Source: Arthrobacter silviterrae (lineage in GTDB: Bacteria > Actinomycetota > Actinomycetes > Actinomycetales > Micrococcaceae). From it: a DNA stretch of 64,000 nt. Position numbers and translations under genes: made by a program. The notes below the pieces were generated by a model, which was not told the DNA's origin, ran no database searches, and saw only the letters and a program-made list of their open reading frames with translations. This document shows, piece after piece, positions 1-64,000 of the stretch (positions are counted from its first letter, which is position 1; every line of letters begins with the position of its first letter). The DNA lies in assembly GCF_011045165.1 (NCBI RefSeq), contig NZ_JAAKZI010000006.1:1-64000 (forward strand), read 5' to 3'.

Positions 1-109
1 CAGCAGCCAGCCCGCCCGCAAACGCCGCCGCCGCCCGCATCGGCCCCACCGTATGCGAACTCGACGGACCAATACCCACCGAAAACAAATCAAAAACACC
101 AACAGACAT
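1..109 (-). CDS. sdaA: L-serine ammonia-lyase, N-terminal fragment (cut by window edge)
   Basis: Only the first 36 codons are in the window. They read [20 protein letters not shown] and continue VGPMRAA, which is the characteristic start of the beta domain of iron-sulfur L-serine dehydratases (serine to pyruvate plus ammonia). The ATG is preceded by GAAAGG about 9 bases upstream. It lies on the same strand as gcvPTH-glyA but beyond an intrinsic terminator, so it may have its own promoter between 110 and 187 or depend on readthrough. Its position after glyA suggests that serine made from glycine is passed on to pyruvate. Identification is confident from the N-terminal motif; the rest of the gene is not visible. 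Confidence 0.85.
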
Positions 110-187
110 GGCACTAACACCTTTCGGGTTTCCGGTGATGCTGCGGCCGGGAACAACGTCGACGAAAAAAGGGGAAGAGGAAAACAA

Positions 188-238
188 GGCCCTCCGGGCG
201 CCCCCAGGGGACACCCGGAGGGGGACGCCCGGAGGGCC
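188..238 (-). terminator. Intrinsic terminator after glyA
   Basis: A perfect 13-bp inverted repeat (arms 188-200 and 226-238, GGCCCTCCGGGCG and its complement) is extended by a C5/G5 run inside. Reading on the minus strand the stem is followed by a T-rich stretch (TTGTTTTCC). It sits just after the glyA stop and closes the gcv operon. Confidence 0.8.
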
Positions 239-245
239 CAGGCTG

Positions 246-1559
246 TCAGGACAGCGCGGCAACCCCGGGATACAGCGGATGGGCAGCGGCCAGGGCGGCC
301 ACCCGCGAGCGCAGGCCCGAGAGGTCGTCGCCGGGTGCAGCGATGAGTGCCTCGGCAATGATGTCCGCGACCTCGGTGAACGCTTCCAGGCCGAAGCCGC
401 GCGTGGCCAGGGCGGGCGTGCCGATGCGCAGGCCGGAGGTGACCATGGGCGGCCGGGGGTCAAACGGCACGGCGTTGCGGTTGACCGTGACGTCAATCGC
501 TGCCAGCCGGTCCTCGGCCTGCTGCCCGTCCAGCTCGCAGTTGCGCAGGTCCACCAGGACCAGGTGGACGTCGGTGCCCCCGGAGATGACGGAGATCCCC
601 TTGGCGGCGACGTCGGGCTGGATGAGGCGCTCGGCCAGGATCCGCGCGCCGGCCAGCACCCGTTCCTGCCGCTCCCTGAACTCGGCCGAGGCGGCGATCT
701 TGAACGCCACGGCCTTGCCGGCAATGACGTGCTCCAGGGGTCCGCCCTGCTGTCCGGGGAACACGGCAGAGTTGATCTTCTTGGCGATCTCGGCGTCGTT
801 GGAAAGGATGATGCCGCCGCGCGGACCGGCCAGGGTCTTGTGCGTGGTGGAAGTGGTGACGTGGGCGTGCGGCACGGGGGACGGGTGCAGCCCGGCCGCG
901 ACCAGGCCGGCGAAGTGGGCCATGTCCACCATGAGGTAGGCCCCCACCAGGTCCGCAATGCGGCGGAACTCGGCGAAGTCGAGCTGGCGGGCGTAGGCGG
1001 ACCAGCCGGCCACGATCAGCGCCGGCCTGTGTTCCAGGGCCAGGCGTTCGACATCGGCCATGTCAACCTGGTGCGTGTCCTCGCGGACCTGATACGGGAC
1101 CACGTTGTACAGCCGGCCGGAGAAGTTGATGCGCATGCCGTGCGTCAGGTGCCCGCCGTGGGCCAGGTTCAGCCCCATGATGGTGTCGCCGGGCTTGATG
1201 AGCGCATGCATCACCGAGGCGTTGGCCTGGGCGCCGGAGTGCGGCTGCACATTCGCATACGCCGCCCCGAACAGGGCCTTGACCCGGTCAATGGCCAGCT
1301 GCTCAATGGCGTCCACGTGCTCGCAGCCGCCGTAGTAGCGCCGGCCCGGATACCCTTCGGCGTACTTGTTGGTCAGCACGGATCCTTGGGCCGCCATGAC
1401 GGCCGCCGCGGTGTGGTTCTCCGAGGCGATCATTTCCAGGCCGTTGCGCTGGCGGGCCAGCTCGGCGTCGATCTGGGCGGCCACTTCCGGATCGAGGGTG
1501 GCCAGGGGCGCATCCAGGCTGGGCGAGACCACCTGGGCATAGCCGACGGCGGCGCTCAC
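246..1559 (-). CDS. glyA: Serine hydroxymethyltransferase
   Basis: PLP enzyme interconverting glycine plus 5,10-methylene-THF and serine plus THF in the cytoplasm. The 437-residue protein has the family N-terminus ([10 protein letters not shown]), the active-site motif [13 protein letters not shown] with the PLP lysine at about residue 241, and normal length. It starts with GTG; the start overlaps the gcvH stop as GTGA (1556-1559), so the two are probably translationally coupled. As last gene of the riboswitch-controlled gcvPTH-glyA operon it uses the methylene-THF released by glycine cleavage to turn a second glycine into serine. Confidence 0.97.
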
Positions 1560-1939
1560 AGCGTGCCTCCGTTGGCCGCGGCGTATTCCTCAGCTGTCAG
1601 CAGCGGGCCCTCGGCGTCAACAGCCACCTTGAACAGCCAGCCTGCCCCGTAGGGGTCGGAGTTGATCACTGCCGGGTCTTCGACGGCGGCGGCATTCACT
1701 TCCGTGACCTGGCCGGTGACGGGGGCGTACAAATCGGAGACGGACTTCGTTGACTCGATCTCCCCGCAGGTCTCGCCTGCCGTGACGGTGGCACCCACCT
1801 CGGGCAGGTCCACGTACACAATGTCGCCGAGGGCTTCGGTGGCCACGGCGGTGACGCCGACAGTGGAGGGGCCGGCGCCGTCGGAGGCGAGCCACTCATG
1901 TTCGGCGGAATACTTCAGTTCAGCAACTACCTTGCTCAT
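1556..1939 (-). CDS. gcvH: Glycine cleavage system H protein
   Basis: Lipoyl carrier protein (127 residues) that shuttles the aminomethyl group between GcvP, GcvT and dihydrolipoamide dehydrogenase. The lipoylation motif ESTKSVSD places the lipoyl-lysine at about residue 65. Two adjacent ATGs exist (1942 and 1939); the second is preferred because AAGGA is 5 bases from it and only 2 from the first. It is 41 bases downstream of gcvT and overlaps glyA. No lpd or lipoate synthesis gene is visible nearby. Confidence 0.96.
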
Positions 1940-1980
1940 CATGATCCTTGTCGTTGGACGTAAATAAACGGGAGTGGGGA

Positions 1981-3114
1981 CTACTTTTGGCGCTTGTAGA
2001 ACGGCAGGGCGACAACCTCGAAGGGCTCGGCCTTGCCGCGGAGGTCCACGTCCAGCCGGGTGCCCACCGCGGAGTGCTCGACGTCGACATAGGCCAGGGC
2101 CACCGGGTAGCCGAGGGTGGGGCTGGGCTGGCCTGAGGTGACCTCGCCAACGGCGGCACCGTCCTTGAGGACCGTGTAGTGCCCGCGGGCGGCCCGGCGG
2201 CCCATGCCCTTCAGGCCCACCAGGCGGCGGCCGGAGGTGACGCCGTCGCCGGATTCCTTGATCGCGGCGAGCGCGGCCTTGCCCACAAAGTCGCTTTCCT
2301 TGGCCAGGGAGACCACGGGCCCCAGGCCGGCGGCGTAGGCGTGGCCGTCCCGGGAGAGCTCGTTGCCGTACAGCGGCATGCCCGCTTCCAGGCGCAGGGA
2401 GTCGCGCGCGGCCAGCCCGGCCGGAATGAGCCCCCGGTCCTTGCCGTTTTCGAGCAGGGCCTGCCAGAGGGCCGGCGCCGCGGCGTTGGGCAGGTAGATC
2501 TCAAAGCCGTCCTCGCCGGTGTAGCCGGTCCGGGCCACGAGCAGCTTCCCCGTGGCGCCGTTGACGGTGATGCCCACCTCCGCGGCGGAGTAGTACTTCA
2601 TCTCCGTCACGAGCTGGTGCTGGTCCTCGGGCACCAGCGACAGGAGGATGGCCTCGGCGTTGGGGCCCTGCACGGCGATCAGGGAGGTTTCGCCGGAGAC
2701 GTTTTCGACGGCGGCGTCAAAGCCGGCGGACCGCTCTGCCAGGAGGGCGGCCACGGTGGCGGCGTTGCCGGCGTTGGGGACCACCAGGTACCTGTCCGCG
2801 CTGCGACGGTAGGAGATCAGGTCGTCAATGATGCCGCCGTCGTCCTTGCAGATCAGGGAGTACTTGGCCTTGCCGACCGCGACGGCGGACAGCTTGCCGG
2901 CGAGCGCATAGTCCAGGAACGCTGCGGCGTCGGGGCCGGTGACCCAGACCTCGCCCATGTGGGAGAGGTCGAAGAGGCCGGCGGCGTTGCGGACGGCGTG
3001 GTGTTCGGCCAGCTCGGAGGAGTACTTCAGCGGCATCTGCCAACCGCCGAAGTCGGTGAAGGAGGCGCCGGCTTTTTCGTGTTCGCCGTAAAGGGCTGTG
3101 TGGTTCTCAGTCAT
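1981..3114 (-). CDS. gcvT: Aminomethyltransferase (glycine cleavage T protein)
   Basis: Transfers the methylene group from aminomethyl-lipoyl GcvH to tetrahydrofolate, releasing ammonia. The 377-residue protein shows the conserved N-terminal block ([20 protein letters not shown]), the folate-site segment [16 protein letters not shown] and the C-terminal GCV_T barrel ([21 protein letters not shown]). It begins 18 bases after gcvP and clearly belongs to the same transcript. Nothing is odd about length or start. Confidence 0.96.
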
Positions 3115-3132
3115 GGGAATTCCTTTGCGGTG

Positions 3133-6012
<2,880 letters not shown>

Positions 6013-6055
6013 GAGGAACTCCAAGTTACGGCCGCACCAAGGGGCGCGGCATGGG

Positions 6056-6251
6056 TTGGGTTCCTCCCCGCTCTGTCGTGGACCTGAGAGATTCCGCAGA
6101 AAGTATCTTCCGCTTGCACCGTCGGTGAGCCCGGTTTCCCGGGCTGCTTTCCAGAGTTGCCTCGCCGTGGCGGTACATGGGCCTGAGAGATTCCTGGGGA
6201 GGGTTTGCTCCTACGGCGCCGCCAAAATTGCTGGGAGGACTCTCCCGCCAC
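6056..6251 (-). promoter_or_regulatory. Tandem glycine riboswitch controlling gcvPTH-glyA
   Basis: Read on the minus strand the leader shows both aptamers of the classic glycine riboswitch. The first has GGAGAG, then GCGCCGTAGGAGCAA and GAATCTCTCAGGC; the second has CTCTGGAAAGCAG, then GGTGCAAGCGGAAG and GAATCTCTCAGGTC, closing with GGGGAGGA. The gcvP start is about 45 bases further on. A short GC-rich hairpin between the second aptamer and the ribosome-binding site is a possible expression platform. Positions 6111-6219 are nearly identical to the riboswitch on the opposite side of the intergenic region. Confidence 0.95.
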
Positions 6252-6410
6252 GATTTGTTAGGCATATGAAAATGTGGGTGATTCGCAGCACACATTACAG
6301 TATTTGTCCTGGCTGGGCAAAACCACGCCGCCCGCGGCGCACCCTGGCCAGGCCCCACTTCGTGCCGCCGGAGACCCGGGTTTGCGCAAAGCCACCCGGC
6401 TGCATTACCG

Positions 6411-6426
6411 TGTGACTCGCGTCACC
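6411..6426. promoter_or_regulatory. Candidate CRP/GlxR-type operator
   Basis: TGTGA (6411-6415), six bases, then TCACC (6422-6426); the core GTGAC-TCGC-GTCAC is a perfect palindrome. This matches the half-site layout of CRP-family sites (GlxR or Crp in actinobacteria). It lies in the 200-bp region between the two divergent glycine riboswitches, nearer the permease side. The remainder of 6252-6453 must hold two divergent promoters, but I cannot place their boxes with confidence. The regulator is inferred from the motif alone. Confidence 0.45.
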
Positions 6427-6453
6427 CAGCATGTTGAAGTGCCCATGATCCGC

Positions 6454-6655
6454 GGCGGGAGAGTCCTGCCGGTACAGTCAGCAGGCGCCGAAGGAGCAAA
6501 CCCTCCCCGGGAATCTCTCAGGCCCATGTACCGCCGTGGCAAGGCAACTCTGGAAAGCAGCCCGGGAAACCGGTCTCACCGACGGTGCAAGCGCCCCTGT
6601 TCCCTCATGGACGCGGAAACTCTCAGGTCCCAGACAGAGTGGGGAGGAACCCGAA
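6454..6655 (+). promoter_or_regulatory. Tandem glycine riboswitch controlling the cycA-like permease
   Basis: Same two-aptamer architecture as the gcvP leader, on the opposite strand: GGAGAG, GCGCCGAAGGAGCAA and GAATCTCTCAGGC in aptamer 1; CTCTGGAAAGCAG, GGTGCAAGCG and AACTCTCAGGTC in aptamer 2, ending GGGGAGGA. The permease start follows about 40 bases later. The P3-type arm of aptamer 2 differs from the gcvP copy (CCCCTGTTCCCTCATGGACG in place of the GAAGATAC arm), while 6485-6593 matches it at 103 of 109 positions. Confidence 0.95.
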
Positions 6656-6694
6656 AATACGTGACACTGTGCCACAGAAACGATGGAGTTCCTT

Positions 6695-9683
<2,989 letters not shown>

Positions 9684-9705
9684 CTATCATTATGCGCCCG
9701 CGCTG

Positions 9706-9724
9706 GGCCCTTGCGGCAAGGCCC
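9706..9724. promoter_or_regulatory. Rifamycin-associated element (RAE)-like palindrome
   Basis: GGCCCTTGCGGCAAGGCCC is a 19-bp imperfect palindrome centred on 9715 (one mismatched pair). From memory, the published RAE found upstream of rifamycin-inactivating genes in actinobacteria has the core CTTGCGGCAAG, which is present here exactly. It lies about 92 bases upstream of the rox start codon, and about 72 bases upstream of the plus-strand DUF1801 gene, whose -10 box is at 9784. Confidence 0.75.
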
Positions 9725-9795
9725 CCCTGGGCGGATATCCTGAAGATGGCAGGACACGCGGCCCACTGCCTTTCGGCCAGGCGTACCATCACACC

Positions 9796-10149
9796 ATGGG
9801 AACAGTCACCACGTATCTGGCCACCATCGACGGACCCGACCGTGCCGCCTTGGAGCGCGTCTATGCCATGGCACAGGAAATGGTGCCCGAGGCCGAGGAA
9901 GGCACCAGCTACGCGATGGCGGCACTCATCTATCGGGGAAAAGGGTTGATTGCCGCCGTGCAGGCCAAGAAGTTCCTGTCGATCTACCCCTACAGTGGCG
10001 CGGTCATCGCCGCCAACCTAGAGGCAATCCCCGGTTTCGAGACCACCACCGGGAGCATCCACTTTTCGGCGGTCAAACAATTGCCGGATGACGCCCTGAG
10101 ACGGATCGTCACGGCACGCCGGGCGGAGATTGACGCCAAGGCCCGCTAG
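9796..10149 (+). CDS. DUF1801 / YdhG-like protein
   Basis: A 117-residue protein with a compact alpha/beta fold typical of DUF1801 (YdhG/iron-chaperone-like): the GTSYAMAALIYRGKGLIAAV segment, the KKFLSIYPYSGAV segment and the GSIHFS motif. Function is not established for the family; a frataxin-like iron role has been proposed for some members. The start is ATG 9796, placed exactly six bases after a TACCAT -10 box (9784-9789) with no Shine-Dalgarno sequence, so it is probably leaderless. Its TAG stop shares CTAG with the stop of the convergent neighbour, itself a relative. Confidence 0.75.
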   Translation: MGTVTTYLATIDGPDRAALERVYAMAQEMVPEAEEGTSYAMAALIYRGKGLIAAVQAKKFLSIYPYSGAVIAANLEAIPGFETTTGSIHFSAVKQLPDDALRRIVTARRAEIDAKAR

Positions 10150-10595
10150 GAAACAGCCGCCTTGACCAACTCTTCAACCTTCTTGGCCACCACGGGGCTC
10201 CATTCCCGGAGCGCGTAGGACACCGGCCAGATCTCGCCGTCGTCGAGCCTGGCGGCCTCCTGGAATTCAATGGTGGAGTACCGGGTGCCGAACTTGCCGG
10301 CGTTCTTGAAGCAGAAGACCACCTTGCCCTCGGCATTTGCATAGGCCGGCATTCCGTACCAGGTCTTCGGCGCAAGCCCCGGGGCGTTCTCGGCAACCGC
10401 CACATGCACCCGCTCGGCAATCAGGCGGTCTTCCGGATCCATCTTGGCGATGGCATCCAGCACCGCCTGCAGGCCATCCGCCTTCTTGGCCCCCTGTTTC
10501 CCCTCGGCACGCAACTCCGCGGCGCGCTGCTTGATGGCGGCGTGCTCCGCGGCGGAAAACCCGGTGGATTCGGTCTTGGCTGACGTGCTTGGCAT
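10146..10595 (-). CDS. DUF1801-like protein, second copy
   Basis: A 149-residue protein with a charged helical N-terminus (KQRAAELRAEGKQGAKKADG) followed by a DUF1801/YdhG-like domain: WYGMPAYANAEGKVVFCFKN, then YSTIEF, IWPVSYALREW. It is distantly related to the convergent gene at 9796-10149, the two meeting tail to tail on a shared CTAG. ATG start with GGGAG six bases upstream. Function unknown. Confidence 0.75.
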   Translation of the reverse strand: MPSTSAKTESTGFSAAEHAAIKQRAAELRAEGKQGAKKADGLQAVLDAIAKMDPEDRLIAERVHVAVAENAPGLAPKTWYGMPAYANAEGKVVFCFKNAGKFGTRYSTIEFQEAARLDDGEIWPVSYALREWSPVVAKKVEELVKAAVS

Positions 10596-10714
10596 TTTGT
10601 GCTCCCAATGGTGGTGGGGCCGCGCTTCCCGCCGCCCTATGGAATGAGGCTATGCCACACCGCCGTCGGGCGCTTCTTCAATCCTGCTCAAACGAAGCAC
10701 ACCGAAGCCGGTCC

Positions 10715-11419
10715 TCAGGCCGTCAGCCCCAGCTGGCTCATGCGCTTGGAGTGCCCGCGGGTGAGGGCCGTCAGGATGGCGTGCACTTCGGCCGCGGCCT
10801 CCTCCTGCGTGCCGTCGGGCCGGAGCCCCACCAGGAAGCTGTGCTTGGCGCCGATTCGCTGCACCTGCGTCAGGGCCTCGCCCACCAGGCGCCGCCCCCA
10901 CAGCGCCAGCCGGGATGACAGCCTGGGGTCCTCGGCAAGCATCTTTTGCAACAATCCCACCAGCAGTGCGGACTGTTCCTCGCCGGTGCGGGCCTGGGCA
11001 ATCACGGCACGTGTGTCGGCGTCGAGGTGTTCGGCAATCCTGGCGTAAAAATCCTCCGTGATGGCATCCACCACATACGCCTTCATGAGCGATTCGTGCC
11101 AGTCGGCCGGGCGGGTCCGCGCGTGGAAGGCATCCACGATGAGCTGAAACGGCAGCATGGCCAGTTCCGGGTCCATGCCCATGGCCGAAAGCCGGGCGCA
11201 CACCATTTCAAAGTGGCCAAACTCCGCCACCGCCATTTTCCCCAGGACGGCCCTGTCCTGCAGGGTTGGCGAATGGCGGGCGTCAGAGGAAAGGTGCTCA
11301 AAGGCGGACAGTTCGCCATAGGCAATGCCGCCGAGCAAATCAACCACGAACTTGTCATAGCGGGCGCTTAATTCCCCGGCTGAGATGGCATCGTCGGAGC
11401 CGGGGGACGGAATACTCAT
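10715..11419 (-). CDS. Ferritin-like fold protein (MiaE-like, PF13794 type)
   Basis: 234 residues, almost entirely helical. Glutamate/histidine pairs spaced as in ferritin-like di-iron proteins are visible: GELSAFEHLSSDARHSP, AVAEFGHFEMV and VVDAITEDFYARIAEHLD. This matches the actinobacterial family annotated as MiaE-like tRNA hydroxylase or ferritin-like domain protein that often neighbours DEAD-box helicases. A tRNA-modifying role is only a family label. Start ATG 11419 lies seven bases after TAAGCT (11427-11432), suggesting a leaderless transcript. Confidence 0.7.
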   Translation of the reverse strand: MSIPSPGSDDAISAGELSARYDKFVVDLLGGIAYGELSAFEHLSSDARHSPTLQDRAVLGKMAVAEFGHFEMVCARLSAMGMDPELAMLPFQLIVDAFHARTRPADWHESLMKAYVVDAITEDFYARIAEHLDADTRAVIAQARTGEEQSALLVGLLQKMLAEDPRLSSRLALWGRRLVGEALTQVQRIGAKHSFLVGLRPDGTQEEAAAEVHAILTALTRGHSKRMSQLGLTA

Positions 11420-11484
11420 AGGCCCCAGCTTAACCCGTGCCGCGCCGCCCTTGTGCCTGTGGCCGAATCGTTTACGCTGAAACC

Positions 11485-12981
11485 GTGCCGTACTCTCACA
11501 TTGGCGTCAGACAAAGCGCCGCGCAGCAGTCCCTCGCCCAGGCCCTTGACGCCCTGTCGGCGGAGTTCAAGTTGCCGGACGGCTTTGACCCGCAGGTCAT
11601 GACCGAGGTGGACAAGGTGATTGCGGGCCACCAGCTTCCCACCCCCGACCTGACGGCGCTTCCGTTCATCACCATCGATCCGCCCGCCTCGCAGGACCTC
11701 GACCAGGCCATGTTCCTGGAGCGGGAGGGCGGCGGTTACGTGGTGCACTACGCCATTGCCGACGTCCCCTCCTTCGTCCCTGCCGGCGGCCCCCTGGACA
11801 CCGAGACACGCCGCCGCGGCCAGACCATCTACACGCCCGGCAACCGCATTCCGCTGCACCCAATCCCCTTGAGCGAGGGCGCGGCCAGCCTGTTTGCCAA
11901 CGATTCCCGCTCCGCGTTCGTGTGGGAAATCCACCTCGCCGCCGACGGCACCCAGACCACCGCCCAGGTCCGCCGCGCCACGGTCCGCAGCGTGGCCAAG
12001 CTTGGCTACGAGCAGGCCCAGCAAATGCTCGACGCCGGGAACGCACCTGCCGCTTATGCCGAAACCTTGGCGCTGTTGGCTGAGATTGGGACGAAGCGCA
12101 TTGAGCTGGAGCGCGCCCGGGGCGGGGCCAGCCTGAATGTGCCCCAGCAGGAAGTGGAATTTGTGGACGGGCACTACGTGCTGGAATTCCGCCCCGCCCT
12201 GCCCATCGAGGACTGGAACGCCCAGATTTCCCTGCTGACGGGCATGGCTGCCGCCCAGGTGATGCTGGCGGGCAAGGTGGGGATACTGCGCACCATGCCG
12301 GCGCCGGACGCCGACGCCATCGCAGCGTACCGACTGCAAACTGTTGCGCTGGGCAAGCCGTGGGCCGCCGACATCGCCTACGGGGAGTACCTGCGCACCC
12401 TTGACACGGCCGACCCAAAGCAGCTTGCCCTGATGCACGGCGCCAGCACGCTGTTTCGCGGCGCCGGCTACACCCCGTTTAACGGCAGCATCCCGGAAGC
12501 CGTGACCCAGGCTGCCGTCGCCGCGCCTTACGCGCACGCCACCGCCCCACTGCGCCGGCTGGTGGACCGCTTTGTGCTGGCCATCTGCGCCGCCCTCTGT
12601 GCCGGGGAAGAGGTGCCGGGCTGGGCCGTCGAGGCGCTGGACGCCCTCCCGGAGATCATGTCCGCCTCCAACCAGCTGGCCAGCAAGGTGGACCGCGCAG
12701 CCATTGACACCGTCGAAGCGGCGCTCCTGAGCCATCGGGTCGGCGCCGAGTTCGACGCCGTCGTGCTGGCAGGGCCGCGGACCAACGGACACAACACGAA
12801 GGCCTCTGCGGCACGCAGCTCCATCCAAATCCAGGACCCGGCCGTCACCGGCTATTGCGAGGGCATCCTGGAGCCCGGCTCCGTGGTCCGCGTCAAGCTC
12901 GTCGCGGCGGACATTGCCACCCGCACCATCTCCTTTGTTCCCGCAACCGCGCCCGCAACCGCCGTCCCAACGGGCAGTTAA
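11485..12981 (+). CDS. RNB-domain ribonuclease (RNase II/R-like)
   Basis: Probable 3'-5' exoribonuclease of 498 residues built around a catalytic RNB domain. The metal-binding signature DPPASQDLDQA is at residues 65-75, followed by YAIADV, TRRRGQTIYTP and, near the end, the RNB block ATAPLRRLVDRFV. It lacks the long cold-shock and S1 domains of full RNase R, having only a short C-terminal OB-like segment, as in other actinobacterial RNB proteins. GTG start 11485 is six bases after TACGCT (11473-11478) with no Shine-Dalgarno, hence probably leaderless. It precedes the DEAD-box helicase, a natural partner in RNA turnover. Confidence 0.9.
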   Translation: MPYSHIGVRQSAAQQSLAQALDALSAEFKLPDGFDPQVMTEVDKVIAGHQLPTPDLTALPFITIDPPASQDLDQAMFLEREGGGYVVHYAIADVPSFVPAGGPLDTETRRRGQTIYTPGNRIPLHPIPLSEGAASLFANDSRSAFVWEIHLAADGTQTTAQVRRATVRSVAKLGYEQAQQMLDAGNAPAAYAETLALLAEIGTKRIELERARGGASLNVPQQEVEFVDGHYVLEFRPALPIEDWNAQISLLTGMAAAQVMLAGKVGILRTMPAPDADAIAAYRLQTVALGKPWAADIAYGEYLRTLDTADPKQLALMHGASTLFRGAGYTPFNGSIPEAVTQAAVAAPYAHATAPLRRLVDRFVLAICAALCAGEEVPGWAVEALDALPEIMSASNQLASKVDRAAIDTVEAALLSHRVGAEFDAVVLAGPRTNGHNTKASAARSSIQIQDPAVTGYCEGILEPGSVVRVKLVAADIATRTISFVPATAPATAVPTGS

Positions 12982-13299
12982 TGGGCATGCCGGGCGCCAA
13001 CACCCCCGTTATGTGCCGGTTCGCGCAAGGGAATTGGGGGGTGAGCGGCTAGACTGATGGGGTAGACATGGTTGCCCGGTCGTTGATTGATGTTATTAGT
13101 TCAACAAACCCGCCCCTGCGCGCGTCTTTTATGCTCCTCCCGCAACCGCCACTTCCCGGCGGAGGGAGGGCACGTTTTTGTTAGCCCGCGATCGGCTTCC
13201 CAAGATTGTGCTGTGCCGCCAGGCTCCGTTGGCCCCCTGAAAGCGCCCGCGTTGAGCCCACGGTCCGGCACCTGTATAGACGAATTGAACGGTAAGCAT
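12982..13299 (+). promoter_or_regulatory. Long leader of the DEAD-box helicase gene
   Basis: A 318-base gap between the RNB gene and the helicase. TAGACT at 13050-13055 is a candidate -10 box. A 38-codon ORF begins at ATG 13068. CCTCCC (13136-13141) can pair with the GGGAGG in 13161-13170, and T5 follows at 13175-13179, the layout of an attenuator. A second possible -10 (TATAGA, 13275-13280) lies just before the helicase start. Whether the mRNA has a roughly 240-base leader or a very short one depends on which promoter is used. Confidence 0.4.
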
Positions 13300-14967
13300 T
13301 TGAGCATTGAGACAGACACCCTGCTGCAGGCTGAAGACAACAGCGAAAACGTTGAAATTGACGGCACCCTCAGCAGCAACGAACCTCCCCGCCAGGAAGA
13401 AAAGGCAACCTTTGCCAGCTTCGGCGTACACCCCGACATTGTCCTGTCCCTGACGGACGCCGGCATCACCCACCCCTTCCCCATCCAGGCCATGACCCTG
13501 CCCATCGCCCTGGGCGGCCACGACATCATTGGCCAGGCCAAGACAGGAACGGGCAAGACCCTCGGCTTCGGCATCCCGGCACTGCAGCGCGTGGTGGGAC
13601 CCAAGGATGACGGCTATGACAAGCTCCCCGTTCCCGGCGCCCCGCAGGCCCTGGTCATTGTGCCCACCCGCGAGCTGGCCGTCCAAGTGGCCGGCGACCT
13701 GACGACGGCGTCCAAGCACCGCGGCGTGCGCATCGCCACCATCTACGGCGGCCGCGCCTACGAACCCCAGATCGAATCCCTGCAAAAGGGCGTGGAAGTG
13801 GTGGTGGGAACCCCCGGGCGCCTGATCGACCTGCTCCGCCAGCGCCACCTGAACCTGAAGAACGTCAAGATCGTCATTCTCGACGAAGCCGACGAAATGC
13901 TGGACCTGGGGTTCCTGCCGGACGTGGAAACCCTCATTGCCGGCACCCCGGCCGTGCGCCAGACCATGCTGTTCTCCGCCACCATGCCCGGCCCGGTGGT
14001 GGCCATGGCCCGCCGCTACATGACGCAGCCCACCCACATCCGCGCCGCCGACCCCAATGACGAGGGCCTGACCAAGCGCGACATCCGCCAGCTGATTTAC
14101 CGCTGCCACAATTTGGACAAGATCGAGGTCCTGGCCCGGATCCTGCAGGCCAGGGGCCGCGGCCGCTCCATCATCTTCACCAAGACCAAGCGCACCGCCG
14201 CCAAAGTCTCCGAGGAACTGGTGGACCGCGGCTTCGCCGCCGCCGCCATCCACGGCGACCTGGGCCAGGGGGCCCGCGAGCAGGCCCTGCGGGCATTCCG
14301 CAACAACAAGGTGGACGTGCTGGTGGCCACCGACGTGGCTGCCCGCGGCATCGACGTGGACGACGTCACCCACGTGGTCAACTACCAGTGTGTCGAGGAC
14401 GAGAAGATCTACCTGCACCGCGTGGGCCGCACGGGCCGTGCCGGCAACAAGGGCACGGCAGTGACGTTTGTGGACTGGGACGACATGCCCCGCTGGGCGC
14501 TCATCAACAAAGCGCTGGGCCTGAGCGTGCCCGAGCCCATCGAAACCTACTCCTCCTCCCCGCACCTGTTCACGGACCTGGACATTCCCGCGGGCACCAA
14601 GGGCCGCCTGCCGCGCAACATGCGCACGCATGCCGGCATTGAAGCCGAAACCCTTGAGGACCTGGGCGAGACGGGGAAGCGCCACGGGTCCGGTTCGGGC
14701 AGCCACGACGGCGGCCACGACGGCGCTCGGGGCGGCAACCGCGGTGGCAACCGCTCCGGTGCACACCATGGCGAGCGCCGCACGGGTGAGAGGAACGACG
14801 GCGGCCGCAGCCGGCGTCGTCCGTCTTCAGAAAGCCCCGCCAGCGCTGAGGCCAACGGCCCTGCGGAAACTGCCGGCGAGGCCGCTCCCCGGGCCCGCCG
14901 GACCCGCAGCCGCACCCGCCGCCGCAACGGCGAGGTCGTGGGCGCCCCGGAAACGTCCGGCGAGTAG
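13300..14967 (+). CDS. DEAD-box ATP-dependent RNA helicase
   Basis: RNA helicase with all core motifs: AKTGTGKT (Walker A), PTRELAVQV, TPGRLIDLL, VILDEADEMLDLGF (DEAD), FSATM, VATDVAARGIDVDDV and HRVGRTGRAG. After the two RecA-like domains comes a basic Gly/Arg/His/Ser-rich tail (about residue 455 to the end) likely to bind RNA. The open frame extends further upstream, but the conserved part begins after codon 40 and the best local start is TTG 13300 with GGTAAG upstream; TTG 13285 is an alternative. Likely roles are ribosome assembly or cold-adapted RNA decay. Confidence 0.93.
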   Translation: MSIETDTLLQAEDNSENVEIDGTLSSNEPPRQEEKATFASFGVHPDIVLSLTDAGITHPFPIQAMTLPIALGGHDIIGQAKTGTGKTLGFGIPALQRVVGPKDDGYDKLPVPGAPQALVIVPTRELAVQVAGDLTTASKHRGVRIATIYGGRAYEPQIESLQKGVEVVVGTPGRLIDLLRQRHLNLKNVKIVILDEADEMLDLGFLPDVETLIAGTPAVRQTMLFSATMPGPVVAMARRYMTQPTHIRAADPNDEGLTKRDIRQLIYRCHNLDKIEVLARILQARGRGRSIIFTKTKRTAAKVSEELVDRGFAAAAIHGDLGQGAREQALRAFRNNKVDVLVATDVAARGIDVDDVTHVVNYQCVEDEKIYLHRVGRTGRAGNKGTAVTFVDWDDMPRWALINKALGLSVPEPIETYSSSPHLFTDLDIPAGTKGRLPRNMRTHAGIEAETLEDLGETGKRHGSGSGSHDGGHDGARGGNRGGNRSGAHHGERRTGERNDGGRSRRRPSSESPASAEANGPAETAGEAAPRARRTRSRTRRRNGEVVGAPETSGE

Positions 14968-14979
14968 CGTCCTCGCCCC

Positions 14980-15942
14980 ATGACTGCAACCGCCTGGCAA
15001 CCGGATGGACTGGGCCCGAACTTGGTGGTCCATGCGGACAATTCCGAGTTTCTGCCCACCCTGCCGGACGGCGCCTTCACCATGATCTACGTGGACCCGC
15101 CCTTCAACACGGGGCGGGTGCAGAGCCGCCAGCAAACCACCACGGTGCGCAATGCGGACGGTGGCGGCGACCGCGTGGGCTTTGGCGGGCGCAGTTACGA
15201 CACCATCAAGGGCGCGCTGCACAGCTACGACGACGCTTTCACCGACTACTGGTCGTTTTTGGAGCCGCGGCTGGCGGAGGCGTGGCGGCTGCTGGCGGAG
15301 GACGGCACACTGTACCTGCACCTGGACTACCGCGAGGTGCACTATGCCAAGGTGATGCTGGATGCCATCTTCGGCCGCGAATGCTTCCTGAACGAGATCA
15401 TTTGGGCCTACGACTACGGCGCGCGGGCCAAGAGCCGCTGGCCGGCCAAGCACGACAACATCCTGGTGTACGTGAAAAACCCGAAGAAGTACCACTTCGA
15501 CAGCGCCGAGGTGGACCGCGAGCCGTACATGGCACCGGGGCTGGTGACGGCGGAAAAGCGTGAACGCGGCAAGCTGCCCACCGACGTGTGGTGGCACACC
15601 ATCGTCTCCCCCACGGGCAAGGAAAAGACGGGCTACCCCACCCAAAAGCCCGAGGGGCTGCTGCGCCGGGCCGTGACGGCGTCCTCCCGCGAGGGCGACT
15701 GGGTGCTGGACTTCTTCGCCGGCTCCGGCACGCTCGGCGCGGTGGCGGCGAAGCTGGGGCGCCGTTTTGTGTGCGTGGACCAAAACCCGCAGGCCATCGA
15801 CATCATGGCGACGCGCCTGGGGCATGTGGCGACGGTGGTCGGGCGCCCGGCGGCCGGGCCCGTCGAGACCCCGGTGGTCGAGCCTGTCGAGACCCCGGCG
15901 GTCGAGCTTGTCGAGACCCCGGCCCCGCTGTTCGACAGCTAG
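14980..15942 (+). CDS. Orphan site-specific DNA methyltransferase (beta class, N4/N6)
   Basis: Amino-methyltransferase of 320 residues. The catalytic motif DPPFNTG is at residues 39-45, followed by the target-recognition region, then TQKPEGLLRR (221-230) and the SAM-binding FAGSGT (246-251); this order defines the beta class. No restriction gene or specificity subunit is adjacent, so it is solitary, and its DNA target cannot be read from sequence. It starts 13 bases after the helicase stop. Residues 292-315 are encoded by three tandem 24-bp repeats and look like a late addition. The TAG stop shares CTAG with the convergent PHP gene. Confidence 0.9.
   Translation: MTATAWQPDGLGPNLVVHADNSEFLPTLPDGAFTMIYVDPPFNTGRVQSRQQTTTVRNADGGGDRVGFGGRSYDTIKGALHSYDDAFTDYWSFLEPRLAEAWRLLAEDGTLYLHLDYREVHYAKVMLDAIFGRECFLNEIIWAYDYGARAKSRWPAKHDNILVYVKNPKKYHFDSAEVDREPYMAPGLVTAEKRERGKLPTDVWWHTIVSPTGKEKTGYPTQKPEGLLRRAVTASSREGDWVLDFFAGSGTLGAVAAKLGRRFVCVDQNPQAIDIMATRLGHVATVVGRPAAGPVETPVVEPVETPAVELVETPAPLFDS
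15852..15923 (+). repeat. Three tandem 24-bp repeats inside the methyltransferase 3' end
   Basis: Units at 15852-15875, 15876-15899 and 15900-15923; consensus begins GGTCGAGCCTGTCGAGACCC and ends CGGC. Units 2 and 3 differ at one base, unit 1 at about four. Each unit contains a GGTCGAG/CGAGACC partial palindrome and encodes eight residues (VEPVETPA-like). Similar GGTTTCGAC-type palindromes are commonly dispersed in Micrococcaceae genomes. Confidence 0.85.
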
Positions 15943-16787
15943 GGCAGGAACGCCTTTGCGCCTGTCGCCGTTGCGATGATCCGCTCCAGCACGTCTTGTG
16001 CCGTGGTGTTTTCGCCCAGCAGGTTCGGCTTCCCGGCGCCGTGGTAGTCCGATGACCCCGTGACCATGAGCCCTTCCTCGCGGGCCAGGGCGCGGAGCCA
16101 CTCACGGCCTTCGGGAGGATTGTCCCGGTGGTCGACCTCCAAACCCAGCAGGCCGGCGTCGATCATGTCATGGAAGATGTGCGGAGCCACCACCCGGCCC
16201 CGGGAGGACGCCACGGGGTGGGCAAAAACGGGCACCCCGCCGGCCGCCCGGACCAGTTGCACGGCCAGGACGGGGTCCGGGGCGTAGTGGCTGACGAAGT
16301 AGCGCGAGTGTGAGGTGAGGATGCTGGCGAAGGCTTCATTCCTGTCGGCGGCAATGCCCGCGGCCACCAGGGCGTCGGCAATGTGGGGCCGGCCCACGGT
16401 GGCCCCGGGTGCGACGTGGGCACTGACGTCGTCCCAGTTCAGGGGGTAGTCCTCCGCCAGCCGCTCCACCATGCGTTCGGCACGGGTCAGCCGGGCGTCC
16501 TTGGACTTGGTGATTTCCTCCAGGAGCCCGGGATGGGCCGGATCGTGGAGGTAGCTGAGCAGGTGGACGCTGATGCCCTCCGGCGTCTTGCAGGAAATCT
16601 CCATGCCGGGCACCAGCCCCACGCCGAGTTCCCGGGCGGCGGAGAGCGCCTGTGCCCAGCCCGCCGTGGAATCGTGGTCAGTCAGCGCCACAATATCGAG
16701 GCGGGCAGCCGACGCCGCGGCCACCAGTGCGGCGGGCGGCTGCGTGCCGTCGGAGACGTTGGAATGCGCATGCAGGTCGATCCTCAC
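15939..16787 (-). CDS. PHP-domain phosphoesterase (TrpH/RNase AM-like)
   Basis: 282-residue metal-dependent phosphoesterase. The PHP metal motifs are visible in order: DLHAHSNVSDG (N-terminus), LTDHDS, GMEIS, FAHPV, LGLEVDHRDN and a terminal GSSDYHG. Relatives hydrolyse 3',5'-nucleoside bisphosphates or trim RNA 5' ends. GTG 16787 is six bases after a TAGGCT -10 box (16794-16799, minus strand) with no Shine-Dalgarno sequence, indicating leaderless transcription. It meets the methyltransferase tail to tail on a shared CTAG. Confidence 0.9.
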   Translation of the reverse strand: MRIDLHAHSNVSDGTQPPAALVAAASAARLDIVALTDHDSTAGWAQALSAARELGVGLVPGMEISCKTPEGISVHLLSYLHDPAHPGLLEEITKSKDARLTRAERMVERLAEDYPLNWDDVSAHVAPGATVGRPHIADALVAAGIAADRNEAFASILTSHSRYFVSHYAPDPVLAVQLVRAAGGVPVFAHPVASSRGRVVAPHIFHDMIDAGLLGLEVDHRDNPPEGREWLRALAREEGLMVTGSSDYHGAGKPNLLGENTTAQDVLERIIATATGAKAFLP

Positions 16788-16870
16788 GCACCAAGCCTAC
16801 GTCCCTTCCTCCCCGGACGGCGCAGGCGGCCTGCTTTGTGCCCCCGCATGGCCGGTGAGAGACTTAAGGG

Positions 16871-18445
16871 GTGAACCAGACAGAGCAATCCTCCGTGCAC
16901 CCCGACCCCTCCAACCAGCAGCCGCTTGAGGAGCGCGTGAACAACCGTTCGCACCGCCCCGACTCCGATGCTTTCCGGTCCTTCATGGCCGCCAACTGGG
17001 CCCCGGCCTCCACCGCGCTGCCTGCCCGGGCGGACGTCGCGGACCATGCCGCGCGCCGCCGTCGTGCCATTTCCGTGCAATTCACGGGTGAGCGCCTGGT
17101 GATCCCGGCCGGTGCCCTGAAGGTGCGCTCGAATGACTGCGACTACCGCTTCCGCCCGCACTCCGCCTTTGCCCACCTGACGGGGCTGGGCGTGGACCAC
17201 GAGCCCGATGCCGTGCTGGTCCTGGAGCCGGTGGCCGACGGCGAGGGGGACGACGGCGGCAACCACCGTGCGTCGCTGTACTTCCGCCCGCTGGCCGGAC
17301 GGGACACGAAGCAGTTCTACGCCGATTCGCGCAGCGGCGAGTTCTGGATCGGCCCGCGGCCCACCCTGGCCGAGTTCAAGGCCCTGCTGGGCCTGGACAC
17401 AGAGGACATTTCCGAGTTGGAGGTGGCCATCACCAAGAACGTGGGCGAGCCGTCCGTGGGCGGCATTTCCGTGCGCCTGGTCCGCAAGGTGGATGAAAAC
17501 ATTGACGCGCTCGTGGACACGGCCCGCTACAACACGGCCAAGGACCCGGACAACATGGACTTCGGGGCACTCGACGCCCTTGACGCCAAGCTGGCCGAGG
17601 CCCTCTCCGAACTGCGCCTCCTCAAGGACCCCTGGGAAATCGAGCAGATGAAGGTGGCCGTCGCCGCCACCGCCGCCGGCTTTGAGGAAATCATCAAGGC
17701 GCTGCCCCGCGCCGTGGCCCACCGCCGCGGCGAGCGCGTGGTGGAAGGGGCGTTCTTCGCCCGGGCCCGCGAGGAAGGCAACGAGCTCGGCTACGACACC
17801 ATCGCCGCCGGCGGCAACAACGCCACCATCCTGCACTGGACGCACAACACCGGCACCGTGAATGAGGGCGAAATGCTGCTGGTCGACGCCGGCGTCGAGG
17901 CCGACTCCCTCTACACGGCGGACATCACCCGCACGCTGCCCGTCAACGGCAAGTACTCCGAGGTCCAGCGCAAGATCTACCAGGCCGTGCTGGACGCCGC
18001 CGACGCCGCCTTCGCCGTGGCCGTCCCCGGACGGAAGTTCCGCGACGTGCACAACGCCGCCATGGAGGTCCTCGCGGCGCGCCTGGAGGACTGGGGGCTG
18101 CTGCCGGTCTCCGCCGCCGTCGCGCTTTCACCCGAGGGCCAGCAGCACCGGCGGTGGATGCCGCACGGCACCAGCCACCACCTGGGCCTGGACGTGCACG
18201 ACTGCGCCCAGGCCCGTGCCGAACTGTACCTGGACGGCACCATCACCGAGGGCATGGTCTTTACGATCGAGCCGGGCCTGTACTTCAAGGACGAGGACCT
18301 GGCCATCCCGGCCGAGTACCGCGGCAACGGCGTGCGCATCGAGGACGACATCCTGATCACCGCCAACGGGCCCGTCAACCTCAGCGCCGCCCTCCCCCGC
18401 ACCCCGGACGACGTCGAGGCCTGGATGGCCCGCCTGTCGGCCTAA
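16871..18445 (+). CDS. pepP: Xaa-Pro aminopeptidase (aminopeptidase P)
   Basis: M24B metallopeptidase of 524 residues, removing N-terminal residues before proline. It has an N-terminal AMP_N domain (to about residue 190) and the pita-bread catalytic domain. Metal ligands are seen in LVDAGVEADSLYTADITRT (two Asp), TSHHLGLDVHD (His), FTIEPGLYF (Glu) and RIEDDILIT (Glu). Start GTG 16871 follows TTAAGG; no good Shine-Dalgarno is present. The N-terminus is slightly long for the family. Transcribed alone; a strong hairpin lies about 60 bases after the stop. Confidence 0.95.
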   Translation: MNQTEQSSVHPDPSNQQPLEERVNNRSHRPDSDAFRSFMAANWAPASTALPARADVADHAARRRRAISVQFTGERLVIPAGALKVRSNDCDYRFRPHSAFAHLTGLGVDHEPDAVLVLEPVADGEGDDGGNHRASLYFRPLAGRDTKQFYADSRSGEFWIGPRPTLAEFKALLGLDTEDISELEVAITKNVGEPSVGGISVRLVRKVDENIDALVDTARYNTAKDPDNMDFGALDALDAKLAEALSELRLLKDPWEIEQMKVAVAATAAGFEEIIKALPRAVAHRRGERVVEGAFFARAREEGNELGYDTIAAGGNNATILHWTHNTGTVNEGEMLLVDAGVEADSLYTADITRTLPVNGKYSEVQRKIYQAVLDAADAAFAVAVPGRKFRDVHNAAMEVLAARLEDWGLLPVSAAVALSPEGQQHRRWMPHGTSHHLGLDVHDCAQARAELYLDGTITEGMVFTIEPGLYFKDEDLAIPAEYRGNGVRIEDDILITANGPVNLSAALPRTPDDVEAWMARLSA

Positions 18446-18504
18446 GCAGCCAAGCAAGGGGCCAAGACACGAGCAAGGGGCAATGCACGGTCAAAGGGCA
18501 AGGC

Positions 18505-18549
18505 ACGACGGCGGGAGGTCACCTTCATCAGGTGGCCTCCCGCCGTCGT
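18505..18549. terminator. Strong hairpin after pepP
   Basis: Arms 18505-18518 (ACGACGGCGGGAGG) and 18536-18549 are perfectly complementary, and the stem continues inward with one mismatch to a seven-base loop. There is no clear T tract, so termination is inferred from its place between convergent genes. Upstream, 18446-18500 contains three imperfect CAAGGGGC words and nothing else recognisable. Confidence 0.55.
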
Positions 18550-18558
18550 CCTCCGACC

Positions 18559-18686
18559 CTCGGTTCCAATCGGGGCGCTTTTCCCCGACCCTCGGTCCCA
18601 ATCGGGGCGTTTTTCCCCAACGCTCGGTTCCAATCGGGGCGTTTTTCCCCAACGCTCGGTCCCAATCGGGGCGTTTTTCCCCAACG
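18559..18686. repeat. Four tandem 32-bp repeats between convergent genes
   Basis: Units at 18559-18590, 18591-18622, 18623-18654 and 18655-18686. Each begins CTCGGTTCCAATCGGGGCG or CTCGGTCCCAATCGGGGCG and ends TTTTTCCCC plus four bases. The TTCC and TCCC versions alternate, so the array is really two 64-bp dimers. Each unit can form GGGG/CCCC around a T-rich loop. The word CTCGGTT.CAATCGGGG recurs as both arms of the palindrome at 22794-22888. The rest of the gap, 18687-18801, holds short GTGAGGGA words but no gene. Confidence 0.9.
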
Positions 18687-18801
18687 CTCCCGCAGCACGT
18701 GAGGGAACGTCCCCTCAAACAACCCGAAAGATGAGGGAGGACCGGCCAAAACACCTCAAAAGGTGAGGGAGCGTCTTATTGGGCGTGGCCGGGTTGTTGG
18801 G

Positions 18802-19629
18802 TCAGTGCTGCCCTGGGACGTCCTTGCCGGGCTCCGTGGGCGCCTGCTGCGGCGCGTCGTCGACGCGGATGCCGTACTGCGGGCGGCCGTCGGGCAGGTC
18901 GGGGAACTGGCCGCGGCGGGGTCCGCTCAGCGGAGCCTGGCCGGGGCGCTCACTGCCTTCGGCCGCGGGGCCCTGCCCGACGGGCTGGTCAACGGGCTGG
19001 GCGGGGGCGCCGTAGGGATCGTGCCACCCCTCGGGCCGTGCGGGAGGCTGCTGTCCCGGCTGCTGCACGGGCGGCTGGGCCGGCGGACGGTAACCCTGGC
19101 CCTGGGAAGGCTTCGCCGCGGTGGAGTTCATCGGCAGGTTTGCCAGCAGGCGGCGCGCATCCATGGCCACGTCGGGGGTGACAATCACGTCGTAGCTGCT
19201 GGCCAGGACCTGGTTGGTGGAAGTGAAGTCACGCTTTCCGCGCTGGGCGGCGTAACCGATGATGGCGAACAGCATCCAAAAGGCAGCACCCATCAGCACC
19301 GCCGTCATGACATTGAGGTATGGTCCGCCGGACGCGCCGGAATTGCTGTCAAAGAAGGAAAGCATGACGCCAATGAACAGGCCGAACCAGGCACCGGTCA
19401 TGGCCCCGTTCAGGGCCACCCTGGGGTAGCTGAGCTTGCCCGTAACCCGCTCCACCATCTTCAGGTCATTGCCCACAATGGATACATGCTGCACAGGGAA
19501 TTTTTCGTCAGCGAGGTAGTCAACCGCCTTTTGGGCATCCAAATATGAGATGTAGGAACCGATTGTCTCGCCTGTGGGGACAATGCGGGCCTCATCCATC
19601 GGTCGGGTGCGTCCAAAGAGGTTAGCCAT
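18802..19629 (-). CDS. General stress protein 17M-like membrane-associated protein
   Basis: 275 residues in three parts. Residues 1-80 resemble the general-stress-protein 17M (YflT-like) domain (ETIGSYISYLDAQKAVDYLA, QHVSIVGNDLKMVERVTG). Next come two hydrophobic glycine-rich helices (about 85-140: ALNGAMTGAWFGLFIGVML, TAVLMGAAFWMLFAIIGYAA), then a long Pro/Gln-rich disordered tail. I place the start at ATG 19629, where this domain begins; the frame stays open far upstream only because it runs antisense to the next gene. Function unknown; stress association is by family name only. Confidence 0.8.
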   Translation of the reverse strand: MANLFGRTRPMDEARIVPTGETIGSYISYLDAQKAVDYLADEKFPVQHVSIVGNDLKMVERVTGKLSYPRVALNGAMTGAWFGLFIGVMLSFFDSNSGASGGPYLNVMTAVLMGAAFWMLFAIIGYAAQRGKRDFTSTNQVLASSYDVIVTPDVAMDARRLLANLPMNSTAAKPSQGQGYRPPAQPPVQQPGQQPPARPEGWHDPYGAPAQPVDQPVGQGPAAEGSERPGQAPLSGPRRGQFPDLPDGRPQYGIRVDDAPQQAPTEPGKDVPGQH

Positions 19630-19738
19630 ATCCCCATTGTTCACCATCATCCTGCAGGTTGGCTGGAGTATCGCTGGCAGTGAAACCCAAGGCCTTGAAA
19701 GTTCGGGTAATTCCGGGGCAGGGAAGTAGCCTGTAAGA

Positions 19739-21025
19739 GTGAGCACACAACCCACGCGCATCTTTGTTGCGCGACTCCTTGGCCTGGACGTCTTTGACCC
19801 GCTGGGCGACCGGCTGGGCAAATTGCGCGACGTCGTCGTGCTGGGCCGCGGCCCCGCCCGCACGGCCCCCCACGCCGTCGGCATCGTGGTTGAAGTGCCG
19901 GGCAAGAAACGGGTGTTTGTGCCCATGACCCGGCTGACGTCCATGGACCAGTCCCAGATCATCTGCACCGGCCTGGTCAACCTGCGCCGTTTTGAGCAGC
20001 GCGGCGCCGAGCAACTGGTGGTGGGCGGCATTTTTGACCGCAGAGTCACGCTGGTGGATGGCAGCGGCGACGCCGTCATTGAAGACATTGCCATGGACCA
20101 GCAGCGCAACGGCGACTGGCTGGTCACGAAGCTCTTTGTCCGGCGCGGCAGCAGCACCTCACGGCTGCGCGGGCTGCGCCGCGGGCACACCCTGCTGATC
20201 GACTGGGAAGAGGCGCACCCGGAGGACGCCGCCGAGCCGCAGGGCGCCCTCCAGTTTGTGGCCACCCATGAGGACTTGAAGCCCGCCGACTTCGCCGACG
20301 CCCTGCAGGAAATGAGCGACAAGCGCCGGGTTGAGGTGGCCAGCGAACTCCAGGATGAACGCCTGGCGGACATCATGTCGGAGCTGCCTGAGGAAGACCA
20401 GGTCACCCTGCTCTCCGCCCTGGACAACGAACGCGCCGCGGATGTCCTGGAGGAAATGGACCCCGACGACGCCGCCGACCTCCTGGCGGACCTGCCCCAG
20501 GCCAAGGCCGAGGAACTGCTGCTGCTCATGGAGCCCGAGGAAGCCAAGGATGTCCGCCGGCTGCTCCAATATGAGGAGGGAACAGCGGGCGCGCTCATGA
20601 CCCCGGTCCCCGTCATCCTGCCGCCGGAAGCCACGGTTGCGGAGGCGCTGGCCCATGTGCGCAGCGAAGATCTCTCGCCCGCCCTGGCCTCCGCCATTTT
20701 CATCTGCCGCCCTCCCCTGGAAACCCCCACGGGACGCTTCCTGGGCCTGGTCCACATCCAGCAGCTGCTGCGCAGTGCGCCGCCCGAGCAGCTGGGCACC
20801 TTGGTGGACAAGAACCTGGAGCCCGTTTCGGACCACGACACGATCTCGGTGGTCAGCCACACCATGGCCTCGTACAACCTGAATTCGCTTCCAGTGGTCA
20901 ACAAGGAAGGCCGCCTGGTGGGTGCGGTCACGGTGGATGACCTGTTGGACCACCTGCTGCCGGAAGACTGGCGGACACACGAGGACGGCGCGCCGATCCG
21001 CAAGCTAGGAGGACGCATTGGCTGA
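19739..21025 (+). CDS. MgtE N-domain/CBS protein without the membrane channel
   Basis: 428 residues. A PRC-barrel-like start (FVARLLGLDVFDPLGDRLGKL) is followed by the MgtE N superhelical domain (FADALQEMSDKRRVEVASEL, DVLEEMDPDDAADLLADL) and a pair of CBS domains (EGTAGALMTPVP; GRLVGAVTVDDLLDHLLPED). The protein ends there, so the transmembrane Mg2+ channel of true MgtE is absent. It is the counterpart of Rv1232c. GTG 19739 is six bases after TAGCCT (19727-19732), a leaderless arrangement. It overlaps the DUF1003 gene by 8 bases, suggesting that the soluble sensor and that membrane protein work together. Confidence 0.85.
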   Translation: MSTQPTRIFVARLLGLDVFDPLGDRLGKLRDVVVLGRGPARTAPHAVGIVVEVPGKKRVFVPMTRLTSMDQSQIICTGLVNLRRFEQRGAEQLVVGGIFDRRVTLVDGSGDAVIEDIAMDQQRNGDWLVTKLFVRRGSSTSRLRGLRRGHTLLIDWEEAHPEDAAEPQGALQFVATHEDLKPADFADALQEMSDKRRVEVASELQDERLADIMSELPEEDQVTLLSALDNERAADVLEEMDPDDAADLLADLPQAKAEELLLLMEPEEAKDVRRLLQYEEGTAGALMTPVPVILPPEATVAEALAHVRSEDLSPALASAIFICRPPLETPTGRFLGLVHIQQLLRSAPPEQLGTLVDKNLEPVSDHDTISVVSHTMASYNLNSLPVVNKEGRLVGAVTVDDLLDHLLPEDWRTHEDGAPIRKLGGRIG

Positions 21026-21611
21026 ACGGCACCATTCCAAGGGCGGCGGCCTCGACACGCCCATGGAGCTCAAGTCCCGGCTCCTGCCCAACCTTGCCGG
21101 CGACCCCGACCTTTTTGGCCGCTTCGCCGAACGCTTTGCCCGCTACATGGGCACTGCCAACTTCCTGCTGTACATGACCATTTTCGTGGTGGTCTGGATT
21201 GCACTGAACGTCATCGGGCTGTTCGGGCTCAAGTGGGACCCGTACCCGTTCATCCTGCTCAACCTGTTTTTCTCCACCCAGGCGTCGTATGCAGCCCCGC
21301 TCATCCTGCTCGCCCAGAACCGCCAGGATGACAGGGACAGGGTCCAGATTGAACAGGATCGGACCCGCAATGAGCGCAACCTGGCGGACACGGAGTACCT
21401 GACCCGCGAGGTGGCGGCACTGCGCATCTCACTGCGCGAGGTTGCCACGAGGGACTTCATCCGCTCGGAACTGCGCAGCCTGCTCGAAGAGCTCTCCACC
21501 CTGTCCGACGACGACGCCCCCGAGCCCAGCGAGCGCCGCGACTCCCGGGCCCAGCACCCCGCCACCACCTCCCTGAAAACCGTTTCCCCCAAGCGCACCA
21601 CCAACCCCTAA
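21018..21611 (+). CDS. DUF1003 membrane protein
   Basis: 197 residues with two predicted membrane helices (NFLLYMTIFVVVWIALNVIG and PFILLNLFFSTQASYAAPLIL) followed by a charged coiled-coil (QNRQDDRDRVQIEQDRTRNE onward), the standard DUF1003 layout. TTG start 21018 is decided by AGGAGG at 21007-21012, five bases upstream. Co-transcribed and overlapping with the MgtE-like gene. Function unknown; a role with divalent cations is inferred only from that partner. Confidence 0.85.
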   Translation: MAERHHSKGGGLDTPMELKSRLLPNLAGDPDLFGRFAERFARYMGTANFLLYMTIFVVVWIALNVIGLFGLKWDPYPFILLNLFFSTQASYAAPLILLAQNRQDDRDRVQIEQDRTRNERNLADTEYLTREVAALRISLREVATRDFIRSELRSLLEELSTLSDDDAPEPSERRDSRAQHPATTSLKTVSPKRTTNP

Positions 21612-21623
21612 GGCAAGCTCCAC

Positions 21624-22751
21624 ATGTCCTCTCCATCACCCGAGGCCCTCCAAGCCGCCCTCGCCACGGTCATCGACCCTGAACTGCGCCGGCCCATCAC
21701 GGAGCTGGGCATGGTGGAGTCCGTGGAGGCGTCCGACGGCGGCCGGGTACACGCCGTCGTCCGCCTCACCATCGCAGGCTGCCCGCTGCGCGGCACCATC
21801 ACCAAGGACGCCACGGCAGCCCTGATGAAGCTCGACGGCGTCACGGACGTCTCCGTGGAACTCACCGTCATGACGGCGGAGCAGCGTGTGGAGCTCAAGG
21901 AAAGGCTGAAGGGCTCCACGCCGGAGCGCGGCATCCCGTTCAACGCCGAATCCTCCCTGACCAGGGTTTACGCGGTGGCCAGCGGCAAGGGCGGCGTCGG
22001 CAAGTCGAGCGTCACGGTGAACCTGGCGTGCGCCCTGGCGGCCAAGGGCCTGAGGGTGGGCATTGTGGATGCGGACATTTACGGTTTTTCCGTCCCAGCC
22101 CTGATGGGCATCACGCAGGCGCCCACGCGGGTGGACGAGATGATCCTGCCACCAGTGGCCCACGACGTGAAGGTCATCTCGATCGGCATGTTTGTGACCG
22201 GCAACCAGCCCGTGGCGTGGCGCGGCCCCATGCTGCACCGGGCTCTGGAGCAGTTCCTGACGGACGTGTATTTTGGCGACCTCGACGCCCTGTTCCTTGA
22301 CCTGCCCCCTGGCACGGGGGACGTTGCGATTTCCGTGGCGCAGCTGCTGCCGAAGGCGGAGATCCTGGTGGTGACCACCCCCCAGGTGGCCGCGGCCGAT
22401 GTGGCGGAGCGGGCCGGCGCGATTGCCGTGCAGACCGGGCAGAAGGTGGCCGGCGTCATTGAAAACATGTCCTTCCTGACGCTGCCGGACGGCAGCACCA
22501 TGGAGTTGTTTGGCTCCGGCGGCGGCCAGGTCCTGGCCAAGCGGCTGAGCCAGACGGTCAACTCAAACGTGGAGCTGCTGGGACAGATTCCCCTGGATGT
22601 GGCCTTGCGGGAGGGCGGGGACATTGGCGCCCCGATTGTGCTGGCCAATCCGGAGTCGCCCGCTGCGGCGGCCCTGCTGGGCATTGCCGACAAGCTGGCC
22701 GTCCGCCCGCGCGGATTGTCCGGGCTGCACCTGGGCGTCACCCCGCGCTGA
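21624..22751 (+). CDS. mrp: Mrp/ApbC-family P-loop ATPase (iron-sulfur carrier)
   Basis: 375 residues: an N-terminal DUF59/MIP18-like domain (1-85), the deviant Walker A GKGGVGKS (121-128), FLDLPPGTGDVAISVAQLLP (Walker B/switch), and a conserved C-terminus (ENMSFL, MELFGSGGG). Members carry or transfer Fe-S clusters. The C-terminal CxxC of enterobacterial Mrp is absent here; Cys53 is the only cysteine noted outside the central domain, as in actinobacterial homologues such as Rv1229c. It follows DUF1003 by 12 bases and converges on tatB across a large palindrome. Confidence 0.92.
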   Translation: MSSPSPEALQAALATVIDPELRRPITELGMVESVEASDGGRVHAVVRLTIAGCPLRGTITKDATAALMKLDGVTDVSVELTVMTAEQRVELKERLKGSTPERGIPFNAESSLTRVYAVASGKGGVGKSSVTVNLACALAAKGLRVGIVDADIYGFSVPALMGITQAPTRVDEMILPPVAHDVKVISIGMFVTGNQPVAWRGPMLHRALEQFLTDVYFGDLDALFLDLPPGTGDVAISVAQLLPKAEILVVTTPQVAAADVAERAGAIAVQTGQKVAGVIENMSFLTLPDGSTMELFGSGGGQVLAKRLSQTVNSNVELLGQIPLDVALREGGDIGAPIVLANPESPAAAALLGIADKLAVRPRGLSGLHLGVTPR

Positions 22752-22793
22752 CCCAGACGCAAACCCTCGCGAGCTGACACCCGACGCGAACAC

Positions 22794-22888
22794 CGACGCT
22801 CGGTTGCAATCGGGGCACTTTTGGACAACGCTCCCGCAGCTGCTGCGGGAGCGTTTGCGAAAACACCCCCGATTGCAACCGAGCGTCG
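22794..22888. repeat. 95-bp nested palindrome between mrp and tatB
   Basis: Outer arms of 22 bp are perfect (22794-22815 beginning CGACGCTCGGTTGCAATCGG, and 22867-22888). Inner arms of 13 bp are also perfect (22828-22840 ACGCTCCCGCAGC, and 22842-22854), with imperfectly pairing 12-base segments between. It shares its arm sequence with the 32-bp array at 18559-18686. The location between convergent genes suggests it terminates both, and the size suggests a REP or MITE-like dispersed element. Confidence 0.85.
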
Positions 22889-22894
22889 AAGGGG

Positions 22895-23317
22895 TTAGGT
22901 GGCCTCGACGTCGAAGGGGGCCCGCTGGCCTTCGGCGAGGCGTTCAATCTCGGGCGCCGCAGGAGTGGCTGCCTCAATGGCGTTTTCGTTGCTGTCCTTG
23001 CCCATCATTGAGGCAATGGCGGCGCCGGGGGCGGCTTTCAGGGAGTTGAGCGCCGCAACGTCGTCGTCGTCCATGAGCGCTTCGCGAATGATGCGCCGGG
23101 GATCGTATTGGCGGGGGTCCAGCTTCTTCCAGTCGATGTCATCAATATCCAGCCCGGACTCTTCCTTGATGGTTTCGCGCGCGCCGGAAGCCATCTTGCG
23201 CACCTCGCGGATGAGGTTCTTGAGCATCTCCACATAGCCGGGGAGCCGCTTGGGGCCGATCACCAGGACTGCCACAACGACAATCACGATCAGCTCAGGG
23301 GTATTGATACCAAACAC
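22895..23317 (-). CDS. tatB: Sec-independent protein translocase TatB
   Basis: 140 residues: one N-terminal membrane helix (about 6-22, PELIVIVVVAVLVIGPKRLP), then the amphipathic helix (YVEMLKNLIREVRKMASGAR) and an acidic, variable tail. The GPKRLP hinge is typical of TatA/TatB. TatB recognises twin-arginine substrates together with TatC. GTG start 23317 is seven bases after TAATCT (23325-23330). In mycobacteria htrA and rseA separate it from sigE; here only 99 bases do. Confidence 0.9.
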   Translation of the reverse strand: MFGINTPELIVIVVVAVLVIGPKRLPGYVEMLKNLIREVRKMASGARETIKEESGLDIDDIDWKKLDPRQYDPRRIIREALMDDDDVAALNSLKAAPGAAIASMMGKDSNENAIEAATPAAPEIERLAEGQRAPFDVEAT

Positions 23318-23416
23318 GTTAGGAAGATTACCCTCTCAAGGCTAAAAGCAACGATTCCGCAGGGGCAATGGTCCAAATTCTGGCCGTTGTCGCGGTCTTG
23401 CCCGCTGAATCGAATG

Positions 23417-24073
23417 CTACAGGGCGGCTGATGCGCCCACAATCCGGGGCAGGGACAGCCGGGGCTTCTTGGGCCCGCGCCCGTCGCGGCTGCGGGCAGG
23501 GTTCCGGTCGGCCAGCGACTCGCGCAACATCGCACGCCCGCGGTGGATCCGGGAGCGAACGGTCCCCAGCTTGATGTCCAGCGTGTGGGCCACCTCGTCA
23601 TAGGACAGGCCCTCCATGTCGCACAGGACCACGGCGGCACGGAAATCCGGCGGCAAGGCCTCCAGGGCGGCGGCAATGTCGACGTCGAGGTTGTTGAATT
23701 CAAAGGTGCGTTCCGGGCCGGGGTCCGAACCCGCAAGCCGGGACTCGGCGTCGTCCGCCAGCGGGTCAAAGCGGATCCGCTGCTTGCGGCGTGCCTGGTC
23801 AAGGAAAAGATTGGTGGTGATGCGGTGCAGCCAGCCGTCCAGGGTGCCCGGCTTGAAGTTTGCGAGGGCGCGGAAAGCCCGGACAAAAACTTCCTGGGTG
23901 AGGTCCTCGGCGTCGTATTTGTTGCCTGTCAGCCGGTAGGCCAGGCGGAAGACCTTGGCGGAATGGTTGGTGACCACCTCATCCCACGACGGCGCAACCC
24001 AGTCCTGCACGGACCGCGGGGGCATGGTGTCGGAATCCGCGGTGATGGCTGCGGAGCTGGCGGCGGAACTCAT
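23417..24073 (-). CDS. sigE: ECF RNA polymerase sigma factor SigE
   Basis: 218 residues. Region 2 contains [25 protein letters not shown] (with the usual DAEDLTQE core) and [20 protein letters not shown]; region 4 has [23 protein letters not shown] and [15 protein letters not shown]. This is the extracytoplasmic-function group corresponding to mycobacterial SigE. ATG 24073 is chosen because GAGGTG lies seven bases upstream; the open frame extends further. No zinc-binding anti-sigma gene (RseA type) lies next to it, unlike the mycobacterial locus. The divergent O-methyltransferase is a conserved neighbour. Confidence 0.92.
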
Positions 24074-24264
24074 GGCGGCACCTCGTCTCTTGCGGCTCCC
24101 GGCCGGACGGCTTGTGGCCCCGGACCGGCCCGGGCATGTCATCCCCGGGTCCCAACATTGTGCCAAGGAAAGCTGACATTTTGCTGGGCAATCGGGTAAA
24201 TTCAGCCCACGGCGCAGGCAGTAGGCTAGAGGAAATCATTGCGACAGTTTAGGAACCGGCACCC

Positions 24265-24897
24265 ATGAGCGCTGACAAGTCCACCAGTTGGTCATATGCG
24301 GAAGGCCTTCCCGTGGAGGATGACGTCCTCCGCCGGGCCCGTGAGCGCTCCCACGAGTTGGGCCTGTTCCCCGTCAGCCATGGCGTTGCGGCCGCCCTGA
24401 CCGTCCTGGCGGCGGCTTCGAAGGCGCAAACCGCAGTGGAGGTGGGTACCGGGGCCGGGGTCTCCGGGGTTGCCCTGCTGCGCGGTCTGGGTCCGACGGC
24501 GGTGCTGACCACCATTGATCCCGACGTGGACCACCTCCGCGCCGCCCGCGAGGCGTTCATTGAGTCCGGTTCCCGCGCCAACCGCACGCGCACCATCTCC
24601 GGGCGCGGGCAGAATGTGCTGCCTCGCCTCACGGATGCCGCCTACGACCTGGTGTTCATCGATGCCGACAAGCCCAGCTTCCCTGACTATGTGGAGCAGG
24701 GCATCAGGCTGCTGAAGTCCGGCGGGCTGCTGGTCATCAACGACGCCCTGGACAAGGACAGGGTTTCCGATCCTGCCATCCGCGAAGCCAGCACCGTGGT
24801 GCTGCGCCGGGTGGGCAAGGTGATCCGGGACAACGACTCCCTCATGTCGGCCATGCTGCCCACGGGGGACGGCCTGCTGCTCGCCGTCAAGCGCTGA
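24265..24897 (+). CDS. SAM-dependent O-methyltransferase (Rv1220c-like)
   Basis: 210-residue class I methyltransferase of the methyltransf_3 (CCoMT-like) family. The SAM-binding motif is VEVGTGAGVSGVALLRGL, then TTIDPDVDHLRAAREAF, and the metal/substrate motif LVFIDADKPSFPDYVEQGI. Substrate unknown. It diverges from sigE as in mycobacteria. TAGGCT at 24223-24228 is a possible -10 box giving a leader of about 30 bases. The last codons and stop (CAAGCGCTGA) are repeated three more times just downstream. Confidence 0.9.
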   Translation: MSADKSTSWSYAEGLPVEDDVLRRARERSHELGLFPVSHGVAAALTVLAAASKAQTAVEVGTGAGVSGVALLRGLGPTAVLTTIDPDVDHLRAAREAFIESGSRANRTRTISGRGQNVLPRLTDAAYDLVFIDADKPSFPDYVEQGIRLLKSGGLLVINDALDKDRVSDPAIREASTVVLRRVGKVIRDNDSLMSAMLPTGDGLLLAVKR

Positions 24898-24955
24898 GCG
24901 CAGCCCCCAAGCGCTGATCGGTTCCCCCCAAGCGCTGAACGCAGCCAAGCGCTGA
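24888..24955 (+). repeat. Four copies of CAAGCGCTGA at and after the O-methyltransferase stop
   Basis: Exact copies at 24888-24897 (containing the stop codon), 24908-24917, 24929-24938 and 24946-24955, spaced 17-21 bases. AGCGCT is itself palindromic. It looks like small-scale duplication of the gene end. The following 24956-25039 shows no gene. Confidence 0.8.
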
Positions 24956-25039
24956 GCGCGGCCCCATGCGGCTTAAACGCCAAGCGGGACAGCAGCAGCT
25001 GCCCCGCAGGTACATCAGCGGTGGAAATGGAGGTGCTTG

Positions 25040-25207
25040 CTACTCAGTCACGCCCACCAGGCAGTCCTTGAGACTGCTTGCCTCGTCGGCATTCATTTCC
25101 ACCACAAGCCGGCCGCCGCCTTCAAGCGGGAGCCGCAAGATCAGGCTGCGCCCCTCCTTGGTCACTTCCATTGGACCGTCGCCGGTTCTGGGTTTCATGG
25201 CCGCCAT
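25040..25207 (-). CDS. DUF3117 small conserved protein
   Basis: 55 residues, starting MAAMKPRTGDGPMEVTKEGR and ending DCLVGVTE. This is the complete DUF3117 family, highly conserved and nearly invariant in length in actinobacteria (Rv1211 in M. tuberculosis, next to tag as here). It forms a small beta-rich domain with a GGRLVVEMNADEA segment. Function unknown. ATG 25207 has GGGGAAGT upstream on the minus strand. The 162-base gap to the next gene (25208-25369) shows no further gene. Confidence 0.93.
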   Translation of the reverse strand: MAAMKPRTGDGPMEVTKEGRSLILRLPLEGGGRLVVEMNADEASSLKDCLVGVTE

Positions 25208-25369
25208 CAGGACTTCCCCTTTTCATAGTACGAACCCACACGGTATGTGGGCTTTCCCCACATGAGGATTCGTGTTGTATCCCTCACAATCCATTATTCC
25301 GCACTTGGGCCACCGGGTGCTAATCGGGGGCTCCCGCCGGCACCTGAGGACACACCCCGCACGCACCCG

Positions 25370-26644
25370 TCACGGCGGCCACGCCTGCCCGGTACTGACG
25401 GCGGAGAACTGCCACAGCCACACCACCCATACAATCTGCAGCAGCGTAAACATGACCACCACGGCCCACCGGTAGGCCCTGTCGGCCGAAAGGAAGGCCG
25501 AGGCAAGCGCCAGCGGGAACAGCGGGAGCATCATCCGGAAGGTGCTCGACTGCGGGTCCAGCACAGCGAACAGGTACGCCATGTACAGGGCGCACCACAG
25601 GCGCAGCTCAGTGCCCATCCGCCGCACGGACTGCGAGCCAAGGTACAGTGCAGCAACAACCACCAACAGCACGGGCAGCAGCGGACCAAAGAACGGCCCT
25701 GCCAGCTGGACTCCGGCGTCGAACCAGGGCTTGAACAGGACCAGGCCGGTGCCGCGCCAGGCCGTTTCGGTGTCCGTATAGGCGGTGCGCTCCCCCGTCA
25801 CAGCCCAGGCAATGCCCATCCAGGCAAACGCCATGACCCCGCTGGCAGCAAACAGCACAAGTCCCCCTGCCGCTGAGCGGCTCCCCAACGGCTCGCTCCG
25901 CCGGCTGCGCCACCGCAGGAGCAGGTGAATGCCGACGACGGCGGCAAACGGCACCCCGGCCGGCCGCGAAAGGCACATGAGCACCATGACGGGAACGGCC
26001 GCCCAGTACCGGCGCCGGACCAGCAGCAACAGGGACGCAGCCAGCAGGAAGGTGCTCAGCGACTCGGCATACCCCACCTGCAAAATGGGCGAGATGGGAA
26101 AGGTGGCAAAGAAGGCGGTGCCCCACAAGGCCGTACCCGGAGGTGCGGCGTGGGCAACCACCGCAAACAGGCGGTAGATCACCAGCGCGGCCGCCAGCCC
26201 GGCCAGCCCGGCCACCAGCGGCGCCACCTCCGCCCACGGCAGGCCCGTGACGGCGTTGAACCCGCGGGCCAGCAGTGGAAACAGCGGGTAAAACGCCCAT
26301 TGGTTGGGCTGTGCCGTCCCGTTGGGGTTGCGGGGAATGGTGTCCGGGTAGCCGCCGTTGAAGATGCGTTCGTACCAGCCTGCGTCCCAGCGGTTGATGA
26401 ACGTGAGGTAGTCGGGCCGGGCCCCGCTCCACGGCGATTCGCCCGCATGGTAGGCCGCCACGGCCAGGATGATGAAGGAGACCCCGCGTGCACCGAGGTA
26501 CACCAAAACCACCTTGAGCCACCACGGCGCCGTCCGGAGGGCGCCGCGCACAGGAACCACAACGGGGGCCAGCCAGGACGCCAGCACCGTGCCAGCCCAG
26601 CCGGACTTTTCCACACTGGACGGGAGCCGGGCCGGCGGCCTCAC
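25370..26644 (-). CDS. PIG-V-like polytopic mannosyltransferase family protein
   Basis: 424 residues with about ten hydrophobic helices. The luminal-type loop after the first helix contains INRWDAGWYERIFNGGYPD and, further on, QWAFYPLFPLLAR, features of bacterial PIG-V/GT-C-type membrane glycosyltransferases that use polyprenyl-phosphate sugars. The W-D-A-x-W/Y acidic motif is the likely catalytic site. Substrate is unknown. It starts with GTG overlapping the tag stop as GTGA (26641-26644), so it is translated with tag. Confidence 0.7.
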   Translation of the reverse strand: MRPPARLPSSVEKSGWAGTVLASWLAPVVVPVRGALRTAPWWLKVVLVYLGARGVSFIILAVAAYHAGESPWSGARPDYLTFINRWDAGWYERIFNGGYPDTIPRNPNGTAQPNQWAFYPLFPLLARGFNAVTGLPWAEVAPLVAGLAGLAAALVIYRLFAVVAHAAPPGTALWGTAFFATFPISPILQVGYAESLSTFLLAASLLLLVRRRYWAAVPVMVLMCLSRPAGVPFAAVVGIHLLLRWRSRRSEPLGSRSAAGGLVLFAASGVMAFAWMGIAWAVTGERTAYTDTETAWRGTGLVLFKPWFDAGVQLAGPFFGPLLPVLLVVVAALYLGSQSVRRMGTELRLWCALYMAYLFAVLDPQSSTFRMMLPLFPLALASAFLSADRAYRWAVVVMFTLLQIVWVVWLWQFSAVSTGQAWPP

Positions 26645-27231
26645 ACCGGGTCCGCGGCCAGGGTCTCCGCCACCCAGCAGCCGGGCTGGTGGTCGTTCGC
26701 CAGCCCCACAGCCTGCATCATGGCGTAGGCGGTGGTGGGCCCGACGAAGGCAAATCCGCGCTTCTTCAGCTCCTTTGCAAGGGCCGTGGATTCGGCTGTT
26801 TTCGCCGGCACGGGGCTCCCGGCGGGGCGCGGCGCGGGGGCGTGCCCGTGCAGCAGCGAGCCCAGCGTCACGCCGTCGGGCAGTGCCAGGATGGCCTTGG
26901 CGTTGCCGATCGTGGCGTTGATTTTCATCAGGTTCCGGACAATCCCGGCATTGGCCATCAGCCGGTCAACGTCCGCCGGGCCGAAGCGTGCCACGGCGGC
27001 GGGCTCAAAGTTGGCGAACGCCTCCCGGAACGCCTCACGTTTGCGCAGGATGGTGATCCAGCTCAGCCCGGACTGGAACGCCTCAAGGCTCAGCCGCTCA
27101 AAAAGCTCCCGCTCCCCCGCCACGGGACGGCCCCACTCCTCATCGTGGTAGCGCTGGTAGAGCAGGTCCGATTCAATCCCGGCCCAGGCGCAGCGGGGTT
27201 TTCCATCGGAACCGACGACGACGTTTTCCAT
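26641..27231 (-). CDS. tag: DNA-3-methyladenine glycosylase I
   Basis: Base-excision repair enzyme removing 3-methyladenine. The 196-residue protein has the family start with the zinc-site Cys at about 14 and His in QRYHDEEWGRPV, the helix-hairpin-helix-like core (FQSGLSWITILRKREAFREAF, GIVRNLMKINATIGNA), and the C-terminal zinc-site motif NDHQPGCWV. All four ligands expected from E. coli Tag (two Cys, two His) are present. It lies 3 bases after the DivIVA-domain gene and overlaps the membrane protein gene. Confidence 0.95.
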   Translation of the reverse strand: MENVVVGSDGKPRCAWAGIESDLLYQRYHDEEWGRPVAGERELFERLSLEAFQSGLSWITILRKREAFREAFANFEPAAVARFGPADVDRLMANAGIVRNLMKINATIGNAKAILALPDGVTLGSLLHGHAPAPRPAGSPVPAKTAESTALAKELKKRGFAFVGPTTAYAMMQAVGLANDHQPGCWVAETLAADPV

Positions 27232-27234
27232 GCT

Positions 27235-27600
27235 TTAGCCTTCCCCGTCCGGTTGGGTGCCGCTCGCGTCCGGTGACGGCGCAGCGTCGTCCGGGCCCCC
27301 GGCCGCCAGGGCGGCCTCAAGCTCTGCGATGCGGCTGTCCTTGGCGGCCAACTCGTCACGCAGGCGGTCCAGCACCTCGTCGACCTGGTCCATGCGGTAG
27401 CCGCGCAGGCCCAGGGCAAAACGGAGCCTGTCAATGTCGGCGGGCACGGCCCCTGCGGGGAGCAGCACGGGAGGGAGCCCGTCCACGGGGGCGGCCAGGC
27501 CGTCGTCGTACACGGCGCCGGCCGGCTTTTTCAGGCCAACCACATACATCGCCACCGCGGCGGCCAGCATGACGGCCAGGAAAATCAGGAAGTAGCTCAC
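27235..27600 (-). CDS. DivIVA-domain membrane protein
   Basis: 121 residues: an N-terminal membrane helix (about 3-22), a short linker, a DivIVA-type motif (IDRLRFALGLRGYRMDQVDEVLDRL) and a coiled coil to residue 100. DivIVA/Wag31 proteins mark curved membranes and guide polar growth; this short protein could be an accessory version. It shares a transcript with tag. Precise role unknown. Confidence 0.8.
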   Translation of the reverse strand: MSYFLIFLAVMLAAAVAMYVVGLKKPAGAVYDDGLAAPVDGLPPVLLPAGAVPADIDRLRFALGLRGYRMDQVDEVLDRLRDELAAKDSRIAELEAALAAGGPDDAAPSPDASGTQPDGEG

Positions 27601-27626
27601 CCCACCAATGGTGCCAGATGATCGGC

Positions 27627-28397
27627 TCAGCCGGCGGCGACCTTGTTCCCGGCCTCGCCTGCCATGACCAGGGCCACCGCCTCCTCGGGGGTGTCGGCCA
27701 GGGCGATGATGTCCAGGTCCCCGGGAGAAACCAGCCCCTGCTCCACCATGGTGTCCTTGATCCAGGCCACCAGCGGGCTCCAGAACGCGGAGTCAACCAG
27801 GACAATGGGGAACTGCGTGACCTTGCTGGTCTGCACCAGCACCATGGCCTCAAAAAGTTCATCGAGCGTGCCGAGCCCGCCGGGGAGCACCACGAAGCCC
27901 TGTGCGTACTTGACGAACATGGTCTTGCGGGCGAAGAAGTAGCGGAAGTCCACGCCGAGTCCCACCCACTGGTTCATGCCCTGCTCAAAAGGCAGTTCAA
28001 TGCCCAGGCCGATCGAGAGGCCGTCGGCCTCGAAGGCACCTTTGTTGGCGGCCTCCATGGAGCCGGGCCCGCCGCCGGTGATGACGGCCACGCCTGCTTC
28101 CACCAGCCGCCGGCCCACCTCAACGCCCATCTCATAGTGCCGGGTGCCGGGCTTGGTGCGGGCGGAGCCAAACACGCTGATGGCGGGGCCAATTTCGGCG
28201 AGGGAGTCAAAGCCCTGCACAAACTCGCTTTGGATCCGCATGACCCGCCACGGGTCCGTGTGCGTGAAGTCGCTGCTGGGCGGGGTATCCAGGAGGCGGG
28301 AGTCGGCAGTTGACCCCACGGCCGCGCCTTTCCGCCAGCTGCCGAAACGCGGCTTTTTGGAACGGAGGGGGCTGCTGGAACCGGTGGGTGCACTCAT
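27627..28397 (-). CDS. LOG-family Rossmann protein (TIGR00730-like)
   Basis: 256 residues with the lysine-decarboxylase-like Rossmann fold. The diagnostic motif PGGLGTLDE and the phosphate-binding GGGPGSMEAANKGA are both present. LOG proteins release free cytokinin-type bases from nucleoside monophosphates; in M. tuberculosis Rv1205 does this. ATG 28397 is chosen: a GGAGG is too close (one base) to act as Shine-Dalgarno, but TACGCT lies seven bases upstream (28405-28410), so a leaderless start is more likely. Divergent from gluA. Confidence 0.85.
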   Translation of the reverse strand: MSAPTGSSSPLRSKKPRFGSWRKGAAVGSTADSRLLDTPPSSDFTHTDPWRVMRIQSEFVQGFDSLAEIGPAISVFGSARTKPGTRHYEMGVEVGRRLVEAGVAVITGGGPGSMEAANKGAFEADGLSIGLGIELPFEQGMNQWVGLGVDFRYFFARKTMFVKYAQGFVVLPGGLGTLDELFEAMVLVQTSKVTQFPIVLVDSAFWSPLVAWIKDTMVEQGLVSPGDLDIIALADTPEEAVALVMAGEAGNKVAAG

Positions 28398-28482
28398 GCC
28401 TCCAAGCGTACGTGAAAGCGGCCCCAAGCATTCCAGCAGAGGTATCGAACACGCAACGATCGGTGGCGAATCGTGAAACTCA

Positions 28483-28512
28483 TTTACCGTAAGTGGAAAT
28501 GTTCGATAGATT
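28483..28512 (+). promoter_or_regulatory. gluABCD promoter (leaderless)
   Basis: TTTACC (28483-28488) as -35, 18-base spacer, TAGATT (28507-28512) as -10, then exactly six bases to the gluA ATG at 28519. No Shine-Dalgarno sequence fits between, so the transcript should start at or next to the start codon. Confidence 0.65.
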
Positions 28513-28518
28513 CGCTTC

Positions 28519-29277
28519 ATGACTATTCCCGTACAGGCAACTGCCCTCGTGGAGCTCAAGGCCGTCAACAAGCACTACGGCCCCCTCCACGTGTTGCAGG
28601 ACATCAACTTGCAGGTCAAAAAGGGTGAGGTGGTGGTGGTCATCGGGCCTTCGGGCTCCGGCAAGTCCACGCTGTGCCGCACCATCAACCGCCTCGAGAC
28701 CATTGATGACGGCTCCATCACCATTGAAGGTGCCGAGCTGCCCAAGGAAGGCAAGGGGCTCGCAGCGTTGCGCGCCGACGTCGGCATGGTCTTCCAGTCC
28801 TTCAACCTGTTCGCCCACAAGACCATCCTGGAAAACGTCACGCTTGGCCCCATCAAGGTCAAGGGCGCTTCCAAGGCCGACGCCGACAAGCAGGCACTTG
28901 CGCTGCTGGAACGTGTTGGCGTGGGCCACCAGGCTGCCAAGCTGCCGGCCCAGCTCTCCGGCGGGCAGCAGCAGCGCGTGGCCATTGCCCGCGCGCTGGC
29001 CATGAAGCCGAAGGTCATGCTCTTTGATGAGCCCACCAGCGCCCTGGACCCTGAAATGATCAATGAGGTCCTGGACGTCATGGTGGAACTGGCCAAGGAG
29101 GGCATGACCATGGTGGTGGTCACGCATGAGATGGGATTTGCCCGGAAGGCTGCAGACAGGGTTGTCTTCATGGCCGACGGACAGATCGTGGAGGAAGCCA
29201 CCCCGGATGAATTCTTCACCAACCCGCAGAGCGACCGCGCCAAGGACTTCCTCTCGAAGATCCTGACCAACGGCTGA
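28519..29277 (+). CDS. gluA: Glutamate ABC transporter ATP-binding protein
   Basis: 252-residue ATPase of the polar amino acid uptake family. Walker [11 protein letters not shown]-loop ([17 protein letters not shown]), signature LSGGQQQR, Walker [16 protein letters not shown] and the switch His in VVVTHEMGF are all present. With gluB, gluC and gluD it forms a complete importer like that of Corynebacterium. Predicted leaderless start behind the promoter at 28483-28512. Confidence 0.93.
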
Positions 29278-29383
29278 CCAGCCGCTGGCAAGCCGAATTT
29301 TCAGTCCCATCCGTTGAGTCCCATCACGCTCAAATTTTTTCACCCGCACCGGCGGCCGCACAGGCCGTTTATGAAAGGAAACC

Positions 29384-30283
29384 ATGAAGAACTTCTTTAG
29401 CCGAAAGAGCCTCAGTGTTGCGGCGATCGTCGCTGCCGCAGGCCTGGCACTGTCCGGTTGCGGCGGGGGTGGCACCGCAGGGGGCGGTTCCTCCGACGCG
29501 GCAGGGCCCGCCTTTGACGTCGCCAAGACCGTTGCCCTGACCGGCAGCCCCACGTACGACAAGGTCAAGTCCGCCGGCGCCATCCGCATCGGTGTCAAGG
29601 AAGACCAGCCCGGCCTGGGCTACCTCGACGCCGCTACGGGCGAGCGCACCGGCTTTGACATCGAGATTGCCACCTGGATGGCGGCTTCCCTGGGCATTGC
29701 CAAGGACAAGATCCAGTTCAAGGCCATCCCGTCCGCCAACCGTGAAACGGCCCTCGCCAACGGCGACGTGGACCTCTACGTGGGCACCTACTCCATCACG
29801 GACAAGCGCAAGAAGATCGTGGACTTCGCCGGCCCCTACTTCATCACGGGCCAGGGCCTGTTGGTGCAGAAGGCGAACACCACCATCAACAGCGAGAAGG
29901 ACCTGGACGGCAAGAAGGTTTGCTCGGCCACGGGTTCCACGCCCATCCAAAACATCCGCCAAAACTTCCCGAAGGCCATTCCCGTCGAATTCGACCTCTA
30001 CTCGAAATGTGTGGAGAACCTCAAGAACGGTTCTGTGGACGCGGTGACGACCGACCAGGCCATCCTGTTGGGCTTCGCTTCGTCTCAGGATGGTCTCAAG
30101 GTAGTGGGCCAGCCGTTCACTGTTGAAAAGTACGGGGTCGGCCTGGCCAAGGGCGACACCGCGCTGCGCACCTTCCTGAACAAGACCCTGACCGACGGCG
30201 GCGCCACGTGGACCAAGATCTACAAGGACACGCTGGGCAAGTCGGGCACCACGGTGGAACAGCCGAAGGTCGACCAGTACTAA
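29384..30283 (+). CDS. gluB: Glutamate ABC transporter substrate-binding lipoprotein
   Basis: 299-residue periplasmic-binding-type protein anchored as a lipoprotein: signal peptide with lipobox LSGC (lipidated Cys26), then a glycine/serine linker. The SBP_bac_3 domain shows AIRIGVKEDQPGLGYLDA, TGFDIEIATWMA and VDLYVGTYSITDKRKKIVDF, as in glutamate/glutamine binders. Start ATG 29384 has GAAAGGA upstream. 106 bases separate it from gluA. Confidence 0.93.
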   Translation: MKNFFSRKSLSVAAIVAAAGLALSGCGGGGTAGGGSSDAAGPAFDVAKTVALTGSPTYDKVKSAGAIRIGVKEDQPGLGYLDAATGERTGFDIEIATWMAASLGIAKDKIQFKAIPSANRETALANGDVDLYVGTYSITDKRKKIVDFAGPYFITGQGLLVQKANTTINSEKDLDGKKVCSATGSTPIQNIRQNFPKAIPVEFDLYSKCVENLKNGSVDAVTTDQAILLGFASSQDGLKVVGQPFTVEKYGVGLAKGDTALRTFLNKTLTDGGATWTKIYKDTLGKSGTTVEQPKVDQY

Positions 30284-30377
30284 CAGTCCAACGCCGCAGG
30301 TGGTGTGCCGGCATTGGGGACCGGCACACCGCCTTGCGGCTTCGTCCTCTCGACATCACTGAAAGCGACACTGCACT

Positions 30378-31028
30378 GTGAACGTACTCATTGACAACAG
30401 CGAGCTCTTTGTCACCGGCTTCAAGAACACCGGCATCTTGTTTGTCATCTCGGCGTTCTTTGCCCTGATCCTGGGCACCATCGTGGCCGGCATGCGCGTG
30501 TCCCCGGCCCCCGCCATGCGAGCGGCCGGCACCCTGTATGTCAACGCCGTCCGCAACACCCCGTTGACGCTGATCCTGGCATTCTTTGCCCTGGGCTACC
30601 CGAAGCTGGGACTGCCGGAAATCAGCTTCATGACCGCTGCGATCGTGGGCCTCTCGCTCTACACGGCCACCTATGTTTCCGAGGCCATCCGCTCAGGCAT
30701 CAACACTGTTGCCGTGGGCCAGTCCGAGGCCGCCCGGGCCATCGGCCTCCCCTTCATGCAAACCCTGACGTTGATCGTCCTGCCCCAGGCGTTCCGCTCC
30801 GTGCTGCCGCCGCTGTTCAGCGTCTTCATCGCGCTGCTGAAGAACACCACGGTTGCGGCCGGCTTCTCCGTCTTCGAGGCCGGCGCCATTCGCGCCTACC
30901 TCAGCGAACGCGGCGAACCTCTGCTGCCGGGCCTGCTGTGGGTGGCCCTGATTTTTGTGCTGCTGGTATTGGGCATCCTGACACCGCTGCAACGCTACCT
31001 TGAGAAGAAGTGGAGGGTGGCCCGATGA
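30378..31028 (+). CDS. gluC: Glutamate ABC transporter permease
   Basis: 216 residues, about five helices, with the HisM-type inner-membrane domain. The coupling EAA loop is VGQSEAARAIGLPFMQTLTLIVLPQAF. GTG start at 30378. Its stop overlaps the gluD start as ATGA. It pairs with GluD to form the channel. Confidence 0.92.
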   Translation: MNVLIDNSELFVTGFKNTGILFVISAFFALILGTIVAGMRVSPAPAMRAAGTLYVNAVRNTPLTLILAFFALGYPKLGLPEISFMTAAIVGLSLYTATYVSEAIRSGINTVAVGQSEAARAIGLPFMQTLTLIVLPQAFRSVLPPLFSVFIALLKNTTVAAGFSVFEAGAIRAYLSERGEPLLPGLLWVALIFVLLVLGILTPLQRYLEKKWRVAR

Positions 31029-31867
31029 GCTCGGTACTCTTTGACGTTCCCGGCCCCAAGGCCCGTACCCGCAACGTTTTCCTGAACGTTTTCACTGTCC
31101 TTGTGGTGGTCGGCATCATTGCCTTCATCCTCTATAGGTTCAATGAATCGGGCCAGTTCACGGCAAAAAAGTGGGAGATCTTCACCTTCCCGCGGGTCCA
31201 GCAAATGTTCCTGACTGTCATCGGTGCCACGCTGAAGGCGTTCGCGGCGTCAGCCGTCGGCAGTTTGGTGCTGGGCATCCTCCTGGCCTTCGGCCGCCTG
31301 GCCGACTCCAAGTGGGTTCGGGTGCCCTGCTACTGGTTCACCGAATTGTTCCGCGCCATCCCGGTACTCGTGCTCATGATGATCGTGTACTACGGCCTGC
31401 CGTCCGCCGGGGTTAAGGGCATTACGCCGTTCATCGCCGTCGTCGTCGGCTTGATCCTGTACAACGGCTCGGTCCTGGCCGAGGTGTTCCGTGCCGGCAT
31501 CGAGTCGCTGCCCAAGGGGCAGCGCGAGGCCGGGCTGGCCGTGGGCCTGAGCAAGGGCCAGGTGCAGCGGATCATCCTGCTGCCGCAGGCCGTCCGCTCC
31601 ATGCTGCCCGTCATCATCTCGCAGCTGGTGGTCATCCTCAAGGACACCGCGCTGGGCTTCCTGATCACATACAACGAGGTCCTGTACTACGCCGACTTCC
31701 TCGGTTCCCAGGGCCAATACGGCTCCCCCGTGGTCCCGGCGCTCATGGTCACGGCCGTCATCTACGTGGGCCTGTGCCTGATCCTCTCCGGCATTGCCAA
31801 GCTGGTGGAGTCGAAGATGTCCTCCCGAGTCAAGGTCGTCAAGACCCGCGTGGGCCTGGCAGGCTAA
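31025..31867 (+). CDS. gluD: Glutamate ABC transporter permease
   Basis: 280-residue second permease. One N-terminal helix (about 20-40) precedes a spacer and then the transport domain; the EAA loop is KGQREAGLAVGLSKGQVQRIILLPQAV. ATG 31025 overlaps the gluC stop (ATGA), so I prefer it to the upstream in-frame GTG-type codon. The operon ends at a large palindrome at 31873-31947. Confidence 0.92.
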   Translation: MSSVLFDVPGPKARTRNVFLNVFTVLVVVGIIAFILYRFNESGQFTAKKWEIFTFPRVQQMFLTVIGATLKAFAASAVGSLVLGILLAFGRLADSKWVRVPCYWFTELFRAIPVLVLMMIVYYGLPSAGVKGITPFIAVVVGLILYNGSVLAEVFRAGIESLPKGQREAGLAVGLSKGQVQRIILLPQAVRSMLPVIISQLVVILKDTALGFLITYNEVLYYADFLGSQGQYGSPVVPALMVTAVIYVGLCLILSGIAKLVESKMSSRVKVVKTRVGLAG

Positions 31868-31872
31868 CCCCT

Positions 31873-31947
31873 CCAACTGTGTGTCAGAAGTTGCATCGCG
31901 AAATCGTTTTCTACGCGGTTTTCGTGCAGCTTCTGGCACACAGTTGG
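31873..31947. repeat. 75-bp palindrome between gluD and dapE
   Basis: Arms 31873-31895 (CCAACTGTGTGTCAGAAGTTGCA begins here) and 31925-31947 match at 21 of 23 positions, and the 29-base interior is itself partly self-complementary (CGCGAAA with TTTTCG). It separates convergent gluD and dapE and probably terminates both; flanking CCCC/GGGG extend it slightly. Confidence 0.8.
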
Positions 31948-31989
31948 GGTTTAAGGGGCGACGGCGGCGCTTGGGCTTGGGCTTGGGTA

Positions 31990-33102
31990 TCAGCCGAGCC
32001 AGCGGGTCAGGGCGGCCAGGCACTCCCGGATCGCATCCGCGTCCACGTGCTCGTTGTCGCTGTGGGCCAGGAGGGGATCGCCCGGACCGAAATTCACGGC
32101 CGGGATGCCCATCTCGCTCAGCCGTGCCACATCCGTCCAGCCGTACTTGGGCAGGGGCTCGCGGCCCACGGCCGCCACGAACGAAGCTGCCGCGGGAGCG
32201 TTGAGGCCAGGCCGGGCTCCCGCCGAAGAATCCGTGCACACCAGCTCAAAGCCGGAAAGCAGCTCCCGGACATGGGCCTCGGCCTGGGCGGGCGATTTGT
32301 CCGGGGCGAAGCGGTAGTTGATCTCCACCACGCACTGGTCCGGAATCACGTTTCCGGCCGTGCCGCCGTGGATTTTCACAGCATTGAGGGATTCGCGGTA
32401 GTCCAACCCGTCAACTGTGACAGTGGCCGGCTCATACTCTGCCAGCCGCGCCAGGATGGGCGCGGCCTTGTGGATGGCGTTCTCCCCCATCCAGGCGCGG
32501 GCCGAGTGGGCCGCCAGGCCGCTGGTGGTGGCCTCAAAGCGGATGGTGCCGTTGCAGCCCCCCTCCACCGTGCCGTTGGTGGGTTCGAGCAAAATGCCGA
32601 AGTCTGCGTCCAGCAATTCCCGGTTCTCGCGGGCCAGCCGTCCCAGCCCGCTCTTGACGGCCGCCACTTCCTCATTGTCATAGAAGATGAAGGTGATGTC
32701 CTTGCTGGGCTCGGGCACCGTGGCCGCAATGGCCAGCTGGACGGCCACGCCGCCCTTCATGTCCGTGGCCCCGCGGCCGTACAGCACCTTCCCGTCCCAT
32801 GAGACAGGCACCGTCCCGCGCGAGCCGGCCACGGTGGGCAGCGGCACGGTGTCCAGGTGCCCCGCCAGAATGATCCTCTCGGCCCGGCCCAGCATGGTCC
32901 GGGCGACGACGGCGTCCCCGTTGCGGGTGACCTCCAGCCGGCCCAGCCCCCGCAAGGCGGACTCCACGGCATCGGCCAGCGCAGCCTCGTTGCCGGAGAC
33001 GCTCTCGATGTCCATCACGGCAGCGGTCAAAAGTGCCACATCGGCAAACAGGTCAAGCGAGGGTGCGGGGCGGTCTGCGGGGGCGTCGTCGTCGTAAGTC
33101 AC
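31990..33102 (-). CDS. dapE: Succinyl-diaminopimelate desuccinylase
   Basis: M20 metallohydrolase (370 residues) giving LL-diaminopimelate plus succinate in lysine/peptidoglycan precursor synthesis. Metal and catalytic motifs: LAGHLDTVP, GRGATDMKGG, FYDNEEVAAVKSGL (Glu-Glu) and the C-terminal AHSDNEHV. GTG 33102 lies six bases after TAAACT (33109-33114), predicting a leaderless transcript. It is divergent from dapD, the enzyme that adds the succinyl group. Confidence 0.93.
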   Translation of the reverse strand: MTYDDDAPADRPAPSLDLFADVALLTAAVMDIESVSGNEAALADAVESALRGLGRLEVTRNGDAVVARTMLGRAERIILAGHLDTVPLPTVAGSRGTVPVSWDGKVLYGRGATDMKGGVAVQLAIAATVPEPSKDITFIFYDNEEVAAVKSGLGRLARENRELLDADFGILLEPTNGTVEGGCNGTIRFEATTSGLAAHSARAWMGENAIHKAAPILARLAEYEPATVTVDGLDYRESLNAVKIHGGTAGNVIPDQCVVEINYRFAPDKSPAQAEAHVRELLSGFELVCTDSSAGARPGLNAPAAASFVAAVGREPLPKYGWTDVARLSEMGIPAVNFGPGDPLLAHSDNEHVDADAIRECLAALTRWLG

Positions 33103-33190
33103 CGCCCAAGTTTACCGGGCGCGGTGTTGGCGGCGGCGCAAGGCGGCGAGAACTTTTCGATCCGGGCCGGCAAGTCGATAGACTGCATGC

Positions 33191-34183
33191 ATGACGCAGA
33201 ACCCAGCAACGCCCGCCGAACGCACCGCACACGGACACGGCCTGGCCTCCATTGCCGATGACGGCTCAGTCCTCGATGTGTGGTTCCCCAGCCCCGCGCT
33301 GGGCACCTCCGTCAACTCACTTGGCACGGTCCGCGAGGCCGGACCGGAGCTGACGGCGCTTGCCGTTGCCGGGCGTGACGACGACCGCGGCGTCACGCCC
33401 ACCGTGGTCTTCGCCCAAATCGACCTTGATGAAGCTCCCGCCGACGCCGTCGACACCTACCTGCGCCTGCACCTGCTCTCCCACCGCCTGGTGGCCCCGA
33501 ACACCATCAACCTGGACGGGATCTTCGGCAAGCTCAACAACGTGGTGTGGACCAATTTCGGCCCGGCCCCCGTGGAGGGCTTTGAACTCACCCGGGCCAG
33601 GCTGCGCCGCCGCGGTCCGGTCACGGTGTATGGCGTGGACAAGTTCCCGCGCATGGTGGACTACGTGGTCCCCTCCGGTGTCCGCATTGCCGACGCCGAC
33701 CGCGTCCGCCTCGGCGCCCACCTGGCCGACGGCACCACAGTCATGCACGAAGGCTTCGTCAACTACAACGCCGGCACACTGGGAGCCTCCATGGTGGAAG
33801 GCCGCATTTCCGCCGGCGTGGTGGTCGGTGAAGGCACCGACGTGGGCGGCGGCGCCTCCATCATGGGCACCCTCTCCGGCGGCGGCAAGGAGCGGATCAC
33901 CCTGGGCGAGCGGGTGCTCCTGGGTGCCAATTCCGGCGTCGGCATCAGCATTGGCGACGACTCCGTGGTGGAGGCCGGCCTCTATGTCACGGCGGGAACC
34001 CGGGTGCGTGTCCAGGGCCCCAAGGACGACGACGGCGAAGACACCGCCGTCATCGTCAAGGCCAGCGAGCTTTCCGGCAAGGCCAACCTGCTCTTCCGCC
34101 GCAATTCCAGCACGGGCGAGGTGGAGGTGCTCCCCCGGCACGGCTCCACCGTCTCCCTCAACGACTCGCTGCACAGCAACTAG
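33191..34183 (+). CDS. dapD: Tetrahydrodipicolinate N-succinyltransferase
   Basis: 330-residue acyltransferase of the long actinobacterial DapD type. An N-terminal domain (to about 170) is followed by a left-handed beta-helix of hexapeptide repeats ([38 protein letters not shown]). It uses succinyl-CoA in the lysine/DAP pathway. ATG 33191 is six bases after TAGACT (33179-33184): leaderless. Divergent from dapE, as in mycobacteria. Confidence 0.94.
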
Positions 34184-34189
34184 GGCCGC

Positions 34190-35083
34190 TTGCGCAACAC
34201 CAAGCGACGCCGGCGCGGCCGGGCATTTGCAGTACTGCTGACCGTCACCCTGGTCGCCGCCGGCCTGTTGGTGGGCGGCGGCATCTGGGTGGCAAGCTAC
34301 CTGCGCGGCGCCCTGGCTCCCGGGCTCAGCGTGGGCTGCACGGCCACGGTGGGCGGCACGCCCTACACGCTGGCCGTTGACCAGACGAGCTACGCGGCGC
34401 TGATCTCCGGCATCTCCATTCAGCGCGGCATGCCGGCGCGGGCCGCCTCGATTGCACTCGCCACTGCCCTGCAGGAGTCCAAGCTGCGCAACATTGACTA
34501 CGGCGACCTGGATTCCGTGGGACTGTTCCAGCAGCGGCCCTCCCAGGACTGGGGCACGGTGGCGCAAATCATGGACCCCGTCTACTCCACGAACGCGTTT
34601 TACAGCGCCCTGGACAAGGTGCCCGGCTACGTTGACATGCCCCTGAACGACGCCGCCCAAATCGTCCAGCGCTCCGCCTTTCCGCACGCCTACGCCCAAC
34701 ACGAGAGCCTGTCCCGCGCCTTTGCCTCCGCCTTGACGGGCCAGTCGCCGGGGGCGCTGAGCTGCACCCTTCCCCCGGCAACGGCGGCGGGCTCCCCCAC
34801 CGCCGTTGAGGCTGCGCTGAAGCAGGCGCTGGGCACCCTGCCTGTCGCCACCACGCCGGGGCAGTCCGCCACCACCCTCGAGGTAGCGGCATCCGGCAAC
34901 ATGGGGTGGGCCGTGGCGCACTGGGCCGTTGCCAATGCTTCCCAACTTGGCCTGACCCATGTCAGCTACGGCGGCCTGGCCTGGGACCGCAACACGAACG
35001 ACGCCGGCACAAACGTTGGGTGGAAGGGCACCGGGAACGCCGGGGGCAATGTGGTCATCACGATGGCCGCGGCCGGTTCCTAG
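34190..35083 (+). CDS. Secreted or membrane-anchored lysozyme-like-fold protein
   Basis: 297 residues. A basic N-terminus and one membrane helix (about 14-38) lead to an extracytoplasmic region with an E-S-K-type motif (ALQESKLRNIDYGDLDSVGL, FQQRPSQDWG), recalling the lysozyme-like/SLT fold where the glutamate would be catalytic. The C-terminus has a Pro/Ala linker and a small Gly-rich domain. Homologues are common in actinobacteria without assigned function, sometimes labelled heavy-metal transporter. TTG 34190 has AGGG just upstream and lies 6 bases after dapD. The stop shares CTAG with the convergent gene. Confidence 0.6.
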   Translation: MRNTKRRRRGRAFAVLLTVTLVAAGLLVGGGIWVASYLRGALAPGLSVGCTATVGGTPYTLAVDQTSYAALISGISIQRGMPARAASIALATALQESKLRNIDYGDLDSVGLFQQRPSQDWGTVAQIMDPVYSTNAFYSALDKVPGYVDMPLNDAAQIVQRSAFPHAYAQHESLSRAFASALTGQSPGALSCTLPPATAAGSPTAVEAALKQALGTLPVATTPGQSATTLEVAASGNMGWAVAHWAVANASQLGLTHVSYGGLAWDRNTNDAGTNVGWKGTGNAGGNVVITMAAAGS

Positions 35084-35691
35084 ACGAGCAGCTCCACGAC
35101 GGGCTGGACGTAGCTAAGGAAGTTTTGCTGGTCATCGAGCAGGTGTTCGCTCATGATGAGCCTGTCCGGTTCAATGAACCAGGCCCGCTGTTCGGCCAGC
35201 GGCATCTCCACAATGGTCAGGGTGAAGTCGCGGGCGCTGCGGCCCAGTTCCATTTCCCGGTTCTGCACCAGGTCCGCCAGGATCTTGTGCCCGCCCAGCG
35301 TCTCTCGTTCAGCCGCCATGAGCGAGTATGCGCGGCTTTGTTCCCGGGACCACGTCAGGGCCGCCCCGAAGTGTGCCTGGACCACCCGTTGCAGCGCAGG
35401 CATCGCATTGAACTCGGGGAACGACGGCGGAGTCATGGCCGGCTCCGTCCCGTCCGGCTGCACCAACAGGGTGCCCCACCAGGCTTCCCACTGCCCGCGC
35501 AGCGCCTTTTCGCCGCCCACATGGGCCGTGAGCCTGCTGTGGTCGGCCGCGCGGACGTGCGGTGCCACGTGGGACAGGGAGGGGCTGCCGGCCCCCGTCA
35601 GGCCCGCCACATCCCGAATGTACAGTGCAATCAACATGGGGCCTGACGTGTCCATGGTGATCCGCCAGCCCGGCCCGCCCGTATGATGCAT
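35080..35691 (-). CDS. Uncharacterised protein
   Basis: 203 residues, soluble, no signal peptide or membrane helix. Segments such as LIALYIRDVAGLTGAGSPSL and WEAWWGTLLVQPDG are not diagnostic of a family I know. Start ATG 35691 is chosen because GGAGG lies eight bases upstream. Meets the lysozyme-like gene tail to tail on a shared CTAG; the TetR gene is 93 bases upstream on the same strand. Confidence 0.7.
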   Translation of the reverse strand: MHHTGGPGWRITMDTSGPMLIALYIRDVAGLTGAGSPSLSHVAPHVRAADHSRLTAHVGGEKALRGQWEAWWGTLLVQPDGTEPAMTPPSFPEFNAMPALQRVVQAHFGAALTWSREQSRAYSLMAAERETLGGHKILADLVQNREMELGRSARDFTLTIVEMPLAEQRAWFIEPDRLIMSEHLLDDQQNFLSYVQPVVELLV

Positions 35692-35784
35692 GGTTCTCGC
35701 CTCCAGCGGCCGCAGACTGCGGCCTCCCACGTCCAAGATTACCCTTTTGCACGGTGGAGCGGCAGGGGCGGGCAGCCGGGGCGC

Positions 35785-36408
35785 CTAGGGTGCCAGCAGC
35801 GATTCCAGGTGGCGGCGGAGCGTGGTCCGGCCTTGTTCCGGGGTTGCCCAGGCGGGCTGCAGCACCAGGCGCAGGCCCAGCCCGTCCAGCACGGCAATGA
35901 GCCTCTCGGCCTCGTCAACGGGTTCGGGCGATCCGGCCATGAGTCCGCTGCCCAGCAGTGCCAGCACCACCCGGCCCACCACTGCCCCGGTGGCACGGTA
36001 GTCGTCCCGGGCCGCGTTCTGAAGATTGTTGTCGGTGCGGGCGGCCAGCATGAATTCCATGTGCACCACGGCCTCGCCGCGGCGCAAGTCATCCAGCGGC
36101 AGCAGTTCCTCGAGCACGCTTGCGCATTTGTCCACGACGGCGGCGGGGTCCCGGGGCAGGGCGTGTTGTTCCAGGAGTTCCAGGGCGTCCAGGGCGCGCA
36201 GGTGGATGCGCTCGGAATTCACCCGGAAGGCAAATTCCATGAGCTCGGCCTGGTTGTCAAAGTAGTGGCGCACCGACCCCAGCGCCAGCCCGGCCTGGGC
36301 AGCCACGTTGCGTAGCGACGCTTGTGCCAGGCCCTGCTGGAGAATGACGGCGAAGACGGCATCGGCTACGAGTTCGCGGCGGTCATCCGCGTCAACAATT
36401 TTCGGCAC
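35785..36408 (-). CDS. TetR-family transcriptional regulator
   Basis: 207 residues. The N-terminal helix-turn-helix is seen in VADAVFAVILQQGLAQASLRNVA and AGLALGSVRHYFDNQAEL, followed by an all-helical ligand domain (BetI-like). GTG 36408 is six bases after TAAAAA (36415-36420), a possible weak -10 box. Target and ligand unknown; the gene downstream on the same strand (35080-35691) is one candidate. Confidence 0.85.
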   Translation of the reverse strand: MPKIVDADDRRELVADAVFAVILQQGLAQASLRNVAAQAGLALGSVRHYFDNQAELMEFAFRVNSERIHLRALDALELLEQHALPRDPAAVVDKCASVLEELLPLDDLRRGEAVVHMEFMLAARTDNNLQNAARDDYRATGAVVGRVVLALLGSGLMAGSPEPVDEAERLIAVLDGLGLRLVLQPAWATPEQGRTTLRRHLESLLAP

Positions 36409-36490
36409 AAGTCTTTTTTAGCACAGATGTTTCACCTGTTTCCCCATTACGGCGCCCGTGGCGGAAATCCGCGCGGACTTCAGTGCACGG

Positions 36491-36673
36491 CTACTTGCCG
36501 GCGGCCCGGCGCTGCCTGTCCACCAGGACCACGGCCACCAGCGCCAGCGTGATGACGGCGGCAACAATGGCCACCGGCCAAAGCTCCGGGTGCCCGGCCA
36601 GCGCCACCACGACCACCACCACGGTGACCAGGCCCAATGCCAGGGCGGACGCCTGGCCAATCATTTTCAACAT
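36491..36673 (-). CDS. Small two-helix membrane protein
   Basis: 60 residues with two hydrophobic segments (about 6-27 and 30-50) and a basic end (DRQRRAAGK). ATG 36673 has GGAG six bases upstream and it begins 24 bases after the gltA stop, so it is probably co-transcribed. No family recognised. Confidence 0.6.
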   Translation of the reverse strand: MLKMIGQASALALGLVTVVVVVVALAGHPELWPVAIVAAVITLALVAVVLVDRQRRAAGK

Positions 36674-36697
36674 CTTCTTCTCCGGTGGTGCCGAGGG

Positions 36698-37981
36698 TCA
36701 GCGCGAGGGATACATGCGCTCCGGTTCGCCTGTGTACAGCTGGCGCGGGCGGCCGATCTTGGTCTGGGGGTCCTTCATCATTTCGCGCCACTGGGCAATC
36801 CAGCCCGGGAGGCGGCCAATGGCGAAGAGCACCGTGAACATCTTTTCCGGGAAGCCCATGGCCTTGTAGATCAGGCCGGTGTAGAAATCGACGTTCGGGT
36901 AGAGCTTGCGGGAAATGAAGTATTCGTCCGTCAGGGCTACTTCTTCCAGGCGCATGGCGATGTCGAGGAGTTCGTCATTTCCGCCCAGCTTGGCCAGAAT
37001 TTCATGGGCCGTGGCCTTGACTATTTTTGCGCGCGGATCGTAGTTCTTGTAGACGCGGTGCCCGAAGCCCATGAGCTTGACGCCGGCTTCCTTGTTCTTC
37101 ACGCGCTCCACGAACTTCTCAACCGGCTCGCCGCTGGCCTGGATCTGGCGGAGCATGTTCAGCACGGCCTCATTCGCGCCGCCGTGCAGCGGGCCGAAGA
37201 GTGCGTTGATGCCGGCGGAAACGGAGGCGAACATGTTGGCGTTGGCGCTGCCCACCAGCCGCACGGTGGACGTGGAACAGTTTTGCTCGTGGTCGGCGTG
37301 CAGGATCAGCAGCAGGTCCAGTGCCTTGACCACCACGGGGTCCATCTCGTAGGGCTCCGCGGGCAGGCCGAAGCTCAGGCGGAGGAAGTTTTCCACCAGG
37401 CCCATGGAGTTGTCCGGATACAGCATGGGCTGGCCAATGGACTTCTTGTGCGCGTAGGCGGCGATGACGGGCATCTTGGCCATGAGGCGGATGGTGGCCA
37501 TCTCCACCTGCTCGTCGTCGAACGGGTCCAGGGAGTCCTGGTAAAAAGTGGAGAGCGCCGACACTGCGGAGGAAAGCACCGGCATGGGGTGAGCATCACG
37601 GGGGAAGCCGCCGAAGAAACCCTTCAAGTCCTCGTGCAGCATGGTGTGGCGGCGGATCCGCTGGTCGAACTTTTCCAGCTCGGAGGCGGAGGGCAGGTTG
37701 CCGTAAATGAGCAGGTAGGACACTTCCAGGAAGCTGGAGTGCTCAGCCAGTTCTTCAATGGGGTAGCCGCGGTAGCGCAGGATTCCCTTGTCGCCGTCGA
37801 TGTACGTGATGGCGGAAGACGTGGCCGCAGTGTTGACGAAGCCGGGGTCGTAGGTGACCGCGCCGGTGTCCTTGAGGAGCTTGGATACGTCGAAACCGGC
37901 GTTGCCTTCTACCGCTTCGATGCGCGGGAGAATAAGTTCCCCGCCGTCGTAGCGCAGTGTTGCGCTCGTGGAGTCAGTCAT
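36698..37981 (-). CDS. gltA: Citrate synthase
   Basis: Type II (hexameric-type) citrate synthase of 427 residues condensing oxaloacetate and acetyl-CoA. Diagnostic blocks: GDKGILRYRGYPIEELAEHS, the catalytic histidines in NCSTSTVRLVGSANAN/GPLHGGANE and GFGHRVYKNYDPRAKI. ATG 37981 has AGGGGA upstream. The 236-base leader (37982-38217) shows no gene; it must hold the promoter, but I cannot place it firmly. Confidence 0.96.
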   Translation of the reverse strand: MTDSTSATLRYDGGELILPRIEAVEGNAGFDVSKLLKDTGAVTYDPGFVNTAATSSAITYIDGDKGILRYRGYPIEELAEHSSFLEVSYLLIYGNLPSASELEKFDQRIRRHTMLHEDLKGFFGGFPRDAHPMPVLSSAVSALSTFYQDSLDPFDDEQVEMATIRLMAKMPVIAAYAHKKSIGQPMLYPDNSMGLVENFLRLSFGLPAEPYEMDPVVVKALDLLLILHADHEQNCSTSTVRLVGSANANMFASVSAGINALFGPLHGGANEAVLNMLRQIQASGEPVEKFVERVKNKEAGVKLMGFGHRVYKNYDPRAKIVKATAHEILAKLGGNDELLDIAMRLEEVALTDEYFISRKLYPNVDFYTGLIYKAMGFPEKMFTVLFAIGRLPGWIAQWREMMKDPQTKIGRPRQLYTGEPERMYPSR

Positions 37982-38217
37982 GGAGTCCCCTTCATGAGGT
38001 AGCCCTTGTCGGGCTGTGCTTGGATCTATGCAGCTGTCCAGCCCGCAGGGTTGACCTGCGCACCGTGTGGCCCCAAAGTGCCCGCCGGGCGGGGGCCCAG
38101 GCTGGCGTCAAGGCGCGCGGCGGCATAAACGTCTAAGTACGAAACTACCGCTTGGGTGCCCTTCTACACTAATCCTGCCCCGTTTTGTGTCTCCGCCATG
38201 GGCCGTGCCGGGCCGGT

Positions 38218-39363
38218 TCAGCCCTTGAGCCGCCGGACAGCGGCATCGATGCGCTCATCGGTCCCGGTGAGCGCCACCCGGACAAATCCGTTGCCGGCGG
38301 CTCCGTAGAAAACACCTGGGCCGGCCACAATGCCCAGCTCCGCGAGCCGGCCGATGGTGGTCCAGGTGTCCTCCCCGGCCGTGCACCACAGGTACAGTCC
38401 GGCCTCGGAGTGGTGGATGGCCAGGCCAAAGGATTCCAGCGCGGGCACCAGCTTGGCCCGGCGGTTGCGGTAGAGGGCCTTTTGGGCGCTGACGTGGGAG
38501 TCATCCCCCAGCGCCACGCGCATGGCTTCCTGGACGGGGCGGGGAACAATCATGCCTGCGTGCTTGCGGCTGTTGACGAGGTTCGCGATGATGGCGGCGT
38601 CTCCTGCCGCGAAGGCGGCCCGATAGCCGGCCACATTGGACTGCTTGCTGAGGGAGTAGACGGCCAGGAGGCCGTCGTTGCTGCCGCCGGACACGCGCGG
38701 GTCCAGCACGCTGGGGACCGGTTCCCCGCCGTTTTCCGGGTCCCAGGCACCCCAGCCCAGCTCCCCGTAGCATTCGTCGGAGGCGACGACTGCGCCAACG
38801 GCCCGGGCCTGCCCCACCAGTTCCCGCAGGGACTCGACGCCGCGGACAATGCCGGTGGGGTTCCCCGGGGAGTTCACCCACACCAGGCGCACGCGGGCCC
38901 GCGTGCCGGCGTCGAGCTCGTCAAGGGAGTCCGCGGCAACTGCGGTGGCGCCGGCAAACTCGGCGCCCATGTCGTAGGTGGGATAGGCCACGGTGGGGCG
39001 GACCACCACATCCCCGGCACCGAGGCCCAGCAACAGCGGCAGCCAGGCCACCAGTTCCTTTGAACCCACTGTGGGCAGGACATCATTCGGGTCCAGGCCG
39101 GGCACGTTCCGGCGCCGGGCAAACCAGTCCACAACGGCCTGGCGCAAGGCCGTGGTGCCGTGCGTGGTGGGGTAGCCATGGGCGTCCGAGGCAGCCTGCA
39201 GGGCCCCCTGGATCAGCGTGGGCGTCGGGTCAACGGGCGTGCCGATGGACAGGTCCACCACGCCGTCGGGGTGCAAGGCGGCCGTGGCCCGGTAGGGCGC
39301 CATGGCCTCCCAAGGGTATTCGGGCAGCTGCAGGCCAAAGGGCTTTGCCTGGGGCGGGGTCAC
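38218..39363 (-). CDS. dapC: Succinyldiaminopimelate transaminase
   Basis: 381-residue fold-type I aminotransferase. The start (LPEYPWEAMAPYRATAALHPDGVVDLSIGTPVD) and the PLP-lysine region YSLSKQSNVAGYRAAFAAGD match actinobacterial DapC, which makes N-succinyl-LL-DAP. GTG start. It follows fdxA by 8 bases, the same order as Rv1177-Rv1178, and completes the succinylase branch with the nearby dapD and dapE. Confidence 0.92.
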   Translation of the reverse strand: MTPPQAKPFGLQLPEYPWEAMAPYRATAALHPDGVVDLSIGTPVDPTPTLIQGALQAASDAHGYPTTHGTTALRQAVVDWFARRRNVPGLDPNDVLPTVGSKELVAWLPLLLGLGAGDVVVRPTVAYPTYDMGAEFAGATAVAADSLDELDAGTRARVRLVWVNSPGNPTGIVRGVESLRELVGQARAVGAVVASDECYGELGWGAWDPENGGEPVPSVLDPRVSGGSNDGLLAVYSLSKQSNVAGYRAAFAAGDAAIIANLVNSRKHAGMIVPRPVQEAMRVALGDDSHVSAQKALYRNRRAKLVPALESFGLAIHHSEAGLYLWCTAGEDTWTTIGRLAELGIVAGPGVFYGAAGNGFVRVALTGTDERIDAAVRRLKG

Positions 39364-39371
39364 AGCAGCGC

Positions 39372-39695
39372 TCAGCCCTGGTTCTGCGGCGGCAGCGCTG
39401 CAATGAGGGGGTGGTCGGTGTGGGTGTTGCCGATCTTGGCGGCTCCGCCCGGGGACCCCAGGACGTCAAAAAACTCCACATTGGCCTTGTAGTATTCGGC
39501 CCACTCTTCGGGGGTGTCGTCCTCGTAGTAGATGGCCTCCACGGGGCAGACAGGTTCGCAGGCACCGCAGTCAACGCATTCGTCGGGGTGGATGTAGAGC
39601 GAGCGTTCACCCTCGTAGATACAGTCAACAGGGCACTCCTCAACACATGCCTTGTCCTTGACATCCACGCACGGCTGCGCAATTACATACGTCAC
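39372..39695 (-). CDS. fdxA: 7Fe-type ferredoxin
   Basis: 107 residues. Cysteines in CVDVKDKACVEECPVDCIY and CVDCGACEPVCPVEAIYY form the two cluster sites; the expanded first motif is that of [3Fe-4S][4Fe-4S] seven-iron ferredoxins (FdxC of mycobacteria). GTG 39695 has AGGAAGG eight bases upstream; GATAAT at about 39750 (minus strand) is a plausible -10. Co-transcribed with dapC. Confidence 0.93.
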   Translation of the reverse strand: MTYVIAQPCVDVKDKACVEECPVDCIYEGERSLYIHPDECVDCGACEPVCPVEAIYYEDDTPEEWAEYYKANVEFFDVLGSPGGAAKIGNTHTDHPLIAALPPQNQG

Positions 39696-39802
39696 GTCCC
39701 CAACCTTCCTCATTTGCGGCTCGACCCCGGCCGGGAGCCGGGTATGTTCATTATCCCCCACGGGGGACGGCCATGCATCCTGGCGAGACTTAGTATGAAG
39801 TG

Positions 39803-40039
39803 GTGAGCCATCCACTCCAGCTTTTGTCCAGCGTTCCCCTCGGCACCCGCGTGGTGGTCCGGTACCGGATTCCCGGCGGCACCACCGATGCCCTGGGCAC
39901 GCTCGAGGCCCGCGACTCCGCCAGTTGCACCGTGGCCACGCGTACCGGCAGCGTAATGGTGAAGCTCGACGACGTCCAGCTCGCCAAGGCTGTCCCCCCG
40001 CCGCCACCGCGGCGCGAACGGCGCGCAACGCCGGCGTAG
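39803..40039 (+). CDS. Small SH3-like-domain protein
   Basis: 78 residues: LGTRVVVRYRIPGGTTDALG, then TLEARDSASCTVATRTGSVM and VPPPPPRR. In other actinobacteria this beta-barrel module forms the N-terminus of GNAT acetyltransferases (the VPPPP(P)RR linker precedes the GNAT domain); here it stops after the linker. It could be a free-standing version or the remnant of a truncated gene. GTG 39803 is six bases after TAGTAT (39791-39796): leaderless. Divergent from fdxA. Confidence 0.65.
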   Translation: MSHPLQLLSSVPLGTRVVVRYRIPGGTTDALGTLEARDSASCTVATRTGSVMVKLDDVQLAKAVPPPPPRRERRATPA

Positions 40040-40128
40040 CGCCCGCTCCCCGCGCCGAAAGGACACTTGGGGCGGCCCGGATCAGCGCCGACCCGCCGCA
40101 TCCGTACTCTCGGCGGGCACTGCGGCAG

Positions 40129-40560
40129 CTATTTTCCGCGCGTGGTGTTGCCCGGCCTCAGGATCAGCACAGCAATCCACGCCATGACAGGCGTCAGCAC
40201 GGCAATGCCGTACAGCCACAAGTTGCCCTGGAGGTTGGCCGAGATCATGCCAAACGCGCCGAGCCGCAGCGACAGCAGGCCGGCGCACAGGTAGGCAGCA
40301 CCGCCGCACAGCACCACCACCCAGGCGCTTCTGCCCCACAGGCCAACGAAGAGTTCCACGGCGGCCAGCATGACCAGCGCCGCCACGGCGCCCAGCGGCA
40401 CAATGTAGCCGGTCCCATACAAGGCGTGGCCGTGCAGCGAAGTGCCCAGCAGGCCCGTTCCGATCCCGGCCCCGAATGCCGCAGCAACCACCGCCCAGCG
40501 CCGCGGCGTGGGCATCCGGGCACCGGGTTCGTGGCGGTCCGCCAGCTCCGGACCGCTCAT
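40129..40560 (-). CDS. Four-helix membrane protein downstream of mshB
   Basis: 143 residues with about four membrane helices from residue 17 on (WAVVAAAFGAGIGTGLLG, IVPLGAVAALVMLAAVELFV, AWVVVLCGGAAYLCAGLL, LWLYGIAVLTPVMAWIAVLI). ATG 40560 overlaps the mshB stop as ATGA. Position after mshB matches Rv1171. Function unknown. Confidence 0.75.
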   Translation of the reverse strand: MSGPELADRHEPGARMPTPRRWAVVAAAFGAGIGTGLLGTSLHGHALYGTGYIVPLGAVAALVMLAAVELFVGLWGRSAWVVVLCGGAAYLCAGLLSLRLGAFGMISANLQGNLWLYGIAVLTPVMAWIAVLILRPGNTTRGK

Positions 40561-41618
40561 TGGCACACCGTGGCGCCCACGGGCCCTTCAACTGCAACTT
40601 GGCCGGGTTCGTCCCCGCCCGCCCCACTTGAGGCGGCACCACCTGATGCGATGCTGCCTGATGCGATGCTGCCTGATGCGATGCCTCCCGCTGGCGCCCG
40701 GAGGACTTCAATGAACTCCTCGGTCCCGGAGATGTCCTTCCAGACACCGTCGGAGAGCGCGTAACGGCTGCCCTCCACCGTTATCTGGGTTCGGTGCGCC
40801 CGCATCGCTGCGGTCTTCGCGGCCACGTTGCCGTCCACGGCAATGCGCGGCACACCCTCCCCCAGGGGGCGCTCGGGCCGGTCGCTGACAATCGCGAAGA
40901 CGCGTGGCACCCGCCAGCCGTCCGCACGGGTCCCGTCACTGAGGGTCCCGCTGCCGGCACCTCCGGGCTGCGCCGCCAGCTCCAATGCCGCCATGGACAG
41001 CTGGTGCGCACGCACGTGGTCGGGGTGGCCGTAGCCGCCGTCGGGCGCATAGGTGACGAGTGCATCCGGGCGCAGCGCACGGATCAGCTGGGCCGCCAGC
41101 GCGGCAAGCTCGGACAGCGGGGTGCGTGAAAGCGAACCGTCCAGGACGGTGTCCGCGGCCATGGCGCGGCCATCCGGACCCCACTGCATCCCTGAGTCCC
41201 GGAAAACCACGGGCCCTGCCGCCGGCGCAGTGGCACCCTGTCCCAGCCACACGTGTTCCTTGACGCCCAATGCCACAAGGGCGGCAGCCAGTTCACGTTC
41301 CCGCTCCCGGGCCAGCCCCGTGCCATCCGCCGCGGCCCGCGGACCCGGCCCGCCGGCGTCGTGCATCCCAGGCTCATCGGGGAGGCGGAGCTCACGCCCA
41401 ATTTCCAGGTGGCCCAGCTCCGGCGGGATGACCTCGCCCAGCTCGCCGCGTGTGCACGTCAGCAGCACCACGCGCGCCCCGGCGGCGGCGTAGGCGGCCA
41501 TGGTGGCTCCCGTGGCGATGGACTCATCGTCCGGGTGGGCGTGCACAAAGAGGAGGGTGGCATCGGGGCCGAGCCCAGGCAGGAGCTGCGGCGTGGGCGT
41601 GTCGGGGCTGATGTCCAT
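40557..41618 (-). CDS. mshB: Mycothiol biosynthesis deacetylase
   Basis: Zinc deacetylase acting on GlcNAc-inositol to give GlcN-inositol, the second mycothiol step. Zinc/catalytic motif AHPDDE at residues 27-32 and GYGHPDHVRAHQLS later are typical. Length 353. ATG 41618 is seven bases after TAGATT (41626-41631, minus strand), so the upstream open frame is not coding. The last 45 residues include a repeat-encoded Ser/Ile/Ala/Gly stretch absent from the catalytic core. mshC is not in the window. Confidence 0.93.
   Translation of the reverse strand: MDISPDTPTPQLLPGLGPDATLLFVHAHPDDESIATGATMAAYAAAGARVVLLTCTRGELGEVIPPELGHLEIGRELRLPDEPGMHDAGGPGPRAAADGTGLARERERELAAALVALGVKEHVWLGQGATAPAAGPVVFRDSGMQWGPDGRAMAADTVLDGSLSRTPLSELAALAAQLIRALRPDALVTYAPDGGYGHPDHVRAHQLSMAALELAAQPGGAGSGTLSDGTRADGWRVPRVFAIVSDRPERPLGEGVPRIAVDGNVAAKTAAMRAHRTQITVEGSRYALSDGVWKDISGTEEFIEVLRAPAGGIASGSIASGSIASGGAASSGAGGDEPGQVAVEGPVGATVCQ
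40642..40685 (-). repeat. Three tandem 15-bp repeats in the mshB 3' end
   Basis: CCTGATGCGATGCTG at 40642-40656 and 40657-40671, plus a partial third copy to 40685. On the coding strand each unit encodes five residues (SIASG-like). In frame, so it expands the C-terminal tail without disrupting MshB. Confidence 0.85.
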
Positions 41619-41670
41619 GGCAACCAATCTACTCGCCGCGGGCCGCCGGGCGTGAACGGGGGAACGGCAA

Positions 41671-41713
41671 AAGGCCGGCACGCCCACGTAAAATTCATGG
41701 GCGTGCCGGCCTT
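41671..41713 (-). terminator. Intrinsic terminator of the peptide ABC operon
   Basis: Perfect 16-bp inverted repeat (41671-41686 AAGGCCGGCACGCCCA and 41698-41713) with an 11-base loop; on the minus strand it runs straight into TTTTG. It lies about 20 bases after the stop of the ATPase gene. Confidence 0.9.
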
Positions 41714-41734
41714 GTGGCACCAGCCGGGGCTTCG

Positions 41735-43524
<1,790 letters not shown>

Positions 43525-43528
<4 letters not shown>

Positions 43529-44541
43529 CGCTTCCTTGCTTTGGGGTCGAGGGCGTCACGGAGTGCGTCACCGAGCATGATGAAGCTCAGGACGGTGACG
43601 GACAGCGCGGCTGCTGGCCACAGCAGCACGCCCGGGTTGTTGCGCACCTGCGGCTGCGCGGCCGCAATGTCATTGCCCCAGGACATGACGGTGTCCGGCA
43701 GGCCGATGCCCAGGAAGGACAGCGTGGCCTCGGCCACGATGAACGTGCCAAGCGAGATGCTGGCCACCACAATGATGGGGGCCAGCGAGTTCGGCAGCAC
43801 GTGGCGCACCAGTGCATTGAAACGGGACAGCCCCAGCGCCTTGGCAGCAGTGACGAAATCAGCGTTGCGGTTTTCAATGACCGCACCGCGGGTGATGCGC
43901 GCAATCTGCGGCCACCCGAAGATCACCAGCGTCAGCACAACTGTCCACACGCTGCGGTTGTCGCGGAAGGCAGGCAGCTGCATCATGACAATGGCGCCCA
44001 GGATCAGCGGCAGGGCGAAGAAGACGTCGCCCAGGCGGGCCAGGATGGCGTCGACCCAGCCGCCGTAGTAGCCGGCCAGGGCACCCATGATGCCGCCAAA
44101 AACCAGCACCCCGAGGGTGGTGAAAACGCCAACCATGAGGGACGCGCGCGTGCCGTAGATCATGCGGGAGTACACATCACAGCCTTGGAGGGTGAAGCCC
44201 ATGGGATGCCCGCCACGCGGGCCAGCAGAGGAATCGTTGAGGGTGCAGCTGGTGGGATCGACATTCGCAAACAGCTGGGGCAGGAAAGCCACTACGAGCA
44301 CCAGCACGATCAGAATGGCGGAAATGATGAACAGGGGCTGGCGGCGCAGGTTACGCCAGGCGTCTGCCCACAGGCTCAGCGGCGCTTCACTCTCATCCAC
44401 ATTGTCGATCGCGGCGAGGGGTGTTTCCTCCAGCGGAGCCACGAAATGAACAATTGCGCGGCTGGACGTTTTTCCTTGACGCGCGGCTGCCGGGATCACC
44501 GGCTTGGTCAGGTCAGTTTCAGGTGTCAGGTTCTCAGACAT
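43525..44541 (-). CDS. Peptide ABC transporter permease (DppC type)
   Basis: 338 residues. The N-terminus is a long cytoplasmic extension (about 70 residues) before the first helix; a periplasmic loop contains CTLNDSSAGPRGGHPMGFTL. The transport domain follows with its coupling loop (DFVTAAKALGLSRFNALVRHVLPNSLAPI). ATG 44541 overlaps the upstream permease by 8 bases. Confidence 0.9.
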
Positions 44542-45460
44542 AGCGAATCCTTGGGTCGAGCCAGGCGTACAAGAGGTCCACCACGAGGTTGGCGACCACG
44601 AAGACAATGACCAGAATGCCGACGACGGCCACCACGGTGGCGCTCTCGCCCTTCAGGATGGCCTTGTAGAGCAGGTTGCCGACGCCGGGGACGTTGAAGA
44701 TGCCTTCGGTGACAATGGCGCCACCCATGAGGGAGCCAAGGTCGGCACCCAGAAAGGTCACCACAGGGATCAGTGAGTTGCGCAGGATGTGCACCAATAC
44801 CACGCGTCCTCGGCTCAGGCCCTTGGCCGTGGCGGTGCGTACGTAGTCGGCATTCATGTTTTCACTGATGGAGGCGCGGGTGAGCCGGATGACGTAGGCC
44901 AGGGACACCAGTCCCAGCACCAGGGCCGGCAAAATCAGTTCGTTCCACGGCGCGGCCCCGCTGACGGTGGGGCGGGCCCAGCCAAGCTGAACGCCGATGA
45001 CCAGCTGCAGGACGAAGCCCAGGACGAAGGTGGGAACGGCGATGACGACCAGGGAGGCCACCAGGACCGTGGCGTCGAACAGCTTGCCCTTGCGCAGGCC
45101 GGCGATGACGCCGAACAGGACGCCGAAGATGGCTTCAATGGCCAGCGCCATGAAGGCCAGCCGGGCGGTGACGGGGTAGGCGCGCCCAATGACGGCCGAC
45201 ACGTCCTGTCCGGAGAACGTCTGGCCCAGATTGAGGGTCACCAGGTTCTTCAGGTACAGGCCGTACTGGATCCAGAAGGGCTGGTCCAGGTTGTACTGGG
45301 CCCGGAGGGCGGCCTGCACGGCGGGCGCCATCGGCTTGCCGCCGGACAGGGCAGCGATGGGATCGCCGGGGGTTGCAAAGACGAGGAAGTACACCAGTAG
45401 CGTGGCCCCGAAAAAAACGGGAATCAGCTGCAGGAAGCGGCGGAGCGTGAACATGACCAT
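44534..45460 (-). CDS. Peptide ABC transporter permease (DppB type)
   Basis: 308 residues, six helices. The start MVMFTLRRFLQLIPVFFGAT and the coupling loop YVRTATAKGLSRGRVVLVHI are typical of DppB. GAGGAG eight bases before ATG 45460 supports this start. The 200 bases up to the binding-protein gene contain a terminator-like hairpin that could lower permease expression relative to the binding protein. Confidence 0.9.
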   Translation of the reverse strand: MVMFTLRRFLQLIPVFFGATLLVYFLVFATPGDPIAALSGGKPMAPAVQAALRAQYNLDQPFWIQYGLYLKNLVTLNLGQTFSGQDVSAVIGRAYPVTARLAFMALAIEAIFGVLFGVIAGLRKGKLFDATVLVASLVVIAVPTFVLGFVLQLVIGVQLGWARPTVSGAAPWNELILPALVLGLVSLAYVIRLTRASISENMNADYVRTATAKGLSRGRVVLVHILRNSLIPVVTFLGADLGSLMGGAIVTEGIFNVPGVGNLLYKAILKGESATVVAVVGILVIVFVVANLVVDLLYAWLDPRIRYV

Positions 45461-45608
45461 TATGGCGTCTCCTCCCCCGGTGTTCCTGTTGGCAAATCGT
45501 TCATGAAATTACCTGTTCAAATAGTGGACGGTACTGGACAACATGCGGGATCGCCGCATTGTCCCTGTACGGAAAGTAACACAAAGACATGTGATTTAGA
45601 CAATGAAA

Positions 45609-45637
45609 GGGGACCCGGCACCTAGTCCGGGTCCCCC
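45609..45637 (-). terminator. Terminator/attenuator after the peptide-binding protein gene
   Basis: GGGGACCCGG (45609-45618) pairs with CCGGGTCCCC (45627-45636), 8-base loop, followed on the minus strand by TTTCATTG. It lies between the binding-protein gene and the permeases on the same strand, so it is likely partial. Confidence 0.75.
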
Positions 45638-45660
45638 TTCATGCGTCAGTGCTACTGATA

Positions 45661-47298
45661 TTACTTAGCGGTGATGTTGTAGTACAGCGGAACGCCGTTC
45701 CAGCCGAACTCCACGTTGGTGACGTTGTTGCTCCACACGCCCTGGACAGCCTGGTACCACAGCGGGATGACCGGCAGGTCCTTCAGCAGGATTTCCTGGG
45801 CCTGGTTGAAGATCTTGTTGCCTTCGTCAACGCTCTTGGCGGCAAGGCCTTCCTTCAGCTTGGCGTCAAACGCCGGACTGGAGTAGTCGCCGTCGTTGGA
45901 GCCTGCCCCGGTGCCGTACAGCGGGCCGAGGAAGTCCTGCAGCGACGGGTAGTCCGCCTGCCAGCCGGCGCGTGAGGCACCGGTGAGCTTCTTGGAGTTG
46001 ATCAGGTTGCGGGATTCCTTGAACGTGGCAATCGGGTTCAGCTGAGCCTTGATCCCCAGGGTGGTGGCGATCTGGTTGGCCATGGCCGTGATGTATTCCT
46101 TGTTGCCGGCACCATCGATGTTGGACGTGATGGTAAAGACCTTGCCTGCGGGCCACGGGCTGATCTTGTCAGCAGCCGCCCAGAGTTCCTTGGCCTTCGT
46201 GGGGTTGTACTTCAGCACATCGCTGCCGGGCAGGTTGGCGTCGTAGCCGTCCAGCACGGGTGACGTGAACTCGGTGGCGACCTTCTTGTTGCCGTAGAAG
46301 ATCTTGTCAATGATCTGCTGGCGGTCGATCGACATCGAGATGGCCTGGCGGCGCATCTGGCCGGCCTCGCCCTTGAACTCGGGCAGGTAGCTCGGGATCG
46401 TCATGGTGGCGTTGCCCGCGTAGGCCTGGTTGACGAAGCGTCCCTTGAAGTCTGTCTTGAAGTTCTGCAGGCCGCTCGGGGGCACCTGGTCCAGGACGTC
46501 AAGGTTGTCAGACTGCACATCCGTGTAGGCGGCGTCCGGGCTCGAGTAGAGCGTGAAGGTCACGCCGCCGTTCTTCGGCTTGTTCGGACCCTGGTACTTG
46601 TCGTTCGGAATGAGCGTGATGGAGGTGTCGTGCTTCCAGCCACCGGGAGCCAGCTTGTACGGGCCGTCGCCGACCGGGTTCTGGCCGTATGCCTTGATGT
46701 CCTTGTAGGCGGACTCGGGCATCGGGTAGAACGCCGTGTAGCCGAGTGCCAGCGGGAAGTCGGATTCCGGAGCTGTCAGGTCAACCGTGAAGGTGGTGTC
46801 GTCGACAACCTTCAGGCCTTCCATGGTGTCCAGGGTGGACTTGTCGGCGCTTACCTTGTCGTAGCCCTTGATGGGTGCGAAGAAGTAGCTGTTCAGCTGG
46901 GCGTTCTTGGCTGCCGCACCGTAGTTCCAGGCATCCACGAAGTTCTTTGCCGTGATGGGGGTGCCGTCACTGAACGTCTGGCCGGACTTGATCTTGATGG
47001 TGTAGTGCTGGGAATCCGTGGTCGTGATGGACTGCGCCAGTTCGTTGACGGTTTTGCCGTGGACGTCGTAGCTGACAAGGCCGGAGAAGATGAGGTCCAT
47101 GACACGGCCGCCACCAACTTCGTTGGTGTTTGCCGGCAGCAGCGGGTTTTGTGGTTCGGTGCCGTTGGCCGTAATTGCCTTGCTGGTGTTGGCAGCTGCG
47201 CTGGTGTTGTTCCCACCCGAAGTGCCGCCACATGCGGTGATGGACATGGCGAGAACTGCCGCCAGGCCCAGTGCTTTGGAAGTGCGCGAGTAACGCAT
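45661..47298 (-). CDS. Peptide ABC transporter substrate-binding lipoprotein
   Basis: 545-residue SBP_bac_5 protein. Signal peptide with lipobox ITAC (Cys23) and a Gly/Ser/Asn linker; then INPLLPANT-like start (PQNPLLPANTNEVGGGRVMD), the family signature LAQSITTTDSQHYTIKIKSG and FSDGTPITAKNFVDAWNYGA. Binds oligopeptides or similar. AAGGAGG directly upstream of the ATG is a strong ribosome-binding site. First gene of the operon. Confidence 0.92.
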   Translation of the reverse strand: MRYSRTSKALGLAAVLAMSITACGGTSGGNNTSAAANTSKAITANGTEPQNPLLPANTNEVGGGRVMDLIFSGLVSYDVHGKTVNELAQSITTTDSQHYTIKIKSGQTFSDGTPITAKNFVDAWNYGAAAKNAQLNSYFFAPIKGYDKVSADKSTLDTMEGLKVVDDTTFTVDLTAPESDFPLALGYTAFYPMPESAYKDIKAYGQNPVGDGPYKLAPGGWKHDTSITLIPNDKYQGPNKPKNGGVTFTLYSSPDAAYTDVQSDNLDVLDQVPPSGLQNFKTDFKGRFVNQAYAGNATMTIPSYLPEFKGEAGQMRRQAISMSIDRQQIIDKIFYGNKKVATEFTSPVLDGYDANLPGSDVLKYNPTKAKELWAAADKISPWPAGKVFTITSNIDGAGNKEYITAMANQIATTLGIKAQLNPIATFKESRNLINSKKLTGASRAGWQADYPSLQDFLGPLYGTGAGSNDGDYSSPAFDAKLKEGLAAKSVDEGNKIFNQAQEILLKDLPVIPLWYQAVQGVWSNNVTNVEFGWNGVPLYYNITAK

Positions 47299-47346
47299 TC
47301 CGCCTCCTTGACTAATTAATGGATTCGAGTAGAAGCACTCAAGTGC

Positions 47347-47364
47347 AGATTCACCGTTGAATCT
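47347..47364. promoter_or_regulatory. Palindrome upstream of the peptide transporter operon
   Basis: AGATTCA (47347-47353), CCGT, TGAATCT (47358-47364): perfect 7-bp arms about 50-65 bases before the binding-protein start. Plausible operator; no regulator identified. The rest of 47299-47473 is relatively AT-rich and must contain the promoter. Confidence 0.4.
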
Positions 47365-47473
47365 TGATGTGTTTCAGCTCATACCCGTCAAGGCTACAGA
47401 CAAACACCTACTTGTGAGTAATCCAGCGCACAGTTCGAACAGATCTTTATCGAGATGAAACCTTAAACGAAGC

Positions 47474-47505
47474 AGCCCGCCCCCGGTTTTGACCGGGGAC
47501 GGGCT
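47474..47505 (-). terminator. Terminator of typA
   Basis: Arms 47474-47487 and 47492-47505 pair over 14 positions with one mismatch around TTTG; on the minus strand GCTGCTTCGTTT follows. About 37 bases after the typA stop. Confidence 0.85.
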
Positions 47506-47542
47506 GGATTCAAGGCGTGGAAGCCGCCTGTGGCGCTGGGGA

Positions 47543-49459
47543 TCAGGCCTTGGCGCGGCTGCGGAACGCCTTGGCGCGGTCGCCGGCGTTCAGGATGACC
47601 TTGCGGATGCGGATGGACTCCGGGGTGACCTCAACGCACTCGTCCTCGCGGGCGAATTCCAGGGACTCTTCCAGGGTCAGGGTGCGCGGCGGGGTCATGT
47701 TTTCGAAGGTGTCGGAAGAAGCTGCGCGCATGTTGGTGAGCTGCTTTTCCCTGGTGATGTTGACATCCATGTCATCGGAGCGTGAATTCTCGCCAACAAT
47801 CATGCCCTCGTAGACCTCGGAGGTGGGCTGCACGAAGAAGTTCATGCGTTCCTGGAGCTTGATCATCGCGAACGGGGTGACCACGCCGGAGCGGTCAGCC
47901 ACGATGGAACCGTTGGTGCGGTACTCGATGGGGCCGGCCCACGGCTCGTAACCTTCAGCGATGGACGAAGCAATGCCGGCGCCGCGGGTGTCGGTCAGGA
48001 AGCGTGTACGGAAACCGATCAGGCCACGGGCCGGAACGATGAATTCCATGCGGCACCAGCCGGTGCCGTGGTTGGCCATGTTGATCATGCGTCCCTTGCG
48101 GGCCGCCATCAGCTGGGTGACGCCGCCCAAGTATTCCTCGGGTACGTCGATGGTCATGTGGTCCATGGGCTCGTGCGTCTTGCCGTCGACCTGCTTGGTC
48201 ACAACCTGGGGCTTGCCCACTGTCAGCTCGAAGCCTTCACGGCGCATCTGCTCCACCAGGATGGACAGGGCCAGCTCGCCGCGGCCCTGGACTTCCCAGG
48301 CGTCGGGACGCTCCGTGGGAAGAACTCTCAGGGATACATTGCCCACCAGTTCCTTGTCAAGGCGGTCCTTGACCTGGCGTGCGGTGACCTTGTGGCCCTT
48401 GACGCGGCCGGCGATCGGGGAGGTGTTGATACCGATGGTCATGGAGATGGCCGGCGGGTCAACGGTGATCAGCGGCAGGGGCTGCGGATCCTCAAGGTCG
48501 GTGAGGGTTTCACCAATGGTGATGTCCTCAATGCCCGCAACAGCCACAATCTCGCCGGGGCCGGCGGATTCGGCGGGAACACGGGTCAGGGCCTGGGTGG
48601 CCAGCAGTTCGGTGATCTTCACCGGCTTGATGGTGCCGTCATGGCGGTACCAGGCAACGGTCTGGCCCTTGCGCAGGGTGCCGTTGAAGATGCGCAGCAG
48701 GGCAAGGCGGCCCAGGAACGGTGAGGCATCCAGGTTGGTGACGTGCGCCTGCAGGACACCCTCCGGGTTGTAGCGGGGGGCCGGGATGTGCTCGAGGATC
48801 GTCTTGAACAGCGGCTCAAGGTCCTCGTTGTCCGGGGCTTCACCATTGGCAGGCTGGGTCAGCGAAGCGCGGCCCAACTTGCCGGAGGCGTATACGACGG
48901 GCACGTTCAGAACGGCGTCGAGGTCCAGGTCGGGAACTTCGTCGGACATGTCGGAGGCCAGGCCCAGGAGCAGGTCCATGGATTCGGCGACAACCTCGTC
49001 GATGCGGGCATCGGGGCGGTCGGTCTTGTTGACCAGCAGGATCACGGGCAGCTTGGCGGCCAGGGCCTTGCGCAGCACAAAGCGGGTCTGCGGCAGCGGG
49101 CCTTCGGAAGCGTCAACGAGGAGCACCACGCCGTCCACCATGGACAGGCCGCGCTCCACCTCGCCGCCGAAGTCGGCGTGGCCCGGGGTGTCAATGACGT
49201 TGATGGTCATGACGGTGCCGTCAGCTGACGGACCGTTGTAGGCCACGGTGGTGTTCTTGGCCAAAATGGTGATGCCCTTTTCACGCTCCAGGTCACCGGA
49301 GTCCATGACGCGCTCAGCAACATTGCCGTGCTCGGCAAATGAGTGCGTCTGCTTGAGCATGGCGTCCACCAGGGTGGTCTTGCCATGGTCAACGTGCGCC
49401 ACAATGGCGACGTTGCGCAGGTCATTGCGCGAGGCAGTGTTGAGGGAAGTATCGCTCAT
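47543..49459 (-). CDS. typA: Ribosome-associated GTPase TypA/BipA
   Basis: 638-residue translational GTPase related to EF-G. G motifs: [33 protein letters not shown]. Domain II, the EF-G III/V-like domains and the BipA C-terminal block ([20 protein letters not shown]) are all present. Helps 50S assembly and stress growth. ATG 49459; no clear Shine-Dalgarno. The 281-base gap to the next gene (49460-49740) holds only a hairpin near its end. Confidence 0.95.
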
Positions 49460-49669
49460 GCGTGAAGACTCGTTTCAGTTGGGCCCGGCTGCAGGCCCTA
49501 AGGGGCGACGGCAGAAAGTCACATTTATGTTTGGCCGCGATTATCGGCAGATAACACCATTCTAGACGTAGTGCCAAATACGGCCTAGTCACTTTATCGC
49601 ATGACGGCCATGTTTTGCGCCACGCTGGCGCTGAATTCACCGCTTGGGGCGGGTTTTTCCGCCCAAAGT

Positions 49670-49718
49670 ACGACGGCGGCAGGCGGCTTGCGTGACCAAG
49701 CTCACCCGCCGCCGTCGT
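49670..49718 (-). terminator. Hairpin after the LpqW-like gene
   Basis: Perfect 11-bp arms ACGACGGCGGC (49670-49680) and its complement (49708-49718), with further partial pairing inside; on the minus strand ACTTT follows. The same ACGACGGCGG arm word is used in the hairpin after pepP (18505-18549). Confidence 0.65.
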
Positions 49719-49740
49719 GCTTCAGGGGCCGCTGCCGGCG

Positions 49741-51531
49741 CTACTTGACGTAGCTCCAGTCCCAGACGTTCCACCACACACCAACCGGCACGGGCGAGTA
49801 GGCGACGCCGGCCACGTGCGGGCCGGTGGCGGCCAGCCCCAGGCGCTGAAACAGGGGAAGCCCGTACCCGGCGTCGACAACGAGCTTGTCAATCTGCATC
49901 TTGAGGGCATTTTGCTTGGCGTCGTCGGGTTCGCCGGCCAGCTGCCCGGCCAGCTGGTCCACCACGGTGTTGGAGAAGTTGTTGAGGTTTGATTCGGCGC
50001 CGGTCTTGAAAATCTGCGGGACCTGCACGGATCCCGTGGCGTTGCTGGTCCAACCGTAAAGCGCCACGTCAAAGGCGCCTTCCTTGAGTGCCTGCTGCCA
50101 CTGGCCGGCGGGCTTGCCGGCATCCGTGACCGTGAACCCGGCCAGCTGGGCCGAGGCCGAAATCAGGGAATATTCCTCCGCGCGGACAGGATCGTCCTTG
50201 TTGTAGAGGATCCGGATGGTGGGCTTGGCCCCCGCCAGCAGGGTCTTGGCCGCGTCGATGTCCGCCTTCGCATAGCCGGAAGTGCCGTTGCTGCGCGCGG
50301 ACTCCTTGTAGGGGGTTTGCGCAGGGCGGAACACAAAGGAGTCCAGCGTGCCGGCGTTGCTTTCCAGCGGCTGGGCCAGCTGGTCGACGATGTCCTGGCG
50401 GGGCACCGTTTTGAGGAAGGCCGTGCGAAGGTCCGCTTTGGCAAAGACGCCTTTGAAATTCAACACAGCTTGGTCAAATCCGAGGCCCTGGCCCTGCAGG
50501 ATCGCGATCTTCGCCGTCTTCATCGCTTCCAGTTGGGCATGGACGTCCGCGGTGTCGGGAGGCGAGATCACATCCGCAGTCTTGTCGGTGAGGGCCGCAA
50601 CCTGCGCCTGGGAATCAGCTGCGTAGTGCACCGTCAGCGTGTCCAGCTTCGGGGTGGGACCCCACGTGTAGTCAACGTTGCGGGTCAGCACCAGCTCGTG
50701 GCCTGCCGTGACGCTCTTGACCAGGTAGGGGCCATTGGACAGCGCCAGTGAGGGATCCGGCATGGACTTGGTGTCAAAGCCCGTGTTCCAAAAGTCGGCC
50801 ACCTTTTTGAGTTCCGCGTTGGGCCGCACCGGCACGGCGGCGTCGCCCTTGGGGACGGTTTGCAGGAGGGCCGTGAGTGCGTCGGCGTCCTTCAGGCCGG
50901 CGCGGACTGCCACAATGTGTGCCGGGATGCTCACGGTTGAACCCAGCGCGGTTTCCCAGTCGGAGAAGGGCTTGGTGTAGCTAAGGGTCAGGGACATGCC
51001 GTTGTCGCCGATGACGGGCAGTGCCGTGTGGGAAAGGCCCGTGGTGTCCCCCGTGGCATGGAAGTATGAGGTCCCCTTGACCACCTTGAACGTTGCATCC
51101 AGCGTGGCGTCGTTGTAGTAGCCGGAATCCGCTGCCCACTGCAGCAACAGATCCGCCGCCGTGACGGGCGCGCCGTCGGACCACTGGACGCCGTTGTTGA
51201 TGGTGTACTTGACCACCAGCGGGTTGTCCGAGATTTTTTCGTATTTGCCGAACTTGTCATTCTTGACAATCTTCAGCCCGGGATCCACGTAGTTGAACCC
51301 TGAGTGGGTGGCATAGTCAACCCTGGCGTTCGTGGCCGATGATCCTGTGACGCTTCCTGCGTTAAAGGAGGTGAAGGGAGTGGATTCGAGCACGGTGACG
51401 TTGCCCCCTGCCACGGCGGTGGCCGTGGAGGTGGGGTTGTTGGGGGCGGGCGGCGTGCCTGTGCAGGCACCCAGTGCCAGCACTGTGGCCACGGCCACCG
51501 TTAGTGCCTTGGAAATGCGACCGGCGCGCAT
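49741..51531 (-). CDS. LpqW-like ABC-type substrate-binding lipoprotein
   Basis: 596 residues: signal peptide with lipobox LGAC (Cys23), Pro/Thr linker, then an SBP_bac_5-type fold (VKYTINNGVQWSDGAPVTAADLLLQW). It corresponds to Rv1166 LpqW, which in mycobacteria steers PIM/lipomannan synthesis and not transport; no permease or ATPase accompanies it here. GGAGGT precedes the ATG. Next to typA as in mycobacteria. Confidence 0.85.
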   Translation of the reverse strand: MRAGRISKALTVAVATVLALGACTGTPPAPNNPTSTATAVAGGNVTVLESTPFTSFNAGSVTGSSATNARVDYATHSGFNYVDPGLKIVKNDKFGKYEKISDNPLVVKYTINNGVQWSDGAPVTAADLLLQWAADSGYYNDATLDATFKVVKGTSYFHATGDTTGLSHTALPVIGDNGMSLTLSYTKPFSDWETALGSTVSIPAHIVAVRAGLKDADALTALLQTVPKGDAAVPVRPNAELKKVADFWNTGFDTKSMPDPSLALSNGPYLVKSVTAGHELVLTRNVDYTWGPTPKLDTLTVHYAADSQAQVAALTDKTADVISPPDTADVHAQLEAMKTAKIAILQGQGLGFDQAVLNFKGVFAKADLRTAFLKTVPRQDIVDQLAQPLESNAGTLDSFVFRPAQTPYKESARSNGTSGYAKADIDAAKTLLAGAKPTIRILYNKDDPVRAEEYSLISASAQLAGFTVTDAGKPAGQWQQALKEGAFDVALYGWTSNATGSVQVPQIFKTGAESNLNNFSNTVVDQLAGQLAGEPDDAKQNALKMQIDKLVVDAGYGLPLFQRLGLAATGPHVAGVAYSPVPVGVWWNVWDWSYVK

Positions 51532-51673
51532 TCCACCTCCATTGTCTCTTTGCGTGTTGGGGGGGTTCCCATGGATCGCGGCGGCACAGCCGCAGCGGGG
51601 TTCAGCCTGTCTGAAAGACTACCGCAGCGCCAGTCCGCGGCCGACGGCGGCAGGCGGGGACCGGCGTCGAGCG

Positions 51674-52210
51674 TCAGTAGCCGGTACTGCCGTCGAGGCA
51701 TTCGCGCAACAGGTCCACGTGTCCCAGGTGGCGTGCGTATTCCTCGATCATGTGCGTGTAGACCCAGCGCAAGTTCATCTCGCGGCCGCGCCAGGGCCCG
51801 GGCAGGGGTGCGCTGAGGTCGGCAACCGACGCTGCATGCGCGCAGACGCGTTCGAGTTCCGCCGAGTAGGCGGCCACGTCCGCCAGGGCAGCCTCCTCGC
51901 TGTAGCCGTTGAAGTCGGCGCTGCGGTCAGCCTCCCGGTAAAGGGCTTTTTCCCCCGTCCCGGCTGCCACGTTGGAAAACCAAAAGCGCTCGACGTCGGT
52001 CAGGTGTCGGACTATCCCCACGATGGTCAGGGCGGACGGCGGGATGGCGGCGCGGCACAACTGTTTCGCGCTGAGCCCGCCAACCTTCCAGGGCAGCGTT
52101 TGCCGGTAAAACTCCAGCCACGCCTCCAGCGATTCCCGTTCCCCTGCCGCAATCACGGGCATGGTGCGGGGGTCCGGGATGTCCGGCGTGCGTTCCTCGG
52201 GGGTGTCCAT
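51674..52210 (-). CDS. DinB-superfamily protein (DUF664)
   Basis: 178 residues, four-helix DinB/DUF664 fold. The metal-binding histidines are expected in GIVRHLTDVERFWF and YTHMIEEYARHLGHVDLLRE. Relatives include mycothiol- or bacillithiol-dependent transferases; the presence of mshB makes a mycothiol-dependent activity possible. ATG 52210; upstream open frame has no start signal. Confidence 0.85.
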   Translation of the reverse strand: MDTPEERTPDIPDPRTMPVIAAGERESLEAWLEFYRQTLPWKVGGLSAKQLCRAAIPPSALTIVGIVRHLTDVERFWFSNVAAGTGEKALYREADRSADFNGYSEEAALADVAAYSAELERVCAHAASVADLSAPLPGPWRGREMNLRWVYTHMIEEYARHLGHVDLLRECLDGSTGY

Positions 52211-52326
52211 GGGACCACTGTTCCACAGGCTGGTGGTGCCCGTCTTGGAAGGGCCTGTGCAATTACTGTGGTTATTGCACAGCTCCGGTGCTGGCCAAGC
52301 GCCGGCGGGCACGGCAGAATGTCGGC

Positions 52327-52704
52327 ATGGGATTCCGCATCGAAAACATTTCCATTGACTCCACCTCGCCGGCTGAAACCGCCCAATTTTGGGCAGAGGT
52401 GCTGGGCTGGGTGATTGTTGAGGACGACGACGACGAAATCGCCCTGCAGCCGCCCGCGGGGAGCCCGGAAGCCGGGGTGGTGCCGGACATCTTGTTTCTG
52501 AGGGTCCCGGAGGACAAGGCGGCCAAGAACCGGCTGCACCTGGACCTGCGCCCCGACAACCAGGCCGCGGAGGTGGCCCGCCTGGAGGCATTGGGCGCCA
52601 CCCGGGTTGACATTGGGCAGGGCGGGGACGTCACGTGGGTGGTCATGGCCGATCCGGAGGGCAATGAGTTTTGCGTGCTGCGGGCGGTGCCTGCGGCGTC
52701 GTAG
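52327..52704 (+). CDS. VOC/glyoxalase-fold protein
   Basis: 125 residues with two beta-alpha-beta-beta-beta modules (IDSTSPAETAQFWAEVLGW; RLHLDLRPDN; VMADPEGNEFCVLRA). This matches the glyoxalase-like subfamily common in actinobacteria; specific reaction unknown. ATG 52327 is six bases after CAGAAT (52315-52320), a weaker version of the leaderless -10 spacing. Confidence 0.85.
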   Translation: MGFRIENISIDSTSPAETAQFWAEVLGWVIVEDDDDEIALQPPAGSPEAGVVPDILFLRVPEDKAAKNRLHLDLRPDNQAAEVARLEALGATRVDIGQGGDVTWVVMADPEGNEFCVLRAVPAAS

Positions 52705-52764
52705 TGCCTTTGGGCCTGTGGATAACTTCAAGCAGGATTTCCGTTTCGCTGGAAAAATTGCTCC

Positions 52765-53247
52765 ATGGGAATCAAATACTTTGCACTTCCGGTGCCGGCT
52801 CCACTGGTCAATATCGCGCGCATCAATCCGCGCGCGTTCCTCTCCGACCCGCACTTCTGGGAATCCTGGTCCGATCCCCCTGACCGGCCCGAATGCCTCT
52901 ACCTGGACAAGCCGTGGAAGGATCTAAGGGACCTGCTGGGCCAGCCGGGTGCCGAACCGGCCAGGCCTGCCTATGAATTGCTCAGGGGCGAGGTGAAACC
53001 ATACGGGTACGGCTGGATTCCATACTGCCGGGTGCTCGGGGCGGAAGAAGTTGCCGCCGTCGCGGAGGACCTGGCGCGGGTGGACCTGCCGCCGCTCTAC
53101 CAGCGCTGGAGCGCCCACGTTTCACCTGACTGGGCCGCCATTGTGAACGGACGCCGGGACATGGTGGAGTCCTACCTCAAGGACGCCAGGCGATTTACCA
53201 CCGAACTGGCAGGCCAGGGCCTGGGCCTGGTGTATTCAATCGGCTGA
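52765..53247 (+). CDS. DUF1877 (YfbM-like) protein
   Basis: 160 residues beginning MGIKYFALPVPAPLVNIARI and containing LYLDKPWKDLRDLLG and YGWIPYCRVLGAEEVAAVAEDL, consistent with DUF1877/YfbM (K-W/PW-DxLHxLL-like core, then the xLx-EV pattern). No known activity. No good Shine-Dalgarno. Confidence 0.8.
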   Translation: MGIKYFALPVPAPLVNIARINPRAFLSDPHFWESWSDPPDRPECLYLDKPWKDLRDLLGQPGAEPARPAYELLRGEVKPYGYGWIPYCRVLGAEEVAAVAEDLARVDLPPLYQRWSAHVSPDWAAIVNGRRDMVESYLKDARRFTTELAGQGLGLVYSIG

Positions 53248-53292
53248 GTGCTGCAGACTCAGCTGAGCGCTACTCATTCCGCTAAGCGCTGC

Positions 53293-53808
53293 TTATTCCG
53301 CTGACCCGCGGCGGGCCGCCGTGGTCCAGATGTCCCGCACTGCGTCGAGGGAACGCCTGTCCAGCCATCGCGGAGTCCGCGCGCAGTACTCGAGGTACGC
53401 CTCTGCGAACCGGCCGCGCAGCGCTTCCTCCTCGCGGACCACCTGGAGCCGGTCGAGAGCCACCACAAACCCGGCCACGGGCAGCAGTGCCTGCCAGGAG
53501 CCCCTTTTCACGGCAAGGGAAAGCAGCAGGCCCGCCAGGCCCACATACATGGGGTTGCGCGAGATGCTGTTGCTGCCGCCCGTCACCAGCACCGAGGCGG
53601 TCCCCGGGGCGTTCGGGTTGAGAGTGGTGCCGCGCCTGGCGAAGTCGGCGAGGGTGGCAAGAACCAGCGTTCCGGAAGCTGCCGCCAGGACCACTGCGGC
53701 CACGCGGCGGAGCTTCCGCACCTTGCGTCCCCGCGGCGTAAACCGTTGCGTCAGTGCTGCCACGGCCATGGCCACCGGTGGAACGGGTATGCCTTCATGC
53801 TTCTTCAT
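53293..53808 (-). CDS. Isoprenylcysteine methyltransferase-like membrane protein
   Basis: 171 residues, about four helices, with the C-terminal PEMT/ICMT-type motif SISRNPMYVGLAGLLLSLA and EEEALRGRFAEAYLEYCARTPRW. Such proteins methylate lipids or small molecules, or are uncharacterised. ATG 53808 has GGAGG six bases upstream. Its 3' end lies in a 19-bp tandem duplication (53266-53284 and 53285-53303). Confidence 0.8.
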   Translation of the reverse strand: MKKHEGIPVPPVAMAVAALTQRFTPRGRKVRKLRRVAAVVLAAASGTLVLATLADFARRGTTLNPNAPGTASVLVTGGSNSISRNPMYVGLAGLLLSLAVKRGSWQALLPVAGFVVALDRLQVVREEEALRGRFAEAYLEYCARTPRWLDRRSLDAVRDIWTTAARRGSAE

Positions 53809-53900
53809 GGTGCTCCTCCACGTTGGTGTGTCCGCCCCCTCCTCCAAGAGTAGGACCTTGGCTGGCCGGAAGGCACGGACCCGTATCCGGGAATCCTCTT

Positions 53901-54377
53901 TTAGGGATTGGAAAAGCCAAAACTGACCATGGGCGGCAGTCCGGCTGTGAGCCGATCCAAGACGTACCGTTCGTGGGGAACCACTGTCTTGGGAAGACCG
54001 TTGAGGCTGTACCACTGCAATCCGGCCGCCTTGCTGGCTTCCATGATGTGCGGGTTGCCAGCCCAGGATTCGCAGATGAAGAAGAAATCCACGCGGCCAG
54101 CCTTGTCCGGGTCCGTCGGTTGGCCGCGATGCATCGTGGTGAGCGGAACCAGCTCCTTGGGGTCAATTACCACACCGAGTTCCTCATGGGCCTCGCGGAC
54201 AGCAGCCTCAATTGCGGACTCCCGGGGCTCAACATGGCCCGCCGCTGCCGTGGCCCAATGGCCGTCCATGTACCCGGTGCCCTGGCGCAGTTGCAGCAGG
54301 ACGGAGTCGTCTCGCCGGAAGATGACGTAGGCAACAGGGACCAACGGATTTCGACAAGCCGCTTCTTTACAGTTCAT
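53901..54377 (-). CDS. NUDIX hydrolase
   Basis: 158 residues. The NUDIX box is GHVEPRES, then AIEAAVREAHEELGV, matching GX5EX7REUXEEXGU exactly. Near C-terminal LQWYSLNGLPKTVVPHERYVLD resembles subfamilies that act on nucleotide derivatives. ATG 54377 has GGAA seven bases upstream. Divergent from the small operon at 54477. Confidence 0.9.
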   Translation of the reverse strand: MNCKEAACRNPLVPVAYVIFRRDDSVLLQLRQGTGYMDGHWATAAAGHVEPRESAIEAAVREAHEELGVVIDPKELVPLTTMHRGQPTDPDKAGRVDFFFICESWAGNPHIMEASKAAGLQWYSLNGLPKTVVPHERYVLDRLTAGLPPMVSFGFSNP

Positions 54378-54432
54378 TGGTGGTTCCGTTCGTGATGCCA
54401 TTCAGCGATGGTAGCAAGGGAGTAGGATGACA

Positions 54433-54458
54433 ATTACCACGGAAAATGCCGTAGTAAT
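54433..54458. promoter_or_regulatory. Inverted repeat at the promoter of the DUF2249 operon
   Basis: Arms ATTACCACGG (54433-54442) and CCGTAGTAAT (54449-54458), nine of ten bases paired, 6-base spacer. It lies 18-44 bases before the first start codon, just after a possible promoter (TTCAGC, 16 bases, TAGGAT ending at 54427), so it would overlap the transcription start: a typical repressor position. Confidence 0.6.
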
Positions 54459-54476
54459 TACAGGAGCGTGTCATAG

Positions 54477-54731
54477 ATGGCAACCGAAAGTCCCGGCGAC
54501 GATGCACTCGTTGCGACGGTCGGCCACCTCATCAAGGCCTTGCGCGCGTTGGGACTCTCAGGCGACCCGGACGCTGCCAATCGAATCGCCGCAAGGGCAT
54601 GGCTCGCCCTTCGTGACGGGCAGCCCCGGCAGGCTGAGCGGCTCAACGGCGCGATGCACTATTTGGTCCGCCTGCCCCAGGGACCCGGCACAGACTCCAC
54701 CAGTCCACCCACCAAACAGGAGGAAAGATGA
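54477..54731 (+). CDS. Small helical protein upstream of DUF2249 gene
   Basis: 84 residues, helical (ALVATVGHLIKALRALGLSG, AANRIAARAWLALRD), polar tail. No named family recalled with certainty; such proteins accompany DUF2249/hemerythrin-type redox-stress genes. ATG 54477 with AGGAG ten bases upstream. Overlaps the next gene (ATGA). Confidence 0.7.
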   Translation: MATESPGDDALVATVGHLIKALRALGLSGDPDAANRIAARAWLALRDGQPRQAERLNGAMHYLVRLPQGPGTDSTSPPTKQEER

Positions 54732-54964
54732 GCAACGATCCAAAGCTCGACGTACGCAATGACCCGCCACAGCGGCGCCACGAGTTGATTCTGCAGAACT
54801 ACCACGACCTGGGGTCAGGCAAGGGATTCGAACTGGTCAACGACCACGACCCGAAACCGCTCTGGTACCAGTTCGACGCCGAGTTCAAGAACCAGTTCAC
54901 GTGGGACTACCTTGAGGAAGGCCCCACCGTATGGCGGGTGCGGATCGGGAAGCCGGAGTCCTGA
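54728..54964 (+). CDS. DUF2249-domain protein
   Basis: 78 residues with the DUF2249 core: LDVRNDPPQRRHELILQNYH and ELVNDHDPKPLWYQFDAEF. Family members sit in nitric-oxide/anaerobic-stress gene sets; biochemical role unknown. ATG 54728 overlaps the preceding stop. The 140-base gap after it shows nothing but the next promoter. Confidence 0.85.
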   Translation: MSNDPKLDVRNDPPQRRHELILQNYHDLGSGKGFELVNDHDPKPLWYQFDAEFKNQFTWDYLEEGPTVWRVRIGKPES

Positions 54965-55104
54965 CGACAGCCGTTTGACCATCCCGGGTGTCCCTCTGAC
55001 GGGGCGCCCGGGATGTCGCGTCCTACGCCCTCATCAATGGACGTCGTTCCATCCATGGGCCCGCCGTGCTGGGTTCGTCCGCGGCGGGTGGTTAGGCTGG
55101 GTGG

Positions 55105-55797
55105 ATGGCGACAGTAATCCTCGTGCGGCACGGCCGCTCCACAGCCAATGCCACAGGGCTGCTGGCCGGCCGGGCTGGCGGCGTCGTCCTGGACCAAATC
55201 GGGCGGGACCAGGCAGCCATTGCCGGAGACCGGCTGGCGCCCGTGCCTTTGGCCGGGGTGGTGTCCAGCCCTCTTGAGCGTTGCCGGCAAACTGCCCGGC
55301 TCATCCTTGATCGCCAGGCTGGAGCGCCGTACGCGCCCGTCGATCCAGATCTCACCGAGTGCGATTACGGCCAGTGGCAGGGCCGCACACTCATTGATCT
55401 CGCAACCGAGGATTTGTGGCGGGTTGTCCAGTCGCAACCGTCCGCCGTCGTTTTTCCGGGCGGCGAGTCCATGGCAGCGATGCAGGCTCGGTCAGTGGCC
55501 GCGATCCGGCGCCACGATGCGGCCTTCGAAGCCGAGTTCGGGCCAGGGGCTGTATGGGCGGCAGTGAGCCACGGCGACATCATCAAGTCCATTCTCGCCG
55601 ACGCACTCGGCATGCACCTTGACCTGTTCCAACGCATTAACGTGGGCCCCGCCTCCATATCGATCGTGCACTATGGCGCCAGCCGGCCGACCGTCTATGC
55701 GAGCAACACGGATGGGGGCGATCTGTCGTGGCTGGCGAACGGCATCAACTCGGGCGATGCGCCGGTGGGCGGCGGTGCGGGGCAAAAGGTGCCATGA
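55105..55797 (+). CDS. Histidine-phosphatase family protein
   Basis: 230 residues: LVRHGRSTANATG with catalytic RHG at 8-10, SPLERCRQTA, and the second histidine in VSHGDIIKSIL. Actinobacterial subfamily encoded with DUF3090 and SCO1664 genes. ATG 55105 is six bases after TAGGCT (55093-55098): leaderless. Substrate unknown. Confidence 0.9.
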   Translation: MATVILVRHGRSTANATGLLAGRAGGVVLDQIGRDQAAIAGDRLAPVPLAGVVSSPLERCRQTARLILDRQAGAPYAPVDPDLTECDYGQWQGRTLIDLATEDLWRVVQSQPSAVVFPGGESMAAMQARSVAAIRRHDAAFEAEFGPGAVWAAVSHGDIIKSILADALGMHLDLFQRINVGPASISIVHYGASRPTVYASNTDGGDLSWLANGINSGDAPVGGGAGQKVP

Positions 55798-55821
55798 ACC
55801 TCATTGGCCTAGAATACTGAC

Positions 55822-56370
55822 ATGCCTACACGTGTTCACGAGTTTGCCTGGCCTGATCGGGTCGTTGTTGGCACCATCGGCGTTCCGGGAGCGCGCACCT
55901 TTTACCTGCAGGTGCGCGCCGGGAAACAAGTTGTGAGTATTTCCATGGAGAAGCAGCAGTCGGCGCTGCTCGCGGAGAGCATCGATGAAATTCTCGATGA
56001 GCTGATCACGGTCAAGGGCAACCCCTTCAGCGTTCCCACGGGTACTCCCATAGAGCTTGTCGACAATGACCCGCTCGAAGCCGTCCAGGAGCAGTTTCGC
56101 ACTGGGGCCATGAGCTTGGGGTGGGACCCAACCACTGCCCAGATCGTCATAGAGGCCCACCCCCTCACCGAGGACGATGCTGATGACGAATCGCTTCATG
56201 AGGAAGCGGCTGACGAGCCCGAAATGCTGCGCGTAAGAATGCCGGTCGGCACCGCCCGAGCATTCACCAAGCGCACCCGCGAGATCGTGGGTGCAGGGCG
56301 CCCAATTTGCCCGCTCTGCGGTTATCCCATGGACGCTGACGGACACATCTGCACCATTCCCGAGGTCTGA
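55822..56370 (+). CDS. DUF3090 protein
   Basis: 182 residues. Beta-rich body (RTFYLQVRAGKQVVSISMEK, FRTGAMSLGWDPTTAQIVIE), an acidic spacer, then a helix and a C-terminal zinc-ribbon-like motif CPLCGYPMDADGHIC. Conserved in actinobacteria, no known function. ATG 55822 is six bases after TAGAAT (55810-55815), so it also has its own leaderless start. Overlaps the SCO1664 gene by one base. Confidence 0.9.
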   Translation: MPTRVHEFAWPDRVVVGTIGVPGARTFYLQVRAGKQVVSISMEKQQSALLAESIDEILDELITVKGNPFSVPTGTPIELVDNDPLEAVQEQFRTGAMSLGWDPTTAQIVIEAHPLTEDDADDESLHEEAADEPEMLRVRMPVGTARAFTKRTREIVGAGRPICPLCGYPMDADGHICTIPEV

Positions 56371-57137
56371 TGGCAACACGTGACCTCGTGACCGCCGAGC
56401 TGACTCTCACCGGCCGCATCACGACGGCTTCAAACGCCACATTTTTGGGCAGCATCGGTGACGCGACCGTTGTCTACAAGCCGATTGCCGGCGAGAGTCC
56501 GCTGTGGGATTTTCCCCAGGGAACGCTGGCCCACCGGGAGGTGGCCGCCTACCTTGTCTCGCAGGCCTTTGGCTGGGACGTGGTGCCGCACACCTGGCTG
56601 CGCGATGGCCCGCTGGGTGAAGGAATGGTGCAGCTCTGGCAGGAGCAGGATCCCTCCCAAGACGCCGTGGACCTGGTGGCCGCGGACCATGTGCCGGAGA
56701 AGGGTTGGAAACAGATTCTGACGGGGCAGGATCAGAACGGAAGGAACGTCGCCCTCATTCACGAAGACTCGCCGGCGCTCAGACACATGGCGGTGTTCGA
56801 CGTCGTCGTCAATAACGCCGACCGCAAAGGCGACCACATCCTTGCCATGCCTGACGGACGAAGGCACGGCGTGGACCACGGGCTCACCTTTCACCGCGAC
56901 CACAAGCTGCGCACAGTGCTGTGGGGATGGCAGGGACAGGCGCTGTCCGCCGAGGAAGAAGACGGCCTGGACCGTATCAGCGAAGGACTGCGCGGCGGGC
57001 TGAGCCTGGACCTGGCGAACCTGCTCAGCGCAGCAGAAATCGAATCCCTCGCCGCGCGCTGCGCCTGGTTGCGCCGGTCAGGGCGGTTTCCGGCTCCCAG
57101 AGGTGAGATGCCGGCCATACCCTGGCCGCTGTTCTGA
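56370..57137 (+). CDS. SCO1664-family protein (phosphatidylinositol-kinase-like fold)
   Basis: 255 residues. Kinase-like elements: DATVVYKPIAGESPLWDF (Lys), FDVVVNNADRKGDHIL (catalytic-loop-like) and GVDHGLTFH (DFG-like Asp), then KLRTVLWGWQGQAL. This is the SCO1664 family, thought to resemble PI3/4-kinases; activity unproven. In many actinobacteria mshC follows; here it does not. 57138-57266 shows no gene. Confidence 0.88.
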   Translation: MATRDLVTAELTLTGRITTASNATFLGSIGDATVVYKPIAGESPLWDFPQGTLAHREVAAYLVSQAFGWDVVPHTWLRDGPLGEGMVQLWQEQDPSQDAVDLVAADHVPEKGWKQILTGQDQNGRNVALIHEDSPALRHMAVFDVVVNNADRKGDHILAMPDGRRHGVDHGLTFHRDHKLRTVLWGWQGQALSAEEEDGLDRISEGLRGGLSLDLANLLSAAEIESLAARCAWLRRSGRFPAPRGEMPAIPWPLF

Positions 57138-57266
57138 GGGGATTGCGGCTGGCTGCCGCCACTCGTGCGTCTAGCAGTCCAGCACTTCTCCACGCCAAAC
57201 GGAACGCCACCACGTCGCCACAAAGTAGCCTCTGGACGTGCGGCGGACGTCACGGCTCAAAAGTGG

Positions 57267-57701
57267 CTAACTTCCTTTTCGCTCCCCACAGAGTTCGTCG
57301 AACTTAGACCTTGCATCTGGTATCGCTTCAATGAGTCTTGCCAATACTTGAGTCGAGGATTCCAGGACCACATCCAGATTCGTGTCGCGTCGGTCTCGGT
57401 AGAGCTCCTGCCGGCTGTTCCCTCCGTTTCTCCACTCCTTGGTCGTAATGCACGCATGCAGTCGCCACACGCCGTTTGGCATCACCTGGAACGCGATTGC
57501 CGCAACCCATGTGAAGCTGTACTGCGGCCGGTGTTCACCCACCACCATCAATCCGGCCTCATAGGCTATGACTTCTCCCGGAAGGCCCGGCCGATTGCGG
57601 TCCCCGACGCGCCGGCACACATTCTGCACGAGGTAGATCCGATGAAAGGCGTCCGGGACGTGATCGCCGAGGCAAAGGTATTCGCCAACATCGGCTGACA
57701 C
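57267..57701 (-). CDS. Hypothetical protein in accessory islet
   Basis: 144 residues from GTG 57701; sequence such as CLGDHVPDAFHRIYLVQN and SFTWVAAIAFQVMPNGVWRL looks protein-like, but I do not recognise it. The frame stays open upstream towards the palindrome at 57760-57789 (reading AQDWFLARD before the GTG) without a start codon, so the true 5' end is unclear and the gene may be truncated. Base composition is visibly less GC-rich than its surroundings, suggesting transfer. Confidence 0.45.
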   Translation of the reverse strand: MSADVGEYLCLGDHVPDAFHRIYLVQNVCRRVGDRNRPGLPGEVIAYEAGLMVVGEHRPQYSFTWVAAIAFQVMPNGVWRLHACITTKEWRNGGNSRQELYRDRRDTNLDVVLESSTQVLARLIEAIPDARSKFDELCGERKGS

Positions 57702-57759
57702 GTCCCGAGCCAGAAACCAGTCCTGAGCTGGAGATAGAAGACCGGCGGCAATGTCGCCA

Positions 57760-57789
57760 TACCAAAGGCTAAGTGAGTAGCCTTTGGTA
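57760..57789. promoter_or_regulatory. Perfect 12-bp inverted repeat at the fic promoter
   Basis: TACCAAAGGCTA (57760-57771), AGTGAG, TAGCCTTTGGTA (57778-57789). The right arm overlaps an extended -10 (TGGTACACT, ending 57793), which is six bases before the fic ATG. A protein bound here would block transcription. The Fic C-terminal winged-helix domain is the obvious candidate. Confidence 0.75.
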
Positions 57790-57799
57790 CACTTGGTGG

Positions 57800-59002
57800 A
57801 TGATGTCGGATAGACGACAGCCCGAAGCCTGGCCAGCGACCGGTTACGAAGCGCACCCCTGGGTGCGCGTCGGCGACGAAGTCGGGTCCCGGCGAGCTTT
57901 ACTCCAAGCCCGCGGCGACTACCAAGCCGCCGTCCCGCCGTTCATCGCCGCTGCACAACTTGTACTGCCCGCAGAGACGATTGCCTTGGCCGATGATGCC
58001 AGCCAGGAGCTCGCCCGATTCGACGCCGAGGCTGGAATGATCGCTGCCCCGTTCGCGTCGATCCTGTTGCGCAGCGAGTCTGCCTCCAGCTCGGAGGTGG
58101 AGAACCTGACCTCCAGCGCCAAACAGGTGGCTCTGGCGGAGATAGGCGAGTCGAAGTCCGGGAACGCGCGCCTGGTGGTCGCAAACGTGCGCGCCATGAC
58201 CGCGTCCATCGCACTGTCAGACCAACTGGACGAGAACTCGATCATCGCGATGAACGACGCATTGCTGCGGGACACTGCACCGGAATACGCCGGCCAGTGG
58301 CGCAACGAACAAGTATGGATCGGCGGCGACAGCATCTCGCCACACGCCGCGTCGTTCGTACCACCGCACCACTCACGCGTTCCCAGCCTCATGGCTGACG
58401 TTGTAGCATTCGCCGAGCGCACGGACGTCCCTGTGCTAATTCAGGCAGCGATCGCACACGCGCAGTTTGAGACCATCCACCCCTTCCCTGACGGCAACGG
58501 CCGGACAGGGCGGGCACTCCTCCAAGGCATGCTTCGCCACGGCGGCTTAACACGCAACGTCACTGTTCCCGTGTCAGCTGGACTCTTGCACGACACCGAT
58601 GCTTACTTTCGCGCGCTGACTGATTATCGAGCGGGCAGGGCCGAAGCCATAGTCACTGCCGTTGCTGAAGCTTCCTTCGCTGCGATCCGGAACGGGCGCC
58701 GGCTGGTCGACGACATCCAGGCTGCGGCTGCGCGCTGGGACAGCCGGGTGATCGGACGAAGCGACTCCTCCGTGCACCGGGTCAAGAGCTACCTACTCGG
58801 ACAGCCGGTTGTGAACGCCAGGACCATCGCCAGTGAGCTGAGCATCAGCGACGTTGCCGCGCAGAAGGCAATTGACCGGCTGGTCGACGCCGAGGTCCTC
58901 ACGCAAAGCAGCACCGGCCGAAGGAACCGCATCTGGCAGGCGCCGGAGATTCTCGCTGCGCTCGATGCTTTCGGTGCACGGGCCAGACGCCGCCGCGGCT
59001 GA
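57800..59002 (+). CDS. Class II Fic protein (AMPylator-type) with winged-helix C-terminus
   Basis: 400 residues. An autoinhibitory motif SSEVEN (residues 97-102, fitting (S/T)xxxE(G/N)) lies N-terminal to the Fic core, which contains the full catalytic motif HPFPDGNGRTGR (227-238). Fic enzymes usually transfer AMP from ATP to target hydroxyls. C-terminal part (about 330-395: ARTIASELSISDVAAQKAID and VLTQSSTGRRNRIWQ) is a winged helix. N-terminal Fic_N domain present. Leaderless ATG behind the palindrome. The target is unknown. Confidence 0.9.
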   Translation: MMSDRRQPEAWPATGYEAHPWVRVGDEVGSRRALLQARGDYQAAVPPFIAAAQLVLPAETIALADDASQELARFDAEAGMIAAPFASILLRSESASSSEVENLTSSAKQVALAEIGESKSGNARLVVANVRAMTASIALSDQLDENSIIAMNDALLRDTAPEYAGQWRNEQVWIGGDSISPHAASFVPPHHSRVPSLMADVVAFAERTDVPVLIQAAIAHAQFETIHPFPDGNGRTGRALLQGMLRHGGLTRNVTVPVSAGLLHDTDAYFRALTDYRAGRAEAIVTAVAEASFAAIRNGRRLVDDIQAAAARWDSRVIGRSDSSVHRVKSYLLGQPVVNARTIASELSISDVAAQKAIDRLVDAEVLTQSSTGRRNRIWQAPEILAALDAFGARARRRRG

Positions 59003-59105
59003 GGGCGTTCCCCATCGGCTAGGTGCTGGCCAACACGGCACCGGGCGCTCGAAACGGACTCAGCTGCCAGGCCGACCTCATACTCCTCCAACCATCGGCA
59101 ACCGA

Positions 59106-59670
59106 TCAGTCGGCTGCTGCGATGCGTCGCACGAAGTCGTTGGTCCAGGCGAGCGCCTCGTCGACGGTAGGCAAGAGATCGCGGCCTTCTAGTGCTTCCG
59201 CATACAACGTGTCTCAATGCCCGCCCACGATGATAGATGGCGGCCAGGCCTGTTGCCGCCGCTAATCGAAGAGTCGGACGCATGTCGCGGCTGCCTCGAT
59301 AGTCGAGCTTCACATCGAAGGGTTGCATGACGTAGGCCCTCGGAACGGCTGGCGGCCGGGGTGCGTCTTTCTCCACCAAGCGCCCGGAGAACCCAGCCCA
59401 ACCTTTTGCCAGAGCCGTCTCGAAGTCGCTGCGGAATCGGGCCAGTGTCGGGTTCCGTGCGGCGTCGAGGTCCTGGGTGAACCGCGTCCCTCGCCCGTAG
59501 CGCAGCGCCATGGCGCTGCCACCCTTGATTGCTCCTCCGGGGAGCAGTTGGCCAACGACGACCAAGGCCATGCTGACGCTGCGCCGTTGGGCCAACCCGT
59601 CGTCACCTTCAAGGTTGCGGATGCGCTGCTCCAAGGAGCGCACATTGGTCGGTGCGTCCGAGTACGTCAT
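59106..59670 (-). pseudogene. AbiEii-type nucleotidyltransferase toxin, internally deleted
   Basis: The first ~120 codons are good AbiEii/AbiGii: GGSAMALRYG (50-59), FTQDLDA with both catalytic-type Asp, YVMQPFDVKLDYRG. After about 59260 the frame degenerates. The normal C-terminus reappears in another frame (DTLYAEALEGRDLLPTVDEA, then LAWTNDFVRRIAAAD, stop at 59106-59108). Roughly 300 bases of the middle appear lost. Start overlaps the antitoxin stop (ATGA). 59003-59105 shows no gene. Confidence 0.8.
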
Positions 59671-60209
59671 GTCCGGAATCCTTTTCTCACTCGCTGCAAC
59701 TCAGCGGCGGTCAACAGTCCTTCCGACCGGGCCTGTTTTGCTGCGGCCAGCAGCCGCTCGTTCTCGATGCGCCCCCGACACTCAAGGAGAGCATCGGCAA
59801 CGGGTTGTGCAACGAGTCCCTCGTAGATGGTCGTACGCACGCCATCTCTTACCTGTGTCAGTTCAACGAACGCTGGCAGCTTCGGGCGCGCGCGCCGAGG
59901 AACGGCCACCTTGATCCGGCGGGGGTTAACATCGGCGAGCCCGAAGAGGGCCAGCACCGACTCACCGTGGAGGAATGCGCCCTCACCGGCGCGCAAGAGA
60001 GCTTCGGCAAATTGGTCATACCGGGTAAGAGGAATGTACGGCACCCGATACAGTCCGTAAGCGACATTCTCCAGACCGCCCCGGGCGGCCAGCTTTGGGA
60101 GCTCAACGGCGGGAACGCCTGCCTCGACGGCTTCTCTTGTGGTGACGTACCCGTAGTGATCGAGCGCTATCTCTCGCACAATGTCCCGGTACTTCGCGCC
60201 TGCAACCAT
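59667..60209 (-). CDS. AbiEi-type antitoxin/transcriptional repressor
   Basis: 180 residues. N-terminal winged helix (REIALDHYGYVTTREAVEAG, AVELPKLAARGGLENVAYGL) and AbiEi-type C-terminal domain (FVELTQVRDGVRTTIYEGL). In type IV AbiE systems this protein counteracts the toxin without binding it and represses its own operon. Intact here although the toxin is not. ATG 60209 is six bases after TATGGT (60216-60221, minus strand): leaderless. Confidence 0.88.
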   Translation of the reverse strand: MVAGAKYRDIVREIALDHYGYVTTREAVEAGVPAVELPKLAARGGLENVAYGLYRVPYIPLTRYDQFAEALLRAGEGAFLHGESVLALFGLADVNPRRIKVAVPRRARPKLPAFVELTQVRDGVRTTIYEGLVAQPVADALLECRGRIENERLLAAAKQARSEGLLTAAELQRVRKGFRT

Positions 60210-60211
60210 GT

Positions 60212-60241
60212 CACAACCATACCGAAAACGGTAGTGTTGTG
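60212..60241. promoter_or_regulatory. AbiEi operator-like inverted repeat
   Basis: CACAACCATACCG (60212-60224), AAAA, CGGTAGTGTTGTG (60229-60241): 11 of 13 positions pair. It overlaps the -10 box of abiEi, the expected place for negative autoregulation. The rest of the gap 60242-60431 shows no gene. Confidence 0.75.
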
Positions 60242-60431
60242 ACAAAATTCCAGTATCCAGCTTCGGACACCGAAGCGGAATTCAATCACGCTATTTCACG
60301 GAGAAGCAGTTGGCGACGACGAATCCCGTTGACAGTCCCTGCTTATCACTGGACAGTTTGGCCTTGTTCTAACCACCCGGCCACCTAGAGCCAGCAGGTC
60401 CCGCACACCTCCTTGCCGCCGGACACAGAAA

Positions 60432-60460
60432 CGCCCGGAATGCTTGAAGCATCCCGGGCG
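60432..60460 (-). terminator. Terminator of ychF
   Basis: CGCCCGGAATGC and GCATCCCGGGCG pair with one mismatch around TTGAA; on the minus strand TTTCTGTG follows. 24 bases after the ychF stop. Confidence 0.85.
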
Positions 60461-60483
60461 TCACTAAAAGCAGTCCAGCGGCA

Positions 60484-61569
60484 CTAAACGTTGAAGCGGA
60501 ACTCCACCACGTCGCCGTCGTGCATGACATAGTCCTTGCCTTCGATGCGGACCTTGCCCTTGGCCTTGGCCTCGTGCATGGAGCCGGCCTCGATCAGGTC
60601 CTCGAAGTGGACCACCTCTGCCTTGATGAAGCCACGCTGGAAGTCGGAGTGGATCACCCCGGCAGCCATCGGGGCGGTGTCGCCCTGGTGGATGGTCCAG
60701 GCCCGGGTTTCCTTGGGACCGGCCGTCAGGTACGTCTGCAGTCCCAGGGTGTGGAAGCCGACGCGTGCCAGCTGATCCAGGCCGGACTCCTCCTGGCCGC
60801 TCATCTCCAGCATTTCGCGGGCCTCGTCCTCGTCCAGCTCAACGAGGTCCGATTCCAGCTTGGCGTCCAGGAAGATGGCGTCAGCAGGCTCCACCAGCGC
60901 GCGCAACTCAGCCTGGCGCTCCGGGTTGCCCAGCACTGCGTCGTCAACATTGAAGACGTAAATGAAGGGCTTGGCCGTGAGCAGGCCCAGTTCCTTCAGG
61001 TGCTCCATCTCCAGCTTGTCGCTCTTGATGGAGGCAAAAATGGTGTCCCCGCGCTCCAGCACCTTCTGTGCGGCCAGGACGGCGTTGAGCTCGGCGGCCT
61101 CGCGCTGCTTGAGCTTTACTGCCTTTTCAAGGCGCGGAACGGCCTTCTCAATGGTCTGCAGGTCGGCCAGGATCAGCTCGGTGTTGATGGTTTCCATGTC
61201 GGAGCCCGGATCAACCTTGCCGTCCACGTGGACCACGTCGGGATCGTCAAAGACGCGGATCACCTGGGCAATGGCCTCGGCCTCGCGGATGTTCGCCAGG
61301 AACTTGTTGCCCAGCCCTTCACCCTCCGAGGCGCCCTTGACGATGCCGGCAATGTCCACGAAGGACACGGTGGCCGGCAGCAGGCGCTGGGAGCCGAACA
61401 CCTCGGCCAGCTTGGCCAGGCGCGGATCGGGCAGGCTGACCATGCCAACGTTGGGCTCGATGGTGGCGAACGGGTAGTTCGCCGCGAGCACGTTGTTGCG
61501 CGTCAGTGCGTTGAAAAGGGTTGATTTGCCGACGTTGGGCAGTCCGACGATGCCAATAGTTAGAGCCAC
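60484..61569 (-). CDS. ychF: Redox-regulated ATPase YchF
   Basis: 361-residue Obg-family P-loop protein: [14 protein letters not shown] (G1), [20 protein letters not shown] (switch), YVFNVDD (YchF-specific, ATP-favouring), coiled coil and a C-terminal TGS domain ([19 protein letters not shown]). GTG 61569 is six bases after TACGAT (61576-61581): leaderless. Ribosome-associated in other bacteria. Confidence 0.96.
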
Positions 61570-61641
61570 CCGTCAATCGTACCGGCTGCCCCGGGTTCGG
61601 GCTAAAGCAAAAATGTCAGAGCCCCGTGGGAAGGTGGTGCC

Positions 61642-62823
61642 ATGACTGGAATTGGATGGCTTGTTGCGTTTTTGATGCTGGTGGTGGGGCTGCTGGGCGG
61701 GGCTGCCGCGGTGGGGTGGCTGCTGCGCGGCCGCCTGCTCGCCTCGGAGGAACAGGAGAATGCCGCGCTGGAGCGGGCCGGCGCCCTTGCTGCGGACTTC
61801 GCAGCCGCCGACGCCGAACGCCGGCTCCTTTTCAACCAGAACCAGGCCTTGTCCCAGCGGCAGGGCTCGGACGCCTCGGTGCTGCAGGCCCTGGGCCCCG
61901 TGTCCGAAAAGCTCAACGCCGTCCAGCGCCAGGTTGCCCTCCTGGAGCGAGACCGCGTGGAGCAGTACGGCCAGCTCGCCGAGCAGTTGCGGGACGCCAA
62001 GGACGCCGACGCGCGCCTGCTGGCCACCACCCGTTCACTCGAGTCCGCGCTGCGTTCCAACAGCGCTCGGGGCAAGTGGGGCGAGGTCCAGCTGCGCCGG
62101 GTGGTGGAGGCGGCCGGCATGCTGGCCCACGTTGACTTTAACGAGCAGGTACACCTGGTCACCGGCGACGGCGCCCACCGCCCCGACATGGTGGTGCGCC
62201 TGCCGGGCGGCAAGGAGCTGGTCCTTGATGCCAAGGTGCCGCTGTCCTCCTACCTTCAGGCGCACGACGCCGGCACCCCGGCAGGTGCCACGGCTAGCGA
62301 ACACTTGTCCCGCCACGCGAAGGCGGTGAAGGCCCACGTTGACGCCCTGGCCGGCAAGAAGTACTGGGAAAGCGCCCAGAATTCGCCGGAGCTGGTGATT
62401 TGCTTTGTCCCCGTCGAGTCAATCCTGTCCGCCGCCCTCATGGCGGACCCCGGACTGCTGGACTACGCCATGGCGCGCAACGTGGTGCTGGCCTCCCCCA
62501 TGTCGCTGCTGGCCATACTGAAGGCGGTTGCTTTCAGCTGGCGCCAGGACGTGCTGACCGAAAACGCCAAGGAGCTCTTTGACCTCTCGGCCCAGCTGTA
62601 TACCCGCTTGGGTGCGATGGGCGAGGCCGTTTCCGGCGTGGGCGCTTCGCTGAAAACGTCCGTGGACCGCTACAACAAGCTGGTCGGCACACTTGAAGCC
62701 AGGGTGTTGCCCACGGCACGCAAGCTCAATGCCCTCGACGCGGGCACCATTGCCGCGCCCGCCGCCGTCGAGCTTTCACCGCGGTCCCTGACCGCACCGG
62801 AGTTTGGCGACAAGGCCTCATAG
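61642..62823 (+). CDS. rmuC: DNA recombination protein RmuC
   Basis: 393 residues: N-terminal membrane helix (about 5-25), coiled coil (about 30-130), then the RmuC nuclease-like core (KWGEVQLRRVVEAAGM; RPDMVVRLPGGKELVLDAK with the PD-DxK-type residues; ENAKELFDLSAQLYTRL). Limits inversions at repeats in E. coli. GGAAGG before the ATG. Confidence 0.92.
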   Translation: MTGIGWLVAFLMLVVGLLGGAAAVGWLLRGRLLASEEQENAALERAGALAADFAAADAERRLLFNQNQALSQRQGSDASVLQALGPVSEKLNAVQRQVALLERDRVEQYGQLAEQLRDAKDADARLLATTRSLESALRSNSARGKWGEVQLRRVVEAAGMLAHVDFNEQVHLVTGDGAHRPDMVVRLPGGKELVLDAKVPLSSYLQAHDAGTPAGATASEHLSRHAKAVKAHVDALAGKKYWESAQNSPELVICFVPVESILSAALMADPGLLDYAMARNVVLASPMSLLAILKAVAFSWRQDVLTENAKELFDLSAQLYTRLGAMGEAVSGVGASLKTSVDRYNKLVGTLEARVLPTARKLNALDAGTIAAPAAVELSPRSLTAPEFGDKAS

Positions 62824-62836
62824 GCCACGGCAGCCG

Positions 62837-63922
62837 CTAGCCGACGGGGCGCTGGCCGTGCCCGCCCAGGCCGCGGGAGGTGTCGCCGGCTTCTTTGAGC
62901 GTGGCACGCAGCTCCTTAGGGAGGGAAAAGAGGATGTCTTCCTGGGCCGTGACCACTTCCTCCACCTCGCCGTAGCCGTATTCAGCCAGGAGCGCCAGCA
63001 CGTCCTGCACCAGGATTTCCGGCACGGAAGCGCCGCTGGTGACGCCTACTGTGGCCACGCCCTCAAACCAGGACTCGTCTATTTCGTTGGCAAAGTCCAC
63101 GCGGTGGGAGGCGAGGGCGCCATATTCCAGGGCAACCTCCATCAGCCGGACGGAGTTGGAGGAGTTGGCCGAGCCCACCACGATGACCAGCTGGGCTTGC
63201 GGCGCAATTTTCTTGATGGCCACCTGGCGGTTGGTGGTGGCGTAGCAAATGTCGTCGCTGGGCGGGTTCTGCAGTTTCGGGAAGCGCTCGCGCAGGATCT
63301 CGACAATTTCCATGGTTTCATCCACCGACAAAGTGGTCTGCGACAGCCAGATCAGGTGGTCCGGATCCTCAACCTGGACAGTGCGCGCCTCCGCCGGGTT
63401 GTTGACGATGGTGGTGCTTTCGGGCGCCTCGCCGTAGGTCCCCTCGACCTCCTCGTGGCCCTTGTGGCCGATGAGCAGGATGTGGTTTTTGGCCTTGGCG
63501 AAGCGAACTGCCTCGCGGTGGACCTTGGTGACGAGCGGGCAGGTGGCGTCAATGGTGCGCAGGTGCCTGTCCTCGGCGGACTGCACCACGGCGGGGCTCA
63601 CCCCGTGCGCGGAGAAGACCACCAGGGCGCCTTCCGGGACCTCGTCGGTTTCCTCGACAAAAATGGCGCCCTTGGCCTCGAGGGAGGAGACCACATGGAC
63701 GTTGTGCACAATCTGCTTGCGCACATAGACGGGTGCGCCGTAGTGTTCCAGCGCCTTTTCCACGGCGATCACGGCCCGGTCGACGCCTGCGCAATAGCCC
63801 CGGGGGGCGGCCAGCAGCACACTCTTTTTGCCCACCACCGGCGCGGCCGCCGCCACCTCTTCGGGCGATTTGCGGCGACGCGGAACGACGGGCATGGGGA
63901 CGGAAACGGCGGAGGCACTCAT
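62837..63922 (-). CDS. ispH: 4-hydroxy-3-methylbut-2-enyl diphosphate reductase
   Basis: Last enzyme of the MEP isoprenoid pathway (361 residues). The three cluster cysteines lie in [23 protein letters not shown] and [16 protein letters not shown] and [12 protein letters not shown] are also conserved. An N-terminal extension of about 30 residues ([15 protein letters not shown]) is usual for the genus. ATG 63922 (MSASAV) preferred; ATG 63931 possible. Confidence 0.94.
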
Positions 63923-63932
63923 GCCCACCATC

Positions 63933-64000
63933 TTACGTGGTGCGCCTGCGTCCCACCACGAGCCCCAGCACACCTGCCGCCGCCAGGACGGCCGCCGCAA
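63933..64000 (-). CDS. C-terminal end of a membrane protein (cut by window edge)
   Basis: The last 21 codons read [21 protein letters not shown] then TAA: a hydrophobic helix followed by a basic tail, typical of a C-terminal membrane anchor. It ends 10 bases before the ispH start and probably shares its transcript. The rest lies outside the window. Confidence 0.45.

Follow-up and report, generated by a model that had tools for sequence, protein, structure and literature searches.

The window, the whole 64,000-nucleotide stretch of Arthrobacter silviterrae DNA that was analysed, contains an intergenic region (positions 6013–6694) that separates the gcvP–gcvT–gcvH–glyA genes on the minus strand from an amino-acid permease gene on the plus strand. 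Judging from gene spacing, gcvP, gcvT, gcvH and glyA probably form a single operon; the gcvP frame has an alternative in-frame TTG start at position 6024. The permease is of the D-serine/D-alanine/glycine transporter type, with a score of 397.9 bits against PF00324 and 723.9 bits against NF008272. Since the latter value is slightly below the cut-off of 732, transport of a D-Ser/D-Ala/Gly-type substrate is a good guess. The features of the locus are listed in Table 1.

Table 1. Genes, riboswitch aptamers and leader elements around the gcvP–permease intergenic region (window coordinates; X, C-rich loop strand; Y, tail strand; Z, start strand)
Feature	Position	Strand	Basis or remark
gcvP–gcvT–gcvH–glyA run	246..6012	−	3′ of the minus-strand switch; open reading frames and NCBIfam
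gcvP	6012–3133	−	NCBIfam TIGR00461, over cut-off
gcvT	3114–1981	−	NCBIfam TIGR00528, over cut-off
gcvH	1942–1556	−	NCBIfam TIGR00527, over cut-off
glyA	1559–246	−	NCBIfam NF000586, over cut-off
Amino-acid permease, D-serine/D-alanine/glycine transporter type	6695..8158	+	NF008272, Pfam PF00324
Permease start TTG	6695	+	Alternative: in-frame ATG at 6683
gcv aptamer 1	6257–6161	−	RF00504, 60.1 bits
gcv aptamer 2	6164–6063	−	RF00504, 52.7 bits
Permease aptamer 1	6446–6543	+	RF00504, 73.3 bits
Permease aptamer 2	6540–6647	+	RF00504, 48.3 bits; 39.1 bits for 6545–6647 in the whole-window scan
gcv promoter-like TANNNT joined to operator-like TGTG-N7-TCACC	6277..6297	−	Conservation
Permease promoter-like TANNNT joined to operator-like TGTG-N7-TCACC	6406..6426	+	Conservation
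gcv strand X, C-rich P3b loop CCTCCCC of aptamer 1	6202–6196	−	Fold
Permease strand X, C-rich P3b loop CCTCCCC of aptamer 1	6502–6508	+	Fold
gcv tail strand Y (GGGGAGGAAC), just 3′ of aptamer 2 P1	6060..6069	−	Pairing analysis
Permease tail strand Y (GGGGAGGAAC)	6641..6650	+	Pairing analysis
Hairpin between gcv aptamer 2 and the gcvP start	6031..6050	−	Predicted fold
gcvP start region TGGAGTTCCTC-ATG	6010..6023	−	SD GGAG; strand Z GUUCCUC 6019–6013, abuts ATG, tail-complementary
Permease start region TGGAGTTCCTT-TTG	6684..6697	+	SD GGAG; strand Z GUUCCU 6688–6693

All four aptamers exceed the curated RF00504 cut-off (gathering threshold 32 bits), and the matches fall on both strands with two aptamers per side, as the original prediction of two divergent tandem glycine riboswitches had it. 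By these scores the riboswitch class at both leaders is an already known one. The whole-window scan recovered three of the four aptamers, gcv aptamer 2 being found only in the assembly-wide scan; among the 150 of 307 first-look candidates that were scored in the 4.29-Mb assembly, there was no RF00504 match (E ≤ 0.001) beyond these four. In each leader aptamer 1 scores higher than aptamer 2 (Table 1), the values being whole-model scores and not pocket pairs. Both switches stand in the leaders of glycine-related genes, the gcvP run and the Gly-type permease, which agrees with the proposal that the uptake and cleavage genes lie under the same kind of sensor.

The two leaders mirror each other over much of their length. 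The inverted arms at 6111–6220 and 6484–6593 (110 nt) are 95% complementary, and over the core (6485–6593) the gcv and permease copies differ by six substitutions, so that the identity of 103/109 given by the original prediction is right; the arm of the second aptamer described as wholly different is its P3b arm, which indeed shows no likeness between the copies. The mirror is longer than first described, extending to the operator-like site, to the tail after aptamer 2 (6058–6097/6613–6652, 40 nt, 90%) and to a block across both start codons (6003–6023/6684–6704, 21 nt, 90%), both of which had been missed. It had also been suggested that the copies could pair between overlapping transcripts. 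The arrangement does not lead to such pairing, since inverted copies that are read divergently yield RNAs of one sense, and the two leaders are not complementary unless one of them is also read antisense.

A further shared element, likewise missed at first, begins 35 nt 5′ of aptamer 1 on both sides and joins a promoter-like TANNNT to TGTG-N7-TCACC. The latter resembles a CRP/GlxR-type site and is a candidate operator. All 12 pairs from the genus have the pattern TANNNTGTGN7TCAC before the gcv as well as before the permease switch. Of 21 pairs in all, 20 have TGTGN7TCAC before the gcv switch and 12 before the permease switch, the permease-side site being present in 12/12 genus pairs versus 0/9 pairs from outside the genus. 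The window holds two occurrences of TGTGN7TCACC, both at this locus, but two or more also occurred in 14 of 100 shuffles, so the count means little by itself. A sigma-70 consensus scan of positions 6000–6720 found no promoter, and the call of the TANNNT hexamer rests on its conservation in the 12 pairs.

Each leader contains three short strands, the C-rich P3b loop of aptamer 1 (X), the tail following aptamer 2 (Y) and the start region (Z). Strand Y is complementary to X or to Z, and not fully to both together. The X–Y complementarity (CCUCCCC/GGGGAGG) comprises seven Watson–Crick pairs in both window leaders and corresponds to P5, described in Torgerson et al. 2020 as cited in PMC13104608; we therefore rejected the loop–tail pseudoknot as a new element. 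In our first set, at least six contiguous Watson–Crick pairs of P5 were found in 36 of 37 permease leaders (35 of 36 without locus L076) and in 31 of 31 gcv leaders, which come mostly from one bacterial family and are not independent.

Covariation supports both pairings, with the reservation that the permutations treat related leaders as independent. For X–Y, a leader's own helix scored 18.81 against 17.40 ± 0.39 for permuted partners over 37 distinct loops (reached by 4 of 10,000 permutations), and none of 10,000 permutations reached the own value among 32 hand-picked distant leaders. Compensatory versions of the helix are spread over the phylum: CCUCCCC/GGGGAGG, CCUCUCC/GGAGAGG, GCCCCGG/CCGGGGC and CCUCCCG/CGGGAGG. 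Loci L169 and L181 have only three loop–tail pairs, and 27 of 167 leaders could not be parsed in this analysis. For Y–Z, taken one per distinct tail (n = 55), the own value was 12.24 versus 10.93 ± 0.34 (1 of 10,000), and for the leaders outside Micrococcaceae 23 of 10,000 permutations reached their own value. The test was not significant within Micrococcaceae (1480/10,000) or among permease leaders alone (4784/10,000), where the sequences hardly vary. Versions of this pairing include GAGGAAC/GUUCCUC, GGAGGCC/GGCCUCC and GGAGUUC/GAACUCC; the permease leader of L008 breaks it.

It should be noted that the Y–Z test used the stretch from the SD to the start, which left out 21 of 165 leaders lacking a recognised SD–start, and that the automatic start pick fell inside the coding sequence for the permease leaders of L085, L089 and L093. 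With a loose downstream stretch the signal was weaker (39/10,000 over 81 distinct tails; 629/10,000 in Micrococcaceae); the tails of L136, L147, L155 and L166 were wrongly picked there, and some of them entered the SD–start test.

The predicted folds of the two leaders show one pairing each. The minimum free energy fold of the gcv leader places the tail on the start strand (seven Y–Z pairs, z = −2.40). The fold of the permease leader has 7/7 X–Y pairs, with z = +1.66 and 195 of 200 shuffles folding as well; its start strand is not free, being held by the aptamer-1 core at 6492–6497. A nested prediction cannot display P5 alongside intact aptamers. Which of the two pairings holds with glycine is proposed below from sequence and from the literature.

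Among 23 genomes of the genus, RF00504 is present in 17, and the same 17 hold a window-type gcvP (86–100% identity). A close relative of the permease (E ≤ 1e-150) is found in 14 of the 23, and in 12 it adjoins gcvP with a switch on both sides. The spacers between the switches measure 144–231 bp in ten of these pairs and 770 and 1231 bp in L088 and L094. One genome (G009) has the permease next to gcvP with an RF00504 match on the gcv side only; in another (G004) some 6 kb separate it from the gcvP end, and RF00504 matched the gcv pair alone. A second, distant gcvP (61–64% identity; G000:C85:65360-68245 and homologues) occurs in 22 of the 23 genomes, one copy being partial, and the six genomes having only this gcvP gave no RF00504 match.

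In a wider survey, 80 of 579 permease loci were kept, some of which hold little upstream DNA: 11 had both switches, 15 a switch on the permease strand only, 6 on the gcv side only, and 48 no match. Two of the 11 were judged to be among the 12 genus genomes, which leaves nine further loci; L005, L027 and L030 were left out, being judged from their equal lengths to be the same contigs as L095, L098 and L093. Of the 15 permease-strand-only loci, L076 has its switch about 1.7 kb before the permease and was counted as a permease leader in the 107-switch tree and the monophyly test described below and in the P5 tally. The link between switch and permease is less sure in L069, L072, L075, L077 and L078, since 125–264 nt separate the nominal end of the switch from the first start codon in the permease frame. 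Overall, the pair has the look of an old arrangement that some lineages have retained and others have altered or lost.

Other contexts were seen in relatives. The Arthrobacter mangrovi genome (L117, L118) has another permease with a switch that shares its strand with a switch-bearing gcvP; the two follow each other head to tail, at a distance of about 2 kb, and do not stand back to back. Genes preceded by an RF00504 match also include those for lipoyl synthase (L106), a methylenetetrahydrofolate reductase-like gene (L137) and genes for DUF5058 membrane proteins (L125, identified by Pfam and not parsed as a tandem, and L169, identified by its similar start).

In gapped alignment the window pair is 92.7% identical over the core, which makes it the most alike of 20 own pairs; it also ranks first of 20 in both directions of comparison. 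When the gcv and the permease switch come from different genomes, their mean identity is 84.4% (sd 3.4, maximum 92.8%), with 4 of 380 such pairs reaching the window value. Because cross-genome pairs are already this similar, most of the likeness is best put down to constraint that both switches share through one mechanism. The 20-genome tests given here and below do not include the Intrasporangium pair (L061). A tree of 107 tandem switches separates the gcv from the permease leaders of the genus, the permease group of 13 tips having a UFboot value of 88 and the gcv group 46. Monophyly gave p-AU = 0.060 for all permease leaders and 0.268 for those of the Arthrobacter group (6 of the 107 rows left out), so that the permease switches may go back to one ancient switch or to several recruitments. 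The possibility that an inversion between the two copies had exchanged their promoters was also considered and rejected, all 230 spacer matches (21 pairs, E ≤ 0.01) having the same orientation. As a separate observation, the gcvP genes of L111, L113, L115, L130, L132 and L135, which have no paired permease, have a switch whose 5′ half is of the permease type (TGATCTGCGG...TGCCGGTAC), in which they differ from the gcvP genes paired with a permease; this half could be due either to exchange or to an ancestral state.

The original prediction ascribed the similarity to an inverted duplication, or gene conversion, that placed uptake and cleavage under one sensor. A recent duplication, in or near the species, would account for the 103/109 identity, for mirrored blocks reaching both start codons and for the top rank of the window pair in core likeness, but the trees make it very improbable. 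The tree of 20 paired genomes puts all 20 gcv switches on one side of a split and all 20 permease switches on the other (UFboot 100), and a tree constrained to make the two window switches a sister pair is worse by 53.6 log units (p-AU = 0.00012), so that they are not each other's closest relatives and a recent copy was ruled out by this constrained-tree test. The arrangement is, moreover, common to 12 of the 23 genus genomes, and at all six differing bases the window gcv copy keeps the majority gcv state (14–19 of 19 others); the permease copy has the permease majority at two of these sites and the state of 3–9 of the 19 others at four. On this evidence the two switches are old sister copies that have evolved separately and not a fresh copy; an old duplication in an ancestor of these genera is possible. 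Ancient divergence of the leaders is largely what the original prediction had itself named as refuting it; the window pair is nevertheless somewhat more alike than expected. Another explanation of the likeness would be concerted evolution, in which frequent conversion between the inverted copies keeps the switches alike. Conversion does occur in the lineage: in L007 (Pseudarthrobacter phenanthrenivorans SWC37) the copies are identical along 47 bases that span the hypervariable aptamer-2 arm, with a patch score of 28.6, whereas the 380 cross-genome pairs score 10.7 at most (0/380 as high), which clearly points to gene conversion. The aptamer-2 P3b of L008 and L010 and the aptamer-2 P2 of the window rank 1–2 of 20, and over both aptamers own pairs exceed cross pairs (0.760 versus 0.746; within-clade permutation p = 0.0022, Mann–Whitney p = 0.018). 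Yet the effect over the core is tiny (0.853 versus 0.844, within-clade p = 0.070), 19 of 20 own pairs lie inside the cross-pair range, 4.2% of cross pairs score at least as high as the window patch (7.12), there is no inverted spacer, all 230 spacer matches being in plus orientation, and frequent whole-switch conversion would have destroyed the 20/20 partition. Strong concerted evolution was therefore rejected, the effect being tiny apart from L007, and we consider frequent conversion an unlikely explanation of the likeness. In the window itself a small patch is possible but only hinted at: the gcv copy has one base that none of the 19 other gcv switches shares and that 16 of the 19 other permease switches have, and its aptamer 2 has a permease-like P2 loop. 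Among the open-licence PMC papers listed, none was seen to describe gene conversion for a riboswitch.

We consider it fairly probable that the region is a bidirectional glycine-response region in which both genes are ON with glycine, its old sister switches being kept alike mainly by constraint. Each side would be the same module, consisting of TANNNT, TGTG-N7-TCACC, a short leader, the tandem aptamer, the tail GGGGAGGAAC, a small hairpin and the SD/start. Without glycine, the tail would pair with the start region and hide it; with glycine, the two aptamers would fold, the C-rich P3b loop of aptamer 1 would capture the tail (P5), and translation could begin. Glycine would thereby turn on both genes, uptake and cleavage together, which would fit the use of external glycine, with occasional gene conversion between the switches in some lineages. 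The prediction that both leaders are translational ON switches follows from the presence in both of P5 strands and of a tail complementary to the start site, and from the report that tandem glycine switches often have P5 when they are of the ON type and lack it when they are of the OFF type (Torgerson et al. 2020, cited through PMC13104608).

The sign on the permease side could also be opposite, with a gcv leader that is ON and a permease leader that is OFF, such that an excess of glycine would promote its cleavage and curb its uptake. Such opposed control has a detoxification logic and follows the published rule for transporter switches: in Crum et al. 2019 (PMC6944388), glycine switches of gcv and transporter genes diverge by context, and the transporter ones are tied to OFF control. 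The predicted permease fold, in which the start strand stays covered despite the tail being on the P3b loop, slightly strengthens this possibility and slightly weakens the ON/ON explanation. Against it, the permease leader shares the gcv elements, namely P5 (as do nearly all permease leaders tallied above), a higher-scoring aptamer 1, and the same tail and start strand. According to PMC13104608, OFF versions lack P5 and have the conserved pocket in their second aptamer, and in ON versions it is aptamer 1 that is conserved (from Torgerson et al. 2020, quoted there); the permease leader has the P5 strands. On balance we regard opposed control as rather improbable. For the ON/ON reading in its fullest form, the chances seem to us about even: the importer would stand under an ON-type tandem switch that mirrors the gcv switch from the operator-like site to the start codon and serves positive feed-forward use of glycine, the sign would follow the platform type (P5) and not the gene, and the copies would swap patches by conversion in some lineages.

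The gcv side resembles the tandem ON switches of Bacillus subtilis gcvT and of Streptomyces griseus gcvTH and gcvP, as presented in PMC13104608, in having two aptamers and one expression platform before cleavage genes, and, like them, the window leaders have P5 and a strong aptamer 1 (here by score). The window platform is apparently translational, as in Neisseria gonorrhoeae gcvT, whereas that of B. subtilis is transcriptional. A further difference is that the gcv switch here is faced by a second switch of the same type before a permease. The permease side is comparable to the transporter switches of Vibrionaceae and Bacillaceae and to that of the Streptococcus pyogenes sodium:alanine symporter, whose aptamers also precede a glycine-related transporter, but the window has an APC-type permease, a higher-scoring aptamer 1, P5 strands and a gcv-like platform. 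P5 as defined by Torgerson, Hiller and Strobel 2020 (via PMC13104608) joins a poly-C P3b loop to a poly-G stretch right after aptamer 2, as here, and is found there in 66% of aminomethyltransferase switches; in our data it is also present in permease leaders and has compensatory versions in distant lineages. Among Actinobacteria, 74% of glycine switches belong to gcv genes (Crum et al. 2019, PMC6944388). Among the titles listed from the open-licence PMC literature, none is on paired gcv/permease glycine switches. As the switch class and P5 are already known, the point of interest is the ON-type importer switch.

Taken together, these results show a riboswitch of known class in a mirrored arrangement that is both unusual and conserved, and they yield a prediction for the importer that breaks the rule. 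The near-identity of two RNA switches can stem largely from a shared mechanism and not from recent copying, which calls for caution when repeats are interpreted as duplications. The locus is a natural paired experiment, in which the same riboswitch type precedes two genes of opposite metabolic direction in one control region, and 12 of the 23 genus genomes, together with further relatives, retain the pair. The rule of "cleavage ON, transport OFF" thereby becomes directly testable at a single locus and, if the reading of an ON-type importer switch is true, transporter switches would not be OFF by rule.
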